DNA from: Saccharomonospora sp. CUA-673
GTDB lineage: Bacteria; Actinomycetota; Actinomycetes; Mycobacteriales; Pseudonocardiaceae
NCBI RefSeq assembly: GCF_001942305.1
Contig: NZ_MKKE01000033.1
Location: 62,001-126,000 of the forward strand
DNA: 64,000 bases
Reading direction: 5' to 3'
Positions 1 through 64,000 of this stretch are shown here, piece after piece (the stretch's first letter is position 1; every line of letters begins with the position of its first letter). The notes beneath the pieces were generated by a model, which was not told the origin of the DNA, made no database searches, and was given only the letters and a program-made list of their open reading frames with translations. The translations under genes were made by a program, and so were the position numbers.

Positions 1-1080
1 GGTGAGCACGACCGGAACCTTCAGCCTGCGGACGAACAGCAGCGCCAGCTGGCTGGCCATCAGACCCGCGCCGACGATGCCGACCGTGCCGACCTGGCGC
101 GCCAGCGACTTGTCCGGGGCGCCGGCGGGCTTCTTCGCACGCTTGTTGACGAGGTTGAACGAGTACAGCCCGGCCCGCAGCGGGTCGGACATCAGCAGCT
201 CGGCCAGACCCTCGGTCTCCGCGGCGTAGCCGGTGTCGAGGTCGGCGTTGCGGGCCAGCTCGAGCAGCTCGAGGGCCTTCTCCGCACCCGGCGACGCGCC
301 CTTCGTCTTGCCGGCCACGACGGCCTTGGCGCGGCCGAGGGCGGCGTCCCACTCCTGGCCGCGGTCGATCTCCCGGCGGGCCGGGGCGACCTCGCCGCGG
401 ACGACCTTGGACAACCACAGCAGCGACTGCTCGAGGTAGTCGGCCGAGGGCAGCAGCTCGTCGGTGATGCCGAGCTCGGCGGCCTGGGCCGGCTTGAGCA
501 TCTTGTTCTGGTTGAGAGCGTTCTCGATGATCACGGTCACCGCGGCGTCCGGGCCGATGAGGTTCGGCAGCAGCTGCGTGCCGCCCCAGCCCGGGAACAG
601 CCCGAGGAACACCTCGGGCAGCGAGATCGCGGCGACGTTGTCGGCCATCGTGCGGTAGTGGCACGACAGCGCCAGCTCGAGCCCGCCGCCCATCACCGCG
701 CCGTTGACGAACGCGAAGGTCGGGATCTGCGACTCGGTGAACCGGCGGAACACGTCGTGCCCGGTCTGCGCGATCTGCGTCGCCAGCGCCGGGTCCGAGA
801 TCTGCTCCACACCGGACAGGTCGGCGCCCACGGCGAAGATGAACGGCTTGCCCGTCACGGCGATCGCCGCCGGGTCGGCCGCCACGGCCTCGTCGAACGC
901 CGCGTTCAGGCTCACCAGGCTCTGCGGGCCGAACGTGGACGGACGCGTGTGGTCGTGGCCGTTGTCGATGGTGATGAGGGCGACCGGCTTGTCGAGGCCG
1001 GGCACCGAGACCAGGCGCGTCACCGCGTGGGTGACGACCTCGTCGGGGAAGGCCGTCCTGGCCTGCTCAGCGGTGATCAC
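1..1080 (-). CDS. fadB: Fatty-acid oxidation complex alpha subunit (enoyl-CoA hydratase / 3-hydroxyacyl-CoA dehydrogenase), 3' end outside window
   Basis: The first 360 codons are present and the gene runs off the left edge. Residues about 15-300 are a crotonase (enoyl-CoA hydratase) domain with the oxyanion-hole segment VNGAVMGGGLEL and the FPGWGGTQLL motif. Around residue 335 a Rossmann fold begins (VGIVGAGLMASQLA), the start of the NAD-dependent 3-hydroxyacyl-CoA dehydrogenase domain. It should hydrate enoyl-CoA and oxidise the 3-hydroxyacyl-CoA in beta-oxidation. The GTG start at 1080 overlaps the stop of the thiolase gene by 4 bp (GTGA), so the two are translationally coupled as a fadA-fadB operon. 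The dehydrogenase catalytic residues lie outside the window. Confidence 0.93.
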   Translation of the reverse strand, partial: MITAEQARTAFPDEVVTHAVTRLVSVPGLDKPVALITIDNGHDHTRPSTFGPQSLVSLNAAFDEAVAADPAAIAVTGKPFIFAVGADLSGVEQISDPALATQIAQTGHDVFRRFTESQIPTFAFVNGAVMGGGLELALSCHYRTMADNVAAISLPEVFLGLFPGWGGTQLLPNLIGPDAAVTVIIENALNQNKMLKPAQAAELGITDELLPSADYLEQSLLWLSKVVRGEVAPARREIDRGQEWDAALGRAKAVVAGKTKGASPGAEKALELLELARNADLDTGYAAETEGLAELLMSDPLRAGLYSFNLVNKRAKKPAGAPDKSLARQVGTVGIVGAGLMASQLALLFVRRLKVPVVLT

Positions 1081-2279
1081 TTGTTGCCCTCCCATGCCGG
1101 GTTCTCCCAGATGACCGTTCCGCCCATGCCGATGCCGATGCACATGGTCGTCATGCCGTAGCGCACGTCGGGGCGCTCGGCGAACTGGCGCGACAGCTGG
1201 GTCATCAGCCGTGCGCCCGAGGAGGCGAGCGGGTGACCGCAGGCGATGGCGCCGCCCCACTGGTTGACCCGCGGGTCCTCGTCGTCGATGCCGAAGTGGT
1301 CGAGGAACGAGAGCACCTGGACGGCGAACGCCTCGTTGATCTCGAACAGGCCGATGTCGGAGATCGACAGGCCGGTGCGCTGCAGCACCTTCTCGGTGGC
1401 CGGGACCGGGCCGATGCCCATGACCTCGGGCTCGACGCCGGCGAACGCGTAGCCGACCATCCGCATGCCGACCGGCAGGCCGAGCTCCCGCGCGGTGTCC
1501 TCACCGGCGAGCAGGGCGCCGGTGGCACCGTCGTTCAGGCCGGCGGCGTTGCCCGCGGTGACCCGGCCGTGCGGCCGGAACGGGGTCTTGAGGCCGGCGA
1601 GGTTCTCCAGCGTGGTGCCCGGCCGCGGCGGCTCGTCCTCGGTGGCCAGGCCCCAGCCCAGCTCGGGGTGGCGCGTGGCGACCGGAACCAGCTCGGGGCC
1701 GATGTTGCCGGCCTTGACCGCGTCGGCGTAGCGCTCCTGGCTGCGCACGGCGTAGGCGTCGCAGCGGTCCTTGGTGATGCCGGGGAAGCGGTCGTGGACG
1801 TTCTCCGCGGTCTGGCCCATGACCAGCGCGGACTGGTCGACGATCTTGTCGGACAGGAACCGCGGGTTCGGGTCGACGCCCTCGCCCATCGGGTGCCGGC
1901 CCATGTGCTCGACACCGCCGGCGATCGCGACGTCGTAGGCACCGAAAGCGATGCCGCCCGCCACCGAGGTGACGGCGGTCATGGCGCCTGCGCACATGCG
2001 GTCGATCGAGTAGCCGGGCACGGACTTCGGCAGGCCGGCCAGCAGGGCGGCGGTGCGGCCGATGGTCAGGCCCTGGTCACCGATCTGCGTGGTCGCCGCG
2101 ATCGCGACGTCGTCGACGCGCTCGGGCGGAAGCTCCGGGTGGCGGCGCAGCAGCTCGCGGATGACCTTGACGACCAGATCGTCGGCCCGTGTGTTGGCGT
2201 AGATGCCCTTGTCGCCGGCCTTGCCGAACGGGGTTCGTACCCCGTCGACGAAGGCCACGGTGCGCGCGGGTGCGGACAC
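1077..2279 (-). CDS. fadA: Acetyl-CoA acetyltransferase / 3-ketoacyl-CoA thiolase
   Basis: A thiolase of 400 residues, normal for the family, catalysing the last beta-oxidation step. Acyl-acceptor Cys96 lies in DRMCAGAM, followed by the NEAFA motif, the GHPLASSGAR histidine motif and the C-terminal CIGIGMGG cysteine motif. The reading frame is open further upstream, but the GTG at 2279 has AAGGAG 5-10 bases before it and begins the conserved VDGVRTPFGK region, so I chose it. The gene is the first of an operon with fadB. A 16-bp palindrome about 45 bp upstream is a probable operator, so transcription is likely controlled by an acyl-CoA-responsive regulator encoded elsewhere (inference). Confidence 0.93.
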   Translation of the reverse strand: MSAPARTVAFVDGVRTPFGKAGDKGIYANTRADDLVVKVIRELLRRHPELPPERVDDVAIAATTQIGDQGLTIGRTAALLAGLPKSVPGYSIDRMCAGAMTAVTSVAGGIAFGAYDVAIAGGVEHMGRHPMGEGVDPNPRFLSDKIVDQSALVMGQTAENVHDRFPGITKDRCDAYAVRSQERYADAVKAGNIGPELVPVATRHPELGWGLATEDEPPRPGTTLENLAGLKTPFRPHGRVTAGNAAGLNDGATGALLAGEDTARELGLPVGMRMVGYAFAGVEPEVMGIGPVPATEKVLQRTGLSISDIGLFEINEAFAVQVLSFLDHFGIDDEDPRVNQWGGAIACGHPLASSGARLMTQLSRQFAERPDVRYGMTTMCIGIGMGGTVIWENPAWEGNK

Positions 2280-2325
2280 GGGTGCTCCTTCGGGAAGTGG
2301 GAACTCGAGACCGACCGACGACGTT

Positions 2326-2341
2326 GTTACCGGCCGGTAAC
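2326..2341. promoter_or_regulatory. Perfect 16-bp palindrome upstream of fadA (candidate operator)
   Basis: GTTACCGGCCGGTAAC is a perfect palindrome between the end of the RNase D gene and the fadA start. Length, symmetry and position are typical of TetR-family operators, and many actinobacterial beta-oxidation genes are under such repressors. No regulator gene is adjacent, so the binding protein is unknown. Confidence 0.55.
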
Positions 2342-2417
2342 CGCGATGGTAGTCCCGCAGCGTGGGAGTGTGCAGGGTGGGCTCGCCCACTTCAGCGACC
2401 CCCGAAGGATCTGCTGG

Positions 2418-3707
2418 TTACGCCGTCTTGTGCAGGGCCTCGCTGAGGACCTCGGCGGTGAGATCGACCTGCCACTGCCGGGCGCCGCCCTCGGCGAGCG
2501 CCGCGGCGACACCCTGGGGCGAGCGGTCCTCCGGCGGACGCCAGCAGGTCCGGCGGAGCAGATCCGGCAGCAGGAGGTTCTCGACCGGCAGGGCGTGCCG
2601 CTCGGCGATCGCCCCGAGGGACGTGCGCGCCGCCCCGAGCCGAGCGGCGGCGTCGGGGTCCTTGTCGCCCCACCGGTTCACCGGCGGCGGTCCGTCGTTC
2701 TGGGTCGTGGTGCTCGGCAGCTGCGATTTCGGCAGTTCCCGGGCGGCCTTGAGGTGCTTGAACCACATCGCCGAGTAGCGGCGCTGGACGCGGCCGCCGA
2801 ACACCGGCAACGCCTGCAGCGCCTCCTGGGTGCCGGGTTCGGACAGCGCGGCGTTGACGATCGCGTTGTCCGGCAGCACGCGACTGGGCGCCCGGTCGCG
2901 CTTGCGGGCCATCTCGTCGCGCGCCTCCCACAGGGCGCGCACCGCGGCGAGGCCACGCGGGGTGCGCACCTTGTGCACCCCGGAGGTGCGGCGCCACGGC
3001 TCGGCCCGCGGGGCCGGGGCAGGCGCGGTGCGGACGGCCTCGAACTCCTGCCGGGCCCAGTCGAGCTTGCCCTGCTCGGTGAGCTCGGCCTCGAGGGCCG
3101 CGCGCAGCGGGACGAGCAGTTCGACGTCGAGGGCGGCGTAGTTGAGCCAGTCCTGGGGCAGCGGCCGCGTCGACCAGTCGGCGGCGCTGTGGCCCTTCTC
3201 GAGCGTGTAGCCCAGCAGTTTCTCGACGAGAGTGCCGAGCGCGACCCGTTCGTGGCCGGCCAACCGGCCTGCGAGTTCGGTGTCGAACAGCGACGGCGGA
3301 TGCAGACCCAGCTCGGTCAGGCACGGCAGGTCCTGCGACGCGGCGTGCAGGACCCACTCGGTGTCGTTCAGGACCTCGGCCAGCGGGCCGAGCTGCTCGG
3401 CGAGCGGGATCGGGTCGATGAGCACCGTGCCGGCGCCCTCGCGCCGGATCTGCACCAGATAGGCCTTCGGCCAGTACCGGTAGCCCGATGCGCGTTCGGT
3501 GTCGACGGCGATCGGTCCGGTGCCCGCGGCCAGGCGCGTGCACGCGTCGTGGAGGCCGTCGACGTCGTCGACGACCGGTGGGGTGCCGCCCACCGGTTCG
3601 GTGAGCAGCTGCGGTGCAGGCGCCTGCTCCTCGCCTGCCGGCACCGACGGTGCCGTGCCCGCCGACGCCGCGGCGGTCGCTGAGGAGGTGTTTTCGGCGT
3701 TCTGCAC
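2418..3707 (-). CDS. rnd: Ribonuclease D-like 3'-5' exonuclease with HRDC-type C-terminus
   Basis: A protein of 429 residues. The DEDD-type exonuclease domain (about residues 45-215) shows Exo I DTE (AVDTERA, near residues 69-71), Exo II (HAASQDLPCL) and Exo III (NYAALDVELL), the carboxylates that hold two metal ions. The helical C-terminal half, around HKVRTPRGLAAVRALWEARD and the following region, fits an HRDC nucleic-acid-binding domain. The first 40 residues are Ala/Ser/Pro-rich and probably disordered. The family trims tRNA and other structured RNA 3' ends. Start is GTG at 3707. In actinobacteria this gene is often found near DUF3000 and hemE, as here. Confidence 0.85.
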   Translation of the reverse strand: MQNAENTSSATAAASAGTAPSVPAGEEQAPAPQLLTEPVGGTPPVVDDVDGLHDACTRLAAGTGPIAVDTERASGYRYWPKAYLVQIRREGAGTVLIDPIPLAEQLGPLAEVLNDTEWVLHAASQDLPCLTELGLHPPSLFDTELAGRLAGHERVALGTLVEKLLGYTLEKGHSAADWSTRPLPQDWLNYAALDVELLVPLRAALEAELTEQGKLDWARQEFEAVRTAPAPAPRAEPWRRTSGVHKVRTPRGLAAVRALWEARDEMARKRDRAPSRVLPDNAIVNAALSEPGTQEALQALPVFGGRVQRRYSAMWFKHLKAARELPKSQLPSTTTQNDGPPPVNRWGDKDPDAAARLGAARTSLGAIAERHALPVENLLLPDLLRRTCWRPPEDRSPQGVAAALAEGGARQWQVDLTAEVLSEALHKTA

Positions 3708-3770
3708 GAGTACGAACCCTACGGACGGCCGCCTTGCCCCTGGCGAGCCGTCCCGTAGGGCTTGATGGTG

Positions 3771-4486
3771 TTAGCGGATGACGCCGGCTCGCATGGCCAG
3801 CGCCACCATCTGGGCCCGGTCGCCGGTGCCGAGCTTGCGCCCGATCCGGGACAGGTGCGACTTCACCGTGAGGGCGGAGAGGCTGAGCTCCTCGCCGATC
3901 TCCTTGTTGGACTGGCCGTCGGCCACCAACTGCAGGACCTCCACCTCGCGAGCCGAGAGCTCACGCGGGGTGTTGTCGGTGCCCGGAACCCGGGTTCCGG
4001 TCGCCAGCACCGGGGCCACACTCGGGTCGCGTACACGCCCCCGTCGAGGACCCGGCGCACGCCGTCGGTGACGACCACCGGCGACGCGGACTTCAACAGG
4101 TAGGCCTGGGCGCCTGCCTGGAACGCCGAACGGACCGCATAGGGATCGTCCGACGAGGCCAGGACCACGACCCGTGGCCAGCCGTTGCTGCGGAGCTCGG
4201 TGACCAGCTCGATGCCGCTGCCGTCCGGCAGTCCGAGATCGAGGATGGCGAGATCGCACGGCCCGGTGGCCGTCGCTCGCGCCCTCGCCTCGGCCACCGT
4301 AGCGGCCTCGTGCACCGTTCCGGCGCCCATCTGGGCCAGTCGCCCGGCGATCGCCTCCCTCAACAACGGGTGGTCATCGACCACCATCACGGAAAACAAC
4401 TCTTCCCGCGGATGCGGAACCATGCTCGCCGGCAAGGCGCCGGCTGGCGTGGATCGAACGGCCTGAGTAAAGCCGACGGCAGCCAC
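3771..4486 (-). CDS. NarL/FixJ-type response regulator with LuxR HTH (apparent frameshift near 4028)
   Basis: Receiver domain: the acidic pair in VMVVDDHPLL, phospho-acceptor Asp in LAILDLGLPDGSG, and Lys in YLLKSAS. It is followed by a LuxR-type helix-turn-helix (LSAREVEVLQLVADGQSNKEI then LTVKSHLSRIGRKL). The two halves lie in different frames. The receiver frame runs to GGVYA and the HTH frame resumes at DPSVAPVLATG. One extra base near 4028 joins them into a 238-residue protein of normal family length. Start GTG at 4486 has GGGAGG upstream, leaving an unusual N-terminal extension of about 36 residues before the receiver. No histidine kinase is adjacent. The break looks like a sequence error (see findings). 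Confidence 0.82.
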
Positions 4487-4971
4487 GTCACTACCTCCCT
4501 GGAGTCGGTCGTGCCCCCCGACCGGCACCGGGACTTTCGGCCGATCAGCCGCGCCAGCTTTAGACCGAAAGTGGTGTCGTCGAGAGGCACTCTAGCCGCC
4601 TGAGTGGGGTAGTGGGGGCATCAAACGGGTATCTATCCCGATCGAGTTGCGGTTCGACGCCTCTGCTGTAGCGCGATGGGATTAATCCGGGAGAAAGGTG
4701 TAACACGCGCGTGAGGCTGTGCGATATTGCCCGTTTACGGTGCATGAACTGGGCGTGCATATGACGCGTGCAGGTGGGCGGACCGAGTATGACGCACTCG
4801 TCTGCGGGCGGTCTCGGGGCGGTCCGAGGGGTCCACACGGGTCCGGAACGGCTCGGCGTCGGCGACCCGGGAACCGACCTTCGGCGGGGTTCGGAGGCCT
4901 CGCGCGCGTGCGTCCGAACGGACCAAGGCCCGATGGCCAGTGGCGTGGGGCAGCGGCGTGGGGGAGCGGCG
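4487..4971. other. Intergenic region upstream of the response regulator, no gene seen
   Basis: A stretch of 485 bp with no credible coding sequence on either strand. The part from about 4610 to 4760 is less GC-rich than the surroundings and contains the 10-bp palindrome GGATTAATCC (4679-4688). It probably holds the promoter of the minus-strand response regulator. The remainder, next to the DUF3000 stop codon, is GC-rich and without recognisable structure. Confidence 0.5.
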
Positions 4972-5534
4972 TCAGGACGAGCGGCGCTGTTCGAACATCG
5001 TGACGCCCGCCGGCGGCAGGCCGGCGTAGCTGGCGATCAGCTGACAGAACGCCTCGCCGTGGGGTCCGAGTTCGGCGGTGAGCGGCGTCCAGGACGCGCG
5101 CAGCTCGAGGTCGTCGGTGCGCGAGGGTCCGGAGATCTCGCCGAAGCGGGCCGAGGAGGTCTCGGTGACGGTGCCGCCCAGTGCGGTCAGGTCGGCGCCG
5201 GTGGCCTCGAGCGCGTCGGTGAGCCAGGACCAGCCGACCGACGGCAGGAACGGATCGGTGGCCAGTTCCTTGTCGATGCCCGCGCGCACGTAGACCACGA
5301 GGCGGAAGACGCCGTTCCACGCCTCCTGGCCCTCGGGGTCGTGCAGCAGCACCAGCCGGCCGGACACCTCGACCTCGTCCGGTCCGGTGGTCTCGCAACT
5401 GAGTGCGTAGGCCCAGGCGCCAGCCGTTGGGGAGCCTTGATCGGCTCGAGGCTCACCTCCGGCCGCGGCCGCAACGATTGCAGCGCGGCGACGGCGTTGC
5501 GGAACTCCTCCGGCGCCTGGGCTATCGCGGTCAC
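4972..5534 (-). CDS. DUF3000 family protein (apparent frameshift near 5415)
   Basis: The N-terminal part (MTAIAQAPEEFRNAVAALQS through APQRLAP) and the C-terminal part (AYALSCETTGPDEVEVSGRL to the end) are in two frames. One inserted base near 5415 gives a 187-residue protein that fits the actinobacterial DUF3000 family. The family has no known function. It is soluble in appearance, without signal peptide or membrane segments. It is divergent from hemE (88 bp between starts) and conserved beside it in actinobacteria, which hints at a link to haem synthesis or simply shared ancestral order. Start ATG at 5534. Confidence 0.78.
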
Positions 5535-5622
5535 TCTCCGAGCCTAAGCCGTCCGGGCGCCCGCGCCCGCCAGGACGCGCCGACGGAAGGCCGACGATCC
5601 GGGCGTGGCACCATGAAAGGCG

Positions 5623-6744
5623 ATGACAGTCCCGTTCACCTCCTCGTCCACGTCGGCCGCCGTGGGGACGGCAGCGCAGTCCGGGCAGGCCGGGCCCTCC
5701 GCCGCCCGCCGCCACCTGCCCGACGCCCCGCTCCTGGTCGCCGCCCGCGGTGGCACGCCGAAGCACGTGCCGCTGTGGTTCATGCGCCAGGCCGGCCGGT
5801 CGCTGCCCGAGTACCGCTCGGTGCGCGAGGGTGTGCCGATGCTGCAGGCGTGCTTCGACCCGGCGCTGCTGACCGAGATCACGATGCAGCCGGTGCGCAG
5901 GCACGGGGTCGACGCGGCGATCCTGTTCAGCGACATCGTCGTGCCGCTGTACGCGGCGGGGCTGAGTATCGACATCGTCCCGGGCACCGGACCGGTCGTG
6001 GCGCACCCGGTGCGCACGGCGGCCGACGTCGACGCGCTGCCCGAGCTCGTGCCCGAGCAGGTCGCCCCGGTCGCCGACGGGGTGTCGATGCTGCTGGAGG
6101 AACTGGGCGAGACGCCGCTGATCGGCTTCGCGGGCGCCCCGTTCACCCTCGCGTCCTACCTGATCGAGGGCGGGCCCAGCCGCAACCACGAACACACCAA
6201 GGCGCTCATGCACGCCGAGCCCGAGCTGTGGCACCGGCTCGCGTCCCGGCTCGCCGACGTGACCCTGACCTTCCTCAAGGCCCAGCTGGACGCAGGGGTC
6301 GACGCGGTGCAGTTGTTCGACTCGTGGGCCGGTGCGCTCTCGCCGAAGGACTACCGGGAGTTCGTGCTGCCGCACTCGGCGCGGGTGCTGGCCGGGGTGG
6401 CCGACTACGAGGTGCCGCGCATCCACTTCGGCGTCGGCACCGGCGAGCTGCTGCCGGCGTTGCACGACGCGGGTCCGGACGTCGTCGGCGTCGACTGGCG
6501 GGTGCCCCTCGACGAGGCCGCGCGCCGACTGCGCGCCGCCGGCCAGCCGGAGCCGATCGTGCAGGGCAACCTCGACCCCGCGCTGCTGATGGCGTCGTGG
6601 CCGGTGATCGAGTCCGAGGTGCGGCGCATCGTCGAGGAGGGCCGCGCGGCGTCGGGACACATCTTCAACCTGGGCCACGGCGTCCTGCCGGAGACCGATC
6701 CGGAGGTGCTGACCCGCGTCGCCCAGCTCGTGCACAGCCTGTGA
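5623..6744 (+). CDS. hemE: Uroporphyrinogen decarboxylase
   Basis: A protein of 373 residues. The signature [13 protein letters not shown] (about residues 53-65) and [17 protein letters not shown] are the two family motifs that form the porphyrinogen pocket, and the active-site Asp is in [13 protein letters not shown]. It removes four acetate carboxyls from uroporphyrinogen III to give coproporphyrinogen III. The first 35 residues are Ser/Ala-rich and not conserved, so the true start could be internal. It opens a plus-strand haem operon: the next gene starts 8 bp after its stop. Confidence 0.95.
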
Positions 6745-6751
6745 GGCACGC

Positions 6752-8189
6752 GTGAGGGTCGCGGTCGTCGGGGGAGGCGTCTCGGGACTGACCGCCGCCT
6801 ACCGGCTCCGCACGCTGCTGGGCCCGGATACCGCGATCACCGTGTGCGAGGCCGGGTCCGAACTCGGCGGGAAGCTGCGCACGACGAGCCTCGCCGGCCG
6901 CCCGTGCGACGTCGGCGCCGAGGCGTTCCTCGCGCGCAGGCCCGAGGCGCTCGACCTGATCGCGGAACTGGGGCTCGGCGACCGCCTGCGGCACCCGTCG
7001 GGGGCCGCGTCCGGGGTGCGGGCCGGCGGGCGCACCGTCGGTCTGCCGAAACGCACCGTCATGGGAATCCCCGCCGACGGTGACTCCGTCGCCGGGGTGC
7101 TGTCGGAACGCGGCGTCGAACGGGTGGCCGCCGAGCGGGAGCTGCCGCCGCTGGAACTCGGTGACCGGGACGTCTCCCTCGGCGGGCTCGTGCGCGAGCG
7201 ACTGGGCGACGAGGTCGTCGACCGGCTCGTCGACCCGCTGCTCGGCGGCGTCTACGCCGGCGGCGCGACGGACTCGGGCTGCGCGCCGTGCTGCCCGCCC
7301 TCGCGGCCGCCCTGGACCGCGGGCCGACGTCGCTGTCGGCGGCCGTCGCGGCGCAGCTGCCCGCGACGTCCGGGGACCCGGCGACGCCGGCCGCTCCGGC
7401 GCCGGTGTTCGGCACCCTCGTCGGCGGTCTGCACACGTTGATCACCACGCTCGCCGAACGGGCCGAGGCCGAGGTGCGGCTCGGCGTCCCGGTGCGCGCC
7501 CTGGAACGCCGCGCCGCGGGCTGGCGGCTGACCTTCGGCGCCGTCCCGGACGCCACGCCCCGGCCGAGCGGGACCTCGACGTCGACGCCGTCGTGCTGGC
7601 CGTGCCCGCACCCGCCGCCGCGCGGCTGCTGGCCGACGTCGCACCCGCCGCCGCGGGTGCTTACGGCGAGGTCGAGCTGGCGTCGATGGCGGTCGTCTCC
7701 CTCGCCCTGCCCGCGGGGACGGAGCTGCCCGACGCGTCCGGCGTGCTGGTCGGGGCCACCGAACACACCGCCGCCGGTGGGCGGTTCACCGCGAAGGCCT
7801 TCACGTTCTCCGCCCGCAAATGGCCCCATCAGGCACCGGTCGGGGACGGCCCGGTGCTGCTGCGCGGATCGGTCGGCCGGTTCGGTGACACCACCGCGTT
7901 GCGGGCCACCGACGAGGAACTCGTGCGCCGCGTCCGCGCGGACCTGGCCGAACTGACCGGCATCACGGCCGACCCCGTCGACGTCGCCGTGCAGCGGTGG
8001 GGCGGCGGCCTGCCGCAGTACGGCGTCGGCCACGCCGAACGGGTCGCGCGGATCGAACGCGCGGTCGTCGGCCTGCCCGGGCTCGCCGTCGCCGGAGCGA
8101 CCCTGCACGGCGTGGGCATTCCCGCGTGTATCGGCACGGCCGATGCGGCCGCCCGGCGCGTGGCGACCCAGGTCACGGTGGGACCATAG
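6752..8189 (+). CDS. hemG: Coproporphyrinogen/protoporphyrinogen oxidase (two apparent frameshifts near 7278 and 7565)
   Basis: An FAD enzyme of the HemY/CgoX type. The N-terminal dinucleotide motif [17 protein letters not shown], the substrate-domain segment ([13 protein letters not shown]) and the C-terminal FAD-binding part ([20 protein letters not shown]) are all intact, but they occupy three frames. Adding one base near 7278 and one near 7565 restores a 479-residue protein, normal for the family. Between hemE and chdC it supplies the oxidation step of the coproporphyrin-dependent haem route (coproporphyrinogen III to coproporphyrin III). Haem synthesis should be essential, so two real inactivating mutations are unlikely. 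Confidence 0.85.
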
Positions 8190-8193
8190 GGTC

Positions 8194-8892
8194 ATGGCTC
8201 GGTTGAACTACGACGAACTCAACAACACGATCCGCTACACCATGTGGTCGGTCTTCCGGGTCGAACCCGGCAAGCTGGGCGACGACGACCGCGGCGCGGC
8301 GGCCCAGGCCACCACGGAGTACCTGGAGGCGCTCGAGGGCAAGGGCGTCGCGGTGCGCGGGGTGTACGACGTCGCCGGTGTGCGTGCCGACGCGGACTTC
8401 ATGATCTGGTGGCACGCCGAGGAACTCGAGCAGCTGCAGGACGCCTACAGCGGATTCCGCCGGTCGACCCCGCTGGGCCGGGCGTCGAGGCCCGTGTGGA
8501 GCCAGGTCGCGCTGCACCGGCCCGCGGAGTTCAACAAGAGCCACATCCCGGCGTTCCTGGCCGGTGAGGACCCCAAGAAGTACGTCTGCGTCTACCCGTT
8601 CGTGCGCTCCTACGAGTGGTACCTGCTGCCGGACGACGAGCGCCGGAAGATGCTCGCCGACCACGGCAAGGAGGCCCGCGACTACCCGGACGTGAGGGCC
8701 AACACGGTGCCGGCGTTCGCGCTCGGCGACTACGAGTGGATCCTCGCTTTCGAGGCCGACGAACTGCACCGCATCGTCGATTTGATGCGCCACCTGCGCG
8801 GCACCGAGGCGCGCCGACACGTGCGGGAGGAGATCCCGTTCTACACCGGGCCCCGCGTCGAACCGGGCGAGCTGGTCAAGAACCTGCCCTGA
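8194..8892 (+). CDS. chdC: Hydrogen peroxide-dependent coproheme decarboxylase (HemQ)
   Basis: A protein of 232 residues with a chlorite dismutase-like fold. It has the family stretches [31 protein letters not shown] (containing the catalytic Tyr region) and [18 protein letters not shown]. The enzyme converts iron-coproporphyrin to haem b, the last step in Gram-positive haem synthesis. The start ATG at 8194 lies 4 bp after the hemG stop, so hemE-hemG-chdC is one operon. The ferrochelatase gene is not in the window. Confidence 0.94.
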
Positions 8893-8911
8893 CCCGGGCG
8901 AAGTGGCCAAG

Positions 8912-8950
8912 ATGGTCGCCGTAGCGCTAAAGTAGCGCTATGGCGACCAT
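8912..8950 (+). promoter_or_regulatory. Operator/promoter of vapBC: 18-bp inverted repeat overlapping the antitoxin start codon
   Basis: Left arm ATGGTCGCCGTAGCGCTA (8912-8929), 3-bp spacer, right arm TAGCGCTATGGCGACCAT (8933-8950): 17 of 18 positions pair. Inside are two copies of the 8-bp palindrome TAGCGCTA whose starts are 11 bp apart, one helical turn. The right arm contains the ATG of the antitoxin (8940-8942) and its next codons. No Shine-Dalgarno site precedes the ATG. A -10-like TAAAGT sits 7 bp upstream, which suggests a leaderless transcript. Tandem palindromes one turn apart are typical targets of ribbon-helix-helix antitoxins. Confidence 0.7.
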
Positions 8951-9212
8951 TCAGATCCGTGACATCCCGGACGAGGAGTACGAGGCCCTGCGTGCCGCGG
9001 CAAGTGCGGAGGGCAAGTCGCTGCAGTCCTACATGCGGGAGCAGGCGGCTTTTCTGGCGCGTGTTGCCCGGAAGCGCTCCGTGTTCGAACGTCTGCGGGC
9101 GGAGTTGGCCGAGCGAAACGAGCCGGGCGTGACCGCGGACAGCGTCCTGGCCGATCTCGACGACATCCGCGGTCCGTGGCCGGGCGAGGAGAACACGGCG
9201 CACCGTGGGTGA
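8940..9212 (+). CDS. vapB: Ribbon-helix-helix antitoxin (VapB/FitA-like)
   Basis: A protein of 90 residues. The N-terminus MATIQIRDIPDEEYEALRAA followed by AEGKSLQSYMREQ is the Arc/FitA type ribbon-helix-helix, which dimerises and binds the operator. The C-terminal part (about residues 50-90) is acidic and probably wraps the toxin active site. It overlaps the toxin gene by 8 bp, the usual coupled arrangement. It should repress its own promoter through the palindrome that covers its start codon, together with the toxin. Confidence 0.85.
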   Translation: MATIQIRDIPDEEYEALRAAASAEGKSLQSYMREQAAFLARVARKRSVFERLRAELAERNEPGVTADSVLADLDDIRGPWPGEENTAHRG

Positions 9213-9618
9213 TGAGGTCGTCGCCGACGCTTCGACGTTGATCGTGATGTTGATCGAGCGGACCCGACGGGCGGAGGAATTGGGCAGACGTCTTGCCGCG
9301 GGTGCGGTGCACGCGCCTCACCTCGTCGATGCCGAGGTGGGCGACGTGCTCCGGAAGCACGTACTGCGGGGTGATCTCTCGGCCGACGGTGCGTCGGCGG
9401 CGATGGCGGCGATGGACTTCGTCGTGGACGAACGGTATCCCCATGCGGGGCCGTTGAGCCGCGGTGCCTGGGACCTACGCGACCGCGTCCGGTTCTACGA
9501 CGGGCTGTACGTCAGTTTGGCCGCCCGGCTCGACCTCCCACTGGTGACCGCCGATGCACGGTTGGGCAGGGCGCACGGGCTGCCGTGTGCTGTGGAGGTC
9601 GTGCCCGCCGCTGGGTGA
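9205..9618 (+). CDS. vapC: PIN-domain ribonuclease toxin (VapC family)
   Basis: A protein of 137 residues, typical VapC length. The PIN acidic residues are visible: Asp8 in VVADASTLI, Glu in LVDAEVGDVL, and the C-terminal pair in RFYDGLYVSLA and LVTADARLG, which bind the metal ions. VapC toxins cut specific tRNAs or rRNA and are held inactive by the cognate VapB. The GTG start at 9205 lies inside the last codons of the antitoxin. The pair sits between the haem operon and msrB with no mobile-element traces. Confidence 0.88.
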   Translation: MGDEVVADASTLIVMLIERTRRAEELGRRLAAGAVHAPHLVDAEVGDVLRKHVLRGDLSADGASAAMAAMDFVVDERYPHAGPLSRGAWDLRDRVRFYDGLYVSLAARLDLPLVTADARLGRAHGLPCAVEVVPAAG

Positions 9619-9665
9619 GGAGGGTGTCCCACGCGGGCGGGGGCTGGGTGCGACGTGGGTGGTCG

Positions 9666-10055
9666 CTAGTCGGTGGCGACGAGCCTCAGGGCTACCGAGT
9701 TGATGCAGTAGCGCTGATCGGTGGGGGTTCCGTAGCCCTCGCCCTCGAAGACGTGGCCCAGGTGGCCGTGGCAGGTGGCGCACAGGACTTCGACGCGCAC
9801 CATGCCGAGCGAGACGTCCTTGCGCAGGATCACGGCGTCCGAGTCGGCCGGGTCGTAGAACGACGGCCATCCGCAGTGGCTGGCGAACTTCGTGGTCGAC
9901 CGGAACAGTTCCGCGCCGCATCCGCGGCATTCGTAGACGCCCTCGGTGTCGGTCTCGTTGTACTCCCCGGTGAACGGCCGTTCCGTTCCGGCCTTGCGGA
10001 GCACGGCGTAGGCGTCCGGGCCGAGTTCGGCGCGCCACTGCTCGTCCGACTTCAC
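9666..10055 (-). CDS. msrB: Peptide-methionine (R)-S-oxide reductase
   Basis: A protein of 129 residues covering a complete MsrB domain. Structural zinc is held by Cys43/Cys46 (CRGC) and Cys92/Cys95 (CATC). The catalytic Cys is Cys117 in QRYCINS, and Cys61 in SHCGWPSF is a candidate resolving residue. It repairs R-methionine sulfoxide in proteins using thioredoxin or an actinobacterial equivalent. ATG start at 10055. There is no signal peptide, so it is cytoplasmic. Confidence 0.95.
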   Translation of the reverse strand: MKSDEQWRAELGPDAYAVLRKAGTERPFTGEYNETDTEGVYECRGCGAELFRSTTKFASHCGWPSFYDPADSDAVILRKDVSLGMVRVEVLCATCHGHLGHVFEGEGYGTPTDQRYCINSVALRLVATD

Positions 10056-10157
10056 GACACTCGCTGATCGGCGCGGGGCTGATCGACACCGGGCCGATCG
10101 ACGCCGGGACGGTCGGTGTCCGGGGTGGGGTTCGCGGCGGGCTCCATGCCGTCCAGG

Positions 10158-10457
10158 TTACCGGGAGACGTGCTCGACGACGGCGCTCAGTTGATCCCAT
10201 GCGGCCACGATCACGCCGAGCAGGATCAGCACGACGATCGCCACGGCGGTCCACCACCGCAGCCCGGTCGCGCGGGTGCTGCCCTCGGCGAACTCGGCGA
10301 CGCCGCGCAGGGAGCTCTCCACCGTGAACGCGGGTTCGGCCTTCTGCATCTTGTGCAGGTGGTCGGCGAACTCCTGGGCCTCCGGATCATCCGGGTCGAG
10401 CCCGATCAGCTCGTCGTCGAACTGCCGCCGACGGCGGGTCTGGTCGTCATCCGGCAT
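10158..10457 (-). CDS. Small single-span membrane protein, function unknown
   Basis: A protein of 99 residues. The acidic and basic N-terminal half (DDELIGLDPDDPEAQEFADH) is predicted cytosolic. One membrane helix is near residues 66-89 (WWTAVAIVVLILLGVIVAAW), and a short tail follows. I recognise no domain. ATG at 10457 is chosen because GGTGGG lies just upstream; a GTG three codons earlier is the alternative. It is downstream of the Ser/Thr kinase gene on the same strand, separated by about 50 bp, so they may be co-transcribed. Confidence 0.7.
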   Translation of the reverse strand: MPDDDQTRRRRQFDDELIGLDPDDPEAQEFADHLHKMQKAEPAFTVESSLRGVAEFAEGSTRATGLRWWTAVAIVVLILLGVIVAAWDQLSAVVEHVSR

Positions 10458-10508
10458 GGTGCCCACCGTAGGACATACCGCGTGCGGCGCCCACCGGTGG
10501 AACGTCCG

Positions 10509-11972
10509 CTACTGCGCGGCCGCGCCGTCGACGCGGGTGTCCCCGTCGAGGAGCAGGTCGCCGCCCATGTTGACCACCGTCACCACGTAGGGCGCGGAGC
10601 CGTTGCCGAAGTCGAGGTTGACGTGCACGTCGACCGAACCGTCGGGGTTGGCCCCCGGGACGCGGGCGTTGCTCCAGCCGCTGAGCCGGTGCTCCTCCCA
10701 GTAGGTGTCGAACTCGTCCTCCGAGCCGTACACGTCCTGTGCGGTCGGGGTGAGGTCGTCCCAGTCGGGCCGGCCGTAGAACTCGCCGACCAGCTGGCCG
10801 GCCGCGCCCCATTCGACCGGGCCGCCGGCGTTCGTCTCGCGGCTCGGGGAGGGCGACTGGGTGGTCGTCGGCTGCTGGGAGGTCGTGGGCCCCCCGCCCG
10901 CGGCGGGTTCGTCGTCCCCGCCGAGCGTGAACACCAGCACCGCGGCGATCGCCAGCGCCAGGACGCCGAGCGCGGCGAACAGCAGCGGTTTGCGGGATCC
11001 GCCGCCGCCCTCGTCGGAGGCGACGGCAGGTGCGCCCGCGGCGGTGGGCTGGTGGGGCGGCGGGGTCTGGTGCTCACGCTGCCACGGTGCGCCGGCCGGT
11101 TTGCGGCCGCCGCCGTCGGACACGGCGGGCGACACGGCGGTCGCGGCCAACGGCGTCGCCGGCGCCGCCGCACCGGAGGCGAGCGCGCCGAGCCGCTCGC
11201 GGGCCTCGCCCATGCTCGGACGCTCGTCGGGATCGGTGCGCAGCAGGCTCATCAGCAGCGCCGTCGACTGGCCCGCGTGCTGCGGCGGATTGATCTGCCC
11301 GTTGGCGGCCGCATAGAGCAGCGCGAGCTGGTTGGTGTTGTCACCGTACGGCGGCAGGCCCTCGATGGCGTGGAAGAGCGTCGCGCCGAGCGCGAACACG
11401 TCGGACGCGGGTGTCGGGTCGGCGCCGCGGGCCAGTTCGGGTGCGAGGTAGGCGGGGGTGCCGCCGATCAGCCCGGTCTGGGTGAGCGTGAGGTCACCGC
11501 TGGCGCGGGAGATGCCGAAGTCGGTGATCTTGCAGGTGCCGTTGGCGTCGATCAGCAGGTTGCCCGGCTTGATGTCGCGGTGCACGATGCCGGCGCGATG
11601 CGCGGCCACGAGGGCCGCGGCGACCTGTTCGCCGATGCGGGCGACCTCCGGGACCGGAAGCGGACCCCGTTCGGCGAGGATCGCCGACAGGCTCTGCGAC
11701 GGGAGGTACTCCATGACCAGGACCGGATCGCCGTCGTGCTCGGCGATGTCGAACACGACGATGGCGTTGGGGTGCTGGAATCGGGCCGCGTTCTTCGCCT
11801 CGCGCATGGCGCGCTGACGCACGGTGGCGCGCTCGGTCTCGGACAGACCCGGCTGCGTCAGGATCTGCTTGACGGCGACCGCTCGCTCGAGGCGTTCATC
11901 GACGGCGCGCCACACGATGCCCATGGCGCCGGTGCCGACGTGCTCTACGAGGCGATAGTGGCCTGCGACCAA
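10509..11972 (-). CDS. Membrane-anchored serine/threonine protein kinase (PknB-like)
   Basis: A protein of 487 residues. The kinase domain (about 5-265) has glycine loop GTGAMG, Lys35 in VAVKQI, catalytic loop HRDIKPGNLL, DFG (ITDFGIS) and GTPAYLAPE. An Ala/Pro/Gly-rich juxtamembrane linker follows (about 270-325), then one membrane helix (LLFAALGVLALAIAAVLVF) and an extracellular domain of about 110 residues rich in Asp/Trp that resembles an NTF2-like fold, not PASTA repeats. The TTG start at 11972 has no good ribosome site. A GAGGAG lies about 22 bp upstream, before an in-frame GTC, so the true start may be slightly upstream. Confidence 0.9.
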   Translation of the reverse strand: MVAGHYRLVEHVGTGAMGIVWRAVDERLERAVAVKQILTQPGLSETERATVRQRAMREAKNAARFQHPNAIVVFDIAEHDGDPVLVMEYLPSQSLSAILAERGPLPVPEVARIGEQVAAALVAAHRAGIVHRDIKPGNLLIDANGTCKITDFGISRASGDLTLTQTGLIGGTPAYLAPELARGADPTPASDVFALGATLFHAIEGLPPYGDNTNQLALLYAAANGQINPPQHAGQSTALLMSLLRTDPDERPSMGEARERLGALASGAAAPATPLAATAVSPAVSDGGGRKPAGAPWQREHQTPPPHQPTAAGAPAVASDEGGGGSRKPLLFAALGVLALAIAAVLVFTLGGDDEPAAGGGPTTSQQPTTTQSPSPSRETNAGGPVEWGAAGQLVGEFYGRPDWDDLTPTAQDVYGSEDEFDTYWEEHRLSGWSNARVPGANPDGSVDVHVNLDFGNGSAPYVVTVVNMGGDLLLDGDTRVDGAAAQ

Positions 11973-12163
11973 CTGACCGGTGTCGATGACGCCTACTCCT
12001 CGGCTACTGCTCTGCTGCTCCTCGAACCCGCGAACTCCGCGTGGTGCACGTCGGCGTGATTCGAGGTCTCGGAAAGGGACCGGTGCGCCACCCCGCTAGC
12101 GCCCGTGTCGAGTGTAGCGGCCCGCCGAAACGGCCCGGACGGACCTGTGTGAAGTGCGACGCG

Positions 12164-12856
12164 TCAGTCCGGTGCGCGTTCCGGTTGCGGGTGCGCGTCT
12201 GCTACCTGCGGGTTTTGCGGTGTTCCGGCACGGATCACCCGGATCAGTCCGACGGCTCCGAGCCCGGCGAAAACGGCATAACAGGCGAGCAGTGCCGGCG
12301 GCGTGTCGCCGGTCAGTGCGTCGCCGAGGACGACGACGGCGATCGTGCCGGGCAGGCTGCCGAGCGCCGTGCCCACGAGATACGGCCGCAGGCCGATGTG
12401 GGATATGCCGCAGCAGTAGCTCAGGGGCGCGAACGGGACGATCGGGATCAGCCGCAGCGACGCGACGGCGAGCATGCCGCCGGATTCCAACCGCGCGTTG
12501 ACGGCGCGCACCGGCGTGCGGTGCATGTTCCTGGTCACGAACTCCTGGCCCAGCGCGCGGGCGAGCAGGAACCCGAGCAGACCCGACAGCAGGGTGGCGG
12601 TGAAGGCGACGCCGATGCCCAGTGCTTCGCCGAGGAGCAGGCCGGCGGCGAGGTTGAACACCGTCCGCGGGATCGGCGCGATCGTGCACACCGCGTAGGC
12701 CACCAGGAACAGCCACACCGCGCCGGAGCCGGCGTCGTCGGCCCACGCCCGCAGCGTGGTGGGTGAGGGGATCGGCAGGACCAACGCCGCGACGACGAGC
12801 CCGGCCAACAACAGGAGCCCGAGGAGGAGCTTGGTCCGGCGCGGCACGGTACTCAC
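12164..12856 (-). CDS. TVP38/TMEM64 (DedA-like, SNARE-associated) integral membrane protein
   Basis: A protein of 230 residues with about five hydrophobic segments. The conserved core is present: an FNLAAGLLLG-type re-entrant segment, GLLGFLLARALGQ, the basic amphipathic part, and LRLIPIVPFAPLSYCCGIS followed by YLVGTALGSLPGTIAVVVLG. Members are thought to act in lipid scrambling or transport across the membrane. The tail is polar. GTG start at 12856. It follows the adenylation-domain gene by 13 bp on the same strand and is probably co-transcribed. Confidence 0.88.
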   Translation of the reverse strand: MSTVPRRTKLLLGLLLLAGLVVAALVLPIPSPTTLRAWADDAGSGAVWLFLVAYAVCTIAPIPRTVFNLAAGLLLGEALGIGVAFTATLLSGLLGFLLARALGQEFVTRNMHRTPVRAVNARLESGGMLAVASLRLIPIVPFAPLSYCCGISHIGLRPYLVGTALGSLPGTIAVVVLGDALTGDTPPALLACYAVFAGLGAVGLIRVIRAGTPQNPQVADAHPQPERAPD

Positions 12857-12869
12857 GGTAGAGCAGGAC

Positions 12870-14129
12870 TCACCGGTGCTGCGGTGCCGGCCCTTCGTAG
12901 CGGATGTCGCCGTCGGAGGTCAGCGACGCGAGGTCGCCCGTGCGGAACCACCCGGTGGTGTTGTCGGGGACGCAGCCGCCGCGGATCTCCAGCACGCCGT
13001 GCTTCGCGGCGGCCGGATCGGGGGCCGCGGTGTCCGGGACGGTCCCGGCGTCCGGCTCGGTGATACGGAGCTCGACGTCGGGGCACACGGGGGTGCCGCC
13101 GCCGAGCCACCGGTCGGCGGTCGAGCGGTCGTCGGGCCACAGTGCGAACGGGGCGAGGATGCCGCGTGGTGCGTAGAAGCCGCGGGCCGCGACGCCTGCG
13201 GCCTCGAGGCTCTGGGCGGCCTCGGCCGATTCGGCGTTGGGGATGCCCACCCAGCGCAGCGTGGGCAGCGCGGCCGCCGGGTCGGTGTGCGCGGCGGCGA
13301 GGTGGCGGGCCGCGGCCTCGTCGGCCACGAGGTGGGTCGCGCTGAACCGGGCCAGCTGCGCGGGCAGGGCCGTCTCGTCGAGCTGCGGGTCGAACAGATA
13401 CGTGGCGCCTCCGGCCGCCGCGGCCAGGGTGAACGACCAGGCGAGGGGCTGGGCAGCCGGGCGGGTGCAGACCACGAGATCGCCGTCGCCGAGTCCGAGC
13501 GCCTCCGCGGTGGCGGTGGCGTGGGCGAGCAGGGTCGATTCTCGGTAGGCGGCCAGGCCGGGGGCGAACGCGACGGCCGGTTCGTCGCCGCCGGCGGCGG
13601 GCATCGGCATGCCGGCCGTGGCGGCGCTGGGCTGCCATGCACCGCCGCCCAGGTCCCACGGGGACGGATCGACGGGCGGTTCGGCGTGCGGGCCCGGCAC
13701 GACGGCCACGGCCGGGGCGAGTGGTTCGGCGGTGTCGGCGTCGCCGCCGTGGGCGGTGATCGCCGCGCGGAGCTTGTCGAGGACCTCGGGGCGCACGCCG
13801 ACGTCGAGCGCGAGCACGCGCGGCCGCGCGTCGGCGACCGTGTCGACGAGATCGTCGGTGGGGCACTCCGGGTCCAGTCCCACCGCGCACGCACCGAGCG
13901 AGGCGGTGGCGAGCTGCCAGCCGAGCAGATCGGACCAGCTGGGCAGGCACACCGCGACGACGTCCCCGCGACCCACTCCCGCTGTGGCCAGATCCGCGCG
14001 CAGCTGCAGGGTGCGACGCCAGAGTTCGGAACGACTGACGTGCACGGGCTGCACGGGATCGGCGTCGATCGCGATGATGGCGTGTGGGTCGCGCTTGGTC
14101 AGGCCGGAGAGCAACGACAGAAGGTTCAC
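12870..14129 (-). CDS. AMP-binding (acyl-CoA synthetase-like) protein lacking the C-terminal domain, TIGR03089-like
   Basis: A protein of 419 residues with the N-terminal fold of adenylate-forming enzymes (SRSELWRRTLQLRADL, GVGRGDVVAVCLPSWSDLLG, and the late motifs GVLEIRGG and GWFRTGDLASLTSDGDI). The canonical A3 P-loop (SGTTGxPK type) is not recognisable: the corresponding area reads AFAPGLAAYRES. The protein ends just after the GDLA motif, so the mobile C-terminal domain with the catalytic lysine is missing. It resembles the actinobacterial TIGR03089 group (one copy per genome, function unknown). Catalytic adenylation is doubtful. GTG start at 14129. Confidence 0.7.
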   Translation of the reverse strand: MNLLSLLSGLTKRDPHAIIAIDADPVQPVHVSRSELWRRTLQLRADLATAGVGRGDVVAVCLPSWSDLLGWQLATASLGACAVGLDPECPTDDLVDTVADARPRVLALDVGVRPEVLDKLRAAITAHGGDADTAEPLAPAVAVVPGPHAEPPVDPSPWDLGGGAWQPSAATAGMPMPAAGGDEPAVAFAPGLAAYRESTLLAHATATAEALGLGDGDLVVCTRPAAQPLAWSFTLAAAAGGATYLFDPQLDETALPAQLARFSATHLVADEAAARHLAAAHTDPAAALPTLRWVGIPNAESAEAAQSLEAAGVAARGFYAPRGILAPFALWPDDRSTADRWLGGGTPVCPDVELRITEPDAGTVPDTAAPDPAAAKHGVLEIRGGCVPDNTTGWFRTGDLASLTSDGDIRYEGPAPQHR

Positions 14130-14242
14130 CGCGGGTCAGCGAAACATCCCGCACGGTCCCCGTCAAGTACTGGTCGACGCCCTCGGTGCGTCCCCGGCCG
14201 GAAGATCAACTGAAGATCAACTCCCGGCTCGACGTGCACGCG

Positions 14243-15775
14243 TCAGGCCGGGCAGAGCGTGCCGTCGCGAGGGACGTCCCCGTCGAGGTAGAAGCCGCTG
14301 AGCGCCTCGGCGACGCAACCGGACTCCAGTGCCCCGTGCCCGGCGCCCTGCCAGGCCACGTGCACCGCCGAGGGCATCTGCTCGGCCGCGCGGACGGTGC
14401 CCTGCTCGGGCGTGACCGGGTCGGTGGCGGTGCTGACGACGACCATCGGCGGGGTCTCGTCGGAGGTGATGTCCCCGGCCTCGTCGGAGCGCGTCGGCCA
14501 GGGACTGCACCACACGAGCTCCTGCGCGACGACCCCGCCGAACAGCGGATGATCCTGCGCGAGCTGGTTGGCCGCCTCGGTGATCTGCTCGGCAGGCAGG
14601 CGGGCCTCGGTGTCGTTGCACCGGGTGGCGAGCGTGCCGTCGATCCGCGCCGGCGCGTGCTGGTCCTCGACCAGGTGTGGTTGCAGGAACGCCGCGAGCC
14701 CGCCGACGTCGCCGCCGCGTGCGGCGCCGACGGCATCGGCGAGCGCGCGCCAACGGTGCGGTTCGGCCAGTCCGCTCAGCACCGCACGCAGCGCCATCGG
14801 CCCGGTCATCCGGTAGCCGTCGGGGGTGAACTCGGGCGTCCGGTCGAGACGTTCGGCCATCGCGGTGACGTCGCCGCGCAGGTCGCGGCCGAGCTGCTCG
14901 CCGGCGGCGTCCAACGTGGCCTCCGCCCCGCCCGCGACGTCACCGAGCGCCGCCGGACGGTCGTCGGAGGGATCCGGCATGCCGTCGAGCGCGATGCGTC
15001 CCGCCTTGTCCGGGTAGCGGGCGGCGTAGAGGGCCAGCACCCGCGAACCCTCGCCGTGGCCGAGGGCATGCAGATGCTCCACACCGAGGTGCTCGCGCAC
15101 GGTCTCGAGGTCGCCGGTCGTGCGCCAGCTGTCGAACGCGGCCTGTTCGTCGTCGAGGTTGATCGCGCACTGCTGACCCGCCGTGCGGGCCGCGTCGAGC
15201 GGCGGCTCGATGTCCTCGGAGGGGTCGGCGTCGAACAGTCCGGGCCGGTCGGTCGAGGGAATGCAGCGCACGCCGTCGGACGCGCCGGTGCCGCGGCGGT
15301 CGACGCCGACCAGCGAGTACCGCTCGAGCATCTCGTCGGGCATGCTCGCCGCGAGGCGGGCGGCGTGCACGCTGCCGGGTTCGCCGTCGACGTCGTTGAC
15401 CACGACCAGCGGGATCGGACCGTCGCCCGCCTTGAGTACCGCGGTGCGCGAGAGCCCGTGTCCGGGCGCGCCGGGGGCGTCGAGGGTGGTGGTGACGGTG
15501 GCGCACTCGTAGCTCAGGTCGCCGCGGGCCGCGTCGCCGAGCTGCTCGCGGGTCTCCTCGGCGCAGTCGGTCCAGTTCACGCTCGACGGGCCGGGCGGCT
15601 CGGCCTCGGGCAGCGGTGCCGGTTCGGAGTCGTCGCCGGGGCGCTCCTGCGGGGCGGGTGCGTCGTTCTCGACCACGGCGGGACGGGTCGACGGGCCCAC
15701 GGTGCAGGCGGCGAGCACGACGACCGGCAGGAGCGCGGCGAACGCCACGAGGCGGTCACGACCACGGCGCGGCAA
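14243..15775 (-). CDS. Alpha/beta-hydrolase lipoprotein (tripeptidyl aminopeptidase-like) with the nucleophile serine replaced
   Basis: A protein of 510 residues. A basic N-terminus and hydrophobic stretch end in a lipobox (VVVLAAC, Cys about residue 24), so it is exported and lipid-anchored. An alpha/beta-hydrolase domain follows (VGVDRRGTGASDG oxyanion region) with a C-terminal TAP-like part containing the acid in STATDPVTP and the histidine in WQGAGHGAL. The nucleophile elbow, normally G-x-S-x-G, reads LGHGEGSRV, with glycine where serine is expected. Either a neighbouring Ser substitutes or the protein is non-catalytic. TTG start at 15775 has GGGAG upstream. Confidence 0.82.
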   Translation of the reverse strand: MPRRGRDRLVAFAALLPVVVLAACTVGPSTRPAVVENDAPAPQERPGDDSEPAPLPEAEPPGPSSVNWTDCAEETREQLGDAARGDLSYECATVTTTLDAPGAPGHGLSRTAVLKAGDGPIPLVVVNDVDGEPGSVHAARLAASMPDEMLERYSLVGVDRRGTGASDGVRCIPSTDRPGLFDADPSEDIEPPLDAARTAGQQCAINLDDEQAAFDSWRTTGDLETVREHLGVEHLHALGHGEGSRVLALYAARYPDKAGRIALDGMPDPSDDRPAALGDVAGGAEATLDAAGEQLGRDLRGDVTAMAERLDRTPEFTPDGYRMTGPMALRAVLSGLAEPHRWRALADAVGAARGGDVGGLAAFLQPHLVEDQHAPARIDGTLATRCNDTEARLPAEQITEAANQLAQDHPLFGGVVAQELVWCSPWPTRSDEAGDITSDETPPMVVVSTATDPVTPEQGTVRAAEQMPSAVHVAWQGAGHGALESGCVAEALSGFYLDGDVPRDGTLCPA

Positions 15776-15925
15776 CGATCAGGTCTCCCGTTCTCGAAGT
15801 GGCATTGCTGTCGATGTGGTTCGGCGGGGTGGCACGGCTGAGCAGCTGCGACCCGCGGGCGGCGGCTGGCGACGTTACCGTCGCACGTGTCCGGTGTGGG
15901 ACCCGTGAGGCAGAGTGACCGGGTG

Positions 15926-16705
15926 TCACCGGGAGCGATCCCTGCGGTAGCGGGCGAGCAGGAAGCCGTCCTCGTGCAGCAGCGACGTGAGCTCCATGTT
16001 CCGCGGTGCGGACATCGCGGCTGCCGGGTCCGGTGCGCCCGCGACGATGCGGCCCGCACCGGGTCCGGCCAGCAGCGGCGCGTAGGTCAGACACAGCTCG
16101 TCGACGAGGTCGGCGGCCACGAGCGAGCCGAACAGGTGCGGTCCGCCCTCGCAGTCGATGCGGAGCAGTCCGCGTTCGCCGAGCAGTGTCACGGCCGCGG
16201 CCAGGTCGACGGTCTCGCCGCCCGCGACGACGACCTCGGCCCCCGCGTCGGCCAGCGCCGCGCGGCGCTCGGGCGGGGCGGTGGTGGTCGTCAGCACGAT
16301 CGTGGGCACCGACGTGTCGGTGATGACCGGGGCGTCGGCGGGCACGGTGCAGCGGCGGCTGACGACGGCGATCGGCGGCACGTCGCTCAGCCCGAACCGG
16401 CGCCTGCGTGCGCGTCGACGCTCGCCGCTCCGGGCGCCCCGGTAGCCCTCGGCGAGCGCGGTGCCCGCCCCGACGAGGATCACGTCGGCCAGGTCCCGGC
16501 CCAGCAGGAACACCTGCTTGTCGGCGGGGCTCGACAGGCCCTCGGAGGCGTCGTCGACGGCGACCGCACCATCGGCGGAGGCCACGAAGTTGGCCTGGAT
16601 CCACGGCCGTTCGAGGCCCGCGGGGTAGTCGTACAACTGCTCGAGCTCGGCGTCGGACAGGGCGTGCCCGGTGTCGGACGGGTCGGGGGGCCAGAGACGG
16701 TGCAC
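15926..16705 (-). CDS. Pyrimidine reductase family protein (RibD C-terminal-like)
   Basis: A protein of 259 residues with the dihydrofolate-reductase-like fold of the RibD reductase domain: RPWIQANFVASADGAVA, the NADPH-binding LADVILVGAGTALAEGY, and IDCEGGPHLFGSLVAADLVDEL near the C-terminus. The family reduces the ribosyl side chain of a pyrimidine in riboflavin synthesis, but stand-alone copies like this one are widespread in actinobacteria and their substrate is unproven. There is an insert of basic residues near 95-105. GTG start at 16705, divergent from zapE with 64 bp between starts. Confidence 0.85.
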   Translation of the reverse strand: MHRLWPPDPSDTGHALSDAELEQLYDYPAGLERPWIQANFVASADGAVAVDDASEGLSSPADKQVFLLGRDLADVILVGAGTALAEGYRGARSGERRRARRRRFGLSDVPPIAVVSRRCTVPADAPVITDTSVPTIVLTTTTAPPERRAALADAGAEVVVAGGETVDLAAAVTLLGERGLLRIDCEGGPHLFGSLVAADLVDELCLTYAPLLAGPGAGRIVAGAPDPAAAMSAPRNMELTSLLHEDGFLLARYRRDRSR

Positions 16706-16769
16706 GAGATCAATCCCAACACGGGCGCGCGGCCCAGGTCACATCGGGCCGCCGTCTAGCCTGGTGGGC

Positions 16770-17822
16770 ATGTCTGTCGAGAAGCTGACCGAACGCCGGC
16801 CGTCCCTCGGCGCGGACGAGCTGGTCACGACCCTCGTGCCGCCGCCCCGGTTCGACGACGTGCGGCTCTCGACCTACATCCCCAATCCCGACGAGCCGAG
16901 CCAGGCCGCCGCGGTCCAGGACTGCGGCGCGTTCGCGGAGCGTGTGGCGGCCGGCCACGGCAAGCGGTCCGGGCTGCGCGGGCTGTTCGGCCGCAAGAAC
17001 GGCTCGGGCAGCGGCGCCGCGGCCGACGGCAAGCCCGGGCTGTATCTCGACGGCGGCTTCGGCGTCGGCAAGACGCACCTGCTCGCGTCGATCTGGCACG
17101 CGGTGCCCGGCCCGAAGTCGTACGGCACGTTCGTCGAGTTGACACATGTGGTGGGCGCCCTCGGATTCGCCGAGGCCGTGCGGCAGTTGTCCCAGCACCG
17201 GCTGCTGGCGATCGACGAGTTCGAACTGGACGACCCGGGCGACACCATGCTCGTCAACCGGCTGCTGCGCGAGCTGACCGAGGCGGGCGTGTTCGTGGCG
17301 GCGACCTCCAACACGCTGCCCGACAAGCTCGGCGAGGGCCGGTTCGCCGCCGACGACTTCCTGCGTGAGATCCAGTCCCTGTCCGCGCGGTTCGGGGTCG
17401 TGCGGGTCGACGGGCCCGACTACCGGCACCGCGGTCTGCCCGAACCGCCCGCCGCCCTGAGCGACGAGGACCTCGCCGCCTCGGCAGGCCGACGCGACGG
17501 CTCCACACTCGACGAGTTCGACGCGTTGTGCGAGCACCTGGCGAGCCTGCACCCGTCGGCCTACGGCCTGCTCGTCGACGGGGTGTCGGCGGTGCATCTG
17601 CGCGGTGTGCGGCCGGCCGAGGACCAGGCCATCGCGCTGCGGCTCGTCGCGTTCGCCGACCGGCTCTACGACCGCGCGATCCCGGTGCTGGTCTCCGGCG
17701 GTTCGCTCGACGAGCTGTTCACCCCGGAGATGCTGGCCGGCGGCTACCGCAAGAAGTACCTGCGGGCCGTCAGCCGGCTGACCGCCCTGGCCCGCGACGC
17801 CGAGGCGACGGCCCTGCGCTGA
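16770..17822 (+). CDS. zapE: AFG1/ZapE-like P-loop ATPase
   Basis: A protein of 350 residues. Walker A is GGFGVGKTHLLAS (about residues 92-104), Walker B LLAIDEFELDDPGD, and the sensor region VAATSNTLPDKLGEGRF matches the AFG1/ZapE family. ZapE acts at the division ring in E. coli and the mitochondrial homologue assists protein quality control; the role in actinobacteria is not settled. The ATG at 16770 begins the conserved part; a longer open frame upstream has no ribosome site. The 3' end overlaps the convergent PAP2 gene by 53 bp. Confidence 0.9.
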   Translation: MSVEKLTERRPSLGADELVTTLVPPPRFDDVRLSTYIPNPDEPSQAAAVQDCGAFAERVAAGHGKRSGLRGLFGRKNGSGSGAAADGKPGLYLDGGFGVGKTHLLASIWHAVPGPKSYGTFVELTHVVGALGFAEAVRQLSQHRLLAIDEFELDDPGDTMLVNRLLRELTEAGVFVAATSNTLPDKLGEGRFAADDFLREIQSLSARFGVVRVDGPDYRHRGLPEPPAALSDEDLAASAGRRDGSTLDEFDALCEHLASLHPSAYGLLVDGVSAVHLRGVRPAEDQAIALRLVAFADRLYDRAIPVLVSGGSLDELFTPEMLAGGYRKKYLRAVSRLTALARDAEATALR

Positions 17823-18399
17823 CGCCCGGCCGATCGCCGGGGAAGCGGTTCAGAGCCCACCACACGGCGGTCGTGACCGCGACGGCGAACGCGGCTCCGC
17901 CGACGACGTCGGTGACGTAGTGGTAGCCCAGTCCCGCCATGCCGACCGCCGCGAGCGCGGTGAGCACCGCGCCGACGGCGAGCACGACCGTGCGGACGCG
18001 GCCCGCCGTCGCCGCCGCCAGCACCGTCACCGCCGTGACGAGGCTGACGGTGTGCCCGCTCGGGTAGGCGAGGTGCTCGTCGTACCAGCGGTCGAACAGC
18101 GGCTTGCTCAGAAACGTGTTCACCGTGATCGCCAGGGCCGGGGCGAGGACCGCGAGCGCCGCGACCTCCGGGCGCCCGCGGCGCAGTGCCGTGACCGCGA
18201 CGGCGAGCAGCACCGCGGCGACCACGGGCAGGAGCGTCGGCCACGTGAACACGGTGAGCACGCCACGGGGCAGTCCGAGCGCGAACCCCTCGACCACCGC
18301 GTCCGGCGGTGTCGGCGCGGTGCCGCCCGCCACGAGCAGACCGAGCACGAGCCACCCGGCCAGGCACGCGGGCACGCCGAGCAGCGAGACACGGGGCAT
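17770..18399 (-). CDS. PAP2-family phosphatase, integral membrane
   Basis: A protein of 209 residues with about five to six hydrophobic segments. Phosphatase motifs are KPLFDRWYDE (C1), YPSGHTVS (C2) and GLGYHYVTDVVGG (C3). The C1 and C3 arginines of the classic KxxxxxxRP and SRxxxxxHxxxD are only partly kept: H and D of motif three are present, and its usual SR is LG. Members dephosphorylate lipid phosphates such as undecaprenyl pyrophosphate. ATG at 18399 follows the DUF2252 stop by 8 bp on the same strand, so the two may form an operon. Confidence 0.85.
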   Translation of the reverse strand: MPRVSLLGVPACLAGWLVLGLLVAGGTAPTPPDAVVEGFALGLPRGVLTVFTWPTLLPVVAAVLLAVAVTALRRGRPEVAALAVLAPALAITVNTFLSKPLFDRWYDEHLAYPSGHTVSLVTAVTVLAAATAGRVRTVVLAVGAVLTALAAVGMAGLGYHYVTDVVGGAAFAVAVTTAVWWALNRFPGDRPGVSAGPSPRRRGPGRSAG

Positions 18400-18407
18400 G
18401 GGCGGGA

Positions 18408-19774
18408 TCAGTCGTCCTCGATCTCGGCGTCCAGCGCACCCGAGCGGACGGCGGCGACCAGTTCGGCGTGGTCGGCCTCGGTCCGGTCGGCGTACCGCAC
18501 GGCGAAGCGGCCGACCGCCTCGTCCATCTCGCTGTCGTCGGCGAAGTAGCCGGCGAGCAGGCGCGGGTCGAGCGAGCGGGTGTGCGCGCGGGCCAACAGG
18601 GCGCCGGCGAGCCGGCCGTAGTCGTCGAGATGGCCGCCGTCGAGGCCGGTGGGGTCGATGTCGCCCTTCATGTTGCGGAACTGGCGCACGATGAACGGCC
18701 TGTCGTCGATGCTCGTCCAGCCGAGCAGGATGTCGGTCTCGGCCTGCACGAGCCGGCCGCCGTGGACGATGCGGCGACCCTCGTGCTCCCAGTGCTCGGC
18801 GCGCAGGTGGTCGGCCAGCGCGGACGGGCACGCCTCCTTGAGCTGCAGCACCAGGGCCTCGTCCCCGTTGCCGCGCAGCAGCGCGATGTAGGCGCGGCGG
18901 CCGACGCTGCCCGTGCCGACGACGCGGAAGGCCACATCGGACACGGCGTAGCGGGTGATGAGGTTGCGCCGCGACTCCCGGAGCGTGTCCACATAGGATT
19001 CGAGTCCGGCGACGACGGCGTCGGCGGTCGCCGCGTCGACGCGGGTCCGTTTCGGCGGCTCCTCGGTGAACCGCCAGACACTCGTTCCCGACTCGTGGGT
19101 GTACTCCTCGGTGCGCTTCGCCGCGATCTTGGCGCTCGTGTTCTTGCGGGCCTTCGCCGCCGCCTTCGCGAAGTCGTCGATCAGCTCGTCGGCCTTGGCA
19201 CGTTCGACGGCCGAGCGTCCGGCAGGGCGTTCCACGATTGCAGGAACGGCACCTCGGCCAGCTCCCGCACCGTCCGCCGGTAGGACTTGACCACGTCCTC
19301 GGCCGCCTCGACGCACTTCTTCTCCGACACGCCGCCCTCGCGGCCGGCCAGCACGAGGCTCGCCGCGAGTCGTTTGAGGTCCCATTCCCACGGTCCCGGC
19401 AGTGTCTCGTCGAAATCGTTGATGTCCATGACGATCTCGCCGTCGGCCGCGCCGTAGAGCCCGAAGTTCGCGGCGTGCGCGTCCCCGCACAGCTGCGCGT
19501 CCAGACCACTCGCGGGTGTGCCGGCGAGATCGGCCGCCATCAGCCCGGCCGCGCCGCGGTAGAACGCGAACGGCGAGGCCAGCATGCGGCCGATCCGCAA
19601 CGGCACCAACTCCGGCAGGCGTCCACAGTTGCTCGCCTCGAGGAACTCGAGCACGCCGGGACGCGTCGGCGGGGCCGCGTCGTGATCGTGCGACGCGGGC
19701 GGCACGGCGTCCCGCAGCGCCGTGCCCCGGGCGAGCACGGCCTCGCTGCTCACCGGTGTGCGAAGGTCGACCAT
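18408..19774 (-). CDS. DUF2252 family protein (apparent frameshift near 19220)
   Basis: The N-terminal half contains CGDAHAANFGLYG and DINDFDETLPGPWEWDLKRLAAS, the kinase-like (aminoglycoside phosphotransferase fold) motifs of DUF2252. The C-terminal half (FRVVGTGSVGRRAYIALL, REGxx-type PFIVRQFRNMKGD, LLARAHTRS) is in the next frame. One base inserted near 19220 joins them into about 455 residues, normal for the family. The function is unknown, although the fold suggests phosphotransfer. The ATG at 19774 is preferred, with GGCGGG before it; a GTG six codons upstream is the alternative. Confidence 0.8.
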
Positions 19775-19823
19775 CCCGCCATTCTTACGCACCCCGCGGC
19801 AGCGCCGGGCCCGATTCGGCGCG

Positions 19824-21109
19824 TCAGCGCCGAATGACCGCTTCCAGGGCGTCCAGACCGGTGTCCAACTCGTCCTCGGTGATCACCAGCGGCGGTGCGA
19901 TGCGCAGCGTCGAACCGTGCGTCTCCTTGCACAGCACGCCGCGCTCGCGCAGCGCCTGCGACGCCTCGCGGCCGGTCGGCCCGTCCGGGGCGATGTCGAC
20001 CCCGGCCCAGAGGCCGCGGCCGCGCACCTCGGCGATCCCGTGGCCGACGAGTCCGGCCAGTCGCGTGTGGAGACGGTGGCCCAACGTCGTGGCGCGCTCG
20101 GCGAACTCGCCGCCGGCCAACAGTCGCACCACCGCGCGTCCGACGGCGCAGGCCAGGGGGTTGCCGCCGAACGTCGAACCGTGCTCGCCCGGCTGCAACA
20201 CGCCGAGGACGTCCTTGCGGCCGACGACCGCCGAGACCGGCACGATGCCGCCGCCGAGCGCCTTGCCCAGCGTGTACAGGTCGGCGCGCACGCCCTCGTG
20301 CTCGAGCGCGAACACCGATCCCGTGCGGCACAGACCCGACTGGATCTCGTCGGCGATCAGCAGCGCGCCGGCCCGGTCGCACAGCCTGCGCGCCTCGGCC
20401 AGGTAGCCCGGTGGCGGCACGATCACGCCCGCCTCGCCCTGCACCGGCTCGACCAGCACCGCGGCGGTGCGGTCGGTGATGGCGGCGGCGAGCGCCTCGG
20501 CGTCGCCGTACGGGACGACGTCGAAGCCCGGCGTGAACGGGCCGAAGTCGCGCGCGCCGTCTCGTCGGTGGAGAACGACACGATGGTCGTGGTGCGGCCG
20601 TGGAAGTTCGACGCCGCCACCACGATGCGCGCCTCGCCGTCGGGCACGCCCTTCACGCGGTGCGCCCACTTGCGCGCCACCTTGATGGCCGATTCGACCG
20701 CCTCGGCACCGGTGTTCATCGGCAGCACCATCTCGGTGCCGGTCAGCGCGGCCAGCTCGCGGCAGAACAGGCCGAGCTGGTCGTGGTGGAACGCCCGGGA
20801 GGTCAGGGTGAGCCGCTCCAGCTGCTCCTTCGCCGCCGCCAGCAGCGCCGGGTGGCCGTGCCCGAAGTTCAGCGCCGAGTAGCCGGACAGGAAGTCGAGG
20901 TAGCGCTTGCCCTCGACGTCGGTCACCGTCGCGCCCTCGCCTGCGGAGATCACGACGGGCAGCGGGTGGTAGTTGTGCGTGCTCCACCGTTCGTCCAGCG
21001 CGATGTAGTCGGCCGGGCCCGACAGGGTCGCTGCGGGTGCGCCGTCGTGGGTGCCGGAGTCGTCGGCGTGGTTGCCGGCGGAACGGGTGCGGTCGGCGAA
21101 GGTCGTCAT
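19824..21109 (-). CDS. rocD: Ornithine--oxo-acid transaminase (apparent frameshift near 20549)
   Basis: A class III PLP aminotransferase, about 428 residues once one base is added near 20549. The N-terminal frame has [16 protein letters not shown], the cofactor-phosphate site ([13 protein letters not shown]) and [15 protein letters not shown]. The second frame has [14 protein letters not shown], the PLP-lysine region [17 protein letters not shown] and [14 protein letters not shown]. It converts ornithine and 2-oxoglutarate to glutamate semialdehyde and glutamate in arginine/ornithine catabolism. The start ATG at 21109 has a -10-like TAGTCT directly upstream and no ribosome site, so the mRNA may be leaderless. 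Confidence 0.88.
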
Positions 21110-21151
21110 ACGTTCAGACTAGGCGCGGGCGGCGTCGAGATCAGCCGCCGG

Positions 21152-21178
21152 ACATTGCTCGCTGTCGCCGAACATTGC
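21152..21178. promoter_or_regulatory. Two ACATTGC direct repeats 20 bp apart in the rocD/S9 peptidase divergent region
   Basis: ACATTGC occurs at 21152-21158 and 21172-21178, the starts being exactly 20 bp (two helical turns) apart. The repeats lie about 45-70 bp upstream of the rocD start, a normal place for an activator site. Lrp/AsnC or other amino-acid-responsive regulators of rocD bind phased sites of this kind, but none is encoded next to it here, so the assignment is inference. Confidence 0.4.
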
Positions 21179-21272
21179 GCGGATCACCGCCCGTGACGGC
21201 GAATCGTTGTGCGCCGCCGGCGTGGTGCTGGTCGGGTGGTACCGGTAACGCCGCGGCGGGCGGTCTGCCAGA

Positions 21273-23354
21273 GTGGGATCCCGTGACGGACGATCTTCCT
21301 TCCTGCGCGCGCAGGCGCGGACGCAACGGTTCACCCTCGGCACGCCGCGCCAGTTCCAGGTCACGCCCGACGGTTCGCGGGTCCTGTTCCTGCGGTCGGA
21401 GAGCGGCACCGATCGGCGGAACAGTCTGTGGCAGCTCGAGGTCGCCACCGGGGTGGAGACCAAGCTCGTCGACGCCGCGGAACTGCTGCCGGGCGAGGAG
21501 GATCTGCCCGCCGAGGAACGGGCCCGCCGCGAGCGTGCGCGCGAGACCTCGGGTGGCGTCGTCGGCTACGCGACCGACGCGGCCTGCACGATGGCGGCGT
21601 TCTCGCTGTCGGGCCGGCTCTACACCGCCGATCTGGCGACCGGCGCGACCCGCATGCTCGTCGACGCCGCCGTCGTCGACCCGCGGCCCAACCCGCAGGG
21701 CACCCACGTCGCCTACGTCGCCGACCGGCGGCTGCGCGTGGTGGACGTCGCGACGGGCGACGATCGGGCGGTCGTGGTGGAGGACGACCCCGAGGTGAGC
21801 TGGGGTCTGGCCGAGTTCATCGCCGCTGAGGAGATGCGGCGGGTGCGCGGCTACTGGTGGTCCCCGGACGGCCGCAGCCTTCTGGTGGAGCGCGCCGACC
21901 GGACGCGCGTGCCGCGCTGGAGCATCGCCGATCCGGTCAACCCGGCCGCACCCGTGAACACGGTGGCCTACCCGGCCGCAGGGACGACCAACGTCGACGC
22001 GTCGCTCGCGGTCGTGTCGCTCGACGGGGACCGGGTGGACGTGTCGCTCGGCGACTGGGAGTACCTGGCCGCGGTGCACTGGTCGGCCGGCGGCGCGCCG
22101 CTGCTGACCCTGCAGACGCGGGACCAGAAGCGGCTCGAGGTGCACGCCCTCGAGGTCGCGGACGGGTCGACGAAGCAGCTGCACGTCGAGACCGATCCGG
22201 ACTGGGTGGAGCTCGTGCCCGGCGTCCCGGCGTGGACGAGGGACGGGCGGTTCGTGCACGTCGGGGTCGCCGACGACGCCTACCGCCTCTACGTCGACGG
22301 TACGGCCGTGACGGGCCCGGAGCTGCAGGTGCGGTCGGTCGTCGACGTCGGCGACGAGGTGCTGTTCAGCGCGTCCGAGGCGGATCCGACACAGATCCAC
22401 GTGTACCGCACCGACGGTGGTTCGGTGCGGCGGCTGTCGACCGGCGACGGTGTCCACAATGGATCGGGCAGTGTGGACACCGCGGTGCTGTCGTCGTGGA
22501 GTCCGGAGTATGCCGGCATTCGCGTGTCGGTGCTGTCCGCGGGCGGGGAGGTCGGCCGCATCGCGTCGGTGGCGGTCGAACCGGGTGTCGTGCCGAACGT
22601 GCAGTGGTTGGAACTGGGGGAGCGCGGCCTGCGGGCGGCGCTGGTGCTGCCGACCGGGCACGAACCGGGCAGCGGATCGTTGCCCGTGCTGCTGGACCCG
22701 TACGGCGGTCCGCATGCCCAGCGCGTGCTGCGGAGCCGCAACGCGATGTTGACGCCCCAGTGGCTGGCCGATCAGGGATTCGCGGTGCTCGTCGTCGACG
22801 GGCGCGGCTCGCCGGGACGTGGACCCGCGTGGGAGCGCGCCATGTCCGGCGATCTCGGTGATGTGGCCCTGGCCGACCAGGTGGACGCGCTGCACGCCGC
22901 GGCCGAGCGGTTCGGTGAGCTCGACCTCGGCCGGGTCGCGATCCGCGGCTGGTCGTTCGGCGGATACCTCGCCGCGGCGGCCGTGCTGCGCCGGCCGGAC
23001 GTGTTCACCGCGGGCGTGGCGGGTGCGCCCGTGACGGACTGGAGCCTCTACGACACCCACTACACCGAGCGCTACCTCGGGCACCCGGAGGAGAATCCCG
23101 AGGCCTACGAACGCAACTCGCTGATCACCGACGCGCCGAGCCTGGAGCGGTCGCTGCTGATCGTGCACGGGTTGGCCGACGACAACGTGTTCGTCGCGCA
23201 CGCGCTGCGACTGTCGTCGGAACTGCTCGCTGCGGGCCGGGCGCACACGTTCCTGCCGTTGGCCGGTGCGACGCACATGACGCCGCAGGCCGAGGAGGTC
23301 GCGGAGAATCTGATGCTCACCCAGGTCCGCTGGATCAAGGAACAGCTCGGCTAG
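21273..23354 (+). CDS. S9 family prolyl oligopeptidase / dipeptidyl aminopeptidase
   Basis: A protein of about 693 residues. The N-terminal beta-propeller (residues about 30-420, with WSPDGRSLLVERAD and similar blades) gates a C-terminal alpha/beta-hydrolase domain. There the nucleophile is in RGWSFGGYLAA, the acid in HGLADDNVF and the histidine in AGATHMTPQ. It cleaves short peptides, preferentially after Pro or Ala. There is no signal peptide. The start is uncertain: a GTG at 21283 in another frame (VTDDLPS) also looks natural, and one extra base shortly after it would feed into the conserved RAQARTQRFTLG stretch, so a further small frameshift is possible. Confidence 0.9.
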   Translation: MGSRDGRSSFLRAQARTQRFTLGTPRQFQVTPDGSRVLFLRSESGTDRRNSLWQLEVATGVETKLVDAAELLPGEEDLPAEERARRERARETSGGVVGYATDAACTMAAFSLSGRLYTADLATGATRMLVDAAVVDPRPNPQGTHVAYVADRRLRVVDVATGDDRAVVVEDDPEVSWGLAEFIAAEEMRRVRGYWWSPDGRSLLVERADRTRVPRWSIADPVNPAAPVNTVAYPAAGTTNVDASLAVVSLDGDRVDVSLGDWEYLAAVHWSAGGAPLLTLQTRDQKRLEVHALEVADGSTKQLHVETDPDWVELVPGVPAWTRDGRFVHVGVADDAYRLYVDGTAVTGPELQVRSVVDVGDEVLFSASEADPTQIHVYRTDGGSVRRLSTGDGVHNGSGSVDTAVLSSWSPEYAGIRVSVLSAGGEVGRIASVAVEPGVVPNVQWLELGERGLRAALVLPTGHEPGSGSLPVLLDPYGGPHAQRVLRSRNAMLTPQWLADQGFAVLVVDGRGSPGRGPAWERAMSGDLGDVALADQVDALHAAAERFGELDLGRVAIRGWSFGGYLAAAAVLRRPDVFTAGVAGAPVTDWSLYDTHYTERYLGHPEENPEAYERNSLITDAPSLERSLLIVHGLADDNVFVAHALRLSSELLAAGRAHTFLPLAGATHMTPQAEEVAENLMLTQVRWIKEQLG

Positions 23355-23728
23355 CCGAACAGGGTCGAACCGGCCCAGAGTCCAGCGCCGGCGGCCAACA
23401 GGCCGCCGGCGATCGTGAGCAGCACGTAGCCGGCGGCCGTGCCGCTGCGGCGCTGCTCGATGAGCCGGACGGTGTCGTAGCCGAACGTCGAGAACGTGGT
23501 CAGCGAACCGCACAGCCCGATCCCGGCCAGTGCGAACACGGCCTCGCCCTCGACGCCGGCCGACAGCACCCACGCCGTGAGGACGCCCAGCAGCCCCGAG
23601 CCGACGAGGTTGGCGACGAACGTGCCGCGGGGAAACGCCCCGGTCTGCCCGCGGCGCAGCCGCAGGTCGATCAGATAGCGCAGCACGGCCCCACCCGCGC
23701 CGCCGAGCAGCACCATCACGCCGGTCAC
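23351..23728 (-). CDS. crcB: Fluoride ion transporter FluC/CrcB, second subunit
   Basis: A protein of 125 residues with four hydrophobic helices. The N-terminal GGAGGAVLRYLID and the LCGSLTTFSTFGYD motif carry the conserved Asn/Phe/Thr-Ser residues of the fluoride pore. Fluc channels work as antiparallel dimers, and two adjacent unequal genes usually form a heterodimer. Its GTG start overlaps the stop of the upstream crcB by 4 bp. Its stop overlaps the end of the convergent S9 peptidase gene by a few bases. Confidence 0.93.
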   Translation of the reverse strand: MTGVMVLLGGAGGAVLRYLIDLRLRRGQTGAFPRGTFVANLVGSGLLGVLTAWVLSAGVEGEAVFALAGIGLCGSLTTFSTFGYDTVRLIEQRRSGTAAGYVLLTIAGGLLAAGAGLWAGSTLFG

Positions 23729-24129
23729 GGCGCCGTCCCCTTCCCGCGCGCCGCGAGCCGGGCCAGGCAGATCCCCACGACGACGGCGAGCAGCGACGCG
23801 AACACCGACCCGGCGGCGTAGGCGAACGACGCCACCAGCCGTCCGCCGTCGGCGGCCGAGAGCGTGTCGAGCACGTAGGTCGAGAAGGTGGTGAACCCGC
23901 CGAGCACGCCGACCCCCAGGAACGGGCGCAGCAGCCGCGGCGACCGCGCGCGCAGCGACAAGATCGCCATCAGCGCACCGAGCGCGAGACAGCCCGCGAC
24001 GTTCGCCAGCACCGTCGCGACGCCCGCGGGCGAGGGCAGGGCGAGCCCGAGTCCGTAACGCGCGAGGCTGCCGAGCGCACCACCCGCCGCGACGGCGAGC
24101 AGCACGTCCCAGTGGCGGGTTCGGGTCAT
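23725..24129 (-). CDS. crcB: Fluoride ion transporter FluC/CrcB, first subunit
   Basis: A protein of 134 residues with four hydrophobic helices and the FluC motifs GGALGSLARYGLG and GVLGGFTTFSTYVLD. It is the upstream member of a coupled pair and should export fluoride out of the cell as a heterodimer with the second subunit. ATG at 24129 is chosen because the open frame further upstream reads as GC-rich noise. I looked for a fluoride riboswitch in the leader and did not recognise one. Confidence 0.93.
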   Translation of the reverse strand: MTRTRHWDVLLAVAAGGALGSLARYGLGLALPSPAGVATVLANVAGCLALGALMAILSLRARSPRLLRPFLGVGVLGGFTTFSTYVLDTLSAADGGRLVASFAYAAGSVFASLLAVVVGICLARLAARGKGTAP

Positions 24130-24455
24130 GGGCCCATCATCATGGATCGTCCGCGGCACGTTCGCCGGCCCCGCGCCGCACGACCGGACGGTGGCGGCGC
24201 AGCGTCGCGACGCCGCCGCCGATGCGCACGTCGCCGCCGTCGGCTGAGCGGTGGAGGGGCTCGGCTTTTCCTGCAGGGCCCGTTTGCGCCACCGGAGCCC
24301 CAGGCGCTCCACGTCCCGGATGTGTGGGCCTCTCGGACTGCGTTATCCATGTCCACGACAAGCACGTGGCCGCTTCGACCCGCCGGTAGCGTGACCTTGA
24401 CGCCCTACTACTCCCGGAACGTGCGACACCTGGTGAACTTGGCGAGGAGATAACG
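24130..24455. other. Intergenic region between crcB and the unrecognised gene, carrying a direct-repeat copy
   Basis: A stretch of 326 bp with no credible gene. It holds the left copy of the 23-bp direct repeat (24235-24257). To the right of that repeat the sequence becomes noticeably less GC-biased and continues in that style into the following gene. GAGGAGA just before 24456 is the ribosome site of that gene. Confidence 0.5.
24235..24257 (+). repeat. Left copy of a 23-bp direct repeat flanking an accessory-looking gene
   Basis: It matches 25466-25488 at 21 of 23 positions, in the same orientation. The shared core is CGGCTGAGCGGTG (24241-24253), with single mismatches five bases from the left end and four from the right. 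Together the copies bracket a 1.2-kb unit containing one gene. Confidence 0.6.
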
Positions 24456-25433
24456 ATGGACGCACCGGTCCGCCCCAACGCCCATCGGCTGGAACCGAGT
24501 GACCTCACCGAGTGGGGGCTCCACGCATTCGCGCTCGGAGCTCGCAGCACTCCGCACGGAATCGTTGCCCTGGACGACAACGGCGCGCTCCTCTACGCGG
24601 CAAGAGATGGCGCCACCCTGTCCGAGCTGGAGGCCAACGGGATCGCGCCTTCGCAGAGCCAGCTGAAGTTATTGCAGGTGTATGACCTCATCGAAGTCGA
24701 CGACGACCGTGTCACCACAGCGTTTCCGGTCGTCGGGCCCGACATCTTCGACCCGTTACGCCCGAGGATCCGCCAGTTGGCTACAGACCTGACGCACAAG
24801 GTCAGTGCTGAGGTCCGGGCAATTCGCGAGGAACTGCGCCGCCGCGGCCACCACGGGCACGATTACGCTGTCGTCTTCGGTCATGCTGTGGATGGACTGC
24901 TGTGGGACCGGCTGCGCGCTACCGACATGGTTCCCGATACCGGGCTGTCGCTGGACCGGCCGCTCTGGAACGGCGCGTTCTGGGCGATTTATCCGCCGAT
25001 TCCAGCCGGTGCCGGCGTCAATGAGATTTCGGGAGAGGCCGGCACACTTGTCATGGTCTGGACCGAAAGCACTCGCCACGCCCTGCAGGAAGTCGCTCTC
25101 TCCGAAACAGCCCGGCAGTTGCTCAAGGACCCGACAGCGCAGATCGAGATTCCGGTACTCGTGCCGGACATGAGCGACATGCTCCATGTCCACAGTGTGA
25201 CCATCGCCGAGACGATCGCCGAGACGCTCACAACGGAGACGCAGGCACAAGCGCTCTTCGCGGCGATCCCGAACGCTAGCGCTCACGAACGCACGCTCAT
25301 CGTGGTGCATGAACTCATCTGGGCCCTCACGCAGGAGTTGGTCTCAGCGGGGTACCTCCAACCCCTGGCGGACGAGGTGGAGGTGGCCCGGCAGAACCTC
25401 AATGAACACCTGCTGGTCCGCATCGGTGCCTGA
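24456..25433 (+). CDS. Unrecognised protein, possibly horizontally acquired
   Basis: A protein of 325 residues that I do not recognise. There are no membrane segments or signal peptide. Residues about 45-85 (ATLSELEANGIAPSQSQLKL then a short strand pair VYDLIEVDDDRVTTAFPVV) could be a winged-helix-like unit. Later there are a charged helix (IREELRRRGHHGHDYAVVFG), an aromatic block (PLWNGAFWAIYPPIPAG) and a strand TLVMVWTEST. The C-terminal third is helical. Codon use is less GC3-biased than in the neighbours, and the gene is bracketed by a direct repeat, both signs of transfer. GAGGAGA precedes the ATG. No partner gene is obvious, though the convergent helical membrane protein is a candidate. 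Confidence 0.75.
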   Translation: MDAPVRPNAHRLEPSDLTEWGLHAFALGARSTPHGIVALDDNGALLYAARDGATLSELEANGIAPSQSQLKLLQVYDLIEVDDDRVTTAFPVVGPDIFDPLRPRIRQLATDLTHKVSAEVRAIREELRRRGHHGHDYAVVFGHAVDGLLWDRLRATDMVPDTGLSLDRPLWNGAFWAIYPPIPAGAGVNEISGEAGTLVMVWTESTRHALQEVALSETARQLLKDPTAQIEIPVLVPDMSDMLHVHSVTIAETIAETLTTETQAQALFAAIPNASAHERTLIVVHELIWALTQELVSAGYLQPLADEVEVARQNLNEHLLVRIGA

Positions 25434-25465
25434 GGTCCGGTCGGCATCGCGTGGATGCGGCGGCT

Positions 25466-25488
25466 CGCCGACGGCTGAGCGGTGTAGG
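25466..25488 (+). repeat. Right copy of the 23-bp direct repeat
   Basis: Same-strand near-identical partner of 24235-24257 (21 of 23 positions). It sits in the 67-bp gap between the stop of the unrecognised gene (25433) and the stop of the convergent gene (25501). Confidence 0.6.
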
Positions 25489-25500
25489 TCCGAGCGGGCG

Positions 25501-26535
25501 TCAGGCGGTGCGGGCGTGGGTGGTCGGCGCCTTGGCCGGCGGGCCCTGGGGTGCCGGGGGCCGGGATGCGGCGGTCCGGTCGCTGCCGTTCCGCGCTGCC
25601 TTCGCCGGTGCCGATGTCCCGGCCGGAGCCGGCGTTCCGGGGTTCGGCGTTCCTGCGGCGTGTGTCTGCGATGCCTGCGCCGGGCGTCCGTTGCTGCCGA
25701 AGCTCGGTTGGGAGCGGTCGGGTCGGGAGCCGTTGCGCGGCGCCGGCGGCGTACCGACCTGCGTGGGCGGTTCGGGTGCCGGTGCGCTGATGCTGCGGGT
25801 GTCCGGCTCGGCGATCGCCTCGTCGTGGATCTCGGCGTCGCCGACGGTGGCGAGGCTGGCGCTGATGGTGCGCTGGAACTGGCGGTGCACGTTGGCCAAT
25901 TCGTGCCGCAGCGCGTGCACGCCCTGGGCCACGGGGTCCTTCTCGGACAGCGTGTCTGTCTCGACCGAGCGCAGGAGGACGTCGATGTGGCCGTGCAGCC
26001 GCTGGTGCACGTAGCCGAAGGCGATGAGCTGGTGCTGCACCTCCAGGCTCGGGGAGGTGCGCGAGAGCGCCTTGATCATCGTGTCCTGCCAGCGCTGGCA
26101 GGACTGCCGGTAGTGACGGTTGGCGGCCTGCCGGTAGTGCGGCGCCACCTGGGTGTCGAGGCCGATGCGGACGAGCTCGGTGCTGGCGTCGACCAGCTCA
26201 CGCGCGGCCATGGTCAGGGCGTAGGCCCATTCCCACTGCTCGGCCTGGGTGCTGGCCTGCTTGTCCTGCTGGGCCTGCTCGAGTTGCGTGTTGGCCAGCT
26301 TGACCTGCTCCCACGCCCAGCGGGCCTGGTCGCGGGCGCTCTGGTCGGCCTCGGCCGCGTGGCCGGCGTGGTGCTGGGTCTCGGTGGACAGGTCGCGGAC
26401 CTGAAGGGCCAGCCGGTGGATCTGCTGGGCCTGTCTGCGGGCCTTCACGAGCTGCCAGCCGGCGAGCGATACGGCGATGATCGCCACTGCTGCCAGACCC
26501 ACCGCCACCCAGAGGGTCATCTCCGCTGTCCGCAT
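25501..26535 (-). CDS. Membrane-anchored helical protein with Pro/Ala-rich tail, function unknown
   Basis: A protein of about 344 residues. One N-terminal membrane helix (TLWVAVGLAAVAIIAVSLAGW) is followed by a Gln/Ala-rich helical region up to about residue 230 that is probably coiled coil (LALQVRDLSTETQHHAGHAA, LANTQLEQAQQDKQAS). The last 110 residues are Pro/Ala/Ser-rich and disordered. I recognise no family. The ATG at 26535 is taken as start; GTG 18 bases upstream and ATG 15 bases downstream are alternatives. It converges on the unrecognised gene and may belong to the same accessory patch. Confidence 0.72.
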   Translation of the reverse strand: MRTAEMTLWVAVGLAAVAIIAVSLAGWQLVKARRQAQQIHRLALQVRDLSTETQHHAGHAAEADQSARDQARWAWEQVKLANTQLEQAQQDKQASTQAEQWEWAYALTMAARELVDASTELVRIGLDTQVAPHYRQAANRHYRQSCQRWQDTMIKALSRTSPSLEVQHQLIAFGYVHQRLHGHIDVLLRSVETDTLSEKDPVAQGVHALRHELANVHRQFQRTISASLATVGDAEIHDEAIAEPDTRSISAPAPEPPTQVGTPPAPRNGSRPDRSQPSFGSNGRPAQASQTHAAGTPNPGTPAPAGTSAPAKAARNGSDRTAASRPPAPQGPPAKAPTTHARTA

Positions 26536-26873
26536 GGGTGCCGAGGGTCTCACATTCCGTTTTGATGAACATGAGAGGTGAGGTAGGACTCACCGGTTAG
26601 GATGCACGGTCTCACTCAGCGTGCTCTCGCTGTGCCATTTCGCACCCGTGATCGGGACGAATCGGATACGTGTCGCGGCGTCGTCGGACACCGCCGTGCC
26701 CGGCCGTGCGAACGTCCGCCGGCCGTCCTGTGCCGATCGTGCGGTATGCCCCGTTCGGCTGTGTCCCACGGCACCCTGGTGCGTGGCGAACGTGCATCGG
26801 CGCCGAGATCGCGAATGATGGAACGCGACAGGAACCGAGGTGTCTCGGGCAGCTTGTGGCGGAGGAGCAGCGG
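26536..26873. other. Leader region of mgtE, divergent from the helical membrane protein
   Basis: About 338 bp without a credible gene. On the plus strand TTGATG (26562-26567) and TAGGAC (26584-26589) are separated by 16 bp and could be a sigma-70-like promoter. That would leave an mgtE 5' leader of roughly 280 nt. I did not recognise an M-box riboswitch in it. GGAGGAG (26860s) before the ATG is the ribosome site of mgtE. Confidence 0.35.
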
Positions 26874-28211
26874 ATGACCGCAGACACGGACCTGCTGGAC
26901 GACCTGTTCGACGCACACGACCTGCCGGGACTGGAACAGTGGGTCGCCGACCATCCGCCGCACGAGGTCGCCGACGAGCTCGCCCGCGCCGACGGTGTGC
27001 GGGCGGTCCTGCTGTTCCGGCTGCTCGACAAGGACCGCGCGCTCACGGTGTTCGAGGAGCTCGACCCGACCGACCAGCACAAGGTGCTCTCGGAGCTGCG
27101 CGGCGAGGCGTTCCAGGACGTCGTCGAGGAGATGGATCCCGACGACCGCGCGCGGCTGCTGGGGGAGGCGCCCGCCAAGTTCGCCCGCCAGGTGCTGGCC
27201 GGGCTCAGCCCGCGCAAACGGTCGATGACGGCCGCCCTGCTGGGCTACGAGGACGGCTCCGTCGGCCGCTACATGACCCCCGAAACGGTGACGTTGCGGC
27301 AGCGGCGCACCGCGGGCGAGGCACTCGAGGTGGTGCGCGACCGCGGGGCCGACGCGGAGACCGTCTACACGCTGCCGGTGACCGACGACCAACGCCGGTT
27401 CGTCGGCGTCGTGTCGCTGCGCGACGTGGTCCTGAGTCCACCCGAACGGCCGATCACGGAGCTGCTCAAGGAGGACTACCCGATCGTCGAGGCGACCGGC
27501 CAGGCCGAGGACGCGGCGCGTCTGATGCAGGACGCGAACGTGCTGGCGCTGCCGGTCGTCGACAGTGAGAACCGCGTGCTCGGCCTGCTGACCATCGACG
27601 ACGCCCTCGAGGTCATCGAAGCGGCCGACACCGAGGACATCGCGAGGCAGGCCGCGGCCGCGCCCTGGAGCGGTCACTACATGTCGGCGGGCGTGGTGCA
27701 ACTGGCCAAGTCGCGGGTGGTGTGGCTGTTGCTGCTCATCGTCGCGGCGACGCTGACGGTCAACGTGCTGCAGATCTTCGAGGCCGAGTTGACCGCGGTG
27801 ACGGCGTTGGCGTTGTTCATCCCGCTGCTGACCGGCGCGGGCGGCAACGCGGGCTCACAGGCCGCGACGGCGACGGTGCGCGCGTTGGCCGTCGGCGAGG
27901 TGCGCACGCGGGACCTGTTCCGCGTGGCGTGGCGGGAGAGCCGGGTCGGACTGCTCGTCGGAACGGCGCTCGGTGCCGTGGGTCTGCTGATCGGCAGCGT
28001 GCTCGTCGACGTACCGGTGGCGATGACGGTGGCCCTGTCGCTGATCGTCATCTGCAGTTGGGCGGCGACGGTGGGCGCGACGATGCCGCTCGTGGCGAAA
28101 CGACTCGGCATCGACCCGGCGGTGATCTCCGCCCCGCTGGTGACGACTCTGGTCGACGCCACGGGCCTGGTGATCTACTTCCTCATCGCCCACCTCGTGC
28201 TGGGACTGTGA
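26874..28211 (+). CDS. mgtE: Magnesium transporter MgtE
   Basis: A protein of 445 residues in the standard order. The N-terminal superhelical sensor domain (about 1-130, including ELRGEAFQDVVEEMDPDDRA) is followed by two CBS domains (about 135-260, YMTPETVTLRQRRTAGEAL and PVVDSENRVLGLLTIDDALE). A connecting helix and five membrane helices follow, with the pore motif PLLTGAGGNAGSQAATATVRAL and the C-terminal VISAPLVTTLVDATGLVIYF. It is a gated Mg2+ channel that closes when cytosolic Mg2+ binds the sensor and CBS domains. The start ATG follows GGAGGAG; the longer open frame upstream is not conserved-looking. Confidence 0.95.
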   Translation: MTADTDLLDDLFDAHDLPGLEQWVADHPPHEVADELARADGVRAVLLFRLLDKDRALTVFEELDPTDQHKVLSELRGEAFQDVVEEMDPDDRARLLGEAPAKFARQVLAGLSPRKRSMTAALLGYEDGSVGRYMTPETVTLRQRRTAGEALEVVRDRGADAETVYTLPVTDDQRRFVGVVSLRDVVLSPPERPITELLKEDYPIVEATGQAEDAARLMQDANVLALPVVDSENRVLGLLTIDDALEVIEAADTEDIARQAAAAPWSGHYMSAGVVQLAKSRVVWLLLLIVAATLTVNVLQIFEAELTAVTALALFIPLLTGAGGNAGSQAATATVRALAVGEVRTRDLFRVAWRESRVGLLVGTALGAVGLLIGSVLVDVPVAMTVALSLIVICSWAATVGATMPLVAKRLGIDPAVISAPLVTTLVDATGLVIYFLIAHLVLGL

Positions 28212-28215
28212 CGGC

Positions 28216-29250
28216 GTGCTGGCACATCGCGGCATCAACTACGACACGGGGCTCAACTACCTCCCCGACGAACTGTCACGAGTGGCATGGGATCCACTGG
28301 TGGCGGAGCGCGACATGCGGGTGATCGCCGAGCAGTTGCACTGCACGTCGGTGAACATCTTCGGGTGCGAACTCGACCGGGTGGAATCCTGTGCACGCAG
28401 CGCGGCCGATCTCGGACTCGACGTCTGGATACAGCCGCGACTGATCGATCGCCCGCAGCGGGAGGTACTCGACCATCTCGCCGCCGCCGGGGACGTGGCA
28501 GAGCGGCTGCGCAGGGACGGGGCGTCGGTCCATCTGCACGTCGGTTGCGAGCTGACGATCTTCCTGCCCGGTGTGCTGCCCGGCGACACGTACACCGAAC
28601 GGATCGAGCTGCTGTCGAACGCGTGGCCCTTGCCGGGCGAGTGGGACGAACGGCTCGACGACTACCTCGTCCGCGCCCGCACTCGGGCCCGTGACGTGTT
28701 CGCCGGCCCGGTCACGTACGCGGCGGGCGAGTGGGAAACGGTGGACTGGTCGGCCTTCGATCTCGTGGGCGTGAACCTGTACCGCCAGGACGAGAACCGG
28801 AGCGGCTACGCGGAGACCGTGCGCAACCTCGTCGCGTCGGAGAAACCCGTCGTGATCACCGAGTTCGGCATCTGCAGTTACGCGGGCGCGGACAGCGCCG
28901 GTGGCGGCGGACACGACGTCGTCGACTTCGCCACCACGCCTCCTCGGATCGATCCGGCATTGCCACGGGACGAGGCCGCGCAAGCCGAGCACCTGGCGGA
29001 GTTGATCACCCTCTACGCACGTGAGGGTGTCGCGGGGTGCTTCGTCTACGCGTTCAGTGAACCGTCCAATCCCTACTCGCCGGACCCGGCTCTCGACCTG
29101 GACAAAGCCAGTTACGGCATCGTCCGCACACTGCCCGGCGTTCCCACCGGTGGTGCCTGGCGACCCAAACGGGCATTCGATCGACTCGCCGCGACATACG
29201 CCATGCCGGACATCGGGCACGGCCGGGACCGCGGGTCACCGGGACGCTGA
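28216..29250 (+). CDS. Glycoside hydrolase-like TIM-barrel protein (often labelled abortive infection protein)
   Basis: A protein of 344 residues that looks like a clan GH-A (beta/alpha)8 barrel. The proposed acid/base Glu is in YAAGEWETVDW and the nucleophile Glu in PVVITEFGICSYAG, at strands 4 and 7. VNLYRQDENR and FVYAFSEPSNPY are substrate-side segments. There is no signal peptide, so it would act inside the cell. Relatives in actinomycetes are annotated as abortive infection proteins, but nothing in the sequence proves a defence role. The GTG start at 28216 is only 4 bp after the mgtE stop with no separate ribosome site, implying coupled translation. Confidence 0.7.
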   Translation: MLAHRGINYDTGLNYLPDELSRVAWDPLVAERDMRVIAEQLHCTSVNIFGCELDRVESCARSAADLGLDVWIQPRLIDRPQREVLDHLAAAGDVAERLRRDGASVHLHVGCELTIFLPGVLPGDTYTERIELLSNAWPLPGEWDERLDDYLVRARTRARDVFAGPVTYAAGEWETVDWSAFDLVGVNLYRQDENRSGYAETVRNLVASEKPVVITEFGICSYAGADSAGGGGHDVVDFATTPPRIDPALPRDEAAQAEHLAELITLYAREGVAGCFVYAFSEPSNPYSPDPALDLDKASYGIVRTLPGVPTGGAWRPKRAFDRLAATYAMPDIGHGRDRGSPGR

Positions 29251-29276
29251 ACGACCGCGCGCGCCACGCGTGCTCG

Positions 29277-29633
29277 TCAGGGCGAGTGCGGCGGGCCCGA
29301 ACGGCGGACGTTGCGGCGCAGCTGCATGATCCGCACCGATCCCGGCACGGCGATGAGCACGGCACCGGCGGCGACACCCAGCAGGATCGCCACGGCCAGC
29401 GGCATGTGACCGTCGAAACCGAGCAGGTTCAGCTGCACGCTCTGCAGGTTCTGGAGAATGAACACCAGCAGCAGCACGAGGACCACGGCGGCCACGATCA
29501 GGCCCACCCAGAGTCCGCCGGAGCGGCTGCGTTCCACCGTGCTGCCGGTGGGCGCCGGGGGCGCTCCGGGTGTTCCGGGGCCGGTGTCGGTGGTGTCGTC
29601 GTGGTCGGCTGCCGACGACCGTGAGCGTGCCAT
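29277..29633 (-). CDS. LapA-like (DUF1049) small membrane protein
   Basis: A protein of 118 residues. A Ser/Thr/Pro-rich cytosolic N-terminus of about 40 residues is followed by two membrane helices (WVGLIVAAVVLVLLLVFILQ and PLAVAILLGVAAGAVLIAVP) linked by a short loop (NLQSVQLNLLGFDGHM), and a basic tail. This is the LapA/YciS (DUF1049) layout. E. coli LapA works in lipopolysaccharide assembly, but actinobacterial members have no assigned role. ATG at 29633 has GGAGGAGACG before it. It converges with the glycosidase-like gene and diverges from the aldehyde dehydrogenase. Confidence 0.8.
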   Translation of the reverse strand: MARSRSSAADHDDTTDTGPGTPGAPPAPTGSTVERSRSGGLWVGLIVAAVVLVLLLVFILQNLQSVQLNLLGFDGHMPLAVAILLGVAAGAVLIAVPGSVRIMQLRRNVRRSGPPHSP

Positions 29634-29842
29634 CGTCTCCTCCAGTCTGGCCGACGTCGCGCGGGCGAACGTGCCCACCGTTTTCCCCCGAAGCGTCCCG
29701 CCTACTCGTGAGGAACCCCCGGATCACCTGGTCGGTCGATCCGGCGCGGCGCCGCGAGCCGTGTCCGGTGCGGGCCGCGCTTCGGGCAGACTGTGCGCGG
29801 ACCCGTGGCAGGATGGCCGCCACCACGAACAACGGGAGAACG

Positions 29843-31561
29843 ATGAGCTCGGATACCGCGTACGACGCGACGCCCGCCACCCAGGCCGAACTGGACCAGG
29901 CCGTCGAGGCCCTCACCGCGGGGGCGGCGTGGTGGGCCGGGCTGCCGCTGAGCCGGCGCGCCGCGTTGTTGCGGCAGGCTCAGCAGACGGTCGCCGCGGA
30001 GGCCGCGCGGTGGGCGGAGGCCGCATGCGGTGCCAAGGGCGTCCCGGCCGGCCACCTCGAGGGCGAGGAGTGGATCTCCGGTCCCGGCGCGGTCGCGCCG
30101 ATGCTCGGCGAGTACGCCGCGACGCTGGATACGCTGGCCGCGGGCAAGTCCCCGTTGGACACGCTGAAGTTCGGCACGGCGGGCGGCCGCACGACGGTGC
30201 GCGTGCTGCCCAGCGATCTCAAGGACACCCTGCTCTACAACGGGTTCCGCGCCGACGTGTGGCTGCCGCCCGGGGTGACGCCCGTGCGGGCGCGCACGTC
30301 CGCCGGACTCGGCGCCAAGGACGGTGCGGACTCGGCCGGCGGGGTCGGTGTCGTGCTGGGCGCGGGCAACATCTCCGCGATCGCCCCGTTGGACGCGGTG
30401 TACGAACTGGTGGCCTTCAACCGCACGAGCGTCATCAAGCTCAACCCGACGTTCGCGAGCCTCAAGCCCGTCTACGAGGCGGCGCTCGCCCCGCTCGTGG
30501 ACGCCGACCTGGTCCGCGTCGTCAACGGCGGTGCCGACGTCGGTGAGCACCTGGTCAACCACGACGGGGTGGGCCACGTGCACATCACCGGTTCGGCCCG
30601 TACCCACGACGCGATCGTGTGGGGCGTGGGCGAGGAGGGCGAGCGCAACCGCGCGGCCGGCACGCCGAAGATCACCAAGGAGATCACGTCCGAACTGGGC
30701 GGTGTCTCGCCGATCATCGTGGTGCCAGGGCAGTGGGACCAGGCGGATCTCGTCCACCAGGCCGAGCACGTCGTCACCCAGCGGCTGCACAACGCGGGCC
30801 ACAACTGCATCGGCGGTCAGGCCTTGCTGATCTCGTCCGACTGGGACCAGAAGGACGCCTTCCTCGACGCGATCCGCGCCGTGCTGCGGAAGATCACGCC
30901 GCGCGCGCCGTGGTACCCGGGCGGTCAGGCGTCCGTCGACCGGGCGGCCGCCACATACGGCGACGCGGCGGAGCAGGTCGGGTCGTGCCTGCTGGTGTCG
31001 CTCGACGACGAGGCGCCGACCGAGCTCTACGACGGCGAGTACTTCGCCGGCGTCCTCGGCATCACGGAACTGCCCGGCACGGGCGCGGAGTTCCTCGGCA
31101 ACGCCGTCACGTTCGCCAACGACCGTCTCGACGGCACGCTGGGCGCGTCGGTGATCGCGGCTCCCGCCGACCTCACGGCGATGGGCGAGCGGTTCGAGGA
31201 GCTGCTGGTCGAACTGCGCTACGGCGCGGTGGGCGTCAACGTCTGGTCCGGTGTGGCGTTCCTGCTCGGCGGCGCCACCTGGGGCGCCTACCCGGGCCAC
31301 ACGCTCGACGAGGTCGGTTCCGGGATCGGCGTCGTGCACAACACGAACCTCATCGCCGACTCGGAGAAGACGGTGGTGCGCGGGCCGTTCCGGCCGTTCC
31401 CGCGGTCGGTGCTGAAGGGCGAGCTGACGATGGCGCCGACCATGCCGTGGTTCGTCACGGCGAAGACGGCCGAGAAGACCGGCCGGGCCCTCGCCGCGTA
31501 CGGCGGCGAGCGTAGCTGGGTCAACCTGCTCAAGATCTTCCCGCCCGCCCTGCGCGGCTGA
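29843..31561 (+). CDS. Aldehyde dehydrogenase family protein
   Basis: A protein of 572 residues, longer than the usual 480-510. NAD-binding (VGVVLGAGNISAIAPLDAVY), Glu base in KITKEITSELGGVSPIIVV and catalytic Cys in NAGHNCIGGQALL are in canonical order. The late region LTMAPTMPWFVTAKTAEKTG is peculiar to this subgroup. The substrate aldehyde cannot be read from sequence. The ATG at 29843 is preceded by GGGAGAACG; the open frame extends about 90 codons upstream without conserved content. Monocistronic in appearance. Confidence 0.9.
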   Translation: MSSDTAYDATPATQAELDQAVEALTAGAAWWAGLPLSRRAALLRQAQQTVAAEAARWAEAACGAKGVPAGHLEGEEWISGPGAVAPMLGEYAATLDTLAAGKSPLDTLKFGTAGGRTTVRVLPSDLKDTLLYNGFRADVWLPPGVTPVRARTSAGLGAKDGADSAGGVGVVLGAGNISAIAPLDAVYELVAFNRTSVIKLNPTFASLKPVYEAALAPLVDADLVRVVNGGADVGEHLVNHDGVGHVHITGSARTHDAIVWGVGEEGERNRAAGTPKITKEITSELGGVSPIIVVPGQWDQADLVHQAEHVVTQRLHNAGHNCIGGQALLISSDWDQKDAFLDAIRAVLRKITPRAPWYPGGQASVDRAAATYGDAAEQVGSCLLVSLDDEAPTELYDGEYFAGVLGITELPGTGAEFLGNAVTFANDRLDGTLGASVIAAPADLTAMGERFEELLVELRYGAVGVNVWSGVAFLLGGATWGAYPGHTLDEVGSGIGVVHNTNLIADSEKTVVRGPFRPFPRSVLKGELTMAPTMPWFVTAKTAEKTGRALAAYGGERSWVNLLKIFPPALRG

Positions 31562-31642
31562 GATGCGTTCCAGGTGCGGGCCCCACTGGGCCCGCACCCG
31601 GCCCGTCGTTCTCCCTGTTGTCGGTTGTTCGGGAGATTTCGG

Positions 31643-31684
31643 CGTCGCTGCGATGACATCCTGGATCGGGACATCGCAGCGACG
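31643..31684 (+). other. 13-bp inverted repeat between aldehyde dehydrogenase and beta-propeller gene
   Basis: Arms CGTCGCTGCGATG (31643-31655) and CATCGCAGCGACG (31672-31684) pair perfectly around a 16-nt loop. There is no T-run, so it is either a Rho-associated terminator for the upstream gene or an operator/leader structure for the gene starting at 31705, 20 bp downstream. Confidence 0.4.
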
Positions 31685-31704
31685 ACGCGAGATCTGGGGG
31701 CCCG

Positions 31705-33462
31705 GTGACGGGGGAGCAGCCGGCAGCGACGCAGCCGGAGAAGACGGGGGAGAAGCAGCGCGGATCGGTGCGCACCGCGCTCCTGTGGGTGGGAGCCGGC
31801 CTGCTGGCCGGCGCTCTCGTGTGGGCCACGTTCGTGGTCACGGTCTACGCAGGGGGAGTGCGGGGCGACGAGCTGTGGGGCTCGTGGATGCTCGCCTACC
31901 TGACCGGCGCGGCCGTGCTCGTCCTCGGCGTCGTGAACGTGACGGGTGCGGAGCGGACCACCGGCAGCCACCTGTCCGGGATGATCCCGGCACTGTGTCT
32001 CGCGCTGTTCGCGCTCTGGCACGCCATCCCGCGGGATGCGTTCTCCACGGGCGTGGACGGCTCGCGGTTTCTCGAATCCTCGCCGGACGAGGTGCACCTG
32101 TTCGTCGCGACGTGCGTGATCGTGGTCGGATGCGGACTCGTGGCGTCCGGGCCGGGTGCGGCGGCGGTGCGGCCCTTCCGCCGCAGCGCCGGTCTGGCCG
32201 CCGTCGGTGTGCTGCCGGTGGTACTGATCGCGGTCCTGCTGGCGCAGGTCGTCTTCCCGTGGGTCCACCACCGGGAGGCGGACGGCCCACGCGAGCCGGG
32301 TGCGGCGCCGGCTCACGTGTCCGAGGTTGGCTGGTCGTGGCGGCCGCCGGGGAGCAGCGATGTCGAGGCGGTCGAGGACGGCCCCTACGGTCCGCTCGTG
32401 CTGCTCGACGACGGAGCCGTCGCCCTCGACGGCTCGGACGGCAGCGAGGTCTGGTCCTACCGGCATCCGTACGACGTCGTCAGTGATGTGTGGCTCGAGG
32501 ACGACCACGTGCACGTACGGCACCGGCCTCGCACCGATGACGATTCCTCGCCCAGCAGCAGGTCGAGGCCCGAGGACAGCGATCCGGCGGACGACACGAC
32601 GGTGCACCTGGACTCCGAGAGCGGAGCGGTGGTCGGCGAATCCTCGCGGCTGCCGCCGGAAAGGGTGATCGGCGACGAGCGGCGCCGGGACACGGTGAGC
32701 GACATTCTGTCGCTGCCGGAGAACTGCGTCGTGTCCCAGGTCGAGCAGGCGGGAACGCGTCTGACCGGGCTGATCGGCTGTGTCGAAGGGCGATACGTCC
32801 GGTCGTCGACCGAGACCGGGGACGCGTTCGGCTGGGTCGGGTCGGACGTCGACGCGATGGTGGCGGCGGTCGACCGCGACCGGGAGGCCGAATTGTGGCG
32901 CACCGACTGGCACATCCCGTACCCGGACACCAGCCGTTCGCCTCGCATCACCGACCTCGGTGACGACACCCTCGTCGTCGAGGGAGGACCGGGCGGGCGC
33001 ACCGTGGCGTTCGACGCCGACAGCGGTGACGAGCTCGCCGTGCTGCCCGAGAAACTGGATCGGGGGGAATACGTCGACAGCGGGGTCCTTCAGGCGGACG
33101 CGGACGGCAGCGTCACCGCGGTCAGGTCCTCCGGATACACGAGGATCCTCCGTGGGGACGCCGACGGGCAGGTCATCGATACGGCGGTGTCCGAGGTTCC
33201 CCTGTCGGCCACCGTGCCGAACGGCGTGTTCCGGGTTCTCGACGACGCGGTGGTCTTCGCCTCGGAGTACTTGGAGACCCCGGGGTTGGTGGTCGCGCCG
33301 TTCGGGAAAAGCGCCGGCAACGAGGAGGAGATCGAGCTTCCTCGCGGGACGACCGTCGCCTCCCTCTCGTCCGATGGACCTCGCATGCTCGACGCCGGTG
33401 GCGCGGTGGTGCTGTGGGGCGGAGATCAGCAGGCGTCGGTCCTGTTCGGACTCGTGCCCTGA
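31705..33462 (+). CDS. Membrane protein with PQQ-like beta-propeller domain, function unknown
   Basis: A protein of 585 residues. Four membrane helices lie in the first 190 residues (around 30-50, 62-82, 95-112 with a periplasmic loop, 128-150, 165-185). An extracytoplasmic part of about 390 residues follows, made of repeated VALDGSDGSEVWSYRHP- and VAFDADSGDELAVLPEK-type blades, which is the PQQ-like/WD-type beta-propeller pattern. The disordered segment RPRTDDDSSPSSRSRPEDSD interrupts it. I recognise no active site and no PQQ-ligating set. It may bind wall or protein partners outside the cell. GTG at 31705; ATG is not available nearby. Confidence 0.75.
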   Translation: MTGEQPAATQPEKTGEKQRGSVRTALLWVGAGLLAGALVWATFVVTVYAGGVRGDELWGSWMLAYLTGAAVLVLGVVNVTGAERTTGSHLSGMIPALCLALFALWHAIPRDAFSTGVDGSRFLESSPDEVHLFVATCVIVVGCGLVASGPGAAAVRPFRRSAGLAAVGVLPVVLIAVLLAQVVFPWVHHREADGPREPGAAPAHVSEVGWSWRPPGSSDVEAVEDGPYGPLVLLDDGAVALDGSDGSEVWSYRHPYDVVSDVWLEDDHVHVRHRPRTDDDSSPSSRSRPEDSDPADDTTVHLDSESGAVVGESSRLPPERVIGDERRRDTVSDILSLPENCVVSQVEQAGTRLTGLIGCVEGRYVRSSTETGDAFGWVGSDVDAMVAAVDRDREAELWRTDWHIPYPDTSRSPRITDLGDDTLVVEGGPGGRTVAFDADSGDELAVLPEKLDRGEYVDSGVLQADADGSVTAVRSSGYTRILRGDADGQVIDTAVSEVPLSATVPNGVFRVLDDAVVFASEYLETPGLVVAPFGKSAGNEEEIELPRGTTVASLSSDGPRMLDAGGAVVLWGGDQQASVLFGLVP

Positions 33463-33479
33463 CCGGTACCGGGTCGGTG

Positions 33480-33650
33480 GACACCGGCGGTGACGCCCAC
33501 GAGCCGGTAGGGGTTGGCGACCCGCTCGACGAATGGCTCGCCGGTCAGCTGCCGAAGGCCAAGACCGTGCCGTTCGCCAGCAGCGGGCACGCCCCGTTCT
33601 CCGAGGAACCCGACCGCTTCAACGAGGGCCTTGGCAACTTCGCATCCTGA
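33480..33650 (+). pseudogene. 3' remnant of an alpha/beta-hydrolase gene
   Basis: The frame ending at 33650 reads DEWLAGQLPKAKTVPFASSG then HAPFSEEPDRFNEGLGNFAS, which is the normal C-terminus of a small alpha/beta-hydrolase, including the catalytic histidine in SGHAPF. No N-terminal part (oxyanion, nucleophile elbow) exists upstream, where the beta-propeller gene ends at 33462. It is therefore a degraded fragment left by a deletion. Genes of this type commonly accompany GlxA regulators and isochorismatases, as here. Confidence 0.6.
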
Positions 33651-33689
33651 CCGGCGCACCGGATACGGCATTGCCGCCGGCGGCGGTCA

Positions 33690-34637
33690 TCACGGCGTGG
33701 TGGTGAACCGGTGCCGGTACGAGGTCGGCGTGGTGTTGTAGTGCTTGACGAAGTTCTGCCGGAAGGTCACCGCGCTGGCGAACCCGCAAGCTTCGGCGAT
33801 GCGGGTGACGCTCCAGGTTGTGGTCTCCAGCAGCCGGCGTGCTTCGTCGAGGCGGTGGGTGAGCACCCATCGCGCGGGGCTCATTCCGGTGGTGTCGCGG
33901 AAACGGCGGGAGAAGTTCCGCGGGCTCATCGACGAGCGGGCGGCCAGGTCCTGGACGGTGAGCGACTGGTTGAGGTTGGCCAGCGCCCACGCGATGGCCG
34001 CGCCCATGGGGCCGTCGTCGCTGCTGGAGAGCGGGCGTTCGATGTACTGGGCCTGGCCGCCGTCGCGGTGCGGGGCGATGACGAGGTGACGCGCGACGGT
34101 GGTGGCCGCGGTGGATCCGAGCCGGGCCCGGACGAGGTGGAGGCAGGCGTCGAGCGCGGAGGCGGTGCCCGCCGAGGTGAGGACGTCGCCGTGGTCGAGG
34201 TAGAGGGCGTCGGCCTGGACCTGCACGGTCGGATGCTTGTCGGCCAGCTCGGTGGCGCTGGCCCAGTGGGTGGTCGCAGTACGGCCGTCGAGGATGCCGC
34301 TGGCGACGACCGGAAAGGCACCGAGGCACAGGCCCACGATCGTCGCCCCGCGCGTGTGGGCATCGCGGATGCGGTCGAGGAATCCCGGCTCCGGGTCGGG
34401 CAGGGACACCGGCCAGGACGGGAACACCAGTACGTCGGCCGATGCGGTCGCGTCTGGGCCGGCGAGGTCGTCGATGAGGACGCCTTCATCGGCCCGAACG
34501 GGGCTGCCGTCGACACTCCAGACGGTGGTACTCCAGCCTTCGGCCAGCTCCTGACGGGTGACCTCACCGAAGGTGAGCAGGGGCGCCGCGAGGTGGAACG
34601 TGGTGATCCCGTCGAAGGCGTGGATGGCGATCCGCAT
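33690..34637 (-). CDS. GlxA-type transcriptional regulator (DJ-1/PfpI domain plus AraC helix-turn-helix)
   Basis: A protein of 315 residues from the ATG at 34637. The N-terminal class-I glutamine amidotransferase-like domain (about 1-180) keeps the nucleophile-elbow cysteine (IVGLCLGAFPVVASG). The C-terminal AraC/XylS domain contains both helix-turn-helix units (SLTVQDLAARSSMSPRNFSR and WSVTRIAEACGFASAVTFRQ). Such regulators sense small metabolites. It is divergent from the isochorismatase gene (122 bp between starts) and is likely its regulator. Confidence 0.9.
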   Translation of the reverse strand: MRIAIHAFDGITTFHLAAPLLTFGEVTRQELAEGWSTTVWSVDGSPVRADEGVLIDDLAGPDATASADVLVFPSWPVSLPDPEPGFLDRIRDAHTRGATIVGLCLGAFPVVASGILDGRTATTHWASATELADKHPTVQVQADALYLDHGDVLTSAGTASALDACLHLVRARLGSTAATTVARHLVIAPHRDGGQAQYIERPLSSSDDGPMGAAIAWALANLNQSLTVQDLAARSSMSPRNFSRRFRDTTGMSPARWVLTHRLDEARRLLETTTWSVTRIAEACGFASAVTFRQNFVKHYNTTPTSYRHRFTTTP

Positions 34638-34758
34638 GGTTGGCCTGATTTCATCGAAGAGCGACATCTCTGCCACTCACGCTACCGGAGCGGTGGTCAG
34701 CAGGATCGGAGGCGATGGTGCGACCGGCCATCACCGCCACAGCTCCGGAGGATTGTCA

Positions 34759-35388
34759 GTGAACGCCCCACGCCGAGCCCTCATCGTGATCGACGCCCAG
34801 CAGGAGTACTTCGACGGGCCGCTGATCGTGCAGCACCCGCCCCGCGACGAGTCCCTGGCGCGGATCGCGGGTGCGATGGATACCGCCGCCGACGCCGGCC
34901 TTCCGGTGATCACGGTTCAGCACGAAACCGCGGAAGGGGCACCGGTGTTCGCCCCCGGCTCGGAGGGCTGGAAGCTGCACCCAGCGATCGAGCGCCGCGC
35001 ACCATCGGCGTCGAAGCACCTCGTCAAGGGCTACTCCAGCGTGTTCGGTGCCGGTGATCTCACGGAGTGGTTGCGTGCCAACGGAATCGACACGATCACC
35101 CTGGTCGGCTACATGACCAACAACTGCGTGCTCGCCACGGCGGCGGCTGCCGAACCGCTCGGCTTCGCCGTCGAGGTGCTTTCCGACGCGACCGGAGCCA
35201 TCCACCTCTCCAACGAGGCGGGCAAGGTCTCCGCCCGGCAGGTGCACGACACGCTGATGGTCCTGCTCCACTCCAACTGGGCCGCGGTCACCGACACCGC
35301 CACCTGGGCCGAGGCGGTCGCGGCGAAGGCGCCCCTGGACAAGAGCGACCTAGGAACCTCGGCAGTCCAAGGCCGAACCGCCCACTGA
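34759..35388 (+). CDS. Isochorismatase-family cysteine hydrolase
   Basis: A protein of 209 residues. The catalytic triad is visible as Asp in LIVIDAQQEYF, Lys in KHLVKGYSSVF and Cys in GYMTNNCVLATAAAA, with the preceding cis-peptide glycine. The family hydrolyses amides or isochorismate-like esters; the actual substrate is not evident. The GTG start at 34759 has CGGAGGA upstream. It is divergently transcribed from the GlxA regulator and lies close to a hydrolase remnant, so this looks like a partly eroded small catabolic locus. Confidence 0.9.
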   Translation: MNAPRRALIVIDAQQEYFDGPLIVQHPPRDESLARIAGAMDTAADAGLPVITVQHETAEGAPVFAPGSEGWKLHPAIERRAPSASKHLVKGYSSVFGAGDLTEWLRANGIDTITLVGYMTNNCVLATAAAAEPLGFAVEVLSDATGAIHLSNEAGKVSARQVHDTLMVLLHSNWAAVTDTATWAEAVAAKAPLDKSDLGTSAVQGRTAH

Positions 35389-35505
35389 GCCCATCCGACA
35401 GCCGCGGTCGACGACGGCCGACGAGGTTCCCTGTCCTACGGACACAGCGGCGTGATTGATCCGGGGTCAAGGGGTTGCGCGCTCGTGGAAGACCGACAGG
35501 CAATG

Positions 35506-35538
35506 AAAAAGGGCCGTCTACCTGCGTAGACGGCCCTT
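35506..35538 (-). terminator. Intrinsic terminator of tRNA-Pro
   Basis: A 13-bp perfect stem: arms 35509-35521 (AAGGGCCGTCTAC) and 35526-35538, 4-nt loop. On the minus strand it is followed by TTTTT (the A-run 35506-35510). It lies 6 bp beyond the 3' end of the tRNA gene. Confidence 0.85.
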
Positions 35539-35543
35539 GCCGG

Positions 35544-35617
<74 letters not shown>

Positions 35618-35860
35618 GCCATCGCCCCGTGTCGGGGTGATGGCAGTACTGTACCTGCCCGGCGATCGCCTGCTCACAGCGGGTACCGCAGACCTTCTGG
35701 CCTGGGATTTCGCGTCCGACCTGGGGTTTCGGTGCGTTTCGTCGCACATCGGCCGCGGTCCGCGGGGCGTTCTTTCCCTACCCTGCGTTTTCGATCTTGT
35801 CGTGCGGGTAGCCGACGGTGTGTCCGACCTTCGCGCACTCGACGAAGGGAGTGTTGAGAC

Positions 35861-36343
35861 ATGCCGACCGACGCGTTCGTGGCCGTGCTCGTGCTCGGGG
35901 CCCTGATGATCGCCGTCGACGGGCAGATTCTGTACCGCAGCGGTAAGCGGTACCTGGCGAACGCCGACGCCGGAGCCGTCGAGGCAGGCGGCTCCGACGT
36001 GGGCTCCCAGGTGCGGCTCGTCACGGTGCTGTTCCACCTGGCGATGCTGGGCGCGCTGGCGTTGCTGGTCGTGCTCGATCTGAGTTTCGGCGGTGGGGCG
36101 ATCCGCCCGATCGTCGGCAACCTGGGCGTGCTGCTGCTGTTGCTGGCCGTGGCCCACGCCGTGACGATGACCGCGTTCGGCACGTTCGCCGAGCCGCGGA
36201 CAGTGGTCGATGCCGGACCGCGGCGGGGCGCGTCCCCGCAGCACACCGCATCGCGCCAGTCCGGTCCGGTCGTCGCCCCGGTTCCGGGGCAACGCGGCCG
36301 CGATCCGCAGATGAGTCCGTCGATCGAGGATCACCCGGCCTGA
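35861..36343 (+). CDS. Membrane protein with three hydrophobic segments, function unknown
   Basis: A protein of 160 residues. Hydrophobic segments are near residues 5-22 (FVAVLVLGALMIAVDGQIL), 52-72 (LVTVLFHLAMLGALALLVVL) and 80-105 (IVGNLGVLLLLLAVAHAVTM). The C-terminal 50 residues are polar and disordered (Pro/Gln/Arg-rich). I recognise no domain. The ATG follows GAAGGGAG at a suitable distance. A strong intrinsic terminator about 75 bp after the stop makes it a single-gene unit. Confidence 0.78.
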   Translation: MPTDAFVAVLVLGALMIAVDGQILYRSGKRYLANADAGAVEAGGSDVGSQVRLVTVLFHLAMLGALALLVVLDLSFGGGAIRPIVGNLGVLLLLLAVAHAVTMTAFGTFAEPRTVVDAGPRRGASPQHTASRQSGPVVAPVPGQRGRDPQMSPSIEDHPA

Positions 36344-36417
36344 TTGTGGTCCCGTGCCCGCCGGGGGTCGGTGTTCCGACCTCCGGCGGCACGTGGCCGG
36401 GCGCAGGCTCTCGTCAA

Positions 36418-36444
36418 GGATCGGGCGATTCGCCCGATCCTTTT
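36418..36444 (+). terminator. Intrinsic terminator
   Basis: Arms GGATCGGGCG (36418-36427) and CGCCCGATCC (36431-36440), 3-nt loop, followed by TTTT and an AT-rich stretch. It ends the transcript of the membrane protein gene at 35861. Confidence 0.88.
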
Positions 36445-36461
36445 CTTATTTTCTGAAGATA

Positions 36462-36478
36462 ATTCCAACAATTGGAAT
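36462..36478. promoter_or_regulatory. Palindrome ATTCCAA-N3-TTGGAAT upstream of ssuE
   Basis: Perfect 7-bp arms (36462-36468 and 36472-36478) around a 3-bp spacer in a rare AT-rich pocket. TTGACA follows at about 36505. It is a likely operator for the sulfonate genes. The half-site AATTGG/CCAATT recurs before ssuD (37182-37187 and 37202-37207). Confidence 0.5.
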
Positions 36479-36613
36479 GTTCTGTGATCAGGTCGAATCG
36501 GCGTTGACAGTCGACCGGTTCCGTTGCTCCCATGGGATGGCGATCGCGCCGAAATTTTCGACGAACACCTCGCCGGCCACCGGCGGGTGTGTTCCGGCAC
36601 GTTGGGAGAACCG

Positions 36614-37165
36614 GTGTCCAGAATTGTCGCGCTCAGCGGAAGTCCGTCGGCGGCCTCGCGCACCGAGGCCGTCGTCCAATACTTGGCCACCCGGCTGCGC
36701 GGCTACGGACACGACGTCACGGTGCAACCCGTGCGCACCCTGCCGCCGGGCGCGCTGGTCTCCGCCGACGCGGCGCACCCCGACATCTGCACCGTCGTCG
36801 ACACGGTCTCCCGCGCCGACGGGGTGATCGTCGCGTCGCCGGTGTACAAGGCCGCCTACAGCGGCCTGCTGAAACTCCTCCTGGACGTGTTTCCGCAGTA
36901 CGCCCTCGCGGGCAAGAAGGTGCTCCCGTTGGCCACCGGCGGCACACCCGCCCACGTGCTCGCCATCGACTACGCGTTCCGGCCGATGCTGCACGCCCTC
37001 GGCGCCGACCACGTCATGCGCGGCTACTTCCTCCTCGACCGGCTGATCACCGTCGACGAGACCGGCGTGTCCGTCGAGGACGACGCCCGGGGCGACCTGC
37101 TGTCCCGTGTGGACGACTTCTCGGAGGCGCTGCTGGCCACCGGCGACATCGCGCTCGTGTCCTGA
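36614..37165 (+). CDS. ssuE: NADPH-dependent FMN reductase for sulfonate use
   Basis: A protein of 183 residues. The flavodoxin-like fold shows the FMN phosphate loop (IVALSGSPSAASRTE) and the SPVYKAAYSGLLKLLLD segment characteristic of SsuE, plus LPLATGGTPAHVLAIDYAFRP. It reduces FMN with NAD(P)H and hands FMNH2 to the monooxygenase encoded next. The GTG start at 36614 has GGGAGAA before it. A 137-bp gap separates it from ssuD. Confidence 0.9.
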   Translation: MSRIVALSGSPSAASRTEAVVQYLATRLRGYGHDVTVQPVRTLPPGALVSADAAHPDICTVVDTVSRADGVIVASPVYKAAYSGLLKLLLDVFPQYALAGKKVLPLATGGTPAHVLAIDYAFRPMLHALGADHVMRGYFLLDRLITVDETGVSVEDDARGDLLSRVDDFSEALLATGDIALVS

Positions 37166-37181
37166 CGGTTCCCACGGCGGA

Positions 37182-37227
37182 AATTGGGCACCCATTCGGC
37201 GCCAATTACCGCCGGATGAATTATCCG
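37182..37227 (+). promoter_or_regulatory. Inverted half-sites in the ssuE-ssuD gap
   Basis: AATTGG (37182-37187) and CCAATT (37202-37207) form a 6-bp inverted repeat with a 14-bp spacer. CGGAT-N5-ATCCG (37213-37227) follows directly. The first motif shares its half-site with the palindrome before ssuE, which suggests the same regulator acts at both places. Confidence 0.35.
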
Positions 37228-37302
37228 CACACGCGTAGCTTCACCCGCAACGAATCACCCGGCGCCCGGGATAACGCACGGCGCCCCCAGGAAAGGACTC
37301 GA

Positions 37303-38457
37303 ATGTCACTGCGGTTCCACTGGTTCCTTCCCACCTACGGCGACAGCCGCTACCTGGTCGGCGGCGGCCACGGCGTCGCCACCGCCACGACCGGCGACAG
37401 CAGGCCAGCGACACTCGAGTACCTCGGTCAGATCGTGCGCGGCGCCGAACAGCTCGGCTTCGAGGGCGCACTGACCCCTACCGGCGCGTGGTGCGAGGAC
37501 GCGTGGCTCACCACCGCCATGCTGGCGAGCGTCTCGCGCCGGTTGAAGTTCCTCGTCGCGTTCCGGCCGGGAGTGCTGTCGCCGACGCTGGCCGCCCAGA
37601 TGGCCGCGACGTTCCAACGGCACTCCGGCCGGCGGCTGCTGCTCAACATCGTCACCGGCGGGGAGAGCGCCGAACAGCGTGCGTACGGTGACTTCCTCGA
37701 CAAGGACGGTCGTTACGCCCGCACCGACGAGTTCCTCGGCATCGTGCGCGGGCTGTGGCGGGGCGAGACCGTCACCCACGACGGCGAGCACATCTCCGTC
37801 GACCGGGCCCGACTCTCCCGGCTGCCCGACCCGGTGCCGCCGATCTACTTCGGCGGCTCCTCGCCGGCGGCCGGCCAGGTGGCGGCCGAGCACGCCGACG
37901 TCTACCTCACCTGGGGCGAGCCGCCCGCCGCGGTTGCGGAGAAGATCGGCTGGATCCGCAAACTCGCCGCCGACCGCGGCCGCGAGGTCCGCTTCGGCAT
38001 CCGCCTGCACGTCATCACCCGCGACACCGCGCAGCAGGCGTGGGCCGAGGCCGACCGGCTGCTCGACGCCCTCGACCCGGCGCTGATCGAGCGCGTGCAG
38101 CAGGGCCTGTCCCGCAGCGAGTCCACCGGCCAGCAGCGGATGCGCGAGCTGCACCGCGGCTCGCGCGACGAGCTCGAGATCTACCCCAACCTGTGGGCAG
38201 GCGTCGGCCTCGTGCGCGGCGGCGCGGGCACCGCGCTCGTCGGCAGCCACCAGGAGGTCGCCGACCGGATCGAGGAGTACCGCGAGCTCGGCATCGACGA
38301 GTTCGTGCTGTCCGGGCACCCGCACCTCGAGGAGGCGTACTGGTTCGGCGAGGGCGTGCTGCCCGAGCTGCGTCGCCGCGGCCTGTGGTCGCACCCGGAC
38401 GGTGACGCCGACGGGGGCGAGGTTGCCGAGATCCCGTTCGCCGGTGCCACCCGGTGA
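37303..38457 (+). CDS. ssuD: FMNH2-dependent alkanesulfonate monooxygenase
   Basis: A protein of 384 residues of the bacterial luciferase-like TIM-barrel family. It has the SsuD landmarks FHWFLPTYGDSRYL, TPTGAWCEDAW, RRLLLNIVTGGESAEQRAYG and YFGGSSPAAGQVAAEHADVY. It releases sulfite from alkanesulfonates with oxygen and FMNH2 supplied by SsuE. AGGAAAGG precedes the ATG. The stop overlaps the start of the transporter gene by 4 bp (GTGA), so the uptake protein is made together with the enzyme. Confidence 0.93.
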   Translation: MSLRFHWFLPTYGDSRYLVGGGHGVATATTGDSRPATLEYLGQIVRGAEQLGFEGALTPTGAWCEDAWLTTAMLASVSRRLKFLVAFRPGVLSPTLAAQMAATFQRHSGRRLLLNIVTGGESAEQRAYGDFLDKDGRYARTDEFLGIVRGLWRGETVTHDGEHISVDRARLSRLPDPVPPIYFGGSSPAAGQVAAEHADVYLTWGEPPAAVAEKIGWIRKLAADRGREVRFGIRLHVITRDTAQQAWAEADRLLDALDPALIERVQQGLSRSESTGQQRMRELHRGSRDELEIYPNLWAGVGLVRGGAGTALVGSHQEVADRIEEYRELGIDEFVLSGHPHLEEAYWFGEGVLPELRRRGLWSHPDGDADGGEVAEIPFAGATR

Positions 38458-39821
38458 CGACCACGATCGACGCCCGCCCCGGCCACGACGGCCGAGGCGG
38501 GAACCACGAGGGCGGCACGAAACATCGGACGGTCCTGTCGTCCAGCCTGATCGGCACCACCATCGAGTGGTACGACTTCTTCCTCTACAGCACCGCCGCG
38601 AGCATCGTGTTCGGCGAACTGTTCTTCTCCGCGGGCGACGGGGCGGTCGGCACGCTGGCGTCGTTCGCGACGTTCTTCGTCGGCTTCCTGGCCCGGCCGA
38701 TCGGCGCGATCATGTTCGGCCACATCGGCGACCGCCTCGGCCGCAAACGCACCCTCGTCACCACGATGCTGCTGATGGGCATCGCGACCGCGCTGATCGG
38801 CGTGCTGCCCACCTACGATCAGGCCGGTGTGCTCGCACCCGCCCTGCTCGTGCTGCTGCGGGTGCTGCAGGGACTGGCCATCGGCGGCGAATGGGCCGGG
38901 GCCGTGCTGTTGGCGGTCGAGTACGCGCCGCGGGGCCGGAAGGGCTTCTACGGCAGCTGGCCGCAGGCAGGTCTCGGTATCGGCCTGGCGCTCGGCACCG
39001 GGCTGTTCGCATTGCTCGGCGAGGTCATGGACGACGACGCGTTCATGACCTACGGATGGCGCATCGCGTTCGGCGTGAGCATCGTGCTGGTCGTCGTCGG
39101 CCTGGTCATCCGCCTCAAGGTCGAGGAGACACCCGCGTTCTCGGCCGTGAAACAGCGTTCGCGGTTGCCCGTCGCCGCACTCGTCCGGCATCGGCTGAGC
39201 CGGCGCCACCTCGCGCTCGGGATGCTGGCCCGCTGGGGCGACGGCGTCGCCTTCAACACGTGGGCCGTGTTCGCCATCGCCTATTGCACCGGCCTGGGCA
39301 TGTCGCGCACCTCGGTGCTGCTCGGCGTGACCGTGGCGGCGGTCGTGATGGCCGTGCTCATCCCGTTCGTGGGCAGGGGAGTGGACCGGCTCGGCGCACG
39401 CCGGACCTACATCACCGGCATGGTCCTGTTCGGACTGAGCGCGGTACCGGCGTTCCTCGGCTTCCGGACGGCCGATCCGTGGGTGGTCGGCGCGGTGCTC
39501 GTGGTGACCCTCGGCATCGCCTACGCGATCAGCTACTCGCCCGAGGGCACGTTGTTCGCACAGCTTTTCCCGACCGAGACCCGCTACACCGGGATGTCCG
39601 TGGTGTACCAGTTCTCCGGGATCTACGCCTCGGGCCTGACGCCCATGCTGATCACCGCGCTGTTCGCACTCGGCGGCGGATCGCTGTGGTGGGTGTGCGG
39701 GTACCTGGTGTTCACCGCCGTCGTCAGCACGATCGCGACCCTGGCGATCCGACCACGCGATCTGTACCTCGCCGACGACACCGAGCAGCAGCGGGACCGA
39801 GAACCGTCCCGCGTGGACTGA
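38454..39821 (+). CDS. MHS-family (major facilitator) transporter, probable sulfonate uptake
   Basis: A protein of 455 residues with twelve predicted helices. The MHS subfamily signatures are present: TTIEWYDFFLYSTAASIVF in helix 1, the loop-2 motif GHIGDRLGRKRTLV, and RVLQGLAIGGEWAGAVLLAVEYAP. These proteins are proton symporters for organic acids or osmolytes. Its coupling to ssuD (4-bp overlap) implies import of an organosulfonate. This is inference, since the usual ssu uptake system is an ABC transporter, absent here. GTG start. Confidence 0.88.
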   Translation: MTTTIDARPGHDGRGGNHEGGTKHRTVLSSSLIGTTIEWYDFFLYSTAASIVFGELFFSAGDGAVGTLASFATFFVGFLARPIGAIMFGHIGDRLGRKRTLVTTMLLMGIATALIGVLPTYDQAGVLAPALLVLLRVLQGLAIGGEWAGAVLLAVEYAPRGRKGFYGSWPQAGLGIGLALGTGLFALLGEVMDDDAFMTYGWRIAFGVSIVLVVVGLVIRLKVEETPAFSAVKQRSRLPVAALVRHRLSRRHLALGMLARWGDGVAFNTWAVFAIAYCTGLGMSRTSVLLGVTVAAVVMAVLIPFVGRGVDRLGARRTYITGMVLFGLSAVPAFLGFRTADPWVVGAVLVVTLGIAYAISYSPEGTLFAQLFPTETRYTGMSVVYQFSGIYASGLTPMLITALFALGGGSLWWVCGYLVFTAVVSTIATLAIRPRDLYLADDTEQQRDREPSRVD

Positions 39822-39849
39822 ACCGGAGCGGTTGATCGGACGGGCCCGC

Positions 39850-40401
39850 CTAGCCGATCAACCGCTCCAGTTCGTCGACGACGTCGTCGAGGGGCGCGGC
39901 GCTGCCCTGCGCCCTGGCGAGCACGAGGGCACCCTCCACAGCGGACAGGATCACCACCGCACAGGACCGTGCGCGCTCGGTGGACAGACCGTCGGCGACG
40001 AGCGACTCGGTGAGCATCGCCGTCCAGTCGTCGAAGATCTCGCGGGCGCGCGTGCGCGCACCGGGATCGGTGCCGAGGGCCGCGGCGGCCACCGGACAGC
40101 CGAGCAGGTCCCCGGACTCGGCGGGTGCGCGCCACAGGTCCACCAGCGTGCGCAGCGCCGACACCGTGTCGCCCGCGGCCAGGGCGCGGCCGACCCCGGC
40201 GCTCATCCGGGCGCCGGCTGCGCGCGTCGCCTCGTCGAGCAACTGGGTCCGCCCGTCGGGGAAGTGGTGGTAGATCGAGCCGCGGGGCGCTCCGCTGTGG
40301 GCGAGCACGTCGGCGAAGGACGTCGCCGCGACCCCCTGTCGGCGGATGAGGTCGACGGCGCTGGTGATCATCGCCTCGCGGGGATCGTACTTCCGGGGCA
40401 T
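39850..40401 (-). CDS. TetR/AcrR family transcriptional regulator
   Basis: A protein of 183 residues from the ATG at 40401, which has GGAGGAG upstream. The helix-turn-helix region is AMITSAVDLIRRQGVAATSF followed by HSGAPRGSIYHHF. The C-terminal ligand domain contains LLGCPVAAAALG, typical of the YxaF/LmrA-like subgroup. It is divergent from the thioesterase gene and probably represses it. The 80-bp gap between them contains AT-rich ATGTAGGTTGTCAT (partial symmetry), a possible operator. Confidence 0.9.
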   Translation of the reverse strand: MPRKYDPREAMITSAVDLIRRQGVAATSFADVLAHSGAPRGSIYHHFPDGRTQLLDEATRAAGARMSAGVGRALAAGDTVSALRTLVDLWRAPAESGDLLGCPVAAAALGTDPGARTRAREIFDDWTAMLTESLVADGLSTERARSCAVVILSAVEGALVLARAQGSAAPLDDVVDELERLIG

Positions 40402-40481
40402 GACGCTCGTCTCCTCCGTCTCGTCGTGGCCGGACTCGACTATGTAGGTTGTCATAAAACGGCGACAGGGAGGTAGTGGGC

Positions 40482-41318
40482 ATGGGCGACCCGAGTACGT
40501 GGGACGGCGCGGACGCGCTCCACCCGTTCGACGACGCGATCACGCTGACCCCGAGCGGCGACAACACGTACACCGGCGAGACGAGCCCCGCCTACCAGAA
40601 CATGGTCGGCCCGTACGGCGGCATCACCGCCGCGACTTTGCTGCAGGCCGTCCAGCAGCACCCCGAACGTCTCGGCGTGCCCGTGTCGCTGACCGTCAAC
40701 TACGCCGGCCCGGTCGCCGACGGCAAGTTCACCGTCACCGCGCGCCCGGCGCGCACCAACCGGTCCACCCAGCACTGGTCCCTCGAACTCACCCAGGACG
40801 ACACGGTCGTCACCACCGCGACCGCCGTGTACGCCGTGCGGCGCGAGACGTGGGCGGCCACCGAGACCGTCATGCCCGAGTTCCCGGCCCCCGAGGACGC
40901 GGCGCTCACTCCGATGCCGGACTTCGTGCAGTGGGCCAAGAACTACGAGATGCGCTTCCTCGAAGGCTTGCTGCCCACGGTCGAGGGCGCCGAATCGCCC
41001 GACTCGACGACGACGCTGTGGGTGCGGGACTCGCCGGCACGCGAGCTCGACTTCCCCGCGCTGGCGTCGCTGTGCGACGTGTTCTACCCGCGGGTGTTCC
41101 TCCGCCGCGGACAGGCCATGCCCGCCGGGACGATCACGCTGACGATCTACTTCCACGCCGATGCCGCGGCGCTCGAGGCCCAGGGCGACCGTCCGGTGCT
41201 GGCGCGCGCACGGTCGAACCGCTTCGGCCACGGCTACTTCGACCAGTCCGCCCAGCTGTGGGGCCGCGACGGCGCACTGCTGGCCACGACCCACCAGCTC
41301 GTCTACTTCAAGGGCTGA
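40482..41318 (+). CDS. Acyl-CoA thioesterase, double hot-dog fold
   Basis: A protein of 278 residues. The N-terminal hot-dog half has GETSPAYQNMVGPYGGITAA and SLTVNYAGPVADGKF. The C-terminal half has FHADAAALEAQGDRPVLARA and FGHGYFDQSAQLWGRDGALLATTHQLVYF, the typical ending of TesB-like enzymes. It should hydrolyse medium or branched acyl-CoA thioesters. The ATG at 40482 is chosen over the GTG at 40476 because AGGGAGG is 8 bases away. Transcription ends at a strong hairpin about 45 bp after the stop. Confidence 0.85.
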   Translation: MGDPSTWDGADALHPFDDAITLTPSGDNTYTGETSPAYQNMVGPYGGITAATLLQAVQQHPERLGVPVSLTVNYAGPVADGKFTVTARPARTNRSTQHWSLELTQDDTVVTTATAVYAVRRETWAATETVMPEFPAPEDAALTPMPDFVQWAKNYEMRFLEGLLPTVEGAESPDSTTTLWVRDSPARELDFPALASLCDVFYPRVFLRRGQAMPAGTITLTIYFHADAAALEAQGDRPVLARARSNRFGHGYFDQSAQLWGRDGALLATTHQLVYFKG

Positions 41319-41362
41319 GCCGGAAAAGCCCGGAACACGCGGAATATCCGAATAGGACAGAG

Positions 41363-41397
41363 AGGCGCCCCGTGGATCGCTCCACGGGGCGCCTTTC
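41363..41397 (+). terminator. Intrinsic terminator between convergent genes
   Basis: 14-bp perfect stem, arms 41363-41376 (AGGCGCCCCGTGGA) and 41381-41394, loop TCGC, then TTTC on the plus strand. It ends the thioesterase transcript and may also stop readthrough from the convergent dehydrogenase gene. Confidence 0.8.
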
Positions 41398-41417
41398 GTC
41401 GGTCGGTGGTGTGGTCG

Positions 41418-42691
41418 TCAGGGGATGACCAGTTCGCCGGTCTGCTCGGCGGCGGCCGCCTCGCGGTTGGCCGAGGCCAACTGCCACGCCGTGTGGCGCA
41501 GCGGCACCTCGTCGACGATCCACTCGCCGAGCAGCATCGCCACGCGCGACTGCATTTCCGTGCGCAGCCGGTGGAACGAGGTCGCCGGGTCGGCGTCGAC
41601 CTGACCCAGCAGCAACCACCAGCCCACGCGGCGGCGCCGGCGTTGGCGACGAAGTCCGGGATCACGGGGATCCCGTTCGCGGCCAGCATGGCCTCCGCCT
41701 CGGGCGTCGTGGCCGAGTTGGCGGCCTCGACGACGACCTTCGCGGTCACCTCGGCGGCGTTGTCGGGCGTGACGGCGTAGGAGATCGCGGCCGGCACCAG
41801 GATGTCGGCGTCGGCGCCGATGATCGCGTCGCGCGGCAGCAGCTCGACGTCGGCCGGCAGCTGCGTGCGGTCGATCTCGCCGTAGGCGTCGCGCAGCTCC
41901 AGCAGCTGCGGCACGTCGAAGCCCTCGGCCCGGTACAGCGTGCCGGCGGCGTCGGCCACGGCCACGACGCGCATCCCCGCCTCGTGCAGGTAGAACGCGG
42001 CGCCGCCGCCCATGGTGCCGATGCCCTGGATCGCGACCGTCGTGGCCTCGTGGTCCCAGTTCCATGCGCTCGCGGCGCCCAGGCAGGCCTGCGCGACGCC
42101 GTACCCGCCGATGACGTCACCGAGCAGCAGCCCGCCCGGCACCGGGGCGTTGAGCCCGGCCTGAACCCGGCGCAGCGTGCGCTCCGGCTGCGTGGCCCTG
42201 CTGATGGCCGCGTGGTACGACTGGCCGAGGCCGAGCTTGTCGAAGACCTCGTCGATCAGGTGCTGCGGGACGCCGAGGTCCTCGGCGGTGACCCAGTGCG
42301 CGTCCAGCCACGGCCGCATGGCCTGGCAGAAACGCTCGAGGACCTCGACGGCGCGCGGGTCCTTCGGGTCGAAGTCGATGCCGCCCTTGGCGCCGCCCAC
42401 CGGCAGATCGAACGTGGCGGTCTTGGCGGCCATGCCGCGTGCGAGGTCCTCGACCTCCTGCATCGTGCAGCCGGCGCGCATGCGGGTCCCGCCCGTGGCC
42501 AGACCCGAGGCGAGCGTGTGGACAACGAGATAACCCTTGGCTCCGGTGACCGCGTCGGTCCAGACGAGCCGCAGCATCGGCTCGCTGGTACGGATGTCGG
42601 TTCCGCCCGCCGCATGCGTCGCCGGCGCTGCGCGGACCACCGCGGCTGCGTCGTGTCCACCGGGTGCCGGACGGTTCTCCATCGTGGTCAC
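41418..42691 (-). CDS. Glu/Leu/Phe/Val dehydrogenase (apparent frameshift near 41621)
   Basis: An NAD(P)-dependent amino-acid dehydrogenase of about 424 residues once one base is added near 41621. The substrate lysine region is LPVGGAKGGIDFDPKDP, followed by AHWVTAEDLGVPQ and the dinucleotide fold TTVAIQGIGTMGGGAAFYLH. The frame changes after FVANAGAAAWA, and the last 65 residues (LLLGQVDADPATSFHRL to the stop) are in the next frame. Whether it prefers leucine or glutamate cannot be read here. The GTG start at 42691 has GGAGGTGGG upstream. Divergent from a LysR gene, its likely regulator. Confidence 0.85.
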
Positions 42692-42731
42692 CTGAATCCC
42701 ACCTCCACCTTCGGATTCGCCTGGTCGCTGT

Positions 42732-42783
42732 CGTGATCCCAGAGTGGGGCCGCCCGCGCCGGCACGTCCAGTTAAAGATCACG
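42732..42783. promoter_or_regulatory. Split inverted repeat CGTGATC...GATCACG in the dehydrogenase/lysR divergent region
   Basis: CGTGATC (42732-42738) and GATCACG (42777-42783) are perfect inverse copies whose starts are 45 bp apart, inside the 147-bp divergent promoter region. They could be two half-sites for the LysR-type protein encoded at 42839. Only position and symmetry support this. Confidence 0.3.
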
Positions 42784-42838
42784 GACGAAACCGTTCACGC
42801 TTCCTGCACAGGCTCCGTGGAGGCCTACGCTGAGCCCT

Positions 42839-43762
42839 ATGGAGTTGTCGCTGCACCGGCTGCGCATGCTGCGCGAACTGCACCGGCGGGGCACGGTGAC
42901 CGCCGCCGCCACCGCGTTGCACTACTCGGCCTCGGCCGTGTCCCAGCAGCTCGCCCAACTCGAACGCGACGTTGGTGTTCCGCTGTTCGAGCGACTCGGC
43001 AGGCGCGTGCAGCTGACCGAACTGGGCACGCTCCTGGCCGAGCACGCCGAGGACATCCTCGAATCGGTGGGCCGCGCGACGCACGCGCTGGAGAACGCGC
43101 AGGACGGGTTGTCGGCGCGGTTGACGGCCGGGGTGTGGGCGTCGGTGGCGTCGGGACTGCTGCCCGCGGCGCTGACGGCGCTGGCCTCGGACCATCCCGG
43201 CATCGAGGTCCGCACCCGCGAACTGGCACCGGAGGAGACGGCCGGCGCGGTGCGCGACGGCACGCTCGACTTCTCGTTCGTCATCGACTACTCGGACTAC
43301 CCGATGCCGTGGGACCCGGCCTTGGCCCGCGAGGTCGTCGCGGTGGAGCGGCTGCACGCCGCGGTACCGAAGGGCGTGTTGCCGGAACCGGCGGTCTCGT
43401 TGAACGAGTTGGCCGAGCATCCCTGGGTGCTGGCCGGTCCGCGGTCGCACTTCGGCCGCGCGGTGCGGATCGCCTGTCAGCAACAAGGTTTCGAACCGAA
43501 GATCGTCCACGAGGTGGAGGAGCAGGCGACGGCCCTGGCGATGGTCGGATCCGGCCTGGGCGTGTCGCTCGTGTCCGATCTCGGCCTGACGTTGTTGCCG
43601 CCCGGGGTCGACATCGTGGCGCTCACCGAACCGGTGATGCGGCGGGTGTCGATCGCCTACCGGGCCAAGGGCACGCCGCGGCCGTCGGTGCGCCTGGTCA
43701 TCGAGGCGGTACGCGCGGCGGCCGCGGAGAAGGGGCTGGGCGCGAGCTCGACGCTGCCGTGA
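42839..43762 (+). CDS. LysR-family transcriptional regulator
   Basis: A protein of 307 residues. The N-terminal winged helix (LHRLRMLRELHRRGTVTAAA and HYSASAVSQQLAQLERDVGV) is followed by the effector-binding domain with RLTAGVWASVASGLLPAAL, FSFVIDYSDYP and EQATALAMVGSGLGVSLVSD. It is divergent from the amino-acid dehydrogenase gene and likely responds to its substrate. ATG at 42839. Confidence 0.92.
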   Translation: MELSLHRLRMLRELHRRGTVTAAATALHYSASAVSQQLAQLERDVGVPLFERLGRRVQLTELGTLLAEHAEDILESVGRATHALENAQDGLSARLTAGVWASVASGLLPAALTALASDHPGIEVRTRELAPEETAGAVRDGTLDFSFVIDYSDYPMPWDPALAREVVAVERLHAAVPKGVLPEPAVSLNELAEHPWVLAGPRSHFGRAVRIACQQQGFEPKIVHEVEEQATALAMVGSGLGVSLVSDLGLTLLPPGVDIVALTEPVMRRVSIAYRAKGTPRPSVRLVIEAVRAAAAEKGLGASSTLP

Positions 43763-43792
43763 GCCCGGCCCGGCCGCGGGAGATGCGGTCGA

Positions 43793-43993
43793 TCAGTACT
43801 TGTCGTTGGGCATGATGATCCACAGTGCGATGTAGGCGACGAACTGCGGACCCGGCAGGAGACACGAGGCGACCGCGAGGATCCGCACGGTCGAGGTCTG
43901 CCAGCCGAACCGGCGGGCGAGGCCCGCGCAGACGCCACCGAGCATGCGGCCGCTGCGGGGCCGGGAGAGTGTCGAACGTGAGACTGTGTTCAT
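43793..43993 (-). CDS. PspC domain protein (small, single domain)
   Basis: A protein of 66 residues that is essentially one PspC domain: RSGRMLGGVCAGLARRFGW, then VRILAVASCLLPGPQFVAY and IALWIIMPND. One membrane helix is expected near residues 40-60. PspC proteins take part in envelope stress responses, and in actinobacteria often stand alone or next to kinases. The ATG at 43993 is used; an upstream in-frame ATG is possible. Confidence 0.88.
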   Translation of the reverse strand: MNTVSRSTLSRPRSGRMLGGVCAGLARRFGWQTSTVRILAVASCLLPGPQFVAYIALWIIMPNDKY

Positions 43994-44130
43994 ACCTCCA
44001 CGGTGCACCCCGACCGCGGCCCGCGCATCCGGGACGTCCCCTAGTCGGACCCGGAGATCGCGGTGGTCGCCCGGCGCCGCCGCGGGTTAACGTCGTAGAC
44101 AGGCGCGCCGCCAGAAGAGAGGTGGGGACC

Positions 44131-44214
44131 GTGACGGAACGCAAACCGCCCGGTGTCGACGTCGAATCCTGGGTGGAGAAGCAGATCCGGAAGGCGCAGG
44201 AGCGGCGGGGCTGA
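44131..44214 (+). CDS. 27-residue DUF1992 (DnaJC28-like) N-terminal remnant
   Basis: GTG start with GAGAGGTGGGG just upstream. The 27-residue product begins TERKPPGVDVESWVEKQIRK, which matches the N-terminal helix of DUF1992 proteins, then ends in AQERRG and a stop. The usual continuation (about 100 more residues with a GAGKPL motif) is not present in any frame downstream. It is either a genuine microprotein or a truncated relic. The DUF2236 gene starts 8 bp after its stop, so it is translated at the head of that unit. Confidence 0.55.
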   Translation: MTERKPPGVDVESWVEKQIRKAQERRG

Positions 44215-44221
44215 GCATCCG

Positions 44222-45043
44222 GTGGGCAGCGACCGGCACGTGGTGATGCGCGAGGACGTGATCCTCGGCGCGGGGCTGCTCGCGGCCGCGGCGAACATCA
44301 TCATGCAGCTGGGCAGGCCCGGCGTCGGGTACGGCGTGGTGGAGAGCCGGGTCGACGACGGCAACGTCTACCGGCGTCCGTTCAAACGCGGCCGGACGAC
44401 GTTGACCTACCTGGCCGTGGCGATGCTCGGCACCGACGAGGAGCGCGCCGCCTACCGGCGGGCGGTCAACGCCCAGCACGCCCAGGTCGTCTCGACCGCG
44501 TCGAGTCCCGTGCCGTACAACGCGTTCGACCCGGAGCTGCAGCTGTGGGTGGCGGCCTGTCTGTACAAGGGCTTCGAGGACGTCCACACCGCCTACCTGT
44601 GCCCGTTGCCCGCCGACGAGCTCGACGAGGTCTACCGCGCGGCCGCCCCGCTCGGCACGACCCTGCAGGTGCCCGAGGACATGTGGCCGGCCGATCGGGC
44701 CGCGTTCGAACAGTACTGGCGGCGCGGCCTCGACCAGGTCCACATCGACGACACGGTGCGCGAGTACCTCCGCGGCATCGCGACCGCCTCGTTCCTCCCG
44801 CGGCCGCTGCACCTGCTGACACGCCGGTTCAACCTGTTCGTGACCACCGGTTTCCTGCCTCCGGAGTTCCGGGAGCAGATGCGCCTGCGGTGGACCGCAC
44901 GCCAGCAGCGCCGGTTCGACGGGATGAACCGCGTGCTCGGCCGGATCATCCGCGCATCGCCCCAGGTCGTGCGGGCGTTCCCGTACAACGTGTGCCTGTG
45001 GGATCTGCGGCGCCGGCTGCGTGCCGGCAAGCCGCTGGTGTGA
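44222..45043 (+). CDS. Oxygenase MpaB family protein (DUF2236)
   Basis: A protein of 273 residues with the DUF2236/MpaB pattern: an N-terminal amphipathic LGAGLLAAAANIIMQLGRPGVGYGV, the conserved HAQV (NAQHAQVVSTA), the Tyr/Asp-rich YNAFDPELQLWVAACLYKGFED, and a C-terminal basic segment. Fungal MpaB cleaves an isoprenoid side chain, and latex-clearing relatives bind haem. The substrate here is unknown. GTG start at 44222, directly behind the DUF1992 remnant. Confidence 0.82.
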   Translation: MGSDRHVVMREDVILGAGLLAAAANIIMQLGRPGVGYGVVESRVDDGNVYRRPFKRGRTTLTYLAVAMLGTDEERAAYRRAVNAQHAQVVSTASSPVPYNAFDPELQLWVAACLYKGFEDVHTAYLCPLPADELDEVYRAAAPLGTTLQVPEDMWPADRAAFEQYWRRGLDQVHIDDTVREYLRGIATASFLPRPLHLLTRRFNLFVTTGFLPPEFREQMRLRWTARQQRRFDGMNRVLGRIIRASPQVVRAFPYNVCLWDLRRRLRAGKPLV

Positions 45044-45100
45044 GCCGGGTTCGCGTTTCGTTCAGGGGTTGACCACCCGGTTCGGCGGTAGGGTTGGCCC

Positions 45101-45634
45101 ATGGCAGCCGGCGACGCGAACGGGCTCGACTTCTGGTCGTTCGTGGAGCTCGCCCACCGCCGACTCTCCGGCGAGTACGGCTTCAAGCACCAGGTCGCGA
45201 CCGAACTGCTGCTGACCCTGAACCGGGCGGCGAACATGGTCACCTACGATCTCGAGGCGTCGGTGCACCGTCCGCGCGGGCTGTCGTGGTCGGGTTTCCG
45301 GCTCCTGTTCGTCACGTGGCTGGCCGGTCCGTTGGAGGCGAAGAAGGCGGCCGAGCTGACCGGCATGAGCCGCGCCGCCGTGTCCAACCTCGCCAAGACG
45401 CTCGTCGGCGACGGGCTGCTGGCCCGGGAACAGGGCGAACACGACGGCCGTTCGGTGCTGCTGTCGCTGACCGACACCGGACACTCCGAGATGGTCGAGA
45501 TCTTCCGCGAGCACAACGAACGCGAGGCCGAATGGGCGGACGTCCTCTCGGCCGAGGAACAACGCATTCTGATCGTGCTGCTCGACAAGCTCGTCACCAA
45601 CCGCGACCAGTTCGACGTCCGAGGACGCAACTAG
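45101..45634 (+). CDS. MarR-family transcriptional regulator
   Basis: A protein of 177 residues. The winged helix is seen in LSWSGFRLLFVTWLAGPLEA, KKAAELTGMSRAAVSNLAKT and the wing LVGDGLLAREQGEHDGRSVL. The N- and C-terminal helices form the dimer interface. It lies about 600 bp upstream of hmgA-fahA on the same strand, with a convergent VOC gene between, so it is a candidate regulator of homogentisate breakdown. ATG at 45101. Confidence 0.9.
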   Translation: MAAGDANGLDFWSFVELAHRRLSGEYGFKHQVATELLLTLNRAANMVTYDLEASVHRPRGLSWSGFRLLFVTWLAGPLEAKKAAELTGMSRAAVSNLAKTLVGDGLLAREQGEHDGRSVLLSLTDTGHSEMVEIFREHNEREAEWADVLSAEEQRILIVLLDKLVTNRDQFDVRGRN

Positions 45635-45712
45635 CCGGGGACGGAGACCGAACCGGGGTCGAGGTCGAGTTCATCCGCCTGGTCGGCGTGGCCACCATGG
45701 TTGAGGACTCGT

Positions 45713-46105
45713 TCAGGCTGGCCCGAGCAAGTCCCATCGATTGCCGACGACGTCCAGGAAAACGGCGACCCGCCCGTAGGGTTCGGTACGCGGCTTGGTG
45801 ACGAACTCAACGCCCGCCGCGACCATGCGGTTGAACGCGGCATCGAAGTCATCCACACGCAGGAACAGCCCCACCCGGCCGGCAAACTGGTCACCCACAG
45901 CAGCGGCCTGGCGGTCGCCGTCCGCGCGAGCGAGCAAGAGACCCGTCTGCGCACCTGGCGGTCGCACGACGACCCACCGCTTCGGCCGCCCGTCGTTTGT
46001 CAGCGACTGCTCGTCCTCGGCAAGCTCGAAGCCCAGAGCGTCGACGAAGAAATCGATAGCGCGGTCGTAGTCGTCAACGACCAACGCGGCCAGCTCCACC
46101 CGCAT
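45713..46105 (-). CDS. VOC (glyoxalase/bleomycin resistance) superfamily protein
   Basis: A protein of 130 residues with two beta-alpha-beta-beta-beta modules: VELAALVVDDYDRAIDFFVD with ALGFELAEDE, and VGLFLRVDDFDAAFNRMVAA with FLDVVGNRWDLL. The second-module Glu/His metal ligands are only partly evident, so the activity is open. It could be a lyase, dioxygenase or binding protein. It is divergent from hmgA, with 125 bp between starts. The ATG at 46105 begins the conserved part. Confidence 0.85.
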   Translation of the reverse strand: MRVELAALVVDDYDRAIDFFVDALGFELAEDEQSLTNDGRPKRWVVVRPPGAQTGLLLARADGDRQAAAVGDQFAGRVGLFLRVDDFDAAFNRMVAAGVEFVTKPRTEPYGRVAVFLDVVGNRWDLLGPA

Positions 46106-46170
46106 AGCGTCCGAACTTAGACCTGGTGGACCACCGGCACCGATCCCGCGTCGTTGCCAGTAGTACATGC

Positions 46171-46180
46171 GTTAACTAAC
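46171..46180. promoter_or_regulatory. AT-rich GTTAACTAAC motif in the VOC/hmgA divergent region
   Basis: GTTAACTAAC contains the palindrome GTTAAC and is a rare AT-rich spot between divergent genes. It is a plausible -10 or operator element for hmgA, about 50 bp upstream of its ATG. No second copy was found next to the marR gene. Confidence 0.25.
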
Positions 46181-46230
46181 CTGGAGCGGCGGCTGTGCAG
46201 GCGGTGCAGCGTGACGGCGAGGAGGCGGTC

Positions 46231-47430
46231 ATGGCGTACTACCGGAGGGTCGGGAGCGTGCCGCCCAAACGGCACACGCAGCATCGGCGGCCGGACGGGG
46301 GCCTCTACTACGAGGAGCTGATGGGGGAGGAGGGCTTCTCCTCCGACTCGTCGCTGCTGTACCACCGCGGCGTCCCGTCGGCGATCGTCGACTCGCGCGT
46401 CTGGGAACTGCCCGACCTGTCGACCACGCCGAACCATCCGCTCGTCCCACGGCATCTGCGCCTCCACGACCTGTTTCCCGCCGGCACGTGGGACGGCACC
46501 GATGTGGTGACCGGACGTCGCCTGGTGCTCGGCAACGCCGACGTGCGCCTGTCGTACGTCGTGGCGGCCGCCGACTCACCGCTGTATCGCAACGCGACCG
46601 GCGACGAGGTCGTCTACGTCGAATCCGGCAGCGCACGCGTCGAGACCGTGTTCGGCGCCCTGGACGCGGTCGCCGGCGACTACGTCGTCCTCCCGCGCGC
46701 CACCACCCACCGCTGGCTGCCCCGCGGCGACGAACCGCTGCGGGCGTACGCGATCGAGGTCAACAGCCACCTCGCGCCGCCGCGCCGATACCTGTCCCGG
46801 TACGGGCAGTTCCTCGAGCACGCGCCGTACTGCGAACGCGATCTGCACGGCCCGGCCGAACCGTTTCTCGGCGAGGGAACCGACGTCGAGGTGTACGTCA
46901 AACATCGCGTCGGCGGCGCCATCGGCGGCAGCGTCCTGGTGTATCCGGAGCACCCGCTCGACGTCGTCGGCTGGGACGGCTGCCTGTACCCGTTCACCTT
47001 CAGCGTGCACGATTTCGAACCCATCACCGGACGTGTGCACCAACCGCCGCCCGTGCATCAGGCGTTCGAGGCGCAGAACGTCGTCGTGTGCAATTTCGTG
47101 CCACGCAAGGTCGACTACCACCCGCAGGCCGTTCCCGTGCCGTACTACCACTCCAATGTGGACTCCGACGAGGTCATGTTCTACTGCGGCGGCGACTACG
47201 AGGCACGCAAGGGCTCGGGCATCGGACAGGGATCGATCTCCTGGCACCCGGGCGGCCACGCACACGGACCACAGCCCGGCGCCGTCGAGAAGAGCCTCGG
47301 CGCCGAGTTCTTCGACGAACTGGCCGTCATGGTCGACACCTTCCGCCCGCTGGAACTCGGCGAGGGCGCGCGGGCGTGCGAGGACCCGAACTACACGTGG
47401 ACGTGGGCCGGCCGCGGGCCGGGGCGCTAG
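46231..47430 (+). CDS. hmgA: Homogentisate 1,2-dioxygenase
   Basis: A protein of 399 residues. Cupin-fold landmarks are LYHRGVPSAIVDSRVWELPD, GDEVVYVESGSARVETVFG, GDYVVLPRATTHRWLP, the ligand region PVPYYHSNVDSDEVMFYCGG, and SISWHPGGHAHGPQPG. Histidine and glutamate residues there should bind the catalytic iron. It opens the aromatic ring of homogentisate to maleylacetoacetate in tyrosine/phenylalanine catabolism. The ATG at 46231 follows GAGGAGG; the GTG 36 bp upstream lacks a site. fahA begins 8 bp after its stop. Confidence 0.94.
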   Translation: MAYYRRVGSVPPKRHTQHRRPDGGLYYEELMGEEGFSSDSSLLYHRGVPSAIVDSRVWELPDLSTTPNHPLVPRHLRLHDLFPAGTWDGTDVVTGRRLVLGNADVRLSYVVAAADSPLYRNATGDEVVYVESGSARVETVFGALDAVAGDYVVLPRATTHRWLPRGDEPLRAYAIEVNSHLAPPRRYLSRYGQFLEHAPYCERDLHGPAEPFLGEGTDVEVYVKHRVGGAIGGSVLVYPEHPLDVVGWDGCLYPFTFSVHDFEPITGRVHQPPPVHQAFEAQNVVVCNFVPRKVDYHPQAVPVPYYHSNVDSDEVMFYCGGDYEARKGSGIGQGSISWHPGGHAHGPQPGAVEKSLGAEFFDELAVMVDTFRPLELGEGARACEDPNYTWTWAGRGPGR

Positions 47431-47438
47431 GCAACGCG

Positions 47439-48617
<1,179 letters not shown>

Positions 48618-49039
48618 CGTAGGCACCGGCCGATCCGCCGTGCCGATCCGCCTGCGGCGGTCCCCTTCCGGTGAGTGACTCCCTGCTGGGGTACGGTGCG
48701 CCGGCCCCTGGCCTCGTTGTGACGGGGAGTGGCGCCGCGTGACCGACGATCCCCGGTCTGGACGTGATTGATGTCACGGGCCGTGCTCGGGTGTGGCATC
48801 AGGTCGCACCCGCAGTTGACCCGGGTCGCGTGTCCGCGCCGGCGCCGCGACTTCTGTCGGACAGAAACGTCTCTGACCAGCGGATTCAGCCGGGGGGTCG
48901 CGTAGTGTGACGACCGCCGAGATTCGCCCGAGCAACCTTGTGGGCGAATTCTGCGTCACAGTGCACGGAAGTGGTGGAAACCACCCGAATGCGGGTTGGC
49001 ATCATGGACCGCCGGTCAGGGAAGAGAGTGAGGTTCGCC
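48618..49039. other. Intergenic region upstream of the OafA-like acyltransferase gene
   Basis: About 420 bp without a credible gene. The left part is plain GC-rich sequence. The right part holds the long nested hairpin at 48906-48960, listed separately, and possible translation starts at 49004, 49028 and 49040. Confidence 0.45.
48906..48960 (+). promoter_or_regulatory. Nested inverted repeats forming a long hairpin upstream of the acyltransferase
   Basis: Outer arms TGTGACG (48906-48912) and CGTCACA (48954-48960), inner arms ATTCGCCC (48922-48929) and GGGCGAAT (48942-48949). Both pairs are perfect and share the same axis within a few bases. It ends about 80 bp before the chosen start. No T-run follows, so it is more likely a leader structure or a double operator than a terminator. 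Confidence 0.5.
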
Positions 49040-51082
49040 GTGACGCAGTCGCCGCCAACACCGTCAGAGTTGTCGGCCACGGCACCAGGCGGGGTACCGG
49101 TCAAGGCCCGGTTCCGGCCCGAGTTGCAGGGCCTGCGCGCACTGGCGTGCTTGCTGGTGGTCATCTACCACGTGTGGCTGGACCGTGTGTCCGGCGGCGT
49201 GGACGTGTTCTTCTTCGTCACCGGCTTCCTCATCACCGGCCAGCTGTACAGAGCCAGCGCCCGTGGCCGCATCAAGTTCGGCGCCACGTGGGGCCGCATC
49301 TTCAAGCGCCTCCTGCCCGCCATGGCGACCGTGCTGGTCGCCACCGTCATCGCCGGGTACTTCCTGCTGTCCGAGGGCCGCTGGGAACAGACGGTCGGCG
49401 AGGTCGTGGCCTCGGCCCTGTTCTTCGAGAACTGGCAGCTCGCCGCGCAGCAGGCCGACTACTTCGCACAGAACGACCAGGCCAGCCTGCTGCAGCACTT
49501 CTGGTCGCTGTCGATCCAGGGCCAGTTCTACATCGTGTGGCCGCTGCTGATCGCGCTGTTCGTGTTCGCGTTCAAGAAGTTCGGCTGGGACCTGCGCATC
49601 GCGCTGTTCGGCCTGCTGTCGGTGCTGTTCGCGGGCTCGCTGGCCTACTCGGTGTACCTGACCAACGTCGACCAGCAGTTCGCCTACTTCTCCTCGCTCA
49701 CCCGCGTGTGGGAGTTCGCGCTCGGCGGTCTCGTGATGCTGATGATCGACCGGATCGTCATCAACCGGGGCCTGCGGATCGTCATGGGCTGGCTCGGCGT
49801 CATCGGCCTGGTGTCCTGCGGCATGGTGCTGCAGGTCGGCACGATGTTCCCCGGTTACGTCGCGCTGTGGCCGGTCGTGTCGGCCGCGCTGGTGCTCCTC
49901 GCGGGCCAGACCGGCACCGTGTTCGGCGCCGACAAGTTCCTGTCGTCACGGCCGCTGCGTTACCTCGGCAACATCAGCTTCTCGCTGTACCTGTGGCACT
50001 GGCCGCTGCTGCTGTTCTACGTGATGGTGCGCGAGCAGTCGACGGTCGGCCTGCGCGGGGGCGCGGCCATCATCGCCGCCTCCCTCGTGCTCGCCGCGCT
50101 CACGTACCACCTGGTCGAGAAGCCGGTCGGCAACGCCAAGTCCATCGACACGCGCTCCATCTGGGGCTCGTACCGCCTCGTGGCGGCCAGCCTCGCGGTC
50201 GTGCTCGCGACGGCCGGGGCCTGGCAGGTCGCGGCCGTGCAGAAGGCCAACTTCGAGCCGCCGGAGAACGACCCGCGCCACCCCGGTGCCGCGGTGCTGG
50301 AGCCCGGTGGGCCGCAGGCGGCCGCGGACGCCGAGCCGATCCCGCCGTACGCGGCGCTGCCCAAGGAGTTCGACAGCTTCACCTCCGAGGAGTGTCGCCG
50401 CTCCGACAAGAACGAGATCGTCGCCATCTGTTACGACGGCGTCGAGGACAACCCGTCGCGGCGGATCGTGGTCGCCGGCGACTCGCACTCCCAGCAGTTC
50501 AACGCGGCGCTGCGGCCGGCGGCCCACGAGGCCGGCTGGCAGATCATCTCGATGGGTCGCGGCGGCTGTCCGCTGACCAACCACGCGCCGAACAACCCCG
50601 AGTGCGCGGCGTGGAACGAGACCGTCATGCAGGAGATCCTCGAGATCCAGCCGGACGCGGTGTTCACGATCGCCACGCGCGACGCGCACCCGGGCCGGGA
50701 GGAGATCACCCCCGAGGGCTACGTCGACCAGTGGCGCACGCTCAGCGAAGCAGGTATCCCCGTGATCGCCGCCCGTGACAACCCGCGGTTCGACGTCTCG
50801 CTGGCGGACTGCGCGGAGAACCGCGGCCCCGAGGATCCGTCGTGCTCGCGGCCGCGGGACAGGGTCTACGCGGAGATCCCGCCGTACGACGAGGTTCCGA
50901 ACATGCCCCAGGGTGTGCACTTCCTGGACTTCGGCGACTACTTCTGCGAGGGCGACGTGTGCCCGCCGATGATCGGCAACATCCTCGTGTACATGGACAA
51001 CAACCACATCACGAAGACGTACATGAAGACGATGGCGCCGATCGTGCAGCGGGAGCTGTCGGCCATCCTCGACGGCGTCTGA
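49040..51082 (+). CDS. OafA/YrhL-type acyltransferase with C-terminal SGNH domain
   Basis: A protein of 680 residues from GTG 49040 (GTGAGG upstream; ATG 49004 and GTG 49028 are alternatives). The N-terminal acyltransferase-3 domain has ten or so helices with FRPELQGLRALACLLVVIYH, GVDVFFFVTGFLITGQLYR, LQHFWSLSIQGQFYIVWPL and LRYLGNISFSLYLWHWPLLL. The extracytoplasmic SGNH domain follows (from about residue 450) with the block I motif IVVAGDSHSQQF and a late DNNHITKTYM histidine block. It should move acyl groups across the membrane onto a cell-wall or surface glycan. A 21-bp hairpin terminator follows. Confidence 0.92.
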   Translation: MTQSPPTPSELSATAPGGVPVKARFRPELQGLRALACLLVVIYHVWLDRVSGGVDVFFFVTGFLITGQLYRASARGRIKFGATWGRIFKRLLPAMATVLVATVIAGYFLLSEGRWEQTVGEVVASALFFENWQLAAQQADYFAQNDQASLLQHFWSLSIQGQFYIVWPLLIALFVFAFKKFGWDLRIALFGLLSVLFAGSLAYSVYLTNVDQQFAYFSSLTRVWEFALGGLVMLMIDRIVINRGLRIVMGWLGVIGLVSCGMVLQVGTMFPGYVALWPVVSAALVLLAGQTGTVFGADKFLSSRPLRYLGNISFSLYLWHWPLLLFYVMVREQSTVGLRGGAAIIAASLVLAALTYHLVEKPVGNAKSIDTRSIWGSYRLVAASLAVVLATAGAWQVAAVQKANFEPPENDPRHPGAAVLEPGGPQAAADAEPIPPYAALPKEFDSFTSEECRRSDKNEIVAICYDGVEDNPSRRIVVAGDSHSQQFNAALRPAAHEAGWQIISMGRGGCPLTNHAPNNPECAAWNETVMQEILEIQPDAVFTIATRDAHPGREEITPEGYVDQWRTLSEAGIPVIAARDNPRFDVSLADCAENRGPEDPSCSRPRDRVYAEIPPYDEVPNMPQGVHFLDFGDYFCEGDVCPPMIGNILVYMDNNHITKTYMKTMAPIVQRELSAILDGV

Positions 51083-51094
51083 GCGACGCGCACC

Positions 51095-51140
51095 ACGACG
51101 ATCGGGCGCTGCCGCAGCCGCGGCAGCGCCCGATCGTCGT
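51095..51140. terminator. 21-bp perfect-stem bidirectional terminator
   Basis: Arms 51095-51115 and 51120-51140 are exact inverse complements over 21 bp (core CGGGCGCTGCCGC), loop AGCC. It lies between convergent genes ending at 51082 and 51151, and probably terminates both. The plus-strand side is followed by a TCTC run rather than pure T. Confidence 0.8.
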
Positions 51141-51150
51141 TCTCGCTGGG

Positions 51151-53767
<2,617 letters not shown>

Positions 53768-53892
53768 CTGCCGCCGAGTCCCTGTGCACCGGGTGTCGCC
53801 GTTGATCGGTGACACCCGGTCGCATGTTGACGCCGTTCACGCACGTCACGCACTCTGATCTCGGGATGTGTTCCAGATCACGGAGGTCAGCG

Positions 53893-54719
53893 ATGACAGC
53901 GATGAGGGACGCCGACAAGATCAAGGTCACGATTCTGCCGACCGGAACGATGCACGCCGACCTGACGTGGCTGCTGATCGACCCCGGACGCATGGCCACG
54001 CGGCACAACCCCGGCAAGCAGCGCGACTGGGTGCCGGTTCCCACGCACGTGGTCTACATCGAACACCCCGACGGGCAGAAGCTCATGTGGGACGCCGGTG
54101 TGCCGCGCGACTGGGAACAGCGCTGGGGCCCGACCGGACTGGACCAGTACTTCCCGGTCGACGAGGTCACCGAGGACATGTGGGTCGACTCGCGCCTGCA
54201 GCAGTTGGGCCTCGAACCCGGCGACATCGACTACCTGCTGTTGTCGCACCTGCACATGGACCACGCGGCGAACGCGAAGCTGTGGCAGGACACCGGGACC
54301 ACGATCATCGTCGACGAGGCCGAGAAGGAGGGCGCACTCGGCTTCGACGCTTCGCCAAGGGCGCCCACATCAAGTCCGACTACGACGGTCTCGAACTGGA
54401 CACCATCGCCGAGGACACCGAGATCCTGCCCGGCGTCACGTTGCTGCGCACACCCGGGCACACGTGGGGCACGTTGTCGCTCAAGGTCGACCTTGCCGAC
54501 CACGGGCCCATGGTGTTCACGTCCGACTCGCTGTACCTCAAGGAGAGCTACGGCCCGCCGCCCATCGCCGCGGGCATCGTCTACGACACCGTCGCGTGGT
54601 TCGAATCGGTCGAGAAGATCCGCGCGATCGAGGAGAAGACGGGCGCGACGATCGTGTTCGGTCACGCGGCCGACCAGCTCGCCGAACTCCGGACCGGACC
54701 CGGCAACTACTACACCTGA
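53893..54719 (+). CDS. Metallo-beta-lactamase-fold lactonase, AHL-lactonase-like (apparent frameshift near 54350)
   Basis: A protein of about 275 residues after adding one base near 54350. The metal site HxHxDH is intact (LLLSHLHMDHAANAKLW). Further ligands are in LLRTPGHTWGTLSL, MVFTSDSLYLKESY and VFGHAADQLAEL. The N-terminal TWLLIDPGRMATRHNPGKQR and TVPVPTHVVYIEHPDGQ-like segments resemble the AttM/AiiB group of N-acyl-homoserine lactonases. The true lactone substrate is not proven. GGAGGTCAG precedes the ATG at 53893. An FmdB-like gene follows 29 bp after the stop. Confidence 0.85.
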
Positions 54720-54748
54720 CCGCCGAGCGGACGGGGAAGGAGGCGGCC

Positions 54749-55189
54749 ATGCCGCTGTTCGACTACCGGTGCGGATGCGGGATGCGGTTCGAGCGACTCC
54801 AGTCGAGTTGGCACGCGCCGGACCCGCTGTGTCCCGCGTGCGGCGCGGGCGTGCGCCGACTGCCCGGCTCGGTGGCGCTCACCGGGGCGGCCCGGCCACC
54901 CGCGGGGCCGGACGGGGCGCCGACGTCGTGGGAGGGCACCGGTCGCGGGAACCGGGAGTACGTCGCCGAATGGCGGCGCACGCTCGAACGTCGACAACGG
55001 CTCGCGGAGTCCTATCCCGAACTGTCGACGAAACGGGACGCCGTCGCGGCCCACGAGGGCCGGTTCGAACGCGCCCCGCTGACCTACCGCGAACTCGCCG
55101 ACCGGGCGAGCGCATCCGGCGACGCGACACAGGCCGCCGCCGAGGCGGCACGGGACCGACGGAAGGAGACGCCCCCGGCCGGGGAGTGA
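54749..55189 (+). CDS. FmdB-like zinc-ribbon protein
   Basis: A protein of 146 residues. The N-terminal zinc ribbon MPLFDYRCGCGMRFERLQS has a C-x-C knuckle instead of the usual C-x2-C, and the second knuckle is PLCPACGAGVRRLPG, as in FmdB regulators. The rest is charged and helical (REYVAEWRRTLERRQRLAES), without a known domain. FmdB members are small putative regulators next to amidase or hydrolase genes. Here it follows the lactonase closely. GGAAGGAGG precedes the ATG. Confidence 0.78.
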   Translation: MPLFDYRCGCGMRFERLQSSWHAPDPLCPACGAGVRRLPGSVALTGAARPPAGPDGAPTSWEGTGRGNREYVAEWRRTLERRQRLAESYPELSTKRDAVAAHEGRFERAPLTYRELADRASASGDATQAAAEAARDRRKETPPAGE

Positions 55190-55311
55190 CCACCGGCCGG
55201 GACGGGTGAGCTCGAGCGAACCGCTTCGTCGCTGCTGCTTCTTCGTGACCGCGGGCTGCGGGGCCGTTTTTGGTGGGTTCCTACAAACGGTCCCCGCGCG
55301 CCGTGGCGGGT

Positions 55312-55413
55312 GCGATCATTCCGGTGCCGCCCTGTGACCGGAGAGGGTTGGGGTGTACAGGCGGGCCTGTGCGCCATGACCCCGGCGCGCGCCCGCACAC
55401 CGCGAATGATCGC
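55312..55413 (+). promoter_or_regulatory. Structured leader upstream of the giant carboxylase: long-range inverted repeat plus internal hairpin
   Basis: GCGATCATTC (55312-55321) and GAATGATCGC (55404-55413) are perfect inverse complements, and five more pairs (CGGTG at 55322-55326 with CACCG at 55398-55402) extend the stem with a one-base bulge. Inside the roughly 70-nt loop ACAGG and CCTGT form a small hairpin (about 55356-55369). The second arm ends about 30 bp before the TTG start at 55445. The layout resembles a cis-regulatory RNA, but no known riboswitch class was recognised. Confidence 0.4.
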
Positions 55414-55444
55414 CCGCGACAGCAGGTTGTGAGGTTTGCCGAGC

Positions 55445-58400
55445 TTGTTCACCCGCATCGCCATCGTCAACCGGGGTGAGGCCGCGATGCGGCTGATCCG
55501 AGCCGTGCGCGAGCTCAACGCCGAGGACGGCGGCCGGCGCGAGACCATCGCGCTGCACACCGACGTCGACCGCGCCGCCACGTTCGTGCGCGAGGCCGAC
55601 CGCGCCTACCATCTCGGCGCCGCCGCCGACCGGCCTTACCTGGACCTCGAGGTCCTCGAGCGGGCACTGGTCGAGTCCGGTGCGGACGCGCGTGGGTCGG
55701 CTGGGGCTTCGTCGCGGAGGATCCGGCGTTCGCGGAACTGTGCGCGCGGCTGGGTGTGGCGTTCGTCGGCCCGTCGGCCGAGGCGATGCGCAAACTCGGC
55801 GACAAGATCGGTGCGAAGCTGATCGCCGAGGAGGTCGGCGTCCCGGTGGCGCCGTGGAGCCGCGGTTCGGTCGACAGCCTCGACGGGGCGCTGCAGGCCG
55901 CGGAGAACATCGGCTACCCGTTGATGCTCAAGGCCACCGCGGGCGGCGGCGGACGCGGCATCCGCGTGGTCCGGACCGCCGACGAGTTGGCGGATGCCTA
56001 CGAACGCACCAGCTCGGAGGCCGAGCGCGCGTTCGGCAGCGGCATCGTGTTCCTGGAGCGGCTCGTCACCGGCGCCCGGCACGTCGAGGTGCAGGTGATC
56101 GCCGACGGCCAGGGCACGGCGTGGGCGCTGGGCGTCCGCGACTGCTCCGTGCAGCGGCGCAACCAGAAGGTCATCGAGGAGTCCGCGTCCGTGCGCCTCG
56201 ACGCCGACCAGGTCGCCGAGCTGAAGGTCTCGGCCGAGCGGCTCGCCGTGGCCGTCGACTACCGCGGCGCGGCGACCGTCGAGTTCCTCTACCACCCCGG
56301 CGAACGACTGCTGGCGTTCCTCGAGGTCAACACCCGGCTGCAGGTCGAGCACCCGATCACCGAGGCCACGACGGCGTTCGACCTGGTCAAGGCGCAGCTG
56401 CACGTCGCCGAGGGCGGCGCGCTGACCGGGGCGCCGCCCTCGGAGTCCGGACACGCGGTGGAGGCCCGGCTCAACGCCGAGGACCCGGATCGCGACTTCG
56501 CCCCCGCACCCGGGCGGATCGCGCTGCTGACCTTGCCGAGCGGGCCGGGCGTGCGGGTCGACACCGGTGTGGGCACCGGCGACGAGATCCCCGCCGACTT
56601 CGACTCGATGATCGCGAAGATCATCACCTACGGGCGGACCCGCGACGAGGCGCTCGCCCGCCTGCGCCGCGCCGTGCGCGACACGACCGTGCTCATCGAG
56701 GGCGGCGCCACCAACAAGAGCTTCCTGCTCGACCTGCTCGACGCGCCCGAGGTCGTCGACGGCACGGCAGACACCGGCTGGATCGACCGGGTGCGGGCCG
56801 AGGGCCGGCTCGCCTCGCACCGCCACGCGGGCATCGCGCTGGCCGCGGCCGCGATCGAGGCCTACGAGGAGAGCGAGCACGCCGAGCAGCAGCGCCTGCT
56901 GACGAGCGCCCACGGCGGACGTCCGCAGGTGCGCCTGCAGGGCACGGACGCCTCGGCGGAGATCGAGCTGAAACTGCGCGGTGCCGGGTACCGCGTGGCG
57001 GTGGCGCGCACCGGGCAGAGCCGGTTCCGCATCGCGATCGACGGTGCCGGCGCGGCGCCGCCGTTCGACGTGGACCTGCGCCGCTTCGACGCGAGCAGCG
57101 GCCAACTCACCGTGCACGGACACCGTTACCGCCTGGTCACCGGTACGCACGGACCGGTGCACCTGGTCGAGGTCGACGGCGTCACCCACCGCGTCAGCAG
57201 GGACGAGGGCGGCGTGCTGCGTTCGCCCGCACCGGCCCTCGTGGTGGCCACGCCGCTGGAGGTCGGCGACGGGGTCGAGGCCGGGGCACCGGTGCTCGTG
57301 CTGGAGAGCATGAAGATGGAGACGATCCTGCGGGCGCCGTTCCGCGGAACGCTCGTCGCCCGGCCCGTGGCGGTCGGCAGTCAGGTCGAGGCCGGCGCCC
57401 CGCTGCTGCGTCTGGAGCCGGCCGCCGACGAGACCGACGACGCCGGTGCCGATGCGGCCGCCCCCGCGGTGGACCTGGAACTGCCGTCGCCGCCGCCCGA
57501 GGAGCCCGCGGCGCAGCGGGTGGAGCGCGGTCTGGACCAGCTGCGGAGCCGGCTGCTCGGCTTCGACGTCGCTCCGAGGCGGCCTCCGACGGGGAGAGCC
57601 GCGCACTGGCGGCCTACCTCAAGGCGCGCGATCAGCTCGTCGCCGACGGACACCGGCCGCTCGAGGGCGAGGTCGGTCTCGTGCGCGTGTTCGCCGATCT
57701 GTGCGAGCTGACCCGCAACCGGCCGGCCGACGCCGAGGCTGGCGAGGGCGCCGAGGCTGCCGAGGGTGTTGTGGCGGTGCACAGTGCACGCGAGTACTTC
57801 CACACGTACCTGCAGAGCCTCGACACCGAACGCGCCGGCCTGTCGGACGCGTTCCTCGACCGGCTCCGGCGCGTGCTCGGGCACTACGGGATCACCGACC
57901 TCGACCGGACGTCGGAACTCGAGCAGGCGGTGTTCCGGATCTTCCTGGCCCAGCAGCGGCTGTCGGCCGATGCGAGCGTCGTGACGACGGTCCTGCAGCA
58001 GTGGCTCACCGAGCCCGCGCCGCCGAGCGCGGTGCAGCTGACCGTCGGCGAGGCGTTGGAGCATCTCGTCGTCGCGACGCAGCTGCGGTTCCCGGTCGTC
58101 ACCGACCTCGCCCGCACGCTGGTGTTCCGGTGGTTCGGCCAGCCGATGTACCGCCGGAACCGCGCCGAGAGCTACACCGCGGTGCGGCGGCATCTGCGCC
58201 ACCTCGACCGGCATCCGGACGCCCCGGACCGGCAGGAGCGCATCGCCGCGATGGTGGCCACACCCGAACCGCTGGTGCGCGTGCTGGCGCAACGCATCGG
58301 CAGGGCGGGCACCGACCAGTGCCCGATGCTGGAGGTGCTGGCCAAGCGCTACTACCACCAGCGCCGCCTGCACGGATTCCGCACGGAACACCGCGACGGG

Positions 58401-60976
58401 TTCGACTGCGCGAGTGCCGAGTACGCGCGCGGCGGCACGGCGTTCCGACTCCTCAGCACGGCAACCGACGTCGAACGGCTCGACGACGCGCTCTCCGCGC
58501 TGAGCGACCTGGCCGCGCAGGACGGCGCGGCGGACCTCGTCGCCGACGTCTATCTCACGTGGGCCGACCAGCCCGCCGACGTCGACGCGATGGCCGCGCA
58601 GCTGGGCGAGACGCTGCGCGCGGCACGACTGCCCGAGCGCACCGTGCGCGTGACCGCCAGCGTCGCGGGTCGCAGCGGTTCGGCGATGCACCACCACTTC
58701 ACGTTCACCGCCGAGGCGGGGGAGCTGACCGAGGACCGACTGATCCGCGGTCTGCACCCGATGATCGCCCAGCGGCTGCAGCTCGCGCGGTGGCGCCGGT
58801 TCGAGCTCACCCGGCTGCCCTCGACCGACGAGGAGGTCTACTTCTACCGCTGCGCGGCCACCGAGAATCCGGCCGACGAACGGCTGCTGGCCATGGCCCA
58901 GGTTCGCGACCTGACGCCGTTGCAGGACGACGAGACCGGTCGCATCCTCGCGCTCCCGGACGCGAGAACGCGCTCGAGGCGTGTGTCGCGGCGATCCGGG
59001 CGGAGCAGGCCCGGCGGCCCGCGAAGAAACGCCTCGACACCAACCGGGTCCTGCTCTACGTGTGGCCGCCGAACCCGCTGAGCGTCGAGGAGCTGAAGGC
59101 CATCGCCCGCCGCGTCCTGCCGACCACGTACGGCGCGGGCCTGGAGGAGGTGCTGCTCATCGGCCGAAGGCCGGTCGACGACAGCGGCGAGCTGACCGAC
59201 ATCGCCGTGCGGATCTCGTCGGATGTCTCGTCCGGGGTTCGGGTCGAGGTGATCGAGCCGCCGTCGGAGGAGATCCGGCCGCTCGACGAGTACGGCCAGA
59301 AGGTCCTGCGGGCGCGCCGCCGCGGTGCGGTCTATCCGTACGAACTGACGGGCATGCTCGCCGGGGCCCAGGGCACGTTCACCGAGTACGACCTCGACGC
59401 CGACGGCGCGCTGGCTCCGGTGGACCGGCCGAAGGGCGGCAACACCGCGGGCATCGTCGTCGGGGTCGTGACGACGCCGACCGACCGCTATCCCGAGGGC
59501 GTCACGCGGGTGGCGTTGTTCGGCGACCCGACCAAGTCGCTGGGCTCACTGTCCGAACCGGAGTGTGCGCGGGTCATCGCGGCACTGGACCTGGCCGAGC
59601 GGATGGCCGTGCCGGTCGAGTGGTTCGCGCTGTCGGCGGGCGCGCGGATCGCGATGGACTCGGGCACCGAGAACATGGACTGGGTCGCTGCGGCGCTCAA
59701 GCGGATCGTCGAGTTCACCCAGGCCGGTGGTGAGATCAACATCGTCGTCGCGGGGATCACCGTCGGTGCCCAGCCGTACTGGAACGCCGAGGCGACGATG
59801 CTCATGCACACCAAGGGAATCCTGGTGATGACGCCGGATTCGGCGATGGTGCTGACCGGCAAGCAGTCCCTCGATTTCTCCGGTGGCGTGTCGGCCGAGG
59901 ACAACTTCGGCATCGGCGGCTACGACCGCGTGATGGGACCGAACGGCCAGGCCCAGTACTGGGCCGCCGACCTGGCCGGCGCGCGGGACGTGCTCATGGG
60001 GCACTACGACCACACCTACATCGCACCGGGGGAGACCGCGCCCCGGAACGCGGCGACGAGCGATCCGGCCGGCCGCGATGTCACCGGGTTCCCGCACCAC
60101 GTGACGGGCAGCGAGTTCACGACCGTCGGCGAGATCTTCTCCGCCGAGGCCAATCCCGACCGGAAGAAGCCGTTCGACATCCGCACCGTGATGCGCGCAC
60201 TGTCCGATCAGGACCACCCGGTGCTCGAGCGGTGGGCGGGGATGGCCGACGCCGAGACCGCCGTCGTGCAGGACGTGCACCTGGGCGGTCGCCCGGTGTG
60301 CCTGCTCGGGATCGAGTCCAGGCCGGTGCCGCGGCGGGGCTTCCCGCCGACCGACGGCCCCGACACCTACACCGCAGGCACGTTGTTCCCGCGGTCGTCG
60401 AAGAAGGCGGCCAGGGCCATCAACGCCACCAGCGGCAACCGTCCGCTCGTGGTGCTGGCCAACCTGTCCGGATTCGACGGATCGCCCGAGTCGATGCGCA
60501 AACTCCAGTTGGAGTACGGCGCGGAGATCGGCCGCGCGATCGTCAACTTCGACGGCCCGATCGTGTTCTGCGTGATCTCGCGCTACCACGGCGGTGCGTT
60601 CGTGGTGTTCTCCAAGGCGCTCAACCCCAACATGACCGTGCTGGCCGTCGACGGGTCGTACGCGTCGGTGCTGGGCGGCGCGCCCGCCGCGGCGGTCGTG
60701 TTCTCCGGCGAGGTCAACGCGCGCACCGCGGCCGACGAGCGGGTCCACGCGGCGCAGGCGCGGGTCGGTGAGGCCGAGGGCGTCGACCGGGCGGCGCGCA
60801 GCGCCGAACTCGCCGACGTCCGGGCCGAGGTGCGCGCCGAGAAGCTCGGCGAGGTGGCCGCGGAGTTCGACGCGGTACACAGCATCCAGCGTGCCGTGGA
60901 GGTCGGGTCGGTCGACGCGGTCATCCGGCCCGAGGACCTGCGCCCCGCGATCATCGACGCCATCACCCGCAGCTGA
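55445..60976 (+). CDS. Single-chain acyl-CoA (acetyl-CoA) carboxylase, eukaryote-like BC-BCCP-central-CT layout (apparent frameshifts near 55689, 57572, 58964)
   Basis: With one base added at each of three sites the gene encodes 1,844 residues. Domains in order: biotin carboxylase (RIAIVNRGEAAMRLI; ATP-grasp loop ATAGGGGRGIRVVR; FLEVNTRLQVEHPITE); biotinyl carrier site VLESMKMETI (about residue 620); a helical central region of about 500 residues (LEQAVFRIFLAQQRL, RFELTRLPSTDEEVYFYRC); and carboxyltransferase N and C halves (RVALFGDPTKSLGSL, ALSAGARIAMDSGTENMDWV, MVLTGKQSLDFSGGVSAEDN, FVVFSKALNPNMTVLAVDGS). The central region and domain order resemble eukaryotic acetyl-CoA carboxylase rather than split bacterial subunits. 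TTG at 55445 (GTGAGG upstream) is chosen over TTG 55436. Confidence 0.88.
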
Positions 60977-60978
60977 GG

Positions 60979-61024
60979 CGAACGCGAGCGTGCCCCCACG
61001 GCCGTGGGGGCACGCTCGCGTTCG
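60979..61024. terminator. Long bidirectional terminator between carboxylase and TauE genes
   Basis: Arms 60979-61000 and 61003-61024 are exact inverse complements (core GCGAGCGTGCCCCCAC), effectively a 21-bp stem with a GGCC loop. It starts 3 bp after the carboxylase stop and lies 15 bp before the end of the convergent gene. There is no T-run on either side. Confidence 0.78.
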
Positions 61025-61039
61025 TCGGGTGTGGGTCCC

Positions 61040-61951
61040 TCAGGCGGGCTCCGGCTCGCGTTCCCGGTCGGCCTCCGCCTCGGCGGTGCGGCGTTCGGCG
61101 CGCACCGAGCGGATCGCGGTGGTGAGGCCGGTCGCCCAGAGCGCGACCACGGCGGTGAGCACGGCGATCGTGACGCTCAACGAGGCTTCGAACGACGACA
61201 GCAGGGTCTGCATGTTGGTCAGCACGATGAGGCCACCGGCAGCGGCACCGAGGATGCGTGCCGGCAGCTTCTTGACCACCCAGGCCGCGAACGGCGCTGC
61301 GATGACACCGCCGATCATCAGGCCGGCGACGACCGTGTAGTTCATCGACTCCTCGGCCGAGAGCGCGAACAGGAAGCCGAGGCTCGCCGCCACGGCCACG
61401 ATGAACTCGGAGGTGTCCACCGAGCCGACGACCTTTCGCGGTTCGAGCCGTCCGGACGAGAGCAGGCTCGTGGTCGCGACCGGCCCCCAGCCGCCGCCAC
61501 CGCTCGCGTCGATGAACCCGGCGACCAGGCCCAGCGGAGCCAGGAACCGCGAACCGGGCCTGCGCGAGGCGACGAACCGGCCGAGCTTGAGGAACGAGAA
61601 CCGGATCAGCACGTACGTGCCGAGCACGAGCAGGATCGTCGTGATCCACACCTCGGCCGACTCGGTGGCCAGCGACGTGAGGACGTAGGCGCCGAGGACG
61701 GCACCGATCGCCCCGGGCAGGGCCAGGGTGCCGACGACCCGCCAGTCGACGTTGCGCATCTTCCAGTGGGCCAGGCCCGACGCCAGCGCGGTGCCGACCT
61801 CCGCGAGGTGGACCGCCGCGGACGCGACCGCCGGGGCGGTGCCGGCGACCAGCAGGGTCGTCGTGGCCGTGACGCCGAACGCCATGCCGAGCGACCCGTC
61901 GACCATCTGCGCCAGGAATCCGGCCAGACCGAACAACAGAAGTGTTTGCAT
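61040..61951 (-). CDS. TauE/SafE family sulfite/sulfonate exporter-like membrane protein
   Basis: A protein of 303 residues with about eight to nine membrane helices. The two TauE repeats are seen as LAGFLAQMVDGSLGMAFGVT with HLAEVGTALASGLAHW, and LVAGFIDASGGGGWGPVATT with VVGSVDTSEFIVAVAASLGF. Members export sulfite or sulfoacetate, or take up sulfonates. The charged tail is cytosolic. The ATG at 61951 has GAGGTCGGC upstream. Divergent from a ROK regulator gene, and in a genome with an ssuED locus, so a sulfur role is reasonable but inferred. Confidence 0.88.
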   Translation of the reverse strand: MQTLLLFGLAGFLAQMVDGSLGMAFGVTATTTLLVAGTAPAVASAAVHLAEVGTALASGLAHWKMRNVDWRVVGTLALPGAIGAVLGAYVLTSLATESAEVWITTILLVLGTYVLIRFSFLKLGRFVASRRPGSRFLAPLGLVAGFIDASGGGGWGPVATTSLLSSGRLEPRKVVGSVDTSEFIVAVAASLGFLFALSAEESMNYTVVAGLMIGGVIAAPFAAWVVKKLPARILGAAAGGLIVLTNMQTLLSSFEASLSVTIAVLTAVVALWATGLTTAIRSVRAERRTAEAEADREREPEPA

Positions 61952-62261
61952 GCCGACCTCGGTCAATCAAGGAATCGTGATTCGGAAAATGCGGACAAAC
62001 GGTTCGCTGTCGGCCGGCGGCAGCGCAATGCCGGTGCGAAAACGTCCGTCGGCCGCGGTTTTGGATGGTGACACGCATTCGCTGTGCGGTACACCGCGTG
62101 TCCGCATTTCAGGATCGTGGTTTAACACACATTCTTACTAACTAGGTGAAAAGAAGATTTTTAACGTGAAGAAAAGAAGACCCTGCCTGTTCCGGGTGGC
62201 GGGAAGTCGGGTGAGATGGGTCGGACCGCCGTAGTGTTTCCGGGCGAGACGAAAGTGAGGC
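61952..62261. other. Divergent promoter region of tauE-like and ROK genes
   Basis: 310 bp without a gene. The segment from about 62110 to 62180 is strongly AT-rich for this genome (runs such as GATTTTTAACG and GAAAAGAAG) and should contain promoters. GAATCGTGATTC (about 61970-61982) is a small inverted repeat next to the exporter start. I could not match the ssuE half-site here. Confidence 0.4.
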
Positions 62262-63467
62262 ATGCGAGTGGGCAGGCAGCTACCGGCGTCGGTCCGGGAC
62301 GTCCCGGGTGCGGGCGGGGTCAGGGAGTCGAACGCGGCGGCGGTGCTCGCCGCGGCGCGGACGGACGGTCCGTTGTCGCGGGCGGAGATCGCGAGGTTGA
62401 CCGGGCTGAGCATGCCCACGGTCAGCAGGCAGGTCGCGACGCTGACCGACCTCGACCTGCTGCGGGAGGCGCCGGAGAACGCGACCGGGGGCGGCATCGG
62501 TCGGCCCACCGTTCCGGTGCGGCTCAACGACGACGTCATCGCCGCGTGCGGTGTGCACATCGGGATCGTGACCACGACCTACGGCCTGACCAACCTGTCC
62601 GGCGAGCTGCTGGGCAGTGAGCGGATCCCGACGCCGAAGGGCTCGGCCGCCGAGGTGCTGCGGGCCATCGGCGACGAGGTCAGCACCTTCCTCGCCGAGT
62701 GGCCGCAGCGGCGCATCATCGGCGTCGGGCTCGCGATCGGCGGTCAGGTGGACGCCGAACGCGGACTGCTGGAGCACGAGCCGCTCGACTGGCACGGCGT
62801 GCCGGCGAAGGCGCTGCTCGAGGAGGTCACCGGCCTGCCGGTGCACCTCGACGGCCACGTGCCGGCCATGGCCACCGCCGAGCTGCTGTTCGGGGTGTCG
62901 GGCCGAGCGTCGAGCTCGCTGTACTTCTACGCGCGCGAGATGGTGGGCGTGGCGATCGCCGTCGACGGCGTGCTGCACCGCGGTCCCGGCCAGTCCGGCA
63001 GCATCGCCCACCTGCCGATCGGCAGCGACGTGGAGTGCGACTGCGGGCGCACCGGCTGCCTGGAGGCCACGGTGGCCGACCGGTCCGTCGTCGAGCGCGC
63101 CAGGCGGGCCGGGGTCATCGCCGGGTCCGAGCTCAGCGACGTGGTCGAGGCGGCGCAGACCGACCCGAAGGCGGCCGACATCCTCGCCGAACGTGCCCGC
63201 GCGCTCGGGCGCGCGATCGCGCGGACACGCGATCTGGTGAATCCGGATCTCGTCGTGCTCGGTGGTCAGGCCATCACCGAGGCACCCGAATATCTCGACA
63301 CCGTGTTGGACGAATTCGCCGCGAATACCGTGCTGCCCGGAAAGGATTTGGTCGTGATGACACAATTCGGGCGAAACGTGCAGGCGATGGCGGCCTGCAC
63401 GGGTCTGCTCACACAGTTGTACGACCACCCCTTGTCGATGTTGGGCGCCGATTCCCTCCGCGACTGA
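62262..63467 (+). CDS. ROK-family transcriptional regulator
   Basis: A protein of 401 residues. The N-terminal winged helix (LSRAEIARLTGLSMPTVSRQ) is followed by a ROK domain with the ATP/sugar-kinase-like fold (IIGVGLAIGGQVDAERG) and the zinc motif CDCGRTGCLEA. LDGHVPAMATAELLFG replaces the usual catalytic DN-x-A, so kinase activity is unlikely. Most ROK regulators sense sugars, but Corynebacterium SsuR, activator of sulfonate genes, is also a ROK protein, and this gene is divergent from a TauE-type gene. ATG at 62262; GTG two codons later is possible. Confidence 0.88.
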   Translation: MRVGRQLPASVRDVPGAGGVRESNAAAVLAAARTDGPLSRAEIARLTGLSMPTVSRQVATLTDLDLLREAPENATGGGIGRPTVPVRLNDDVIAACGVHIGIVTTTYGLTNLSGELLGSERIPTPKGSAAEVLRAIGDEVSTFLAEWPQRRIIGVGLAIGGQVDAERGLLEHEPLDWHGVPAKALLEEVTGLPVHLDGHVPAMATAELLFGVSGRASSSLYFYAREMVGVAIAVDGVLHRGPGQSGSIAHLPIGSDVECDCGRTGCLEATVADRSVVERARRAGVIAGSELSDVVEAAQTDPKAADILAERARALGRAIARTRDLVNPDLVVLGGQAITEAPEYLDTVLDEFAANTVLPGKDLVVMTQFGRNVQAMAACTGLLTQLYDHPLSMLGADSLRD

Positions 63468-63552
63468 TTCGCCGCATCGGCATCGCGGACCGGAGCTGTC
63501 CGGCATCGCTCGTAGCGTCCTCGGCAGCACCGGACGAGGAAGGGACGCGAGG

Positions 63553-64000
63553 ATGGGCACCACAGGGACGACCACGGCCGACACGGCAGCGGCGGGCGCT
63601 GCGGGAACGGCGGGCGCTGAGCGGGAGCGCGCCGATCTGCTCGGGATGCTGGCGCGGCAACGGTGGTTCCTGCGCTACACGGCGCGGGAGCTCGACGACG
63701 AGCAGGCGAACCGGGCGACGACCGTCAGTGCGCTGACCGTGGCCGGGTTGATCAAGCACGTCGCCGCGGTCGAACGGGGGTGGCTCGACTTCGCGGGCGC
63801 CGATTCGGCAGAGTCCCGCGACGTGGCCGGGGCGAAGGCCGTGGCCGGTGACCCGGACGAGTTCCGGTTGCTGCCCGGCGAGACGCTGGCCGGGCTCCTC
63901 GACGACTACGCGGCCGTCGCGCGGCGCACCGAGGAGTTCCTCGCCGCCGCCGACCTCGACGTGACCCACGAACTGCCGGAGGCGCCGTGGTTCGAGCCGG
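63553..64000 (+). CDS. DinB-family protein (DUF664), 3' end outside window
   Basis: 149 codons are visible before the window ends. After an Ala/Thr-rich lead the sequence enters a four-helix DinB/DUF664 fold: RADLLGMLARQRWFLRYTAR, ALTVAGLIKHVAAVERGWLD and GLLDDYAAVARRTEEFLAAA. The His in LIKHVAAVE is one of the metal ligands; the other two would be beyond the edge. Many actinobacterial members are mycothiol-dependent enzymes. ATG at 63553 follows GGACGCGAGG. It lies downstream of the ROK gene in the same direction, with an 85-bp gap. Confidence 0.82.
   Translation, partial: MGTTGTTTADTAAAGAAGTAGAERERADLLGMLARQRWFLRYTARELDDEQANRATTVSALTVAGLIKHVAAVERGWLDFAGADSAESRDVAGAKAVAGDPDEFRLLPGETLAGLLDDYAAVARRTEEFLAAADLDVTHELPEAPWFEP

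Follow-up and report, generated by a model that had tools for sequence, protein, structure and literature searches.

How did a single gene of deviating base composition come to stand between conserved genes, enclosed by two nearly identical short repeats? The locus that raises this question lies in a 64-kb window (the whole stretch of DNA analysed here), in which 52 open reading frames (ORFs) were called by script, some of them probably miscalled. A sequence-only reading had proposed that a small cargo unit was inserted at this place by recombination or by an unknown element. Much of its description is borne out. The flanking repeats are present, identical at 21 of 23 nucleotides and 1231 nt apart. 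The gene between them, here called P1, has a G+C content of 0.642, the lowest of the 52 ORFs, and a GC3 of 0.78 vs a median of 0.90, in keeping with the less GC-biased codon use that had been noted. P1 is also the sole ORF with a coding signature between the repeat copies, so that the unit shows no visible transposase of its own, and it could be assigned to no family of Pfam, NCBIfam, PHROGs or PADLOC above cut-off; the earlier reading, too, had assigned it to none. The claimed position between crcB and the mgtE side holds on the left; on the right the immediate neighbour is another conserved gene, P2, behind which mgtE (Pfam MgtE) follows.

The 23-nt repeat alone proves little, since an equally good pair was present in 3 of 15 order-3 Markov shuffles of the window, although in the window itself these two copies form the only pair of such quality at a spacing of 30-1499 nt. 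The exact 19-nt core of the repeat occurs in just two places of the 5.4-Mb assembly (91.6% complete), namely the two repeat copies; with one or two mismatches, 5 further places were found, and a reversed control pattern also gave 5 at the same threshold. The repeat is therefore not a dispersed family, and the genome-wide check for further copies that had been suggested yields nothing above control. What exceeds chance is the position of the copies on junctions with remnants of native genes, rather than the bare repeat. The repeats had also been said to abut the change in composition. In 300-base windows the stretch of low G+C does touch the right copy; on the left, its onset lies roughly 0.1-0.2 kb to the right of the repeat. 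The features discussed below are listed in Table 1.

Table 1. Features of the P1 locus and its flanks (window coordinates)
Feature	Coordinates	Strand	Remarks
crcB-type gene 2	23351..23728	-	Native left flank; Pfam CRCB, E 2.5e-23; syntenic in 6/6 congeners
crcB-type gene 1	23725..24129	-	Native left flank; 78-81% identical to the same-place orthologue in 6/6 congeners
DHFR-like gene, internal remnant	24197..24244	-	48 bp; gene kept in 5/6 congeners
Left repeat copy	24235..24257	+	End of DHFR remnant (24235-24244) and 13-nt duplicate (24245-24257)
Filler	24258..24351		94 bp; without detectable relative among the sequences compared
34-aa ORF	24349..24453	+	Start of the scrap, with frameshift; in frame with ORF 24112-24453
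T7SS-type toxin/immunity junction scrap	24352..24481	+	Frameshifted; matches loci of G001 and G005
Main gene P1	24456..25433	+	325 aa; family uncharacterised; first 7-8 codons from the immunity scrap
ECF42-type sigma gene, 3' end remnant	25453..25478	+	MRRLADG, stop
Right repeat copy	25466..25488	+	Native: sigma-gene end and downstream bases
P2, conserved protein	25501..26553	-	Native right flank; in 7/7 genus genomes

The native state of the locus can be read from the genus sample, which comprised seven genomes, the window's own and six congeners. In all six congeners crcB1, crcB2 and an S9 peptidase gene adjoin P2 in the same order; P2 has an N-terminal hydrophobic segment (by eye) and no Pfam family. 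In five of them the interval between crcB1 and P2, about 2.6-2.7 kb long (not exactly measurable in locus L026), holds three genes: a RibD_C/DHFR-like gene on the crcB strand, and a YCII gene and an ECF42-type sigma gene on the opposite strand. In locus L025 Pfam recognises RibD_C, YCII, and Sigma70_r2, Sigma70_r4_2 and DUF6596, respectively. The sigma ORF was recognised by eye in all five congeners, and a separate YCII ORF was listed for L025 and L027 only. The DHFR-like protein is 214 aa long in L025, and intact same-place orthologues, 87-100% identical to that copy, occur in the five congeners; the window holds a fragment only. The lost genes, as judged from their L025 copies, resemble an ECF42 module in combining sigma regions 2 and 4, a DUF6596 extension and an adjacent YCII gene; of such a module the window retains only the last codons of the sigma gene. 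A YCII-protein neighbour is described as conserved for group ECF42 (PMC8999054), and the label ECF42 as used in this paper rests on the domains and the YCII neighbour.

The sixth congener, G001, has no trio either: an apparent stop region of the sigma gene is all that is left beside P2, and a protein search found no DHFR-like orthologue, the best match reaching 35%. At this locus (L023, G001:C9, about 5840-5950) the trio has gone with other borders and without P1 in its place. The trio was thus lost in these genomes at least twice or in different stages. In an unrooted tree the window's genome (G000) and G001 branch outside the clade of the five congeners that keep the trio.

Both repeat copies prove to be tied to these native genes. 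On the left, 42-44 of the 48 bases of the DHFR-like remnant are identical to each of the five trio congeners, and the likeness ends at 24244. A protein search with the DHFR-like protein independently finds the same remnant (residues 131-159, 62% over 29 residues, E 8.8e-4); its alignment extends to 24280, with merely two more matching residues there, and beyond the remnant the protein meets only a 33% match, on another contig, in the assembly that holds the window. The left repeat copy is a composite. Its first ten bases, the end of the DHFR remnant, are like the sigma-gene end at 9 of 10 positions, and its last 13 bases, which begin at the base directly after the remnant, repeat the sequence at the sigma stop and just downstream of it, with 12 of 13 positions identical. 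This 13-mer, TGAGCGGTG(G/T)AGG, is matched at 12 or more of 13 positions only at the two repeat copies among the 127,976 13-mers of the window (both strands). On the right, the sigma gene ends in MRRLSPGDD in congener locus L024 and in LRRLAPGDG in L025, and the window bases after its stop, TGAGCGGTGT, resemble those at the same place in L024 (TGAGCGGTGTTAGGCGG) and L023 (TGAGCGGCGTCAGGCGG); L025-L028 diverge more downstream of the stop. Because 25453-25478 and the following bases resemble the sigma-gene end of congeners, the right repeat copy is native. The repeats thus do not lie in plain non-coding DNA, as had been thought: the left copy begins within the DHFR-like remnant, and the right one covers the final sigma-gene codons together with the stop. 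Some 16 nt (25486-25501) are extra between the sigma-gene end and the P2 stop, genes that nearly touch in L023 and L024.

Between the same border points, 2205-2223 bases lie in the five congeners vs about 1.2 kb in the window. Since the congeners hold three genes there whose remnants form most of both repeat copies, comparison shows that a segment of about 1.2 kb has taken the place of about 2.2 kb. DNA was lost on the crcB side as well, the distance from the crcB1 start to the DHFR remnant being 67 bp in the window vs about 280 bp in L024. A target-site duplication is ruled out as the source of the repeat, the left copy being a hybrid of the DHFR remnant and sigma-downstream bases and the right copy a sigma-gene end; nor can the pair be the duplicate of one uninterrupted target, as about 2.2 kb separates the border points in five congeners. 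What is doubled is the 13 bases at and after the sigma stop, the preceding codons being alike only by short similarity. An empty site with one repeat copy in relatives had been proposed as proof of insertion; they do hold the one native copy, the sigma-gene 3' end, and no single copy of the full repeat. What looks like the footprint of an insertion thus turns out to be largely built from the leftovers of genes.

The DNA between the left repeat copy and P1 is a mosaic. Local alignments of 24245-24351 with the congener regions and with toxin loci score no higher than shuffles, and a DNA search of 60 relatives that covered 24258-24351 gives matches only from 24352 onward. There begins what comparison with two congeners shows to be a scrap of a T7SS-type polymorphic toxin/immunity locus. 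With 24240-24455 as DNA query against 60 relatives, the own genome included, only G001 and G005 were matched besides the window itself, both at the junction of a toxin-like and an immunity-like gene. The scrap is 76% identical to G001 (L060:5955-6080) over 126 columns (E 3.7e-19) and 77% identical to G005 (L061) over 78 columns (E 1.8e-10), and its alignment score of 103 compares with a maximum of 35 in 300 shuffles. The G005 toxin carries a T7SS_signal domain (Pfam, E 9.7e-42) and the G001 toxin copy has a stop within its frame; 'immunity' denotes position beside the toxin, the G005 immunity-like protein belonging to no Pfam family. The scrap matches the junction of such loci and differs from them in holding neither an intact toxin nor an intact immunity gene.

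In the scrap, the 3' tail of the toxin ends at a stop at 24392-24394 (RFDPPVA in the window vs RFNPPVR-stop in G001), the ATG of the immunity-like gene reads ACG at 24400-24402, and the loss of one base shifts the frame within the immunity-like part. Past this frameshift the immunity-like frame PGELGERVVMDASVHPP has its counterpart in PGELGEEITMDAPVRPN of the window. P1 thus takes its first 7-8 codons from the immunity-like gene. Beyond its first residues P1 shows no likeness to the one immunity-like protein compared (BLASTP E 1.9), and the core of the P1 family begins at about residue 13. The 34-aa ORF of Table 1 stops 2 nt before the ATG of P1, and GAGGAG at 24444-24449 could serve P1 as a ribosome site. 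A conserved leader peptide upstream of P1 was considered and rejected: the 34-aa ORF is scrap, and nothing alike was seen by eye upstream of 7 homologues. A scan for promoters and terminators found none.

The toxin locus of G005 has features of its own. In L061 (G005:C3:184000-196000, about 4550-7422) the T7SS-type toxin gene is preceded by a weakly WXG100-like gene and followed by a run of immunity-like genes, two of which were called; a third similar one was seen in L059. One immunity-like protein of L061, of no Pfam family, is matched by 14 plasmid records (8 from Paraburkholderia, 3 from Vibrio, 2 from Caballeronia and 1 from Photobacterium), with 41-42% identity among the five matches listed.

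P1 itself has a distribution at odds with the taxonomy of its host. It is present in none of the six congeners; relatives that shared the gene, both repeats and the neighbours had been named as what would speak against an insertion, and the congeners lack P1. Its closest relatives in named genomes belong to a metagenome-assembled genome (MAG) of Agrococcus (66% identity) and to two Glycomyces (62-64%); in the tree P1 groups with these copies, the Glycomyces ones given there as 62-63% identical, and with a further relative at 60% identity; remoter ones occur in Streptosporangium, Nonomuraea and Devosia (36-39%). Homologues from its own taxonomic family, five copies with 39-44% identity, fall in another clade, and the branches separating the two clades have supports of 97-99. 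The family alignment comprises 20 sequences, with L051 (a partial second copy) and L056 (the same ORF as L055) not included. The P1 family is rare and patchy. Profile scans, which scored at most 5-22 candidates per genome and may miss weak members, found it in 7 of 297 genomes of the own taxonomic family (the own genome included, and one of the seven a false match), in 1 of 394 genomes of the class and 1 of 396 of the phylum (each time the own genome only), in 5 of 250 genomes around Streptosporangium and 6 of 101 around Glycomyces (seed genomes included), and in 1 of 199 around Devosia, the seed itself. The false match, in G308, was dropped as a P1 homologue, the ORF being SGNH-hydrolase-like by eye. 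Because no sampled congener carries P1 and the tree contradicts taxonomy, we infer that P1 was probably gained horizontally after the split from these congeners. In this sense the proposed insertion by recombination stands in part: the gain is probable, and a clean insertion into one repeat copy is contradicted by the remnants of the trio.

Selection and gene context in the P1 family were also compared. In eight homologue pairs dN/dS ranges from 0.19 to 0.42 (NG86), the highest value being that of the shallowest pair, L013/L048, and P1 vs the Agrococcus copy (L010) gives 0.24; the compared members of the family are therefore under purifying selection. Neighbours differ among most of the 11 homologue loci read, and the match between the window and these loci is confined to the P1 gene. 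No conserved gene neighbourhood was recognised in them, one genus excepted: in genus g16, three of the four P1 copies (L038, L039 and L040) have a neighbourhood in common, whose genes are by eye VOC-like (all three), ArsR-like (called in two) and SRPBCC-like (called in two). Next to or near the Agrococcus homologue, two short ORFs (6027-6344 and 8362-8700 of L010) are by eye like orfA of the IS3 type. P1 was also considered as a phage, plasmid or defence gene and discarded as such, with no match in PHROGs, PADLOC or the plasmid, phage and viral-contig searches, the viral-contig scan using two short peptide patterns.

From these comparisons, the unit is probably the scar of a replacement, by which P1 was gained horizontally through illegitimate, similarity-assisted exchange. 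We infer the following order of events. The ancestor would have had the order crcB, DHFR-like gene, YCII gene, ECF42-type sigma gene and P2; the lineage leading to the window would then have lost the three genes in the middle and taken in P1-bearing DNA in their place. This incoming DNA would have been linked to the 5' end of an immunity-like gene from a T7SS-type toxin locus of this genus, from which P1 would have received its upstream region and its first 7-8 codons. The likeness of the scrap to congeners makes it probable that P1 and scrap were joined in this genus, either before the replacement or in the same chain of events. The borders may have been joined via the short similarity CGCCG(T/A)CGGC, found in the DHFR-like gene and at the sigma-gene end, so that the left half of the near-repeat would represent a short similarity between two native genes, and the right half would have arisen when the few bases behind the sigma stop were duplicated. 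The route could have been homology-facilitated illegitimate recombination, or else end-joining accompanied by a loss of host DNA, which would leave a similar scar.

Such an event is of a known kind. The sections cited here of two reports call homology-facilitated illegitimate recombination rare (PMC3240628, PMC5361080), describe gains of about 1 kb that go together with losses of about 1 kb, the illegitimate junction mostly showing 3-10 bp of microhomology (PMC3240628), and put forward a like route for effector-immunity modules (PMC5361080). The window is alike in that about 1 kb of foreign DNA would have replaced host DNA of similar size, an insertion of about 1.2 kb coupled to a deletion of 2205-2223 bases, with a similarity of a few bases at the junction. 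It differs in the added 13-nt duplication, the toxin/immunity scrap and the further small losses, and in that the event is read back from its scar. The homology visible at the borders is the 9/10 similarity. Several features fit the replacement less well, and the rarity of the route counts against it too. The 13-base duplication is unneeded in a simple two-ended exchange and would call for a template switch or a further step; more than one event is needed to explain the toxin/immunity scrap and the 94-bp filler; the loss of DHFR-like sequence on the crcB side as well agrees no worse with stepwise decay than with one exchange; and no intermediate state was seen in the 7 genomes of the genus, one of which is of this species. 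The locus is nonetheless a readable case of a gene swap, in which one can distinguish what is left of the lost genes, the piece of a toxin locus and the incoming gene.

Integrases usually integrate at the 3' ends of genes, and the chief rival explanation, although an improbable one, builds on this preference. P1 would have integrated at the sigma-gene 3' end, site-specifically or by a single crossover, and duplicated the gene end into att-like copies; the trio would afterwards have been removed by a deletion running from the DHFR-like gene to the left gene end, between bases that are similar in the two. Two steps would thereby account for the duplicated 13 nt and for a sigma-gene end that is longer on the right, and in the part of a conjugation study relied on here most clones were single crossovers with duplication and not illegitimate replacements (PMC3240628), which favours this course too. 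It is opposed by the unit itself, which holds no second ORF with a coding signature and hence no integrase, and by the homologue loci, with which the window shares nothing outside P1 and among whose ORF starts no integrase was recognised by eye in 11 loci (L010 has the IS3-like ORFs nearby); the plasmid, phage and viral-contig searches, without a match, also count against it.

Less probable still is that the 13-nt match of the left copy is due to chance, the trio having decayed by several deletions and P1 having come separately by end-joining. Equally good 23-nt pairs in 3 of 15 shuffled windows and the loss on both sides of the DHFR remnant would suit such a history, yet the 13-mer starts right after the remnant and recurs nowhere else in the window at 12 or more of 13 positions. 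As for a small mobile unit that moves single genes with 23-bp repeats and lacks its own transposase, the patchy P1 family, its mostly changing neighbours in the 11 loci read and the IS3-like ORFs (by eye) near the Agrococcus copy might hint at one; the repeat copies derive from native genes, the 19-nt core is not repeated elsewhere above control, and the similarity of window and homologues stops at the gene, all of which makes this very improbable. Nothing was found that points to the unknown mobile element once suspected here, and native genes account for the repeat copies. Replacement, with the gain of P1 by illegitimate exchange, remains the reading we prefer.

The protein family brought in by this replacement is unnamed, and its members offer hints of function. 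An AlphaFold prediction from 8 sequences (model 1) reached a pLDDT of 66.4, and one from 20 sequences (model 2) a pLDDT of 92.1 and a pTM of 0.89. In model 2, residues ~27-90 form a winged helix. No sequence relative with a solved structure was found up to E 10, and fold searches (model 1 against PDB, model 2 against PDB and BFVD) gave no match below E 0.15. A second fold comparison with model 2 returned middling Z scores, 6.4 at best, and these do not establish a new fold. P1 residues 27-186 align with the ArsR-type regulators CadC (Z 6.4, rmsd 3.2, 78 residues) and YodB (Z 6.1, rmsd 3.3, 77 residues), Z scores in a range that the comparison tool calls common; P1 differs from these in a large C-terminal part without a match found. 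O-methyltransferase entries are also in the list (Z 4.1 and 4.0), and winged helices act as dimer parts in O-methyltransferases. In the predicted recognition helix and wing (residues 64-90) the net charge is negative in 17 of the 20 members, zero in 2 and positive in 1, a non-basic character that speaks weakly against ordinary reading of DNA; for the family as a whole it carries little weight because the whole domain (33-92) is negative in only 10 of 20 members (-7 in P1), zero in 4 and positive in 6. The C-terminal part contains invariant residues, W171, N172, G173, F175, W176 and A177, and H285, E286, I288 and W289, which form a WNGxFWA-like and a HExIW motif.

P1 is probably a working soluble protein. 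On the models and motifs, it may be a small-molecule-binding protein or an enzyme, or it may be a regulator; we regard the two readings as equally likely, each tentative and falling somewhat short of an even chance. A role in immunity is much less likely; immunity proteins as a class vary widely, and the immediate neighbours of P1 are crcB1 and P2, with no intact toxin gene and only the scrap of a toxin tail upstream. More speculatively, and with considerable doubt, P1 might found a new family of unsolved fold, in which the winged helix would serve as a dimerisation or lid part rather than read DNA and would be combined with a conserved Trp/His/Glu pocket, and which would have spread as a stand-alone gene among distant actinobacteria and a Devosia; here it would have taken over the expression signals of an immunity gene, the toxin/immunity junction being its landing site. 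Rare, conserved and confidently modelled, and matched by no solved structure in the searches above, the P1 family is open to direct study.

Among Pfam families, DUF7109 was discarded as a name for the P1 family, its match (E 0.002, in 1 of 20 members) staying under the cut-off. Five other families weakly match one or two members each, the best being Phage_Mu_Gp27 (E 0.00012, 2 of 20). In one genome the first part of a P1 homologue and the DNA upstream of it are doubled, the two copies (L048 and L051, at 7892371 and 7879750 of G1284:C2) lying 12.6 kb apart.
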